Of a stretch of 36,074 nucleotides of DNA, positions 1 through 36,074 are shown piece by piece. The notes beneath the pieces are model-generated. The model made no database searches. It had not been told where the DNA came from and was given only the letters and a program-made list of their open reading frames with translations. Position 1 is the stretch's first letter. Each line of letters begins with the position of its first letter. Location: positions 1-36,074 of the forward strand of contig JAPKMP010000030.1 in the NCBI GenBank assembly GCA_026645935.1, read 5' to 3'. This stretch comes from Candidatus Villigracilaceae bacterium (GTDB lineage: Bacteria > Chloroflexota > Anaerolineae > Anaerolineales > Villigracilaceae). Position numbers and translations under genes: made by a program.

Positions 1-1332
1 CTCGCCTCTTTCCACCCGTCCCTTGATCTCTCCGACCAAATCATCCACCTGCCCCTTGACCGGTCGCACAACAACTTCCGGGTCCACCAAACCTGTTGGG
101 CGGATGATCTGCTCGACGACCTGCTGGGCATTTTTTGTTTCATACTCGGCCGGCGTTGCGGATGTATAGATGGTCGCGCCCATCACTTCTTCGAACTCAT
201 CGAACTTTAGCGGACGGTTATCGAGCGCGGACGGCAAGCGGAAACCATATTCGACGAGCGTCTCTTTGCGCGCGCGGTCCCCGTTGTACATGCCGCGGAT
301 TTGCGGAACGGTCATGTGACTCTCGTCGATGACCAGCAAATAATCGCTCGGCAGGAAATCGATCATCGTCCATGGATGCGAGCCGGGGGCGCGCCCATCC
401 AGATGACGGGAATAGTTTTCAATGCCGGAGCAATATCCCACCTCTTTCAGCATTTCGAGATCGTACCGGGCGCGCTGTTCCAATCTTTGCGCTTCCAAGA
501 ATTTCCCCTCGCTTTTGAATAAAGCCAGCCGATCTTCGAGCTCCTTCTCGATATTCCGGATGGATTCCTTCATCCGGTCCGAGTCTGTCAAGTACTGCTT
601 GGCGGGATAGATCGAGATTTCCTCCGGCTCCTCGAAGATTTCCCCCGTCAACGGGCTGAATTGCATGATGCGCTCGACCTCATCTCCAAAGAAAGTAATC
701 TTGTAACCGCGCTTATCCTCGTATGCCGGGACGATCTCAAGCGTATCGCCGCGCACGCGGAAGGTGCCGGGACGAAGCTCCATGTCGTTGCGCTGATACT
801 GGCTTTCGATCAACTGCCGTAGTAATGCGTTCCGCCGATATATTTCGCCGATCTTGAGAGTCACCGTCCCCTTGCCGAATTCTTCCGGCGAGCCTAAACC
901 GTAAATACATGAAACCGAAGCGACGATGATAACGTCCCGCCGCGATATTAACGCCGTTGTTGCGGCAAGGCGCAGGCGCTCGATCTCTTCGTTGATCTCG
1001 GTTTCCTTTTCGATGTACAGGTCGTGCCTCGGGACGTACGCCTCCGGTTGGTAGTAATCGTAGTAGGAAACGAAATACGAAACGGCGTTCTGCGGGAAGA
1101 AATCGCGGAACTCTGCATACAACTGCGCCGCAAGAGTCTTGTTGTGCGCCATGATGAGCGCAGGCTTCTGCAATTCCTGGATGACGGACGCGATGGTGAA
1201 GGTTTTGCCTGTACCGGTCGCGCCAAGCAGGACCTGGTGCTTGAGTCCGCGCTTCACGCCGTCCACAAGTCCGCGGATGGCTTCGGGCTGGTCGCCCATG
1301 GGCTGAAAGGGTGCTTGAAGTTTGAATTCCAT
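1..1332 (-). CDS. uvrB: Excinuclease ABC subunit B (UvrB), 3' end outside the window
   Basis: UvrB is the damage-verifying helicase-like subunit of the UvrABC nucleotide excision repair complex. Reading the minus strand from the ATG at 1332 gives 444 codons open to the window edge; the family is usually about 660-680 residues, so roughly the last third (end of the helicase domain and the UvrC-binding UVR motif) is missing. Visible are [19 protein letters not shown] at the start, the Walker A loop GATGTGKT (about residues 37-44), the damage-probing beta-hairpin region [13 protein letters not shown] (about 91-103), the DEEAD-like box read here as VIDESH, and the TSATPAEYE motif. It is divergent from the membrane protein gene that starts at 1426. 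Identification is certain; only the 3' end is unseen. Confidence 0.97.
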
Positions 1333-1425
1333 AGGATGTTTTAAAAAAGGGAACGGATGTTCTGTATTCTACTCCAAAGGCTGTGGAAACGCCAGAAAAT
1401 TCGCGGTTGGGATAAAATATTCGTC

Positions 1426-3012
1426 ATGCCCAAAGAGAATTCCATTTCCCTTCGAAACATCAATACTCTGCTGATCCTGATCTTTGCAGTTTATATTGTC
1501 ATATTGCTTCGTTCCGCCTATGTGAACGAAGACGCCTACATCACCATGCGGACGGTGGACAATTTCGTCAACGGATACGGTTTGCGTTGGAACGTGGCGG
1601 AACGGGTACAGACATTCACACACCCGCTCTGGCTGATCCTTGTTACAGGAATCTATTTTTTCACCCGCGAAGCGTTCTACACGCTGATCTTTCTGAGTTT
1701 TGCCATCTCACTGGTGACGTTTTACTTCACCGCCGCCCAGTTCAAGAGACAAACCCTCGGAACCCTTGTCGTCCTGACGATCCTGATATTTTCGAAGGCA
1801 TTCATTGACTTTTCTTCTTCGGGGCTGGAAAATCCACTCACTCACTTATTGCTCGCACTCTTTCTATTTCTATTCCTCCAGGGGGCGGATGAAATTTTTT
1901 TACAGGGCGGGTCGGTTTTCCTGCTCAGCCTGATCGCCGGACTTGCGACCCTAAACCGAATGGATACCGTGCTTTTCTTCGTGCCCGCTTTGTTGTGGGT
2001 GTTCATCCAAAACAGAAAAGCCGGAACGGTCAGGAATATCCTGCTCGGCTTTTTACCCTTCATCATTTGGGAAATTTTCGCAGTCATTTATTACGGTTTT
2101 CCCTTCCCGAATACCGCCTATGCCAAACTTTATACCGGGTTGGGCAGGGGCGAACTGATCGAAACCGGTTTTATCTACCTCCTGAATTCGATCACCTGGG
2201 ATCCCATCACGCTATTGACGGTTTTTGCCGGGACAGGGCTGGCGCTCTACAATGGCGCCTCGAAAGACAAAATGATCGCATTCGGCGTTGTTCTATATAT
2301 TCTTTATCTGATCTGGATTGGCGGCGATTACATGAGCGGGCGATTCTTCTCCGGCGCATTGCTGATTGGCGTGATCCTTCTCGGTAGACAATTGGCGGAC
2401 CTGGAGCCGGCAGAATCCCTGGTCGCTTTCATGCTGATCGCCGCCATGGGTTTCGCCTCACCCACCCCTACCCTTACCAGCGTGGACGACTCGACCTTTT
2501 CCACCGGGCGGACCGACCCGCATGGCATCTACGACCTCCGTAGTTACTACTTCCAGACTTCCGGCTTGATCTTCGCACGCAATAATTATCCAAAACCAAA
2601 TCACGAATGGGTGGCGCGCGGCTTGATGTTCAGGGAATCAAAAAAGAATTATCTCATCGAAGCGACGATCGGCTATACCGGTTATTTCGCCGGACCGCAA
2701 TTGTTCATCGTCGATCCGCTTGCATTGAGCGACCCGCTTCTCGCGCGTCTGCGCCCGGTTCCCAACGAGCACTGGATTCCAGGTCATTTCGTACGCGATG
2801 TCCCGAACGGTTATCTCGAAACCATCCGAAGCGGCCAGAATATGTTCGAATACCAGGACCTGGGTGAGTATTACATGCATTTATGGTTGATCATAGAAGG
2901 ACCGCTCTTTTCAACCGCAAGATGGGAAGCCATTTGGAAAATGAACACGGGTCAGTACGATTATCTTCTTGAATCCTATGATAACCGCCCGGTAGCGCCT
3001 GCCGCACCATGA
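1426..3012 (+). CDS. Polytopic membrane protein, GT-C glycosyltransferase-like
   Basis: From the ATG at 1426 this is 528 residues with about ten or more hydrophobic segments in the first 340 residues and a soluble C-terminal part. The first extracytoplasmic loop reads VNEDAYITMRTVDNF...NGYGLRWN...VQTFTHPLW. That acidic-loop pattern is seen in GT-C membrane glycosyltransferases that use polyprenyl-linked sugars, including the AftB/ZomB-type group, so a role in cell-surface glycan or protein glycosylation is inferred. An in-frame ATG at 1357 would add 23 residues and has a weak purine stretch before it. I prefer 1426 because the extension looks non-coding, and TAAAAT at 1413-1418 could give a leaderless transcript. 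The stop overlaps the next gene by 4 bases (ATGA), so the two are probably made together. Substrate unknown. Confidence 0.75.
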   Translation: MPKENSISLRNINTLLILIFAVYIVILLRSAYVNEDAYITMRTVDNFVNGYGLRWNVAERVQTFTHPLWLILVTGIYFFTREAFYTLIFLSFAISLVTFYFTAAQFKRQTLGTLVVLTILIFSKAFIDFSSSGLENPLTHLLLALFLFLFLQGADEIFLQGGSVFLLSLIAGLATLNRMDTVLFFVPALLWVFIQNRKAGTVRNILLGFLPFIIWEIFAVIYYGFPFPNTAYAKLYTGLGRGELIETGFIYLLNSITWDPITLLTVFAGTGLALYNGASKDKMIAFGVVLYILYLIWIGGDYMSGRFFSGALLIGVILLGRQLADLEPAESLVAFMLIAAMGFASPTPTLTSVDDSTFSTGRTDPHGIYDLRSYYFQTSGLIFARNNYPKPNHEWVARGLMFRESKKNYLIEATIGYTGYFAGPQLFIVDPLALSDPLLARLRPVPNEHWIPGHFVRDVPNGYLETIRSGQNMFEYQDLGEYYMHLWLIIEGPLFSTARWEAIWKMNTGQYDYLLESYDNRPVAPAAP

Positions 3013-5078
3013 ACACCTTCCTGAATAAAATCAAGAACCGCAAATTTACCGAGGTCAGTGCGCCTCTGGCGTTCTTCATTCTTTGCGTGATCAGTTTCGG
3101 GCTGCTGATCCCCCGCCTTGGCTTTTACATGGACGACTGGCCCTATGTGTTCTACGCCAAACTCAAAGGCATCGACAGCCTGAGCGAAATGCTGGTTTAC
3201 GACAGCCGCCCAAACGCCGCCTGGTTGTACATGCTCGCGTTCCGTTTACTGGGATTCAACCCGGCCGCCTGGCACATGTTTTCACTGCTCATGCGCTTCG
3301 GAACCGTCGTCGCATTCTGGCTGTTCCTGCGAAGGATGTGGCCCGGGAATAAAAGGGAAGTAATCGCCGCGTCGTTTCTTTTCGCCGTATACCCGTTCTT
3401 CATGCTCCAGCCTTTTGCTGTGGGATCCACGCATCATTGGTTCGGGTTTCTCGCATTCAACACCTCACTGTTCTTAATGGCGTCGGCATTTCAGAACAAT
3501 ACATATCGAAAATGGCTGTACGCGGGCAGCGCGCTTATCCTTGAAGCGGCGCATCTTTTTACCAGCGAGTACTTTGCGGGGTTGGAACTGATCCGTATCG
3601 CCATTTTGTGGATTCTGGTTTCGCGAGCTGATAATAAAACGAACAAAAAAATATTCCGCGTTTTCCTGAACTGGCTTCCCTATCTGCTCGTCCTTGCAGC
3701 ATTTTTTTACTGGCGCATCGTCCTGTATCAAAACCCCGAAGGCGTGAGCCGCAATGAACCGGTCATCCTCCTTCAGTTGTTCAAAGAACCGTTGAGTGCG
3801 CTTGGTTTCCTCCTCAACGCATTCCTATCAGATTCAGTTTCCGTAATGTCCCTCGGCTGGGGTAAAGCATTCGATGCAAACCTGCTGGATATCGCATCCC
3901 CGTTCGTCCAATTCAAAATCTTCATCTGCCTGTTGACCTTTGCATTGGTATTCTATTATCTCCGCAATCTTTTGCCGAATCAGGATGAAAGAAAAAACCC
4001 AGAATGGCGGAAAGACTCGATGATTCTTTCCATATTCGCGCTGATGACCGGCGGACTCCCAATCTGGTTCATCGGACGTTCCATCGTCGAAAGCAAGAAC
4101 CTGCTTTCCGCTTCCCGCTTCGGAATCCCTGCGATGTTTGGCGCGGCTCTTCTAACCTTCCTGCTCGCCGAGACGTTCATCTCCGAAAAAAACAAGCGGA
4201 ACATTTTTCTTGCTTTTTTGCTGGCATTGTCGGTCAATTTTCATCTGGACAATACAAAGGAATTCCAATATTCGTGGGAAAAACAGGAACGGTTCGCCCA
4301 GCAAATTATCTGGCGCGCGTCGCACATCCAGCCCGGTACGGCCATCCTCACCGACCAGGAAGTTATGGGAATGATGGGAGAGTATGCGGTTTCGTTCTCG
4401 ATCAACACGACCTACCAAGTTTCCGGTTTTGGAAACACGCCGCCTTATTGGTACTTCCCCTTCTATTACACCAATCCGAACATAGACGACTTGTTGCAGG
4501 GCGCTCCGCTCGAATACACTAAATTGACGATGCAATTCAATGGGAACAGCAGCCAAATGCTCCTGGTGGATTTCAACCCCGAACTTAAGCGCTGCTTGTG
4601 GATTCTCCAACCGCAGGATGCAAATCTACGCCTCGTCAGCGACGATGTAAGAAGGCTTGCCGCCGGTTCGGATATTTCCCTGATCGGGCAAGGTACCGAA
4701 GATGCCCCCAATCCTCCCGAAGAAATTTACGGTAAAGCCAACACCGAATCATGGTGCTATTACTTCCAGAAAGCCGACCTTGCGCGACAATATCAAGAAT
4801 GGGATGAGATCGTCCGCTTGTGGAATGAAGCAGAAGCAAACGGCGAACGCCCGGATAACGGTTTTGAATACATTCCGTTCATCGAGGGCTACGGTCAAAC
4901 CGGGGATTGGGACCGTGCCAAAGAAATGACCAAATTCGCCAACCGGGTCACCGCAGGGCTGGAGCCCAGCCTGTGCGGCGCGTTGGACAGGTTATCTGAA
5001 ACAGCGGCCGGTTCACCTGAGAAAGACATAGCGATAAAGGATCTGAAAGAAGATTTGGATTGCAGTTCGTATCAATGA
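3009..5078 (+). CDS. Polytopic membrane protein, GT-C-like with soluble C-terminal domain
   Basis: This 689-residue protein starts inside the stop region of the gene before it (ATGA overlap) with no Shine-Dalgarno sequence, so translational coupling is likely. About 12 hydrophobic segments fill residues 20-410. The first external loop carries GFYMDDWPYVFYAK; an Asp-Asp or Asp-Glu pair right after the first membrane helix is typical of GT-C glycosyltransferases and related enzymes. The last 270 residues are soluble and include a stretch rich in Trp, Glu and Ala (about 575-660) that resembles a TPR-like helical fold (QYQEWDEIVRLWNEAEANGE). The pair probably acts on lipid-linked sugars at the membrane; this is inference from topology and the DD motif. 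No exact family name can be given. Confidence 0.72.
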   Translation: MNTFLNKIKNRKFTEVSAPLAFFILCVISFGLLIPRLGFYMDDWPYVFYAKLKGIDSLSEMLVYDSRPNAAWLYMLAFRLLGFNPAAWHMFSLLMRFGTVVAFWLFLRRMWPGNKREVIAASFLFAVYPFFMLQPFAVGSTHHWFGFLAFNTSLFLMASAFQNNTYRKWLYAGSALILEAAHLFTSEYFAGLELIRIAILWILVSRADNKTNKKIFRVFLNWLPYLLVLAAFFYWRIVLYQNPEGVSRNEPVILLQLFKEPLSALGFLLNAFLSDSVSVMSLGWGKAFDANLLDIASPFVQFKIFICLLTFALVFYYLRNLLPNQDERKNPEWRKDSMILSIFALMTGGLPIWFIGRSIVESKNLLSASRFGIPAMFGAALLTFLLAETFISEKNKRNIFLAFLLALSVNFHLDNTKEFQYSWEKQERFAQQIIWRASHIQPGTAILTDQEVMGMMGEYAVSFSINTTYQVSGFGNTPPYWYFPFYYTNPNIDDLLQGAPLEYTKLTMQFNGNSSQMLLVDFNPELKRCLWILQPQDANLRLVSDDVRRLAAGSDISLIGQGTEDAPNPPEEIYGKANTESWCYYFQKADLARQYQEWDEIVRLWNEAEANGERPDNGFEYIPFIEGYGQTGDWDRAKEMTKFANRVTAGLEPSLCGALDRLSETAAGSPEKDIAIKDLKEDLDCSSYQ

Positions 5079-5084
5079 TGAAAT

Positions 5085-5120
5085 CAGGGGACGGTCACTT
5101 TCGAAAGTGACCGTCCCCTG
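5085..5120. repeat. Perfect 36-bp palindrome (REP-like or terminator stem)
   Basis: Two 18-base arms with no spacer meet at 5102/5103; each arm reads CAGGGGACGGTCACTTTC from its outer end. It lies 7 bases after the stop of the upstream + strand gene and about 60 bases after the stop of the converging - strand lipoprotein gene. No T-run follows the stem on either strand, so it is not a textbook intrinsic terminator. The GGGGACGGTC-type core resembles dispersed palindromes found between genes in many bacteria. It could work as a bidirectional transcript end or stabiliser. Confidence 0.7.
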
Positions 5121-5178
5121 TAACGCCAAACTATCAGGGAGGAAAATCTTTCAGAAAACCGAATCCGGCTTCAGCACG

Positions 5179-6075
5179 TCAGGGAGCCGGAGACGGGGGG
5201 AATGTTCCAGGCGGGGCGTAGAAATCCCCGGGGTTGATCCCCTGAGTCACTTCGCCGCTTTTAACTTCGACTGGAATCAGGCTGTGATCTGTGCAGCTGG
5301 CGGATAGTCCGCATGGGACCGCCGCCGAGTATCCGCCCGGATATGAAGAATCGTTATTGGGATATGCGACCACAAAATAAGAGCCGGGCGCAAGATCATC
5401 GATCTGATAGGTGGATGAATTCTCGTTGGTGATTATGTAACGATAATTTGCGCTGTTAATGTCGAACGCCACCACTGTCATCGAAGGAATAAAACTTGAA
5501 GGGTAGCTCAACTGTCCCGCAATGCCTCCTGTGCCTGCCGACTCTCCGCCAACGCCCAAATTGGGAATGCTCGGATCGTTCGGCATGGAGGGCCATTGCG
5601 TCGGATCGTTATACCAATCACCGGGGTTGATGTTGGGAGTTACGACCCCAGCCTGCACATCGACTTCGATCAGGGAAAGATCGGTGCAACTTTGCTGCAA
5701 TCCACATACATAAAATTGATCGTATGCCCCGACCAATTTCCCGTCCGGCAGGACGTAGGCGAACACCGTATATTTTCCCGGCGGTAATCCATCGATCTGG
5801 TAGGTGGTTTGGTCTTGAACGGTCTGTACCCAATAATACTGCCCGGTTGATGTGTTAAACGCAACAACAAGCAGAGGCGGAATACCTTCCGAAGGGAATG
5901 ACAGTTGGCCTGAGATACTGCCGGTCGCTGCTGAAGGCGTGGCTTGGGGAGCCTGAGCCGTCAGCGCCTGAAACGTAGCTTGCACGATCGCATCAACATC
6001 CTGCGCGGGTTGCCCCCCGCCGCACGCGCCAAGTAACGCGGACAATACAACTAAGATTACAAACAGCCTCTTCAT
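5179..6075 (-). CDS. Lipoprotein with two tandem beta-sandwich-like repeats
   Basis: The 298-residue product begins with a lipoprotein signal, MKRLFVILVVLSALLGAC, with lipobox LGAC and Cys at residue 18, so it should be lipid-anchored on the cell surface. An AAGGAG Shine-Dalgarno sequence precedes the ATG. Two similar repeats follow (about residues 52-165 and 184-290). Each starts G-Q-L-S-[FY]-P-S, then has VVAF, TYQID-LPPG or DLAPG, a CGL-SC-D-SLI segment with two Cys, and INPGD-Y. The TYQI...PG-Y pattern resembles carboxypeptidase-regulatory-like or prealbumin-like beta-sandwich domains. Function unknown; extracellular binding or a structural role is possible. It follows mfd on the same strand with a 45-base gap but looks functionally unrelated. 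Confidence 0.8.
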   Translation of the reverse strand: MKRLFVILVVLSALLGACGGGQPAQDVDAIVQATFQALTAQAPQATPSAATGSISGQLSFPSEGIPPLLVVAFNTSTGQYYWVQTVQDQTTYQIDGLPPGKYTVFAYVLPDGKLVGAYDQFYVCGLQQSCTDLSLIEVDVQAGVVTPNINPGDWYNDPTQWPSMPNDPSIPNLGVGGESAGTGGIAGQLSYPSSFIPSMTVVAFDINSANYRYIITNENSSTYQIDDLAPGSYFVVAYPNNDSSYPGGYSAAVPCGLSASCTDHSLIPVEVKSGEVTQGINPGDFYAPPGTFPPSPAP

Positions 6076-6120
6076 CTCTCTCCTTTTCGCAATATGTCGT
6101 TTAAAACACGATGATTGGGT

Positions 6121-9100
6121 TTATGTTCCGTTGCCAAGAACCGCCAGCACATCGAGTAATTTCGCAGTCCAGACTTCTTCCTTCGAAACGGAAATCCAAT
6201 AGGAGGCTTTGCCGCCTCTCACGCCGTTCGGAAGGTCCGGCAGCCGCCTCGCATCAGACCCGTCACCTGGCGCGGGGTACTTGAGCAGGATCTGCCCTGA
6301 TTCCCATCCCACCGATGCCAGTCCGATTTTTTCAGCGCGCAATTTCACGCGCATCTGGTAAAGCAGGTTTTGAGTCATCTCCGGGAGCTGACCAAATCGA
6401 TCGCGGAATTCCGAGCCGAGGGCATCGAGTTCGGTCTCGTCACGGAGATCGGCGAGGCGGCGGTAGAGCCGCAGGCGCAAATCCTGATCCGGAATATAGT
6501 GTACAGGGATTCCAACAGCAAGCGGAAGATCGACATTGACCGGGATGGAAAGCGGCAAGTGGAAGGCGGGGATCGCTCCTTCCAACTTTTTGGTTTCCAC
6601 TTTCAGAACATCCGATGCAATTCTTCTCAATCTTCTGACCGCATCCGCAAGCATTCTGGTGTACAGATGAAACCCGACCGCTTGAATAAATCCATGCTGG
6701 CGTGTGCCGAGCAGTTCGCCTGCGCCGCGAATCTCAAGGTCGCGCATGGCGATGGAATATCCCGAACCGAGCTGTGTGTTCTCGGCAATGACTTCAAGCC
6801 GCTGCTGTCCTTCCAGCGTGGGCACAAGTTTCTTATGGCGGAAAAAATACGCGTACGCGCGCATCGCTCCGCGCCCCACCCGTCCGCGCAATTGATATAG
6901 TTGCGCCAGACCAAAGGTGTCGGCGCGGTCCACAATCAAGGTATTGGCATTGGGGATGTCCAAACCTGATTCGACAATCGTGGTGGACAACAGGATATCG
7001 ATCTCCGCGTTGCCGAACCGGTGCATGACCTGGGATAATTGATTCTCGGGCATCTGTCCATGACCGATATCGATCCGCGCCTCGGGTACAAGTTTTTCCA
7101 GATGCGCCTTCATCGCGTCGATGGTCTGCACGCGGTTGTGGACGTAAAAAATCTGCCCGCCGCGCTCCAGTTCGCGCAGGACGGCCTGCCGCACCAGGCG
7201 AGAGGAATACGGTCCCACATGCGTAACGATGGGCAGACGTTCCTCGGGCGGCGTATTCAGGTTCGAAATATCGCGAACGCCGGTCAAAGCCATGTATAAC
7301 GTGCGCGGAATCGGCGTGGCGGTGAGGGTCAACACATCCACTTCGGTGCGCAGTTTCTTGAGATGCTCCTTGTGGGTCACGCCAAAACGCTGCTCTTCGT
7401 CGATGACGACCAAGCCCAAATCCTTGAATACGACATCGGATGAAATGAGGCGATGCGTCCCGATGACGATATCCAATTCGCCGCTGGCAAGTTGATGCAG
7501 GATCCCGGTTTGTTCACGCGGAGTCCGGAAGCGTGAGAGCATTTCTGCTTTTACGGGAAAGGCGGCGAGGCGCTGCGAAAAAGTTTCGTAATGCTGCTGA
7601 GCCAACACGGTCGTCGGCACAAGAACTGCCACCTGCTTGCCGCTCATCACCGCTTTGAAGGCGGCGCGCAGTGCGACCTCCGTCTTTCCATAACCCACAT
7701 CCCCGCACAAGAGTCGGTCCATCGGGCGCAGCCGTTCCATATCGCGTTTAATATCGGCAATGGCGCGTTTTTGATCTTCCGTTTCGACGTAGGGAAAACT
7801 ATCTTCAAGTTCCTTTTGCCAGGCAGAGTCCGGCGAAAAGGCAAAGCCTTCCACCACCTGACGACGTGCATACAAGTCGAGCAAATCCTCCGCGACTTTC
7901 TGTACTGCCTCTTTGACACGCGATTTGGTTTCCGCCCACGCCTGCCCGCCAAGATTATCAAGCGACGGTTTGCCGCCCTCCGCGCCAACGTAACGCGTAA
8001 GTCGATCCGCCTGGTGAACGGGAACATAGAGAATGTCTCCGCGTTCGTATTCAACCGTGAGATATTCCCGTTCGTGTCCGTCCAACTGCCGTTGAATCAA
8101 CCCGGCAAAACGTCCAATCCCATGATCGACATGGACAACGTAATCTCCCGCCTGTAAATCGGCGTAGAGCGATTCGGGCGTATCCGCAGCCGGGCGTTGA
8201 CGCGCGCGGGGCTGTGGTCGTTCCCAGCCAAAGATCTCGGAGTCGGTGATGAGATGAACACATGCAATACTGGTTTCCGCGGCGGGAGCTAATGTAAAGC
8301 CCTCGGAAAGCGAGGCTTCGATAAATTCAAGGTTGACGGAGTTCGAATCCGGATTGTGTTCGTTCCATAACTCGTTCAACCGCCGCGCCTGACGCGAAAC
8401 GATAAAGACCTGCTCCCCGCGTTCGACTATTGGCGATAGATAATCGATGAACGGTTTGAGACGGCCCCCGAACCGTTCGTCGTGTCCAAAATTTGATGCG
8501 AAATGGGTTTCATCCTCGTCATCGGAGGAACGCCCAAGTTCAAGATGCGGGAATTCCTCCAGCAAGTCAAACAGCTCAGACCATGGGTTGTAAGGAACCG
8601 GGAAATCCGAGGAAAGTATGCCTTCTCGAATGCTTTCTTCGCGAAACCTGACCGCCTGTTCTTCGACCTCGTTCGCCATGACTTCGATCAAACTGAGATC
8701 GTCGATCACTACAAGTGTTTTTTGAGGGAGATAATCCAGCAGGGAAGCAGCCTGGCTGTGAAGAAGCGGGATGTGAAATTCGGAGAGTTCCGTTTCAGCA
8801 TCATTCCCTTCCGCAAGGAATTCGCGCGCCGGTGTGATAAGGATCGAATCAAGGCTTCCCAGCGTGCGTTGAGTAGCGGGATCAAAGGAACGGATGGTCT
8901 CTATTTCATCGCCAAAGAAATCAAGCCGCACAGGATTCAAATCGGTGGGCGCCCACACATCAAGGATGCCGCCGCGATGCGAGAACTGGCCCGGTTCGAG
9001 GACGGTGTTCACCCGCTGATAACCGATTCGCGCCCACTCGCGCATCAGACCATCGGGTTGGCTGGTCTGTCCTGCTGATAGTTTTTTACAAGCTTTGAGA

Positions 9101-9525
9101 AAATCCCGCCGGGGCAGGGTGCGCGTCATCAACGAACGGACGGAGGTAATGATGATTGGAGGAGATTCAGGTTTTGAGGCAAATGGCAAGTGGAACGTGG
9201 ATAGTACGGTAAGCGTTTGCAGGCGTTCTCTACGGGTTGTCACGCCCCAGGCAGCATCTTCGTAAAAAAGCGGATTCGGCTCGGCAAATAGAAAACGCGG
9301 TGATTTGATCCAAAAGCCAAGTTCATCGAACATCGAAAGCGCATGGTCTGCGCGGTCTGTGATTAATAGAATCGGTCGAGCGGTATCCGAATGGAGGGAT
9401 GCCAGCAAGGGCAGGCGCACAGAACGCGGCAAGCCAAGACCCGGGATGGGGTTACGCGCGCCTAGTTCGCCCAGCAGGCGCTGATATAGGGAGAGCTCGC
9501 GGAGATGGTCAAGTAGTTGCTTCAT
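6121..9525 (-). CDS. mfd: Transcription-repair coupling factor Mfd
   Basis: Mfd recognises RNA polymerase stalled at DNA lesions, pushes it off with its DNA translocase and recruits UvrA. The product is 1134 residues, close to the family norm of about 1150. Seen in order: a UvrB-like N-terminal region, the CarD-like RNA polymerase interaction domain (about 455-515, GDYVVHVDHGIGRFAGL), the helicase core with GDVGYGKTEVA (about 604-612), DEEQRFGV (about 705), TATPIPRTLYMALTG and GRVGRG, and the C-terminal TRCF domain. It lies 60 bases downstream of pth on the same strand, a common bacterial gene order. uvrB sits in the same window but is separated by three other genes. Confidence 0.97.
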   Translation of the reverse strand: MKQLLDHLRELSLYQRLLGELGARNPIPGLGLPRSVRLPLLASLHSDTARPILLITDRADHALSMFDELGFWIKSPRFLFAEPNPLFYEDAAWGVTTRRERLQTLTVLSTFHLPFASKPESPPIIITSVRSLMTRTLPRRDFLKACKKLSAGQTSQPDGLMREWARIGYQRVNTVLEPGQFSHRGGILDVWAPTDLNPVRLDFFGDEIETIRSFDPATQRTLGSLDSILITPAREFLAEGNDAETELSEFHIPLLHSQAASLLDYLPQKTLVVIDDLSLIEVMANEVEEQAVRFREESIREGILSSDFPVPYNPWSELFDLLEEFPHLELGRSSDDEDETHFASNFGHDERFGGRLKPFIDYLSPIVERGEQVFIVSRQARRLNELWNEHNPDSNSVNLEFIEASLSEGFTLAPAAETSIACVHLITDSEIFGWERPQPRARQRPAADTPESLYADLQAGDYVVHVDHGIGRFAGLIQRQLDGHEREYLTVEYERGDILYVPVHQADRLTRYVGAEGGKPSLDNLGGQAWAETKSRVKEAVQKVAEDLLDLYARRQVVEGFAFSPDSAWQKELEDSFPYVETEDQKRAIADIKRDMERLRPMDRLLCGDVGYGKTEVALRAAFKAVMSGKQVAVLVPTTVLAQQHYETFSQRLAAFPVKAEMLSRFRTPREQTGILHQLASGELDIVIGTHRLISSDVVFKDLGLVVIDEEQRFGVTHKEHLKKLRTEVDVLTLTATPIPRTLYMALTGVRDISNLNTPPEERLPIVTHVGPYSSRLVRQAVLRELERGGQIFYVHNRVQTIDAMKAHLEKLVPEARIDIGHGQMPENQLSQVMHRFGNAEIDILLSTTIVESGLDIPNANTLIVDRADTFGLAQLYQLRGRVGRGAMRAYAYFFRHKKLVPTLEGQQRLEVIAENTQLGSGYSIAMRDLEIRGAGELLGTRQHGFIQAVGFHLYTRMLADAVRRLRRIASDVLKVETKKLEGAIPAFHLPLSIPVNVDLPLAVGIPVHYIPDQDLRLRLYRRLADLRDETELDALGSEFRDRFGQLPEMTQNLLYQMRVKLRAEKIGLASVGWESGQILLKYPAPGDGSDARRLPDLPNGVRGGKASYWISVSKEEVWTAKLLDVLAVLGNGT

Positions 9526-9585
9526 GACGGATGAAAATTTAGGAGTGAATGGTGAAACAGGAAACCTTTTCCCATTCCCTATTGC

Positions 9586-10167
9586 CTATTCCCTGATTTC
9601 GCCATTATATTTATTCATCGCCGCGTTCAAGCCATTCATGACAAACTCGAGCGAGGCATCGGCAGCGCGGGAGATAATTTCGGGCAGGATCTTCAATTCA
9701 TCTTTCGAAAAGTTTTGAAGAACGTAATCCCTGGGGTCCATACGCCCGGGAGGACGACCAATGCCAAGGCGCAGGCGCGGGAAATCCTTTGTGCCAAGCA
9801 ATTCAATCGTATTCGCCATGCCGCGCTGGCCGCCCGGTCCGCCTGTGGGGCGAATGCGGATCGTGCCGAAGGGAATATCCAGGTCGTCGTGAGCAACAAG
9901 CAGGTTCGAATGCGGGATCTTATAGAAATGCAGCAAGCCTTGCACAGAATGACCTGAGAGATTCATGTAGGTCTGCGGCTTGGCAAGGATGAGTTTGTGT
10001 TCTTCATAAAGCCCGGATGTCACGATGGCTTTCGACTGCACTTTCATCCCGCGCGCGCCTATCCGTTCGGCGATGTGGTCGACGAGCATGAAACCGATAT
10101 TATGGCGGGTTTCCTTGTATTCGCGTCCCGGATTGCCGAGACCAATGAGGAGGTAGGGGTCGGTCAT
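9586..10167 (-). CDS. pth: Peptidyl-tRNA hydrolase
   Basis: Pth cleaves the ester bond of peptidyl-tRNA released from stalled ribosomes, recycling tRNA in the cytoplasm. The 193-residue product has the usual family length. It shows the N-terminal signature LIGLGNPGREYKETRHNIGF with the catalytic His, the KPQTYMNLSG motif with the tRNA-contacting Asn, VAHDDLD with the conserved Asp, and GGPGGQRGM-NT. It lies just upstream of mfd on the same strand, and the two may share a transcript. The short gap between them contains a run of ATTCCCTATTGCCTATTCCC-like micro-repeats. No clear Shine-Dalgarno sequence precedes the ATG. Confidence 0.96.
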   Translation of the reverse strand: MTDPYLLIGLGNPGREYKETRHNIGFMLVDHIAERIGARGMKVQSKAIVTSGLYEEHKLILAKPQTYMNLSGHSVQGLLHFYKIPHSNLLVAHDDLDIPFGTIRIRPTGGPGGQRGMANTIELLGTKDFPRLRLGIGRPPGRMDPRDYVLQNFSKDELKILPEIISRAADASLEFVMNGLNAAMNKYNGEIRE

Positions 10168-10235
10168 GAGAAAGTTCCAAGTGCCAGATTTCAGATTGAA
10201 TGTATCGTTATCGGGAATATGTAATTAACGTTGGA

Positions 10236-10859
10236 TTAGTTCTTTCGTAGTCGAAGGAGGAGTGAAAAGAAAGCAAAAAGACCGATTACGGCGAGCGCGC
10301 CCTTCCAGAAGACGGCAGAGATGGACCTAGGACTCAATGATGCAGAATTGACCGGCAAAGGCGTGATGGTGGAAAGCGCGATAGATGGCATTGGGGTAAA
10401 TTCAATTTCGAAATCAGGCTGCTGGTCGAGGGGCTGGAAGGCGAAATCGGCAAGAGTAGGTGGAGGAATCGGAGTGGGAGTTGGCTCGTTATTGAGAATC
10501 TTCAATCCATCGACCAACACATCCTGATACGAACCGTCCTTCAAATACACGCGCAGGCGCAGGGTGTAATCCCCGTCGGTGACTGCGGTGGTGTCCCACT
10601 CGGCAATCACGGGATTTGTCGCCGGCTGGGAAAAGGTATGGATGATGAACCAGCTCGCGGCGGGGTCAGAGGCGGAGGGGGTAAAGGTAAACGCCAGTTC
10701 CGCAGATGAAAAATCCGGTACATCTATTCTTCCCTGGATTTCAATCAAACCTCGCAAAGCTTCGCCAGGTTTGGGTGAGGTCAACGCGACGGATGGAACC
10801 TGGAAAAAGAGGGCGAGCAGCAACAAGAATGCGTGCATGGCAATCGGTAAGTTTAACAT
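10236..10859 (-). CDS. Secreted, C-terminally membrane-anchored protein of unknown function
   Basis: The 207-residue product has an N-terminal signal-like helix (AMHAFLLLLALFFQ), a beta-rich domain (about 22-118) beginning ALTSPKPGEALRGLIEIQG, a Pro/Thr linker (EPTPTPIPPPT), and one C-terminal membrane helix ending in a basic tail (FSLLLRLRKN). The layout is that of a surface protein held by a C-terminal helix. The domain pattern S-P-x-x-G-x-x-x-x-G-x-x-x-I-x-G resembles a bacterial Ig-like fold, but this is only suggestive. An alternative ATG at residue 8 would also keep the signal. It lies 68 bases upstream of pth on the same strand and divergent from the Roadblock gene. Function not recognised. 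Confidence 0.68.
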   Translation of the reverse strand: MLNLPIAMHAFLLLLALFFQVPSVALTSPKPGEALRGLIEIQGRIDVPDFSSAELAFTFTPSASDPAASWFIIHTFSQPATNPVIAEWDTTAVTDGDYTLRLRVYLKDGSYQDVLVDGLKILNNEPTPTPIPPPTLADFAFQPLDQQPDFEIEFTPMPSIALSTITPLPVNSASLSPRSISAVFWKGALAVIGLFAFFSLLLRLRKN

Positions 10860-10913
10860 GAAGGCGGGTCATGGTCAAATTTCATCCCTTATAGGCGCAT
10901 CGATCAGCGATTG

Positions 10914-10930
10914 GAATTGCGAGGCAATTC
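10914..10930. promoter_or_regulatory. Inverted repeat in a divergent intergenic region (possible operator)
   Basis: GAATTGC and GCAATTC form exact 7-base arms around a GAG spacer. The element lies in the 131-base gap between two divergent genes, just upstream of the extended -10-like TGGTAAACT at 10948-10956. It could bind a dimeric regulator, but only one copy is visible and short repeats of this size arise by chance. Confidence 0.25.
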
Positions 10931-10947
10931 TCGATTGAAGGTTTTTC

Positions 10948-10956
10948 TGGTAAACT
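10948..10956 (+). promoter_or_regulatory. Possible extended -10 promoter for the Roadblock gene
   Basis: TGG followed by TAAACT is an extended -10 pattern, about 35 bases before the ATG at 10991. No good -35 box lies 16-18 bases upstream, so the call rests on the extended -10 alone. Confidence 0.3.
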
Positions 10957-10990
10957 CTAGCCGTTCAATATATGCACAGGAGAACAATTT

Positions 10991-11365
10991 ATGGCACCAT
11001 CCCGCGCTGAACAACTCGTGGAACGGCTCCGCACCATGCAAGCCGCTGCGCCCGATATCGAAGCCTCCGCCATCGTTTCGGTGGACGGGTTGATCATGGC
11101 GTCTGCCCTGCAGCAGGGCGTGGAGGAAGATCGTGTATCCGCGATGTCTGCCGCCATGTTGAGCCTGGGTGAACGTATCTCCGGCGAGTTGGGGCGCGGC
11201 GGGCTGGAGCAGGTTTATATTAAAGGCGATAAAGGCTCGATAGTCTTGACCGCCATCGGCGAGGAAGCCGTGCTTACCGCCATGGCGCGTCACGAAGCAA
11301 AACTCGGCATGGTCTTCCTTGAAATGAGACGAGCCGCCGAAGACCTCGTGAAACTGGTCGGATGA
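10991..11365 (+). CDS. Roadblock/LC7 domain protein (MglB-like)
   Basis: The 124-residue product is a single Roadblock/LC7 domain: MAPSRAEQLVERLRTM, then EASAIVSVDGLIMASAL, a central helix SAAMLSLGERI, GLEQVYIKGDKGSIVLT and a C-terminal helix. Prokaryotic members dimerise and often act as regulators (GTPase-activating proteins) of small Ras-like GTPases such as MglA. No such GTPase is encoded in this window, so the partner is unknown. An AGGAG Shine-Dalgarno sequence lies before the ATG, and a strong terminator follows (11402-11437), so this is probably a single-gene unit. Fold assignment is firm; biological role is open. Confidence 0.9.
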   Translation: MAPSRAEQLVERLRTMQAAAPDIEASAIVSVDGLIMASALQQGVEEDRVSAMSAAMLSLGERISGELGRGGLEQVYIKGDKGSIVLTAIGEEAVLTAMARHEAKLGMVFLEMRRAAEDLVKLVG

Positions 11366-11401
11366 AGCGAAAAGGTTTTTTCCCCAAATGAAACTACCCC
11401 G

Positions 11402-11437
11402 AATGGGGAGGGCATAACGCCCTCCCCATTCTCTTTT
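11402..11437 (+). terminator. Rho-independent terminator after the Roadblock gene
   Basis: A perfect 12-bp stem (AATGGGGAGGGC paired with GCCCTCCCCATT), loop ATAAC, then CTCTTTT. It lies 37 bases after the stop codon at 11365 and separates this gene from pyrG. Confidence 0.9.
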
Positions 11438-11446
11438 GTATTATTG

Positions 11447-11538
11447 TGTCATTCCGAGTGGCGCCTTGCGTTACGAAGCAATCCCCTGATAAATGTGGAG
11501 ATTGCTTCGGTCGGGAGAACGCCGACCTCGCAATGACA
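11447..11538. repeat. Dispersed-type inverted repeat in the pyrG leader
   Basis: The outer ends are TGTCATTCCGAG and, read on the other strand, TGTCATTGCGAG (11 of 12 match). Inside, CGAAGCAATC at 11474-11483 pairs exactly with GATTGCTTCG at 11500-11509. The TGTCATTGCGAG...GAAGCAATC pattern matches a class of palindromic repeats common in many bacterial genomes. Its last base is the first A of the AAGGAG Shine-Dalgarno sequence of pyrG (11538-11543), so the RNA would carry a long hairpin next to the ribosome site. No transposase is linked. Confidence 0.75.
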
Positions 11539-11549
11539 AGGAGATGTGA

Positions 11550-13166
<1,617 letters not shown>

Positions 13167-13194
13167 AAACCAGTGAAAACAAAGTGAGTTCGGG

Positions 13195-15257
<2,063 letters not shown>

Positions 15258-15287
15258 CAACGAAAACAAAGCTCAAGGCGAAAGCGG

Positions 15288-15333
15288 CAGGCTCAAAGTC
15301 CGGAACGAAGCGGATTTTGAGCCTGGTTTTTTT
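15288..15333 (+). terminator. Rho-independent terminator after eno
   Basis: A 15-bp stem (CAGGCTCAAAGTCCG with CGGATTTTGAGCCTG, one G-T wobble), 8-base loop and a run of seven T. It begins 31 bases after the eno stop and ends just before the promoter of the ROK regulator. Confidence 0.92.
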
Positions 15334-15336
15334 AAG

Positions 15337-15364
15337 TTGACAAGCGCTCCTAAATCGTTATAAT
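15337..15364 (+). promoter_or_regulatory. Consensus sigma-70 type promoter of the ROK regulator
   Basis: TTGACA at 15337-15342 and TATAAT at 15359-15364 both match consensus exactly, with a 16-base spacer. Expected transcription start is near 15371, giving a leader of about 30 bases. This is the strongest promoter recognisable in the window. It is overlapped by an inverted repeat (15362-15390). Confidence 0.88.
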
Positions 15365-15390
15365 TAGTTTGTTGCTCCAACATACTAATT
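15362..15390. promoter_or_regulatory. Inverted repeat over the -10 box and start site: likely ROK operator
   Basis: AATTAGTTTGTTG and CAACATACTAATT are 13-base arms with one mismatch and a CTC spacer, 29 bp in all. The left arm starts in the -10 box and the right arm runs past the expected transcription start, a classic repressor position. The next gene encodes a ROK-type DNA-binding protein, so autorepression is the simplest reading. I did not see a second good copy upstream of the other transporter genes. Confidence 0.65.
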
Positions 15391-15401
15391 CTTAGAATTT
15401 G

Positions 15402-16637
15402 ATGAACCCGAAGAACACAGCTGACCAAGCGTTTGTTCGCGAGACAAATCTCTCGCTGGTTCTCAGGCTGATTCACAATCAGTCCCCTGTTTCGCGTGCG
15501 CAAATTGCAACCATCACCGGATTGAACAAATCCACCGTGTCAAGCCTGGTGGACGAGCTGATCGACCTTGGATTGGTGCATGAAACGGGGAGTAATACCG
15601 GCGGCGCCGGAAGACCCGCCACATTATTGGAGATCAATCCGCTAGCCGGGAGTATCGTTGGAGTGGAGCTCGGCGTGGATTTCGTCTCCGTTGCCGTGAC
15701 CGATGTATTGGGAAACATCCAATGGCGCAGGCGGGAGGACGCAGACCCTTCGGACGACCAGGAAAAAATGATCGGCCAGACCCTGCAGATCGTCAAGGAA
15801 GCAATAACCGCGGGAAAACGCAAAGGCTATAAATTTCTGGGTCTTGGTTTATCAACTCCCGGGACGGTGGATACCGGCAAGGGGCTTTTGATCTTCGCTC
15901 CCAACCTTCACTGGCATAACGTTCCCTTTGTAAAGATATTTTCGGAACAGACGAAACTCAAAGTCTTTGTCGAGAACGACGCAAACGCAGCGGCGATCGC
16001 CGAACATCTGTTTGGGACAGCCCGTCAATGCAGGGATTTTCTCTTTGTTTTCGCAGGGGTCGGTATCGGCGGTGGGCTTTTTTTGAACGGAAAGTTATAC
16101 CGCGGTAAGAACGGCTATGCGGGGGAGATCGGTCATTCCCCCATCATGGCGGAACCTTCGCAGAATGTGTGCCACTGCGGGAACCGTGGGTGCTGGGAAA
16201 CATATGCGAACCAATATTCAATCATCCAACGCATGCAGGCAAGACTCGAGGTAAAGCGCACCAGCATCGTCCCCAAATTGATGGCGGAAAAGAATTCGCC
16301 CATGAGCATTCCGCTCATCAAAGAGGCTGCGGATGCAGGAGATAAAGAGGCCATCGATTCGTTCACCGAGGCCGGACACGCCATGGGACAGGGATTTGCG
16401 GGGTTGATCAACATTTTCAATCCAGAAAAGATCATCCTGGGCGGGCCTTTAAGCGTTGCGGGCGAATATCTTCTGCCCGCCATCAAGGAAACTGTGGATC
16501 GTCACTCGCTCCCCGAAATCGACCAACAGGCCGAGATACTCCTTTCGCCTTTTGGACCGGACGCGAGCTTGATCGGCGCGATCGCCATCGTCGTGGACGA
16601 TGTGCTTTCCCATCCTGTAAATCTTGAAAGGAGGTGA
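15402..16637 (+). CDS. ROK family transcriptional regulator (XylR/NagC-like)
   Basis: ROK regulators couple an N-terminal winged helix-turn-helix to a sugar kinase-like domain and usually repress carbohydrate genes until a sugar or sugar phosphate binds. From ATG 15402 there are 411 residues (a TTG at 15399 is also possible). The helix-turn-helix is about residues 22-75 (PVSRAQIATITGLNKSTVSS, then GGAGRPA). The ROK domain shows LGLSTPGTVD, FVENDANAAAIAEHLFG, GVGIGGGLFLNG, GYAGEIGH and the zinc motif CHCGNRGCWE. It is followed at 78 bases by a sugar-binding protein gene with no terminator between, so it probably heads and controls this operon. The inducer is not known; glucose- or maltose-related sugars are inferred from context. 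Confidence 0.93.
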   Translation: MNPKNTADQAFVRETNLSLVLRLIHNQSPVSRAQIATITGLNKSTVSSLVDELIDLGLVHETGSNTGGAGRPATLLEINPLAGSIVGVELGVDFVSVAVTDVLGNIQWRRREDADPSDDQEKMIGQTLQIVKEAITAGKRKGYKFLGLGLSTPGTVDTGKGLLIFAPNLHWHNVPFVKIFSEQTKLKVFVENDANAAAIAEHLFGTARQCRDFLFVFAGVGIGGGLFLNGKLYRGKNGYAGEIGHSPIMAEPSQNVCHCGNRGCWETYANQYSIIQRMQARLEVKRTSIVPKLMAEKNSPMSIPLIKEAADAGDKEAIDSFTEAGHAMGQGFAGLINIFNPEKIILGGPLSVAGEYLLPAIKETVDRHSLPEIDQQAEILLSPFGPDASLIGAIAIVVDDVLSHPVNLERR

Positions 16638-16714
16638 TTCGAAATCGAAAGATCGCGACATGCTCACCTTATCAATTCGATCCAATCCAAATTCCTAACA
16701 TAAAGGAGAGAAGA

Positions 16715-17992
16715 ATGAATAAAAAGTTGTTTGCACTATTAAGCCTGCTAGCGATCGTTTCTTTCGTGATCGCCGCATGTGGTGGTACCGCAGCGACCGA
16801 AGCTCCTGCAGCTGCTGGGGACCAGGTGGAAGTGTTCTCCTGGTGGACCGGCGGCGGTGAAGCGGCCGGGCTCGATGCCATGATCGTGGTTTTCAAAGCC
16901 GCGAACCCCGACATCGAATTTGTCAATTCGGCGGTTGCGGGCGGGGCGGGAACGAATGCTCGCGCCGTGCTTGCCACCCGCCTGCAGTCCGGCGAACCGC
17001 CCGACAGCTGGCAGGGCCATGCGGGACAGGAATTGATCGGTACCTATGTGGCCGGCGGTCAAATCCAACCGCTCAACGATCTCTATGATGCCGAAGGCTG
17101 GCTCGATGTGATGCCCGAAACCCTCATCCCGCTCATCTCGCAGGATGGCAACATCTACTCCGTGCCGGTGAACATCCATCGCGCCAATGTGCTGTGGTAC
17201 AACCCGGCTGTCCTCGAAGCCAACGGCGTCGAAGTGCCCACCAACATGGATGAGTGGTTTGCCGCCATGGATACGCTCGAAGCCGCGGGCGTCCAACCGC
17301 TTGCGCTCGGCGAACAGTGGACCAAGATGCACCTGCTCGAAACCGTCCTGCTCGGCACGCTCGGACCCGATGCCTACAACGGCTTGTGGGACGGCTCGAC
17401 CGACTGGGCAAGCGCCGATGTGACCGCCGCGCTCGATAACTACGCCAAGGTGTTGACCTACGCCAACGAAGATTCCGCCTCGCTCTCCTGGCAGGATGCC
17501 GCTCAACTCGTCGTCAATGGCGATGCGGCATTCAATGTGATGGGCGACTGGGCTGAAGGTTATTTCCGCGAACTCGGCAAGGAGCCCAACAAGGATTACG
17601 GCTGGGCAGCCACCCCCGGTTCTGACGGCGTCTTCCAGTTCCTGTCCGATTCCTTCGTGCTCGCGGTGGGCGCTCCCCATCCCGATGCGGCGACCGCCTG
17701 GTTAAAGGTTGCCGGTTCCAAGGAAGGCCAGGAAGCGTTCAACCCCGTCAAGGGTTCGATCTGCGCCCGCACCGATTGTGACAAGTCCCTGTTCGGTGAA
17801 TACCTGCAGTCCGCCATGGATGATTGGTCCTCCAACACCGTCGTCGGTTCGTTGACCCACGGCGTGGTCGCCAATGACTCCTGGAAGACCGAGATCGACA
17901 CCGCCCTCGGCGCGTTCATCGCCGACGGCAACATCGAAACCTTCCAGTCCGCGCTGACTGCGGCTTGCGCCAGCAGTGGTCCTTGCAAGTAA
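16715..17992 (+). CDS. Sugar ABC transporter substrate-binding lipoprotein, glucose/mannose type
   Basis: This family 1 solute-binding protein captures a sugar outside the membrane. The 425 residues begin with a lipoprotein signal (MNKKLFALLSLLAIVSFVIAAC, Cys 22). The mature part starts VEVFSWWTGGGEAAGLDAM and continues with GEPPDSWQGHAGQEL and NIHRANVLWYNPAVL, a pattern shared with the glucose/mannose-binding proteins of the GtsA and Thermus types. Four Cys near the C-terminus (SICARTDCDKS and CASSGPC) could form disulfides. The start at 16715 is set by AAAGGAGA 6 bases upstream and by the signal peptide; a 27-codon in-frame extension to a GTG at 16634 is unlikely. Codons are strongly C-ending, suggesting high expression. 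Glucose/mannose specificity is inferred. Confidence 0.9.
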   Translation: MNKKLFALLSLLAIVSFVIAACGGTAATEAPAAAGDQVEVFSWWTGGGEAAGLDAMIVVFKAANPDIEFVNSAVAGGAGTNARAVLATRLQSGEPPDSWQGHAGQELIGTYVAGGQIQPLNDLYDAEGWLDVMPETLIPLISQDGNIYSVPVNIHRANVLWYNPAVLEANGVEVPTNMDEWFAAMDTLEAAGVQPLALGEQWTKMHLLETVLLGTLGPDAYNGLWDGSTDWASADVTAALDNYAKVLTYANEDSASLSWQDAAQLVVNGDAAFNVMGDWAEGYFRELGKEPNKDYGWAATPGSDGVFQFLSDSFVLAVGAPHPDAATAWLKVAGSKEGQEAFNPVKGSICARTDCDKSLFGEYLQSAMDDWSSNTVVGSLTHGVVANDSWKTEIDTALGAFIADGNIETFQSALTAACASSGPCK

Positions 17993-18003
17993 GACTTGGT
18001 GTT

Positions 18004-18041
18004 AAAATGGTTGAGGCTCGTTGCGAGCCTCAACCATTTTT
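18004..18041 (+). terminator. Intercistronic hairpin between binding protein and permease genes
   Basis: A perfect 17-bp stem (left arm 18004-18020, TGGTTGAGGCTCG core; right arm 18024-18040) with a 3-base loop, ending in five T. It lies 11 bases after the binding protein stop and 18 bases before the permease start. Such hairpins commonly stop most transcripts or protect the upstream message from 3' decay, so the binding protein is made in excess over the membrane parts. Confidence 0.88.
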
Positions 18042-18058
18042 ATCGAACGAGGCATCCC

Positions 18059-18946
18059 ATGTCCAGAGACAAAGACCGGCTCCTGAATATCCTGCTTGTT
18101 TCGCCGTCCATCCTGGCAGTCATTATTTTCGTTTATATTTTCATCGGGTGGTCCATCCGCGTTTCCCTGAGCAAATGGAAAGGATTGACCGCGGACTATA
18201 CCTGGAATGGGATCAGCAACTACCTCGAACTGTTCAAAGACCCGCGCTTTCACGTGGATATACGCAATACCCTGATCTTCACGGGCGTCTTCGTGGTCGG
18301 AAGCATCGTCCTCGGATTCATCCTTGCGGTCATGCTCGACCAGGGGCTGAAAGGCGAAGGGTTCTTCCGAAGTCTTTTTCTCTTCCCCATGGCGGTCTCT
18401 TTCATCGTCACCGGGGTGGTCTGGCGCTGGTTGATGAATCCCGCCACCGGTTCGCGCACCAGCGGATTGAATCTCCTCTTCTCGTATATCGGGCTGGATT
18501 CGCTTCAGAACCCATGGCATACCACGCCGACCTGGGGCATGGCGGCAATTGCGCTTGCCGCAATCTGGCAGATGTCCGGTTACACAATGGCGTTATATCT
18601 CGCCGGGCTGAGAGCCATCCCTGCCGAGTTAAAAGAAGCGGCTCAGATCGATGGTGCGAATAGTTTTCAGGTCTACCGTCACATCATGCTGCCGCTTTTG
18701 TCCCCGGTAACCCTGTCCGCGCTCATCATTCTTGGACACATCTCCCTCAAAGTCTTCGATCTGATCGTCGCCATCGCCGGGAAACAATACGCCTTGGACG
18801 TGCCCGCCATCTACATGTGGCAGGTCACCTTCGACGGCTTGTTCTATGGCAAGGGCGCTGCCATCGGTATCCTCCTTCTCATCAGCGTGGCGGTTCTCAT
18901 CATTCCCTACATCCGCTACACCCTGCGAACGGAGACGGAACAATGA
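18059..18946 (+). CDS. Sugar ABC transporter permease (first subunit, GtsB/MalF type)
   Basis: From ATG 18059 the product has 295 residues and about six membrane helices, the normal size for a short MalF-type permease. The cytoplasmic EAA loop that contacts the ATPase reads ELKEAAQIDGANSFQVYRHIMLPLLSP (about residues 191-217). A longer reading from 17996 would run through the hairpin and is rejected. The gene ends with an ATGA overlap with the next permease gene, so the two subunits are translationally coupled. With the preceding binding protein it forms a glucose/mannose-type importer; no ATPase gene is adjacent, so the MsmK-type ATPase at 22041 is the likely motor. Confidence 0.93.
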   Translation: MSRDKDRLLNILLVSPSILAVIIFVYIFIGWSIRVSLSKWKGLTADYTWNGISNYLELFKDPRFHVDIRNTLIFTGVFVVGSIVLGFILAVMLDQGLKGEGFFRSLFLFPMAVSFIVTGVVWRWLMNPATGSRTSGLNLLFSYIGLDSLQNPWHTTPTWGMAAIALAAIWQMSGYTMALYLAGLRAIPAELKEAAQIDGANSFQVYRHIMLPLLSPVTLSALIILGHISLKVFDLIVAIAGKQYALDVPAIYMWQVTFDGLFYGKGAAIGILLLISVAVLIIPYIRYTLRTETEQ

Positions 18947-19764
18947 GATTTAACCTCCGCGTCGGAAAATACTGGCTTTACATCCCGCTCGTTCTCATGG
19001 CGGTCTTTTACCTGCTGCCCATGTACGTCATGCTTGCGACCGGCTTCAAGAGTTTCGCCGAAATCGATCTCAAGACAATGTGGAATCTGCCGAAAGGCAT
19101 CGCCTTCGACAATTACGTCGAAGCATGGAAGAACCTGTCGCCGTCGCTGAAAAACAGTTTCCTGATGGTCATCCCCGCCACGTTGATCTCCTCCGCGCTC
19201 GGCTCACTGAACGGGTTCGTCCTCGCCAAATGGAAATTCAAAGGCGCGGATTTCATCTTCCCCTTCATCCTGTTTGGCATGTTCATTCCCTACCAAAGCA
19301 TCATGATTCCGCTGGTGCAATTCATGAGGTCGGTCGGTTTGGGCGGCATTCCGGGACTCATCCTCGCCCACATCATCTACGGAATTCCAATAACCACGCT
19401 CACTTTCCGCAACTATTACGCCAGCCTACCGCATGAACTGCTCGAAGCCGCCAAGATGGATGGGGCGGATATGCTCGGAATTTATCGGCATATCCTGCTA
19501 CCGATTTCCCTGCCGAGTTTCGTGGTGGTGCTCATCTGGCAATTCACCTCAGCGTGGAACGATTTTCTCTTCGCCGTCATCCTGACCGGCAACGAGGATT
19601 GGCCCATCACGGTCGCATTGAATAACATGGCTGGCAGTCAGATCATCGCTTGGAATGTACAAATGGCGGGCTCACTGCTTGCCGCACTCCCGACCCTTCT
19701 GGTGTATATCTTCCTCGGCAGGTTCTTCCTCCGCGGATTGCTTGCCGGGTCGCTCAAGGGGTAG
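18943..19764 (+). CDS. Sugar ABC transporter permease (second subunit, GtsC/MalG type)
   Basis: The 273-residue product has six predicted membrane helices and the EAA loop ELLEAAKMDGADMLGIYRHI (about 181-200). The start MRFNLRVGKYWLYIPL at 18943 overlaps the preceding stop (ATGA). A longer frame opening at 18817 lies inside the first permease gene and is not used. The C-terminus (RFFLRGLLAGSLKG) is the typical MalG ending. It pairs with the first permease to make the membrane channel of the glucose/mannose-type importer. A hairpin with a T-run follows 7 bases after the stop. Confidence 0.93.
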   Translation: MRFNLRVGKYWLYIPLVLMAVFYLLPMYVMLATGFKSFAEIDLKTMWNLPKGIAFDNYVEAWKNLSPSLKNSFLMVIPATLISSALGSLNGFVLAKWKFKGADFIFPFILFGMFIPYQSIMIPLVQFMRSVGLGGIPGLILAHIIYGIPITTLTFRNYYASLPHELLEAAKMDGADMLGIYRHILLPISLPSFVVVLIWQFTSAWNDFLFAVILTGNEDWPITVALNNMAGSQIIAWNVQMAGSLLAALPTLLVYIFLGRFFLRGLLAGSLKG

Positions 19765-19770
19765 GTCATG

Positions 19771-19803
19771 AGGACTGGTTTCAAAACGAAACCGGTCCTT
19801 TTT
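19771..19803 (+). terminator. Rho-independent terminator between the permease and MFS genes
   Basis: A 12-bp stem (AGGACTGGTTTC with GAAACCGGTCCT, one T-G wobble), loop AAAAC, then a T-run. It starts 7 bases after the permease stop and ends only 5 bases before the MFS start codon, so it may also affect MFS translation. Confidence 0.85.
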
Positions 19804-19808
19804 CGATC

Positions 19809-20969
19809 ATGCAACCCAGATACAGCCCCTTCGTCCTGACGGTCGTTTGTTTTTTTGCGTTTTTCCTTTTCGGCATCACCGACAACCTCAAAGGACCCAC
19901 CCTGCCATCCGTTATCAAGGAACTTGACATCCAATACAGAGAAGGCGGGAATATCCTTTTCGGGGAATATGTCGGGTTTTTGATCGCCACGCTCATTACT
20001 GGAATCCTTGCAGATAAATACGGTCTTAAACTCGTCATCGTCCTGGCGGGAATTTTATTGGCGATCGGTGTTGGAGGTTACAGTTCTCTTGGGACAGTTT
20101 TCGGGTTATCAGCTTCGCTCTTCATCGTCGGGCTGGGACTTGGCGCGTTCGAGTTGGGACCGAATGCAGTTATCGTTAATTTGTACCACGAGCAAAAAGG
20201 GCTGTATCTGAATTTAATGGCAGTAATGCATGGACTCGGCTCAATGCTTGCGCCGTTATTCGCGAGTTTTCTCTTCAGCCTCGGATCGGACTGGAGGGAA
20301 GTTTTCCGTTGGGACCTCCTGCTCATCGTACTCTTCCTCCTCTTCAGCATATCCTCCCGGTTCCCAAGGGCGGTGGAAAGATCATCGCTCGATTTCCGCT
20401 CGATCCCGCGGGTTGCCTTCGACCGCCGCATGTCTTTTTTCTATGCCGCCATGATGTTCTATGTCGCATCCGAGATCGGTCTCGCCTCATGGATGGTTGT
20501 CTATCTTCAAGATGTTCGCGCCATGAACGGAAACGCAAGCAATTCTTATCTCGCCCTTTTCTTCGGCCTGCTCATGTTGGGCCGATTCCTCGGCAGTCTC
20601 GTGGTTAAGAAACTGGGGTATCTCCGGTCAATTATGATCTCATCCATGCTCGCGGTCCTATGCACTCTATTTGGCATCTACTCTCCTTATGTTTTCTTCC
20701 TTCCTCTTACCGGTTTCTTTTTTTCGATCATATTTCCCACGATAACCGCCGCCGTCTCGGATGAAAGAACAGAAAACATCAATACGATCCTGGGGGTGCT
20801 GTTTACTTTCTCAGGGTTGGGCGGCGTTATAGGTCCCTGGCTGACAGGCTGGGTCGGGGATTTTTACGGGTTGCAGGCAGGGATGGGAGTTATCCTGATT
20901 CTCTCTGCTTTGACCTTGATCTTCATCGTTATTCTGAATAAAAGGAACAGGAATGAACAACGCTATTAA
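19809..20969 (+). CDS. MFS sugar transporter-like protein
   Basis: A secondary transporter of the major facilitator superfamily with 386 residues and about 12 membrane helices. Seen are an N-terminal FFLFGITDNLKGPTLPSVIKEL segment, the helix 2-3 loop GILADKYGLKLVI (the usual G-x-L-A-D-[KR]-x-G MFS signature), and GFFFSIIFPTITAAVSDER in the second half. The closest resemblance is to FucP/GlcP-like sugar:proton symporters, which fits its position between a sugar importer and a sugar oxidoreductase gene. The start at 19809 is the first Met in frame outside the preceding permease gene; no Shine-Dalgarno sequence is seen because a terminator stem sits there. Its end overlaps the next gene by 17 bases. 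Substrate unknown. Confidence 0.85.
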   Translation: MQPRYSPFVLTVVCFFAFFLFGITDNLKGPTLPSVIKELDIQYREGGNILFGEYVGFLIATLITGILADKYGLKLVIVLAGILLAIGVGGYSSLGTVFGLSASLFIVGLGLGAFELGPNAVIVNLYHEQKGLYLNLMAVMHGLGSMLAPLFASFLFSLGSDWREVFRWDLLLIVLFLLFSISSRFPRAVERSSLDFRSIPRVAFDRRMSFFYAAMMFYVASEIGLASWMVVYLQDVRAMNGNASNSYLALFFGLLMLGRFLGSLVVKKLGYLRSIMISSMLAVLCTLFGIYSPYVFFLPLTGFFFSIIFPTITAAVSDERTENINTILGVLFTFSGLGGVIGPWLTGWVGDFYGLQAGMGVILILSALTLIFIVILNKRNRNEQRY

Positions 20970-21945
20970 TTGGGGCTTGCTTTCGACTGCCCGCATCAAC
21001 CGCGCTTTGATTAAGCCCTTGCGCGCCTCCAAGCGGACCCGGTTACTGGGGGTCGCTTCGCGGAGCCTTACCTCCGCCCAGGCATACGCCCGCGAATGGG
21101 GAATACCCAAGGCTTACGGTAGTTACGAAGAACTGCTTGCCGATCCCGACATAGAGGTAATCTACAATCCCTTGCCCAATCATCTCCATGCCGAATGGAC
21201 GATAAAAGCCTTATATGCCGGGAAACATGTCCTTTGCGAAAAACCGCTCGCGCTTAAAATCGAAGAAGTGGATGCGATCATTGCCGCGGCGAAGGAGACA
21301 GGCAACATTGCGACGGAAGCCTTTATGTACCGTCATCACCCCCAAACGATCAAGGTCAAAGAGTTGGTGGTTAACGGCGCGATTGGCAGGGTTCAACTTA
21401 TCAAAGGCGCGTTCACGTTCGATCTCAGTCGGGAAGGCGATATCCGGCTTGTAAAAGAATACGGCGGCGGAAGCCTGTGGGATGTGGGCTGTTACCCGAT
21501 CTCGTACGCGCGGACGATTCTCGGGGAAGAACCGATCGAGGTGTTTGGCTGGCAGGTTACGGGTCCGGGGGGATGCGATGAGTCATTTTATGGGCAGATG
21601 CGATTCAGGAGCGGGGTCCACATGCAATTCGATAGCGGATTCCGGTCCTCATTAAGGTCCTATATTGAGATCGTCGGGACGGAAGCCGTCTTGAATATCC
21701 CCGATCCTTTCAAACCGGGATTGAAGAACGAGATCTACCTGAAGCGCGGCGGAAAACAGGAAAGGATAAGAATCAAAGGCCACGAACTTTATCTCGGAGA
21801 GGTTGAGGATTTGTGCGATGCCATCCAGTCCGGGATAACACCTCGTGTCACCCTGGCAGACAGCCGGGCGAATATTGCCGCAATATTGTCCCTGGCAAAA
21901 TCTGCCGACATAGGAAAACCGGTCGATTTAAGCGACTTTGTTTAG
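20953..21945 (+). CDS. Gfo/Idh/MocA family NAD(P)-dependent oxidoreductase
   Basis: The family oxidises or reduces sugars and inositols with NAD(P). The 330-residue product has a Rossmann domain (WGLLSTARINRALIKPL, then LLGVASRSL, EVIYNPLPNHLH), the family motif CEKPLAL (about residues 96-102), and a C-terminal alpha/beta domain with GGSLWDVGCYPIS, a pattern of the family's active-site helix. The first glycine-rich loop reads GLLSTARIN, a variant also found in dimeric dihydrodiol dehydrogenase and glucose-fructose oxidoreductase-like members. AAAGGA precedes the ATG, which lies inside the end of the MFS gene, so the two are co-expressed. It may process the sugar the MFS protein imports; substrate unknown. 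Confidence 0.92.
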   Translation: MNNAINWGLLSTARINRALIKPLRASKRTRLLGVASRSLTSAQAYAREWGIPKAYGSYEELLADPDIEVIYNPLPNHLHAEWTIKALYAGKHVLCEKPLALKIEEVDAIIAAAKETGNIATEAFMYRHHPQTIKVKELVVNGAIGRVQLIKGAFTFDLSREGDIRLVKEYGGGSLWDVGCYPISYARTILGEEPIEVFGWQVTGPGGCDESFYGQMRFRSGVHMQFDSGFRSSLRSYIEIVGTEAVLNIPDPFKPGLKNEIYLKRGGKQERIRIKGHELYLGEVEDLCDAIQSGITPRVTLADSRANIAAILSLAKSADIGKPVDLSDFV

Positions 21946-21997
21946 CCAGACAACTATCTGTTTTATCAAAGGTATAGGTCAATTGCGCCCTTGTGGT

Positions 21998-22003
21998 TAT
22001 AAT
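21998..22003 (+). promoter_or_regulatory. Possible -10 box upstream of the ATPase gene
   Basis: A perfect TATAAT lies 38 bases before the ATG at 22041. The -35 position holds only a weak match, so an activator or a relaxed promoter would be needed. If real, the ATPase and maltose-type importer form a separate transcription unit. Confidence 0.4.
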
Positions 22004-22040
22004 TAAATTACCATACTCGTTCAGAATTGGAGGTAATACC

Positions 22041-23141
22041 ATGGCAAGCGTAACATACAACAACGTAGTCAAGAATTTCGGGGATGTATCCGTCATCAAA
22101 AATATCGATTTCACGGTTGATGATAAGGAGTTTCTCGTGCTGGTCGGGCCTTCCGGCTGCGGCAAGACAACCGCCCTGCGCATGTTGGCAGGCTTGGAGG
22201 AGATCACCTCGGGTGAGATCAAGATCGGCGACCGGATCGTAAACGACGTGGCGCCCAAAGATCGCGATATTGCCATGGTGTTCCAATCCTATGCGCTCTA
22301 TCCGCACATGACCGTTTTCGACAATATGGCGTTCGGCTTGAAATTACGCAAGACGCCGAAAAGTGAGATCAACAGGCGTGTGAACGAGGCGGCGGAAATC
22401 CTCGACATCAAACATTTGCTTGACCGCAAACCGCGCCAGTTATCCGGCGGGCAACGCCAGAGAGTGGCTGTTGGACGCGCCATCGTGCGCGAACCGAAGG
22501 TCTTTCTTTTCGATGAGCCGCTTTCCAATCTCGATGCGAAATTGCGGGTTCAGATGCGTGCCGAGATCAGCAAGCTTCACCAGCGTTTGCAGACGACCTT
22601 CATCTACGTTACCCACGACCAGACCGAAGCCATGACCATGGCGAGCCGCATCGCGGTGATCAATAAAGGTCTGCTTCAGCAACTGGATACTCCGCAGGTG
22701 TTATACGACCGTCCCGCCAACCTCTTTGTCGCAGGTTTTATCGGTTCCCCGTCCATGAACTTCTTCCCCGGTAAGATCGATGTCGACGGAGGGAAGGTGA
22801 CGGTGGACATGGATTCCTTCAAGGTGCAGATCCCGGATGCGCTTGCCGCGCCATATAAAAACATGAACGGCAAGAAAATTGTTTTCGGCATCCGCCCGGA
22901 GAACATCCACGACCCCGAATTTGCCCCGCCCAACATTCACGGAGAAAAAGTAAGCGCCAAAGTGGATGTGACCGAGTTAATGGGAAATGAAACCTTCCTC
23001 TACCTGATCACAGGAGCGAACACATTCATTGCCCGTGTCGATCCCCGCTCGCAGAAGCGCGTGGGGCATGATGTCCAGGTCATCTTTGACATGGACAAGT
23101 TCCACATCTTCGATACCGAGACGGAAGAAGCCATTCGATAA
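22041..23141 (+). CDS. msmK: Sugar ABC transporter ATPase, MsmK/UgpC family
   Basis: This cytoplasmic subunit binds and hydrolyses ATP to power sugar ABC importers. From ATG 22041 (GGAGG 8 bases upstream) it has 366 residues, normal for the family. Walker A is GPSGCGKTT (residues 36-44), the Q-loop is [18 protein letters not shown], the signature is [15 protein letters not shown], Walker B is [12 protein letters not shown] and the switch is VTHDQTEAM. The last 130 residues are the regulatory TOBE-type domain. Members of this group often serve several importers. It is the only carbohydrate ATPase in the window, lies between two permease sets, and so probably serves both. The symbol msmK marks the subfamily, not a proven substrate; databases may use ugpC. 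Confidence 0.93.
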
Positions 23142-23238
23142 TCGCCTGTAAAGGAGGTGGTTGCCCGGCCAAAAAAAACGCAAACTGCACGACTCCAGTA
23201 AAACATAGCTTTCAATAAAATCCAAGGAGTAAAAGAGA

Positions 23239-24414
23239 ATGAAAAAGAAATTGCTTGCTTTGTTGAGCGTTTTGATGGTCGCTTCCCTCGCGCTTGCCGC
23301 ATGTGGCGGCGGCGGAGCTGCGACTACCCAGGGTGAAGTAACCTTCTGGCATGCCTATGGCACCGGTTCTGCTGAAGAAATCGCCCTAACCAATTTGTTG
23401 GAACAGGCGAAGACCGATCTCCCGAATATCACCATCAACGTACTTCAAGTGCCGTTTAACGACATCTTCACCAAATATGACACCGATGTTGCCGCCGGAG
23501 GCGGGCCGGATATGTTCATCGCCCCGAACGACAACCTTGGCGGTCAGGCTCGCGCCGGGACCATTGCTGACATCACCGCGCTGGTCGAAGGCAAACTTGG
23601 CGATTACAGCGAACTTTCCCAAGGTGGGATGATGTACGATGGCAAGATGTATGGCATCCCCGAGTCGATGAAGGCTGTGGTCTTTTGGTACAACAAGGAC
23701 ATGATCGCCACTCCGCCTGCCACCACCGACGATCTCAAAGCGTTGATGGAAGACGGCACCCCGATCGCCATTTCCTTCGGCTGCTACCACCACTGGGGCT
23801 TCTTCGGCTCCTTTGGCGGCCAGATCTTCGACGATCAGTTCAATTTTGTCGCTGCTGATGCCAATCAGACGAAGGTTGCCGATGCAATGTCCTATCTAAA
23901 TGACCTGTATCAGGTCTCCGTCGAGAACGGCTGGCCCCGCAATGACAGCGACGGTCTCGCTCCCTTTACCGAAGGCACCGTTGCCGCGATCACCAATGGC
24001 AACTGGGCAATGGGTGATTACCGCACCGCCCTTGGCGACAAGCTCGGCGTAGCCCCGATCCCTGCCGGTCCAGGCGGTGCCTCCAACCCGCTCCTCGGCG
24101 TTGATGGCTGGTACTTCAACCCGAACAGCCAGAACACCGAAGCTGCGATCGAAGTCGCTCTCTACCTGACCAATGCCGCCTCACAGACCATGATGATGGA
24201 CGAGGCCGGCCACGTGCCCGCCAATACCAAGGTCGAAGTGACCGATCCGCTCATCCAAGGTCTGCTCGACGCCTTCTCCACCGCCTACTTCCGCCCGCAG
24301 GTGGAAGCCATGGGCAACTACTGGGGCAACTTCTGCGGAACCGACCAGGTCTTTGATGCCGGAACCCCGGCTGCCGACTGGGTCGCCACCGCTTTCGAAG
24401 GCGCCACCAAGTAG
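23239..24414 (+). CDS. Sugar ABC transporter substrate-binding lipoprotein, maltose type
   Basis: The 391-residue product starts with the lipoprotein signal MKKKLLALLSVLMVASLALAAC (Cys 22), then a Gly-rich tether and VTFWHAYGTGSAEEIALTNLLEQ, typical of the MalE-like family 1 binding proteins. Other landmarks are GGGPDMFIAPNDN, YGIPESMKAVVFWYNKD and VDGWYFNPNS, with aromatic residues suited to stacking against sugar rings. AAGGAG at 23224-23229 supports the start. Two Cys (in SFGCYHHWGF and NFCGTDQ) might pair. It is followed by two permeases and two GH13 enzymes, which points to maltose or maltodextrins as substrate; that is inference. Codon use is strongly biased, suggesting high expression. 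Confidence 0.9.
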   Translation: MKKKLLALLSVLMVASLALAACGGGGAATTQGEVTFWHAYGTGSAEEIALTNLLEQAKTDLPNITINVLQVPFNDIFTKYDTDVAAGGGPDMFIAPNDNLGGQARAGTIADITALVEGKLGDYSELSQGGMMYDGKMYGIPESMKAVVFWYNKDMIATPPATTDDLKALMEDGTPIAISFGCYHHWGFFGSFGGQIFDDQFNFVAADANQTKVADAMSYLNDLYQVSVENGWPRNDSDGLAPFTEGTVAAITNGNWAMGDYRTALGDKLGVAPIPAGPGGASNPLLGVDGWYFNPNSQNTEAAIEVALYLTNAASQTMMMDEAGHVPANTKVEVTDPLIQGLLDAFSTAYFRPQVEAMGNYWGNFCGTDQVFDAGTPAADWVATAFEGATK

Positions 24415-24432
24415 TTCAAACTGCAACAAACA

Positions 24433-24471
24433 GGGAGGAGCGGACAAGTATCACTCTTGTCCGCTCCTCCC
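24433..24471 (+). promoter_or_regulatory. Intercistronic hairpin between maltose-type binding protein and permease genes
   Basis: A perfect 16-bp stem (GGGAGGAGCGGACAAG with its complement) and a 7-base loop, between the binding protein stop (24414) and the permease start (24509). There is no T-run after it, so transcript protection or processing fits better than intrinsic termination. It occupies the same place as the hairpin at 18004 in the first importer. Confidence 0.75.
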
Positions 24472-24508
24472 ACATTTGCAGAAGAAAACCCCAACCAAGG
24501 AGAGCAAG

Positions 24509-25522
24509 ATGGCGGCAGCACAATCATCCTTCTCAAAAACCAAAAGGCAAAACGCAGTCCTGCCGTATCTTTACCTTTTGCCTGCTTTTCTGATCATGGG
24601 GGTGATCACTTTTTACCCGCTCATTTACCAGGTCATCATTTCATTCACGAATTTTGAAACCCAGCATCTCCTGCTGGGCATGAGGTCACCCGACCTTAGA
24701 TTTATCGGAATCAAAAACTATATTGACATTTTCACAGCGGCGCTCCCCGTCGAGAATTTCAATTTCTTCCGCGTGCTTGAATTCAACTTCTGGTGGGCGC
24801 TGAGCAATGTCATTCTGCACGTTCCAGCCGGCGTAATGATCGCCACCCTGCTCAATACAGATGGATTGTGGCTGAAACGAATTTACCGCGCGGCGTACGT
24901 CCTCCCGGTCGTTGTGCCGCCCCTGGTCGTAGCCACGGTGTGGACGAACATCTTCGACGAACGCTACGGCGCAATGAACCAGTTGCTTACAACCCTTTCG
25001 GGCACGTTCCTGGGAAATTTCGACCCGATCTACATCCGCTGGTTCGAAGACGTCAAACCTCCCATCCCAGGCTTCCTGCCGGGCGCTCCGTTGACCCTTG
25101 CCTATTACGCAATGATGATCGCCAATTTCTGGCTCGGCTGGCCCTTCATGTCTGTCGTGGCAACCGGCGCATTGCAAAGCATCCCAAAAGACTTATACGA
25201 AGCAGCCTCCATCGACGGGGCTACCGGCGGACAGCAATTCTGGAACATTACCGTCCCGCTTCTTCGCCCCGCCATGATCCCGGCGGCGGTTTATGGATTT
25301 ACCTTGTCGTTCAATCTGTTCAATTTTGTCTTTTTCATGACCGGCGGCGGACCCGCTCGTTCGACGGAATTGCTTGTGACCTTCGCCTATAATCTCGTCC
25401 GCAACCTGCGCTGGTATGGCGTAGCGGCCGCGTTCGCCGTCATCATCTTCGCTGTGGCATTGGTCGTCTTCCTGATCACAAACCGCATCACCCGCGCTAC
25501 GCAGAATTACATGGAGGCATGA
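24509..25522 (+). CDS. Sugar ABC transporter permease (MalF type)
   Basis: From ATG 24509 (AAGGAG about 6 bases upstream) the product has 337 residues and about six to seven membrane helices, beginning LPYLYLLPAFLIMGVITFYPL. The EAA loop reads DLYEAASIDGATGGQQFWNITVPLL near residue 225. A frame opening further upstream at 24353 runs through the binding protein gene and the hairpin and is rejected. It ends 3 bases before, or overlaps, the next start, so coupling with the second permease is expected. It forms the channel of the second importer with the next gene product. Confidence 0.93.
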   Translation: MAAAQSSFSKTKRQNAVLPYLYLLPAFLIMGVITFYPLIYQVIISFTNFETQHLLLGMRSPDLRFIGIKNYIDIFTAALPVENFNFFRVLEFNFWWALSNVILHVPAGVMIATLLNTDGLWLKRIYRAAYVLPVVVPPLVVATVWTNIFDERYGAMNQLLTTLSGTFLGNFDPIYIRWFEDVKPPIPGFLPGAPLTLAYYAMMIANFWLGWPFMSVVATGALQSIPKDLYEAASIDGATGGQQFWNITVPLLRPAMIPAAVYGFTLSFNLFNFVFFMTGGGPARSTELLVTFAYNLVRNLRWYGVAAAFAVIIFAVALVVFLITNRITRATQNYMEA

Positions 25523-25524
25523 CG

Positions 25525-26529
25525 ATGACAACCTCAAGCGATACGAAGAATCCGATCATCCGATTCATGAACATGAACACCTCCGGGCAGACCGGTGGAC
25601 GCAGTCTCCCGCTTTGGAGGCAGCTCCTGCTCCAATTGACAGCGCTTGCCATTCTGGCGTCAGTGATGTTCCCGATCATGTATATCGTTACCTTATCGTT
25701 TAGCTCCAAGACCACCCGCCCCTCACAACTTGAACTCATTCCTAAGGAAATTTCCTTTGTCGCTTACGGCCAGGTGCTCGACCGCCCTACAGGCAATCCG
25801 GTCACATTTGCAGAATTGCTCAGGAACAGTTTCGTGCTCTCGCTCGGTGTCGGGCTCGCCGCGCTGGGCGTTGCGGTGACAGCCGCCTACGCCTTCTCCC
25901 GTTTCAAATTTAAAATGCGCGAAGTGCTGATGATCCTGGTATTCATTCCCCTTCTCATGCCAGCGGTCGGATTAAGCACACCATTGTATCTGCTTCTCAA
26001 CCAGGTACAGGTTAAGCAATGCGCCGAAGGCACCATCGCTGTTCAACCGATTACCACCTGCGCCGACGGCAAAGGCAGGCTGCAATTTAACCTGCGCGAC
26101 TCCCTTTTTGGCGTTGGCATTGCCATGACCGCCTCCGCCCTGCCTTTTGCAGTCTGGAATCTCAAAGGTTATCTCGACACCATTCCCCGCGAACTCGAAG
26201 AAGCCGCCGCGATCGACGGCGCAGACGCCAACCAGACCTTCTGGCGGATCGTCATACCGCTTGCCATGCCACAACTCGCTGTCACATTCTTCCTCGGCTT
26301 CATCGGGCACTGGCAGGAGTTTGTCCTCACCTGGCTGTTCCTCTCGCAGCCCAAAGACTACACCCTCGCCATGACTCTCTACAACATGACCGGCCAATAT
26401 GCCAATTCCGTCCCTTGGAACCGTTTTGCCGCAATGGCAGTTATCGTTGCGCTCCCAGTCGCCGTCGTTTACATTGCGCTCCAAAAGCAAATCGTCGGCG
26501 GCCTCACCACTGGCAGCGTCAAAGGCTGA
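25525..26529 (+). CDS. Sugar ABC transporter permease (MalG type) with a Cys-containing insertion
   Basis: With the ATG at 25525 the product has 334 residues; GGAGG at 25513-25517 is spaced 7 bases from it, whereas the ATG at 25519 is too close. Six helices, the EAA loop ELEEAAAIDGADANQTFWRI and the C-terminus QIVGGLTTGSVKG are typical of MalG. Unusual is an insertion of about 30 residues after TPLYLLLNQ, with Cys 166 and Cys 179 and many polar residues, where most MalG proteins run straight into the next helix (often N-T-x-x-G-L). This loop should face outward and might dock the binding protein; that is inference. Confidence 0.92.
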   Translation: MTTSSDTKNPIIRFMNMNTSGQTGGRSLPLWRQLLLQLTALAILASVMFPIMYIVTLSFSSKTTRPSQLELIPKEISFVAYGQVLDRPTGNPVTFAELLRNSFVLSLGVGLAALGVAVTAAYAFSRFKFKMREVLMILVFIPLLMPAVGLSTPLYLLLNQVQVKQCAEGTIAVQPITTCADGKGRLQFNLRDSLFGVGIAMTASALPFAVWNLKGYLDTIPRELEEAAAIDGADANQTFWRIVIPLAMPQLAVTFFLGFIGHWQEFVLTWLFLSQPKDYTLAMTLYNMTGQYANSVPWNRFAAMAVIVALPVAVVYIALQKQIVGGLTTGSVKG

Positions 26530-26554
26530 CCCCAACCTCGATTCCCGCCCCATA

Positions 26555-26596
26555 TTCCTCTTTCTTCTTTCAAAAGGAAGAAGGAGGAAATTTTTT
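26555..26596 (+). terminator. Hairpin plus T-run that also contains the amylase ribosome site
   Basis: A 16-bp stem (left arm 26555-26570, right arm 26574-26589; two G-U wobbles) with loop CAA, then A and six T. The right arm includes AAGGAGG at 26581-26587, the only good Shine-Dalgarno sequence for the amylase. The element can therefore act as a terminator after the permease gene, as a block to amylase translation, or both. Confidence 0.7.
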
Positions 26597-28199
26597 GCCC
26601 CTGACCGACATGCCCTTCCGGACATCTTTCACGCTGTTGCTTTTATCTTTTCTTTCGGCTTGCGCTTCTTTCTCCCTCGAAGCTGATTCGACAACCAAAA
26701 CCGCGTCATCGCCAGAAATTAATCCCGCAGGCTGGTGGCGGACTGCCGTGTTCTATGAAATCTTCGTCCGCTCCTTCTATGACACGGATAAAGACGGCAT
26801 CGGAGATCTCAACGGAATCACCGCCAAACTCGATTATCTTAATTCTCTCGGCATAGATGCCATCTGGCTCATGCCGATCCATCCCTCCCCCTCCTATCAC
26901 GGCTACGATGTGACCGATTATTACGCCATCAACCCCGAATACGGCACAATGGACGATTTCAAGAATCTCCTGAACGAGGCGCACAGGCGGGACATCCGCA
27001 TCATCATCGATTTTGTCATCAATCATACATCGAGCAGACATCCTTGGTTCATGGATGCGAACACCAACCCGAAATCGGCATATCGCGATTACTACATCTG
27101 GGCAGACGAACCCGGTCCAGGCAACTGGCACCAGGGACAGAACGGATATTACTACGGCTATTTTTGGGAAGGCATGCCCGACCTGAATTACTCCAATCAC
27201 GCAGTGACTGAGGAAATGTTAAAGGTCACTGATTACTGGCTGAACGAAATCAGCGTGGATGGTTTCCGCGTGGACGCGGTCAAGCACCTTATCGAAGAAA
27301 ACGGCAAGGTGGAAAACGCCCCCGCCACCCACCTCTGGCTCGAGGACTTCCATTTCGCCTATAAGGCGCAGAACCCGCAGGCTTATACTGTTGGCGAGGT
27401 GTTCGGCGCTGGGGCATCGGTGGTCGCGCTATATACCGGAGACGAACTCGACCATATCTTCAACTTCGAAATGGCGAGCGGATTCGTAAACAGCGCCAAC
27501 GGCGAAGCAAGTTCCGGTATTGCCAGCGCGTATAAATTTGCTTTTATGGACATGCCCGATTTCAACTTCGCCACTTTCCTCGCCAACCATGATCAGAACC
27601 GGGTCATGTCAGTCTTCAATGGCAATGCGAACAAGGCAAAAGTTGCATCGTTCCTCATGCTGACAGCGCCTGGTACGCCATACATCTATTACGGTGAAGA
27701 GATTGGAATGCAAGGCGTCAAACCGGATGAAGACATTCGCCTGCCGATGCAGTGGAGCGGCGATAAGTTTGCAGGTTTCTCTTCTGTTCAACCCTGGCGA
27801 AACCTCTCGAGCGACTACACGCAAGTCAATGTCAAAGCGCAGGAAGACGATCCCGCATCCTTGCTCAATCATTACCGAACCCTCATCCAACTGCGCAAGG
27901 AACACCCCGCACTGCTAACCGGCAATGCCACGCTGATTGAAACAGAGAATCCGGTTGTTTTTGCTCTGCTACGCGAAAGCGGCTTGGAAAATATTTTGAT
28001 TGTCGTCAATCTGGGAAAAACACACGTTACAGACTATCGGTTAGACCTATCCGCGACAGCCATTACTCTAGATGGAAACAACCCGGCAGTTTTGTTCGGA
28101 GGGTCAGACGCCATAGCGGTGAACACGCTGGATGGATATAAACCGCTGGCAGAACTCCCTCCCTACCAAATGCTGATACTAAAGGTCGGCGGGAGATAA
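26595..28199 (+). CDS. Surface lipoprotein alpha-amylase (GH13)
   Basis: A GH13 glycosidase that should cut alpha-1,4 glucans outside the cell. A TTG start at 26595 is spaced 7 bases from AAGGAGG and gives 534 residues; an ATG at 26610 gives 529. Either leaves a lipoprotein signal, MPFRTSFTLLLLSFLSAC (lipobox LSAC). The barrel begins TAVFYEIFVRSFYDTDKDG. GH13 regions are DFVINHTS, GFRVDAVKH with nucleophile Asp 227, VGEVFG with acid Glu 268, and FLANHDQNR with Asp 333 (numbered from TTG). The beta-rich C-terminal domain is present. Lipid anchoring next to a maltose-type importer suggests it feeds that importer. It may equally be annotated as an oligo-glucosidase; exact product size is unknown. 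Confidence 0.9.
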   Translation: MPLTDMPFRTSFTLLLLSFLSACASFSLEADSTTKTASSPEINPAGWWRTAVFYEIFVRSFYDTDKDGIGDLNGITAKLDYLNSLGIDAIWLMPIHPSPSYHGYDVTDYYAINPEYGTMDDFKNLLNEAHRRDIRIIIDFVINHTSSRHPWFMDANTNPKSAYRDYYIWADEPGPGNWHQGQNGYYYGYFWEGMPDLNYSNHAVTEEMLKVTDYWLNEISVDGFRVDAVKHLIEENGKVENAPATHLWLEDFHFAYKAQNPQAYTVGEVFGAGASVVALYTGDELDHIFNFEMASGFVNSANGEASSGIASAYKFAFMDMPDFNFATFLANHDQNRVMSVFNGNANKAKVASFLMLTAPGTPYIYYGEEIGMQGVKPDEDIRLPMQWSGDKFAGFSSVQPWRNLSSDYTQVNVKAQEDDPASLLNHYRTLIQLRKEHPALLTGNATLIETENPVVFALLRESGLENILIVVNLGKTHVTDYRLDLSATAITLDGNNPAVLFGGSDAIAVNTLDGYKPLAELPPYQMLILKVGGR

Positions 28200-28466
28200 T
28201 CATTTTCCAAGATACAGCACGCCGATGACATAGATCAGTGCCGCCATGATGCCGATGGACGAGATGCCGATCCCAATCACCGCGGTCTTTGTATTCTCCG
28301 TCCTTAGGCTGAGAGCGCCAAGCACAACCCCTACAAGCCCTGAAATAATGCCGCAGGCAGGGATGACACCCAGGCAGAGGCTGATTACCCCAAGCGCGGT
28401 GGAAGCGATGGCGTATAATCTTGCGAAGCGCAACTCAGGGTCCAGGCTGTCAGGATCAACGTCCAT
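28200..28466 (-). CDS. Small DUF4190-like membrane protein
   Basis: From the ATG at 28466 the product is 88 residues: a short acidic N-terminus (MDVDPDSLDPELRFARLYAI) and two hydrophobic segments separated by a short polar turn (LRTENTK). The pattern of two helices with many Gly and Ala (GVISLCLGVIPACGIISGLVG) resembles DUF4190 proteins. GGAGGG is spaced 7 bases from this ATG, so an in-frame TTG at 28487 is less likely. It is on the opposite strand between two GH13 genes, and its stop touches the amylase stop (28199/28200). Function unknown. Confidence 0.72.
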   Translation of the reverse strand: MDVDPDSLDPELRFARLYAIASTALGVISLCLGVIPACGIISGLVGVVLGALSLRTENTKTAVIGIGISSIGIMAALIYVIGVLYLGK

Positions 28467-28563
28467 GGTACTACCCTCCGGAATCAAGCGCCTAATGCGT
28501 GATGCGCTCCCATTATTTTACACGCGAATTATTCCACAAAATCCAATTCCAACGAGGCAATAA

Positions 28564-30027
28564 ATGACCACACCAGACTGGGTAAAAGACGCGATTTTCT
28601 ATCAAATCTTCCCCGACCGTTTTTCAAAAAGCAATAAACTTCCAGATATTGGCTTCGAGTCATGGGATAGCATGCCGACACATCACGGCTTCAAAGGCGG
28701 CGACCTCTACGGCGTGATCGATAAACTGGATTACCTGCAGGACCTGGGAATCAACGCTATATATTTCAACCCCATTTTTGCTTCGGCTTCAAATCACCGT
28801 TATCACACATACGACTATTACCACGTGGATCCGCTTCTCGGCGGCAATGACGCATTGAAGGAATTAATCGATGCGGCGCACAAGCGCGGTATTCGCGTGG
28901 TTCTAGACGGGGTCTTCAACCACGCCTCGCGCGGATTCTGGCAATTCCACCATGTATTGGAGACGGGCGCGGCCTCTCCATACAGGGATTGGTTCCATTT
29001 CGACGAGGAGCGCCTGAACGGACAAAAACACTGGGGCGCGTATCCTTCGCTCCACGAGCAGAAACTGCTCCACCATGATGACAGCATGACTGCCATCGGC
29101 TACCGCGCCTGGTGGAATCTGCCTGCCCTACCCAAATTCAATACCATTACACCCGCCGTGCGGGAATTCATTTTCGACGTGGCAGAGTATTGGGTCAAAT
29201 TCGGAATTGACGGCTGGCGGCTTGACGTACCTGCCGAGATCGACGACGATGAGTTCTGGCGCGAATTCCGACGGCGCGTTCGGGCTGTCAATCCGGAGGC
29301 GTATATCGTTGGCGAGATCTGGCATGAGGCGCAGAGATGGCTGCAGGGCGATCAGTTCGACGCGGTGATGAACTATCTCTTCACAGCCGCAGCGCTTAAC
29401 TTTTTCGCCGGTTCGCACTTGAACTTCGAGGCAATCAACCATGCGGGCGGATTGAAAGACCGCGTTCATCGCATGCACGCAAAAGCGTTCGCCGACGAAG
29501 TCGAGCGGATCCTGCACCTGTATCGCGAAGATATCACCTTTGCCCAACTCAATTTGCTGGACAGCCACGATATGCCGCGCTTCCTGACCTGTGCAAGCGG
29601 AGACAAGGCATCTCTCAAACTGGCTTGGCTTTTCCTATTCACGATGCCGGGCGCTCCCTGCATCTACTATGGAGACGAAGTCGGCGTGGATGGCGGCCAC
29701 GACCCGGATTGCCGTAAAGGTTTTCCCTGGGACCAGGCGAAATGGGATGTGGATCTGCTCAATTTTGTGAAAGCTTGCATCACTTTGCGTAAGGAACAGG
29801 ACGCCCTCCGACATGGGGATTACAATCGGATCCATACCGAGGATGACATCATGGTTTTCTGTCGGACACTTGGACAGGAAACGATCACCATCGCCTTTAA
29901 CGCATCGAATACTGCGAAATCCTTCGATTACAAACAAAACGATTCGCCTCAAGTCCTGTTTGGAACGCCAGGCGTAACGGGCCGGACCATTACTGTCCCG
30001 CCAAGAAGCGGGATCGTGGTCAAATAG
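28564..30027 (+). CDS. Cytoplasmic GH13 glycosidase, neopullulanase/cyclomaltodextrinase-like
   Basis: No signal peptide is seen, so it should act in the cytoplasm on imported maltodextrins. The 487 residues start directly at the barrel (PDWVKDAIFYQIFPDRF) and include GGDLYGVIDKLDYLQDLGI, DGVFNHASRGFW, GWRLDVPAEI with nucleophile Asp 221, VGEIWHEA with acid Glu 251, and LLDSHDMPR with Asp 336. The PDRF, GF-GGDL and WRLDVP patterns are those of GH13 subfamily 20. Typical members carry an extra N-terminal domain of about 120 residues used for dimerisation, which is absent here, so product range may differ. A terminator-like structure lies after the stop. Probable role: release of glucose and maltose inside the cell. 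Confidence 0.9.
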   Translation: MTTPDWVKDAIFYQIFPDRFSKSNKLPDIGFESWDSMPTHHGFKGGDLYGVIDKLDYLQDLGINAIYFNPIFASASNHRYHTYDYYHVDPLLGGNDALKELIDAAHKRGIRVVLDGVFNHASRGFWQFHHVLETGAASPYRDWFHFDEERLNGQKHWGAYPSLHEQKLLHHDDSMTAIGYRAWWNLPALPKFNTITPAVREFIFDVAEYWVKFGIDGWRLDVPAEIDDDEFWREFRRRVRAVNPEAYIVGEIWHEAQRWLQGDQFDAVMNYLFTAAALNFFAGSHLNFEAINHAGGLKDRVHRMHAKAFADEVERILHLYREDITFAQLNLLDSHDMPRFLTCASGDKASLKLAWLFLFTMPGAPCIYYGDEVGVDGGHDPDCRKGFPWDQAKWDVDLLNFVKACITLRKEQDALRHGDYNRIHTEDDIMVFCRTLGQETITIAFNASNTAKSFDYKQNDSPQVLFGTPGVTGRTITVPPRSGIVVK

Positions 30028-30045
30028 CTGTAGTTGTTGAGAATT

Positions 30046-30097
30046 TTTCGCCGTGGCGAAAGGTTGGATTTTTTGACCTTGACGTCACGGCGGTTTT
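30046..30097 (+). terminator. Possible terminator with two alternative stems after the GH13 gene
   Basis: TTTCGCC and GGCGAAA (30046-30061) can pair tightly. Alternatively CGCCGTG (30049-30055) pairs with CACGGCG (30086-30092) around an inner AAGGT/ACCTT stem, followed by GGTTTTATT. The two folds exclude each other. The T-run is short, so termination strength is doubtful. The gene-free stretch 30028-30262 (235 bases) otherwise shows only a weak GATAAT at 30213. Confidence 0.4.
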
Positions 30098-30262
30098 ATT
30101 GAATTCACCTTTCGAGGATTGGCTGCGAGGGACATCGTCCAACTTCTCTTGGATCATTGAAAACATGACATTTTCTGGCAGTGTTTTCGGACTTTTTGTG
30201 CAATAATTGGACGATAATTCTCGCTGCCCAAGCGGATCCCCAGGAAAAAGGAGATGGATCGA

Positions 30263-33200
30263 ATGGCTGATGCCACCGCGCAGGAAATCCGATATGCGAG
30301 AGGCGCATATAACTGGTTGAGGGTATCGCCTCTGTTGACCATACCCACCCTGTATATTGCCGCCTCCATATTTTTCCAATTGGATATTTGCTCGAACTTC
30401 GGTCTCGTATGCAGCTACAGCGTTGACGAGGCGATCAGCTATGGCGGCGGGGTGATCGTATCCGCGCTCTGGCATCTTCTTCTGCTTCAATATGTGAATC
30501 ACAAGAATAGCGAATTTGTCCGCGAACACGGGCGCATCGCCCTGACCCATGCGGGAATTCGCACCGGGGCTGCCCTTGTGACCGCGGGCATGAGCATATT
30601 TCTTTTTGGAGCATCCTGTGTCTTATTGATCGGAATCGTCATCCTGATCATTTTATGGGCGAACAGTGTCGGCATGAGAAGTCGCTACTTGAAGGAGTAT
30701 CCGGAGTTTCCCAGTTTGGGATCCGATGATGTTTCCGGCTTGACGTCCATTCAAAACGCTGGAACAGGGGAGTCGAGCGATGAATATGACAATACGGGCA
30801 TCCGCATGGATGCGAGAGAGGCAATCAATCGCCCACGGCAGTCTGGCAAATTTGCATCCGGCCCGGCCAATACAGCGGTAGGCGATATGAACGACCCGAA
30901 ACAAGTTCTTGATAATCTTCTTGTCAGGTTGAGAAGCGGGAAAGACAGTGAGATCGTCGAAGCGCTTGAAGCATTAAGCCGTTTGGGTTATAGCAGTGAG
31001 GCGGTTCGCCATCAACTTGAACAACTTGCCATAGCAGGCGGAAATGAAGAAATGCGCAGTCGCGCCATTGCCGCATTGGATTCCGCCGCCAACCGCGCCG
31101 TTCAAAAACGGTTCAATTCCAACAAGCTGGACCGCGGCATACGCTACACCTTGCTTCAGGAGATCAACGAGTGGGTGAAATACAACCTGGTCGAAAAACG
31201 CGTGGCGGATGTCCTGCGCCACCGCTACGATTTCGACTTCGCGCCTCAGCCCGCGCCGGTACCCGCTCCAACTCAAATTGCCGCTTCTACGCCGCAGGCG
31301 GTTCAGCCCAATCCCGCCCCGGCCGTGATTCCCGCCTCGACGCCCTCGCAACCGTCTGCGCCGCCAGAGCCGCGCCCCAGCCTTCTGCAAACACTAACCA
31401 GCGAAGCCAGCATCAAAATATATCTTTACCTTGGCGCGTTCTTCGTCATCGCCGCCGCAGCGATTCTTGGCGCCGTCGTCCCCGAACTGCGACTCCCCAT
31501 TCTCATCATCGGCACATTCATATTCGGCGCATTGGCAGTCCTCATCAAAAAACGTCTTCCCCAGCCAAGTTTTGCGCTTTTCATTGTCTTCTCTTTCCTC
31601 CTGCCCATTACTGCGAACAGTTTGCACGAATCTCTGAGACAATCCTTCGATATTCCCGCCTCATTCACGGACGGATACTGGGCGGTTGTCTTCTTCATCA
31701 TGGCTGCCATTTGGAGTGGAAGCACCCGTTTGTACGAATCGCGTTTCTTCTCCGTCGCCGCATTCGGCGCGTTGATTCTTTCCTTCTTCAACGTTGGCTC
31801 GGCGTTCGATGCAAAACCAGACGTTTACACATTGTTGATGGGATTCGCCGCTCTTGCGGGGCTGATCGGGACCTGGCTGCTCAAATCGAGGAAGGGCGGT
31901 AATTTTGCTCTTCCGGTTTTCATCATGGCGCAGATTCTGCAAATCGCCAACCTGATCGTTTCTCTCAGCGCCTTCGGCATCAGCACATTCGATCCATCCT
32001 ATGAAAATCTTTTCCATTTGGTAACGTTCCTAACATGGCTGCTGGCGATGATTTTTTACCTAATCTCGGAAAAATTATTTCCCTTCTTCGCCTTCCCATG
32101 GCTTTCTGCCGCCACACTCGTCCCCATGCCATGGTTCATTGCAGCTGCCTTCGACGTTGAAAGCCTCGGTTCGACCATTCTCTTATTCGCCTGGGGTGCA
32201 ATCTTTGCCGTTACGAGCGAAGCATTGTTCCGGCTTGAAAAGGCAAAAAAATACAGCCTGCCCATGATGCTTTCGACTTTGCCGAGCCTCGGGCTGGCGG
32301 TCTTCACCGGACTCGTTTATGAAATCTGGCTCTGCCTCGTTGTCGCGGTTGGCGCTGCTTTCCTGTTCACCATTCTTCACATTTTACGAACGCGCTGGTG
32401 GTTGTGGACTCTGGCCTTACTCTATGCCGTCATTGCATATTTCGCCTTCCTCCAACTCGACTTTATAAAACGCTTCGACATACCGTTCGGTTACAGCCTG
32501 GTAGGACTTACGATCCTGTTCCTGCTCCCAGATCTGTGGATGAAAAAGGATTGGAAGGAAAATCCTGCGTGGCGTTTGCCCCCTCGCTTGTACGGCGCTG
32601 CATTCCTATTAACCGCAAGCCTAGTCCTCCTATTCGAAGGCAGGCTTGGCCACGTTGCGATCGGTTATCTACTCCTTGCGGTTTTCTGTGCGGTTTACGC
32701 GCTCGTCTACCGCAAACCTTATCTCGCCTACATTCCCGCTGCACTTCTCCCGCTCGCGATCTTATTCGCTCTTGACGCGTTCGAGCTTGATGCCTGGGTC
32801 CTTTCGCTTTCCGCGCTCGCGCTTCTATATTTTGCCGTTGGGATCGTCATCCGTAGAAACGAAAAATGGTCCACCGCGCTTCGTTCCAGCGGAATGGTGC
32901 TTGGCGTGACCGTTTCCCTCGCCGCCCTTATCTTTGCGAAGGAATCCAGCGGCTGGTACGCCCTGTTAATAGGAGCGCTCTTCGTTGCGGAAATGCATGT
33001 GAGGAAAAATGGTTTGTTCGAGCTCGGTGCGCCCCTTCTATTCACCTCGGGAGCGTTGCTTATCCTCCAGGATTACCAAATCGACCGGGGTTATTATCAC
33101 CTGCTGACTTATTCCTTGATTTGGGTTTTCGCCGACCTCGCCAACCATCTCACTTTCGATCAGCCCAGGCCTCTTAAATTGGTCGTCCGGGGAATCGGTG

Positions 33201-34723
33201 GTTTAATCGCGGCGCTGAATTTCATTTTGCTTCTTATGACACCCTCCAGGGATGCTGCGCTCTCTTTTGGAATTTACACACTTTCTTTTGCCATCTGCGC
33301 CTTTGTTTACCGGCGAGCCTGGCTGGGATACATTCCCGCAGCTACACTCCCATTGACAGTTTTTTTCGCACTCGATCATTTCAACATGGATGCCTGGCTC
33401 CCAGCTCTGACGGGTCTTACCGTCTTTTATTTCGTCATGGGGTTGGTCTTCCGTTCAAAAGCCAATCCCGCCATCATATTCCGCAACAGCGCGCTGATTC
33501 TTGGTTCCATCGTTTCCATTGGCGCATTCGTCATACTCAAAGAGACCGGCGGATGGTATATGCTCGCAACCGGCCTGCTTTTCATTGCGGAAATGCTTAT
33601 GAGAAAGAACGGTTTGTTGGAACCCGGCGCGCCCGTTCTGTTCACGATGGGAATTTTTCAAATATTCAACGACTTGAATATCGAGCGGATCACCTTTCAT
33701 CTTCTGGCATACAGCTTCATCTGGCTTTTAACCGACGTGCTCGCCCATCTTGCTTTTCCGCATCCGCGCCCGCTCAAGTGGCTGGTCCGCATCGCGGGTG
33801 GACTCGCCGCTCTTGTCAATTATGGATATCTCTTCTCTGAGACAGATGCTCTCATCGCGGCGATCAGCTTCGCCGTCTATTCGCTTCTTTTCCTGACCGT
33901 GAGCTTGGTCTATCGCCAACCAAATTTGCTCTACACTTTTACTTTGACCCTTCCACTCTTTGCCACATTCCTATTCCGCGCCTTTGAAATGACAAGATGG
34001 ATACATCCTGTGGTCATTATTGCGGCGCTGTATTACGGCATGGCGTATTTTCTCCGCCGCCGCGACCGCCCTGGGAAATGGGCGCCGCCTTTGTTATATT
34101 CCGGACTCAGTTTGGGGGTCTTTGTCTCAATTGCCGCCGTCAAGATCGGCGGATTGGATGCGTCGATCCCGGTTGCGGTTTCCGCAACACTCTGGACGGT
34201 AGAAGCGTTTGCAAAAAGAAATGTCTGGCTGGCATTCCCGGCAAACGCACTTTACCTGCTCTCTTACTTCATCATCCTCTTCGATTTGGATGTCGGCGAG
34301 CCGCAATTCTTCTCTGTCGGCACGGCACTTTTCGGTTTGATCCAGCATTATCTGTTGACCAGGTCCGGGAGTAGGACTGGCGCATTTATCATGGGAATGT
34401 TCTCGCAGTTTGTCCTGCTCGGAACAACTTATATCGAAATGATCAACAGGAACGATCTGGGTTATTTCTTCCTCCTCTTTGTGCAGTCTCTGGTGGTGCT
34501 GGTATACGGAATCGTCATCCGCTCGCGAAGCCTCACCTTTTTTCCCATCGGCTTCGTGGCGGTTGGCGTGGTCACGGTGGTATATAGCGCATTGAAGGAC
34601 CGGGCGGCGATCTTCGTCATCGGTTGTACGGGCATCGTCCTGCTGACACTCGGCGTGGTCGCCGTTCTTCTGCGGGAACGGATCGCCAAACTTGGAGAAA
34701 AATTCAGCGATTGGAGAGCTTAA
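30263..34723 (+). CDS. Giant polytopic membrane protein with three internal repeats (DUF2157/DUF2339-like)
   Basis: From ATG 30263 (AAGGAG spaced 9 bases; the ATG at 30254 is too close) the product has 1486 residues. Layout: an N-terminal module with about three helices like DUF4870 (residues 15-140), a polar linker, a short HEAT-like helical stretch (about 218-290, IVEALEALSRLGYSSEAV), a Pro/Ala-rich linker (326-376), then about 35-40 membrane helices to the end. Within these helices three related units of about 200 residues begin near 811, 1011 and 1212. Each has [AV]xVYR-x-x-L-x-Y, then TLPL or LLPL, a F-x-[LM]-x-x-W turn, and WY-L-x-G-LF-[IV]AE-x-x-x-[KR]-KNG in the first two. Similar giant proteins are called predicted membrane proteins; function unknown, possibly envelope-related. 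A VOC gene follows at 3 bases. Confidence 0.82.
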   Translation: MADATAQEIRYARGAYNWLRVSPLLTIPTLYIAASIFFQLDICSNFGLVCSYSVDEAISYGGGVIVSALWHLLLLQYVNHKNSEFVREHGRIALTHAGIRTGAALVTAGMSIFLFGASCVLLIGIVILIILWANSVGMRSRYLKEYPEFPSLGSDDVSGLTSIQNAGTGESSDEYDNTGIRMDAREAINRPRQSGKFASGPANTAVGDMNDPKQVLDNLLVRLRSGKDSEIVEALEALSRLGYSSEAVRHQLEQLAIAGGNEEMRSRAIAALDSAANRAVQKRFNSNKLDRGIRYTLLQEINEWVKYNLVEKRVADVLRHRYDFDFAPQPAPVPAPTQIAASTPQAVQPNPAPAVIPASTPSQPSAPPEPRPSLLQTLTSEASIKIYLYLGAFFVIAAAAILGAVVPELRLPILIIGTFIFGALAVLIKKRLPQPSFALFIVFSFLLPITANSLHESLRQSFDIPASFTDGYWAVVFFIMAAIWSGSTRLYESRFFSVAAFGALILSFFNVGSAFDAKPDVYTLLMGFAALAGLIGTWLLKSRKGGNFALPVFIMAQILQIANLIVSLSAFGISTFDPSYENLFHLVTFLTWLLAMIFYLISEKLFPFFAFPWLSAATLVPMPWFIAAAFDVESLGSTILLFAWGAIFAVTSEALFRLEKAKKYSLPMMLSTLPSLGLAVFTGLVYEIWLCLVVAVGAAFLFTILHILRTRWWLWTLALLYAVIAYFAFLQLDFIKRFDIPFGYSLVGLTILFLLPDLWMKKDWKENPAWRLPPRLYGAAFLLTASLVLLFEGRLGHVAIGYLLLAVFCAVYALVYRKPYLAYIPAALLPLAILFALDAFELDAWVLSLSALALLYFAVGIVIRRNEKWSTALRSSGMVLGVTVSLAALIFAKESSGWYALLIGALFVAEMHVRKNGLFELGAPLLFTSGALLILQDYQIDRGYYHLLTYSLIWVFADLANHLTFDQPRPLKLVVRGIGGLIAALNFILLLMTPSRDAALSFGIYTLSFAICAFVYRRAWLGYIPAATLPLTVFFALDHFNMDAWLPALTGLTVFYFVMGLVFRSKANPAIIFRNSALILGSIVSIGAFVILKETGGWYMLATGLLFIAEMLMRKNGLLEPGAPVLFTMGIFQIFNDLNIERITFHLLAYSFIWLLTDVLAHLAFPHPRPLKWLVRIAGGLAALVNYGYLFSETDALIAAISFAVYSLLFLTVSLVYRQPNLLYTFTLTLPLFATFLFRAFEMTRWIHPVVIIAALYYGMAYFLRRRDRPGKWAPPLLYSGLSLGVFVSIAAVKIGGLDASIPVAVSATLWTVEAFAKRNVWLAFPANALYLLSYFIILFDLDVGEPQFFSVGTALFGLIQHYLLTRSGSRTGAFIMGMFSQFVLLGTTYIEMINRNDLGYFFLLFVQSLVVLVYGIVIRSRSLTFFPIGFVAVGVVTVVYSALKDRAAIFVIGCTGIVLLTLGVVAVLLRERIAKLGEKFSDWRA

Positions 34724-34726
34724 GAT

Positions 34727-35128
34727 ATGTCTGATACAAAACCACCCATCTTCGAATTGCGTGTGGCCGTTACCACCCCGGATTACGAAAGGCTTGTCAA
34801 GTTTTATTGTCTGGGATTGGGGATCGAGCCAGCTGCCGTCTGGAACAATGACGGCGGCAGGGCGTTGATGCTCGAAATGGGAAAAGCCACGCTGGAGATC
34901 TTCGACGAACGACAGGCGGAAGTCATCGATGGATTGGAAGCCGGGAAGCGTGTCAGCGGGCAGGTGCGGTTTGCATTACAGGTCCCCGACCTGAAAGCGG
35001 CAATGGGGCGAATGTTAGCCAATGGTGCGACTTTGGTGCATGAACCCGTTTTGACGCCCTGGGGCGATCTCAACGTCCGCCTGCAAGACCCGGATGGAAT
35101 GCAGATCACACTGTTTCAGGCAAAATAA
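34727..35128 (+). CDS. VOC-fold (glyoxalase/bleomycin resistance-like) protein
   Basis: The 133-residue product is a two-module beta-alpha-beta fold: FELRVAVTTPDYERLVKFYCLGLG at the front and FALQVPDLKAAMGRMLANGATLVHEP in the second half, ending LQDPDGMQITLFQ, the standard VOC ending where the metal-binding Glu or Gln lies. The superfamily includes glyoxalases, dioxygenases and antibiotic-binding proteins, so the reaction cannot be stated. It starts 3 bases after the giant membrane protein gene, so it is probably co-transcribed. The gene downstream is convergent with a 5-base gap. Confidence 0.88.
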   Translation: MSDTKPPIFELRVAVTTPDYERLVKFYCLGLGIEPAAVWNNDGGRALMLEMGKATLEIFDERQAEVIDGLEAGKRVSGQVRFALQVPDLKAAMGRMLANGATLVHEPVLTPWGDLNVRLQDPDGMQITLFQAK

Positions 35129-35133
35129 GACGG

Positions 35134-35871
35134 CTAAATTCGCCATACTGCCTTGACCAACTCGGGCAAAATGGAGCCGGACTTGCCATGAAAGGAAAAA
35201 TCCACTTTGGGCGTGAGCGGGGTCGGTTCGGCGTTGATTTCGACGACGACAGAACCTTTATTGCGTGCGGCATGAGCAAGGGAGGCGGCTGGCTGGACCA
35301 CACCCGATGTTCCGATGGAAAAGAACAGCTGGCAGGACCGCGCAGCTTCGACAGCGGACTCAAGTTCTGCCCTCGGCAGGGATTCGCCAAACCAGACAAC
35401 GTCAGGTCTCAGTAACCCGCCGCAAATCAAGCACTGAGGTACTTGTTCAGTGTATTCATCCCACATCTCGGCGAACTTCCCGCAATTCGAGCAGCGCACC
35501 TTTTGTATATTCCCATGCAATTCAAGCACGTTCTGGCTTCCGGCAAAACGGTGAAGACCGTCCACGTTCTGTGTGATCAGGGTGAATTCCGGAATCCGGT
35601 GTTCCATTTCGACAAGAGCATAATGACCGGCATTTGGCCGCACACCTTTGATCGCCTCCCGGCGCCAGGCATACCAATCCCATACGAGTTTGGGATCGCT
35701 GGCAAAGGCTTCAGGGGAGGCTAAATCTTCGGGTTTGTACTGAGCCCAAAGTCCGGTTTGAGCGTCGCGAAAGGTGCGGAGACCGCTCTCTTGCGAAACA
35801 CCCGCTCCAGTAAGGACAGCGACACGCGTAGCGGAGGTTAAAAAGCGAATAAAGTCTGTTGGGAAGTCCAT
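35134..35871 (-). CDS. cobB: NAD-dependent protein deacylase, sirtuin (CobB/Sir2 family)
   Basis: Sirtuins remove acyl groups from lysines using NAD+, giving nicotinamide and O-acyl-ADP-ribose. From ATG 35871 there are 245 residues, the usual bacterial size. Seen are VLTGAGVSQESGL and RTFRD (NAD pocket), TQNVDGLH (catalytic region), LELHGN with the active His, a zinc site of two CxxC pairs (CSNC and CLIC), PDVVWFGE and a C-terminal NAD loop (GTSGVVQPA). The start shares its A with the stop of the upstream gene (TAATG), so translation is coupled. An upstream extension in frame lies inside that gene. Target proteins are unknown; acetyl-CoA synthetase is a common one. Confidence 0.94.
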   Translation of the reverse strand: MDFPTDFIRFLTSATRVAVLTGAGVSQESGLRTFRDAQTGLWAQYKPEDLASPEAFASDPKLVWDWYAWRREAIKGVRPNAGHYALVEMEHRIPEFTLITQNVDGLHRFAGSQNVLELHGNIQKVRCSNCGKFAEMWDEYTEQVPQCLICGGLLRPDVVWFGESLPRAELESAVEAARSCQLFFSIGTSGVVQPAASLAHAARNKGSVVVEINAEPTPLTPKVDFSFHGKSGSILPELVKAVWRI

Positions 35872-36074
35872 TATGGAGCGGTGGTATTTGTGGCAGTGAT
35901 GGATGCAGGGTCGCATTCCAGCATCTTCAGCCTTTCCTTGAAAATGTCGGTACGCCCATTCTCACTGCCCGATTTGGTCGTCGATACGATCTGATACTCG
36001 ATCCATGAAGAGTCAAAATAGGCGTCGTCTTTTATCTGATCGGAGGATAGGTCGTGGATAAATGTCCCCGCCCC
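35871..36074 (-). CDS. Unidentified protein, C-terminal 67 residues (5' part outside the window)
   Basis: An open frame enters from the right edge and ends in TAA at 35871-35873, sharing one base with the sirtuin ATG (TAATG). The visible part has a hydrophilic, mixed-charge sequence, including DDAYFDSSWIEYQIVSTT, GRTDIFKERLKML and a Thr/Ala-rich tail ATNTTAP. I recognise no family; the direct coupling to the sirtuin makes a real gene likely. Only the end is seen, so function cannot be inferred. Confidence 0.7.
   Translation of the reverse strand, partial: GAGTFIHDLSSDQIKDDAYFDSSWIEYQIVSTTKSGSENGRTDIFKERLKMLECDPASITATNTTAP

What the first reader, a model, noticed from the sequence alone, without database searches (positions are those of the whole stretch)
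30263..34723. 1486-residue membrane protein with three tandem units of about 200 residues
Units starting near residues 811, 1011 and 1212 share VYR-x-x-L-x-Y, TLPL/LLPL and WY-L-x-G-LF-x-AE-type motifs, showing internal duplication in a huge helix bundle. A cytoplasmic HEAT-like stretch and a DUF4870-like front are fused to it. Function is unknown.
Basis: seen in the sequence. Interest (0 to 1): 0.6.

Follow-up and report, generated by a model that had tools for sequence, protein, structure and literature searches.

The report
Giant membrane protein with repeated modules
This is a very large bacterial membrane protein whose central block of about eight membrane-crossing helices occurs in different numbers in related species, so it shows how a membrane protein can be lengthened module by module, although what it does in the cell is still not known.

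Summary
The 1486-residue protein has related units at residues 810-1005, 1011-1206 and 1212-1398, far above shuffled controls, plus a diverged fourth at 615-803. Each unit carries about eight helix-like peaks; the core has 42, with a clear positive-inside pattern. Among 56 proteins (this one and 55 homologues) first and last units are fixed caps, while the middle holds 0, 1, 2 or 3 units (once 2.5), with at least 16 changes on a tree. In front lie a HEAT-like domain and an optional, weakly DUF4870-like piece. No Pfam family matches it. It is a homologous, sub-threshold relative of SCO7613_CTERM (NF047321), whose mechanism is unknown. Of 90 genomes with an NF047321-type match in this bacterial family, 72 have this type and 18 a giant form, each just one. 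It often follows a maltodextrin gene cluster, but not in two orthologues outside the family. Best guess: a length-adjustable membrane platform acting on lipids or envelope stress, as Arc3A does; weakly supported.

The parts
30263..34723 (+). whole frame, 1486 aa (an ATG at 30254 would give 1489 aa)
30284..30664 (+). optional front with 4 helix-like peaks, DUF4870-like (weak)
   Evidence: present in 24 of 59 proteins; DUF4870 in 8 of 20 aligned fronts, best 0.002; peaks
30875..31267 (+). HEAT-like helical domain, inferred cytosolic, ending in a conserved helix with E...W and RYDFD
   Evidence: A3 alignment; HEAT_2 in 25 of 34; side inferred from the charge pattern of the core
31268..31378 (+). 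proline/alanine-rich linker
   Evidence: read in the translation and in A3
31397..32104 (+). entry segment of the membrane core, 8 helix-like peaks (398-594)
32105..32671 (+). first (diverged cap) unit, residues 615-803
32690..33277 (+). middle unit 1, residues 810-1005
33293..33880 (+). middle unit 2, residues 1011-1206
   Evidence: low-confidence model with eight helices of 16 residues or more after the end of the one before
33896..34456 (+). last (cap) unit, residues 1212-1398
34172..34657 (+). stretch matching SCO7613_CTERM (NF047321) below its cut-off
   Evidence: 24.4 bits for the protein, cut-off 45; 30.5 bits at this place in the genome search
34457..34720 (+). conserved tail, 2 helix-like peaks, invariant RSRS and a conserved RER...W end
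   Evidence: alignment A1
28564..30027 (+). GH13 gene of the maltodextrin glucosidase kind, directly upstream
   Evidence: PF00128 5.9e-77; GH13 at this place in 39 of 59 loci
30042..30065 (+). terminator-like hairpin between the GH13 gene and this gene
   Evidence: 1 found, 0.5 expected by chance: weak
21993..28199 (+). ABC importer of the maltose type (ATPase, binding protein, two permeases) and a second GH13
35134..35916 (-). SIR2 family deacylase, convergent; within eight genes in 35 of 59 loci
   Evidence: PF02146 5.1e-54

Best explanation
SHOWN BY SEQUENCE: a giant membrane protein made of a HEAT-like domain, an entry segment, a fixed first unit, a variable number of middle units of about eight helices and a fixed last unit with a conserved tail; middle units are gained or lost whole (once by a half unit), which keeps the topology because 8 (or 4) is even. 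It is a derived branch of the SCO7613_CTERM superfamily. INFERRED: it sits in the cytoplasmic membrane with both ends inside; the middle units form a row of helix hairpins, a membrane counterpart of a solenoid, whose length can change without loss of function, while the caps and the tail hold the specific contacts. The most likely job, by analogy only, is that of Arc3A (DUF2339, 35 helices): a membrane platform that sequesters or moves amphipathic lipids or otherwise steadies the envelope, with the HEAT-like domain recruiting a cytosolic partner.
For: Self-alignment far above shuffles. Unit profile gives 2 to 5 units in homologues of 853-1787 aa. Middle length divided by 200: 0.03 in 5 proteins, 1.03-1.10 in 28, 2.04-2.08 in 15, 3.02-3.29 in 7, and 2.52 in one. 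First, middle and last labels need only 2 changes on a tree of 189 units, so position is ancient; 10 of 77 middle units have their nearest neighbour in the same protein, and one pair is 587 of 639 bases identical. Loops after odd core helices: 17 K/R and 36 D/E; after even ones: 51 and 10. Homology to the NF047321 giants: membrane parts E 1e-24, reversed control 0.33. Of 152 genomes, 90 have an NF047321 match, each just one: 18 giants and 72 of this type. Arc3A: 35 predicted helices; its loss raises lysophospholipids under phospholipase attack, and its authors suggest its helices may sequester them (PMC8926400, section 8 part 1 and passages).
Against: Homology to DUF2339/Arc3A was tested and not shown. 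The best hit (giants, E 8.1e-9) covered the proline-rich linker; a second (four-unit type, 3.4e-4, at the start of the core) was not recovered once the parts before the membrane were cut away and the alignments remade: 0.01, 0.017 and 0.0025 in three comparisons, reversed controls 0.031, 0.27 and 0.23. None of the ten window neighbours searched is a lipid-handling gene by name. Structure models are poor (pLDDT 59 and 44), and the one structure search gave no match at E <= 0.001, so the row-of-hairpins shape is unproven. Helix counts rest on a crude hydropathy scan that strays by up to 4 from the unit rule.
Confidence: 0.5

Rival explanations
1. An accessory membrane component of the maltodextrin importer and glucosidase cluster beside which it lies, for instance helping uptake or handling of alpha-glucans.
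For: GH13 gene directly upstream on the same strand in 39 of 59 loci; within eight genes, ABC permeases in 27, ABC ATPases in 23 and binding proteins in 15 loci. Two of the three giants in the family set (L085, L087) and one from another genus (L120) also follow a GH13 gene.
Against: In two orthologues outside the family no GH13 is in view; the five two-unit proteins lack it in view; a terminator-like hairpin lies between (weak); SIR2 on the other side is nearly as conserved (35 of 59), so this may be plain synteny.
Confidence: 0.2
2. A force sensor or channel built like PIEZO, whose subunit has nine 4-helix repeats and a pore (38 helices).
For: 4-helix half units in a row: half-unit profiles match at E 1.9e-6 (reversed 0.39), and one homologue has a 100-residue array. 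PIEZO layout read in passages of PMC7796548.
Against: No sequence match in the PDB at E <= 1 with the C-terminal or unit profile; no pore module identified; structure models too poor to compare.
Confidence: 0.07
3. A sugar-lipid or polysaccharide membrane enzyme (GT-C or polymerase type; a recalled resemblance).
For: Many helices, acidic external loops, conserved polar residues E, H, Q in the last unit, GH13 neighbours.
Against: No enzyme family matches the whole protein in Pfam or NCBIfam; C-terminal pieces gave only scattered weak hits besides NF047321; the acidic loops recur in every unit rather than in one active site.
Confidence: 0.1
4. Apparent repeat number differences come from assembly errors or chance likeness of membrane sequence.
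For: Most genomes are draft assemblies; two loci had broken frames (L064, L088).
Against: Units are mostly strongly diverged, so they should not collapse; single-contig genomes G005 and G112 carry 3 units and the four-contig G389 carries 4; shuffles and most reversed controls are far lower.
Confidence: 0.02

Closest known systems
SCO7613 C-terminal domain-containing membrane proteins (NCBIfam NF047321)
   Same: Homologous C-terminal domain (39 of 41 homologues match at E <= 0.01, best 6.7e-11) and homologous membrane core in the giants of the same bacterial family (E 1e-24).
   Different: Below the curated cut-off (24.4 against 45 bits); middle units amplified, some of them lately; HEAT-like front, where 11 of 18 giants start with a zinc-ribbon-like MxCPxC (read by eye).
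Arc3A / DUF2339 (PF10101)
   Same: Very many membrane helices whose number varies between relatives; a soluble front and proline-rich linker in the DUF2339 proteins compared.
   Different: Membrane-part homology not shown; no DUF2339 above cut-off in 61 genomes of this family. An Arc3B-like neighbour was not looked for.
DUF2157 (PF09925)
   Same: Weak likeness: 4 of 34 HEAT-like domain pieces (best 0.0029) and one of two giants scanned (6.4e-4).
   Different: No match over its cut-off was seen; P0001 itself has none.
PIEZO 4-helix repeats
   Same: Rows of 4-helix units in a very large membrane protein.
   Different: No sequence relation found in the PDB searches; no pore seen.

Membership tests
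SCO7613_CTERM (NF047321) | score over the curated cut-off of 45 bits | tested here: not met
   24.4 bits, 30.5 bits; one orthologue, G329, just reaches 45.2
SCO7613_CTERM (NF047321) | homologous C-terminal domain | tested here: met
   39 of 41 homologues, best 6.7e-11; giants over the cut-off align to this type at E 8.1e-58, and with membrane parts realigned alone at 1e-24
DUF2339 / Arc3A | match to PF10101 | tested here: not met
   no match for P0001 at E <= 1; own genome none; 1 of 41 C-terminal pieces at 0.0068; membrane-part profile comparison inconclusive
DUF2339 / Arc3A | protects against phospholipase toxin, keeps lysophospholipids low | not testable with these tools
   needs a bench test
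DUF2157 | match to PF09925 over cut-off | tested here: not met
   P0001 none; 4 of 34 homologous pieces, best 0.0029
HEAT repeat | match to a HEAT Pfam model | tested here: inconclusive
   window's own 0.055; 25 of 34 homologues match HEAT_2, best 2.7e-7
DUF4870 | match to PF09685 | tested here: inconclusive
   window's own none; 8 of 20 fronts, best 0.002
PIEZO | sequence relation to solved PIEZO chains | tested here: inconclusive
   no PDB sequence match at E <= 1 with two profiles; a remote relation would be missed
PIEZO | C-terminal pore module | not tested
   models too poor

The most novel reading that the evidence does not exclude
A membrane protein family that is lengthened and shortened by whole 8-helix (or half, 4-helix) topology-neutral modules between fixed end caps, as soluble solenoid proteins are, from 26 to about 53 helices among orthologues; the number of modules tunes how much membrane or lipid one molecule spans or binds.
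Probability: 0.3. Interest if true: 0.75.

Novelty: new variant of a known kind. Interest (0 to 1): 0.55.

Why it matters
Internal duplication in membrane proteins is usually ancient and fixed (recalled, general knowledge); here the copy number still changes between related species while both ends stay fixed, which gives a natural series (0, 1, 2, 2.5, 3 middle units) to test how repeat number affects folding, shape and function of a membrane protein. It also ties an orphan protein to the unexplained SCO7613-type superfamily and shows that genomes with a match keep just one of two forms, hinting at a shared task.

Tried and rejected
Pfam, NCBIfam and PDB sequence searches of the protein, of the C-terminal part and of the units gave no function. 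A scan of viral contigs confirmed no relative; the genome-contig scan found one fragment, 92% identical, on a contig filed under a Phycisphaerales MAG, probably a mis-binned contig (my inference). An alignment with overlapping pieces (A4) was not used. Membership in DUF2339 looked possible (E 8.1e-9) until the parts before the membrane, linker included, were cut away. A quarter-unit (50-residue) repeat was not supported: of six quarter pairs only 1-3 and 2-4 match clearly. The half-unit repeat is shown by half profiles and by L084, but a self comparison of middle units gives 0.001 against 0.0015 for the reversed control, and of first units nothing (0.092 against 0.0049 reversed), so by that test it is not shown. 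First against last units alone is weak (0.0077). Paper searches for SCO7613, DUF2339, DUF2157 and for variable membrane repeats listed no description of this repeat-number variation; only that open library was searched, and the listings were read, not the papers, save those named. The SCO7613 deletion paper (PMC8313934, passages) reports less PHA and no growth loss; its lipase-box reading of the gene is not taken over here. A passage on DUF2157 in LiaF (PMC11237479) was seen and not used.
Full report
OBSERVATION. The frame at 30263-34723 encodes 1486 residues. The units near 807-1007 and 1007-1208 align end to end, 96 of 199 columns identical, with score 485; 200 shuffles that keep the class of residue at each position reach at most 151. 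The third unit scores 155 and 110 against the first two (maxima of those shuffles 77 and 66). A profile from the first two units alone finds the third (i-Evalue 4.8e-15) but not residues 615-803. A family-wide profile, trained on a set that includes this protein, gives four units: 615-803, 810-1005, 1011-1206 and 1212-1398. First units as a set match middle units as a set at E 2.4e-14, reversed control 0.47; first against last only 0.0077, reversed 0.28.

UNIT ANATOMY. The mean hydropathy of 189 units shows seven clear maxima in the unit, with an eighth helix across the joint. The scan of P0001 puts about 8 peaks into each unit, 8 into the entry segment, 2 into the tail and 4 into the front, 46 in all. 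A low-confidence model of the second middle unit (pLDDT 59) has eight helices after the end of the preceding one. Loops after odd core helices hold 17 K/R and 36 D/E, loops after even ones 51 and 10 (none of 20,000 random deals reaches the K/R difference). This is the positive-inside pattern for a protein with both ends in the cytosol. The two halves of the unit are related: E 1.9e-6 against 0.39 reversed (1.2e-4 with another column setting); a self comparison of middle units alone does not separate from its reversed control (0.001 and 0.0015). L084 carries five half-unit matches 100 residues apart.

COPY NUMBER. Matches to P0001 at E <= 0.001 occur in 86 of 152 genomes of its bacterial family (8 of these are genomes with a giant, see below) and in 15 of 301 sampled across the phylum, four of them outside the family and weak (3.3e-7 to 8.9e-4). 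With the C-terminal profile 14 of 298 across the class match: 7 of the family, 2 strong outside it and 5 weak. Of 60 loci fetched, 58 gave unbroken proteins. Leaving out three giants, 56 proteins including P0001 have a middle span of 0.03 (5 proteins), 1.03-1.10 (28), 2.04-2.08 (15), 3.02-3.29 (7) or 2.52 (1) units of 200 residues. On a tree of the other parts at least 16 changes are needed among 55 rows (quick tree, long branches L084 and L077 flagged). Helix-like peaks follow roughly: without the front 26 with two units, 30-35 with three, 38-42 with four, 49-51 with five; with the front 37-39 with three, 45-47 with four and 53 with five. On a tree of 189 units the labels first, middle, last change only twice; 67 of 77 middle units have their nearest relative in another protein, 10 in the same one. 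In L066 two neighbours share 193 of 213 residues and 587 of 639 bases. So the ends are ancient and fixed, and the middle has changed length repeatedly, some of it lately. The tree counts cannot tell gain from loss.

FRONT. The HEAT-like part matches HEAT_2 in 25 of 34 homologues (best 2.7e-7) and DUF2157 in 4 (best 0.0029). Its profile also ranks designed HEAT-like (alphaRep) chains first in the PDB, best 9.1e-8 for a synthetic fusion and 8.5e-7 for a named alphaRep, though for most no single stretch passes alone. The 4-helix DUF4870-like front is present in 24 of 59.

RELATIVES. The C-terminal part is a sub-threshold match to NF047321: 39 of 41 homologues, best 6.7e-11. Of 152 genomes of the family, 90 have an NF047321 match, each exactly one: 18 giants over the cut-off (17 with frames of 1898-2653 aa, one of 1185) and 72 of the present type (one, G329, just over the cut-off). 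NF047321 misses some proteins of the present type, so the check from the other side matters: the P0001 search finds 8 of the 18 giant genomes, at 3.9e-50 or weaker, and in the three whose rows are listed (G080, G390, G402) the match is the front of the giant itself. Two random sets of 18 and 72 among 152 would be disjoint with chance 3.5e-6, ignoring relatedness. Giants and the present type align at E 8.1e-58; membrane parts realigned alone 1e-24, reversed 0.33. Of six giants of the window's genus, three (L085-L087) have the same DUF4870-like and HEAT-like front as P0001, and two of these follow a GH13 gene as P0001 does; the membrane part may have been exchanged at one place. The other three start with a zinc-ribbon-like motif. 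By my reading, 15 of 18 giant loci have a PrsW-family protease gene downstream, 13 of them directly (PF13367 1.8e-13 for the one tested).

NEIGHBOURS. A GH13 gene stands directly upstream on the same strand in 39 of 59 loci, and SIR2 within eight genes downstream on the other strand in 35 (two loci had no upstream gene in view). Outside the family two orthologues of 866 and 905 aa have neither in view. A terminator-like hairpin follows the GH13 gene in the window (1 found, 0.5 expected). So the link is kept within the family but need not be functional.

FUNCTION. No call shows a function. Arc3A of Pseudomonas aeruginosa, a DUF2339 protein with 35 predicted helices, keeps lysophospholipids from piling up under phospholipase attack; its authors suggest that the helices may sequester lysophospholipids (PMC8926400, section 8 part 1 and passages). 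Homology to it was tested here and is not shown once the parts before the membrane are removed. I keep it as the likeliest analogue, with low confidence. Deleting SCO7613 in Streptomyces coelicolor lowers PHA content without harming growth (PMC8313934, passages), which says little about mechanism. My weights: anatomy and evolution 0.95; row-of-hairpins shape 0.5; lipid or envelope work 0.25.

HOST.

Noticed in passing
L085, L086, L087, L119, L121-L127, L129-L132: NF047321 giants (54-67 helix-like peaks in the five counted) are followed in 15 of 18 loci by a PrsW-family protease gene, two further ones outside the family (L110, L111) too, often with a ~180-200 aa gene beyond; a conserved pair of unknown role.
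   Followed up: partly
L120-L128, L130, L131: Giants mostly begin with a zinc-ribbon-like MxCPxC front (11 of 18 by eye), while three of the six in the window's genus have the DUF4870-like and HEAT-like front instead.
   Followed up: partly
L084: One homologue has a middle span of 2.52 units, an odd number (five) of 100-residue half units, a 4-helix step.
   Followed up: partly
L002 7335-7865: A 92% identical fragment sits on a contig filed under a Phycisphaerales MAG, probably a binning error.
   Followed up: no
window 28246-28563: A 105 aa open frame between the two GH13 genes matches no Pfam or NCBIfam family at E <= 0.01; it may be no gene.
   Followed up: no
window 34727-35128: A glyoxalase-family gene starts 3 bases after the stop; it is found there in 4 of 59 loci only.
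   Followed up: yes
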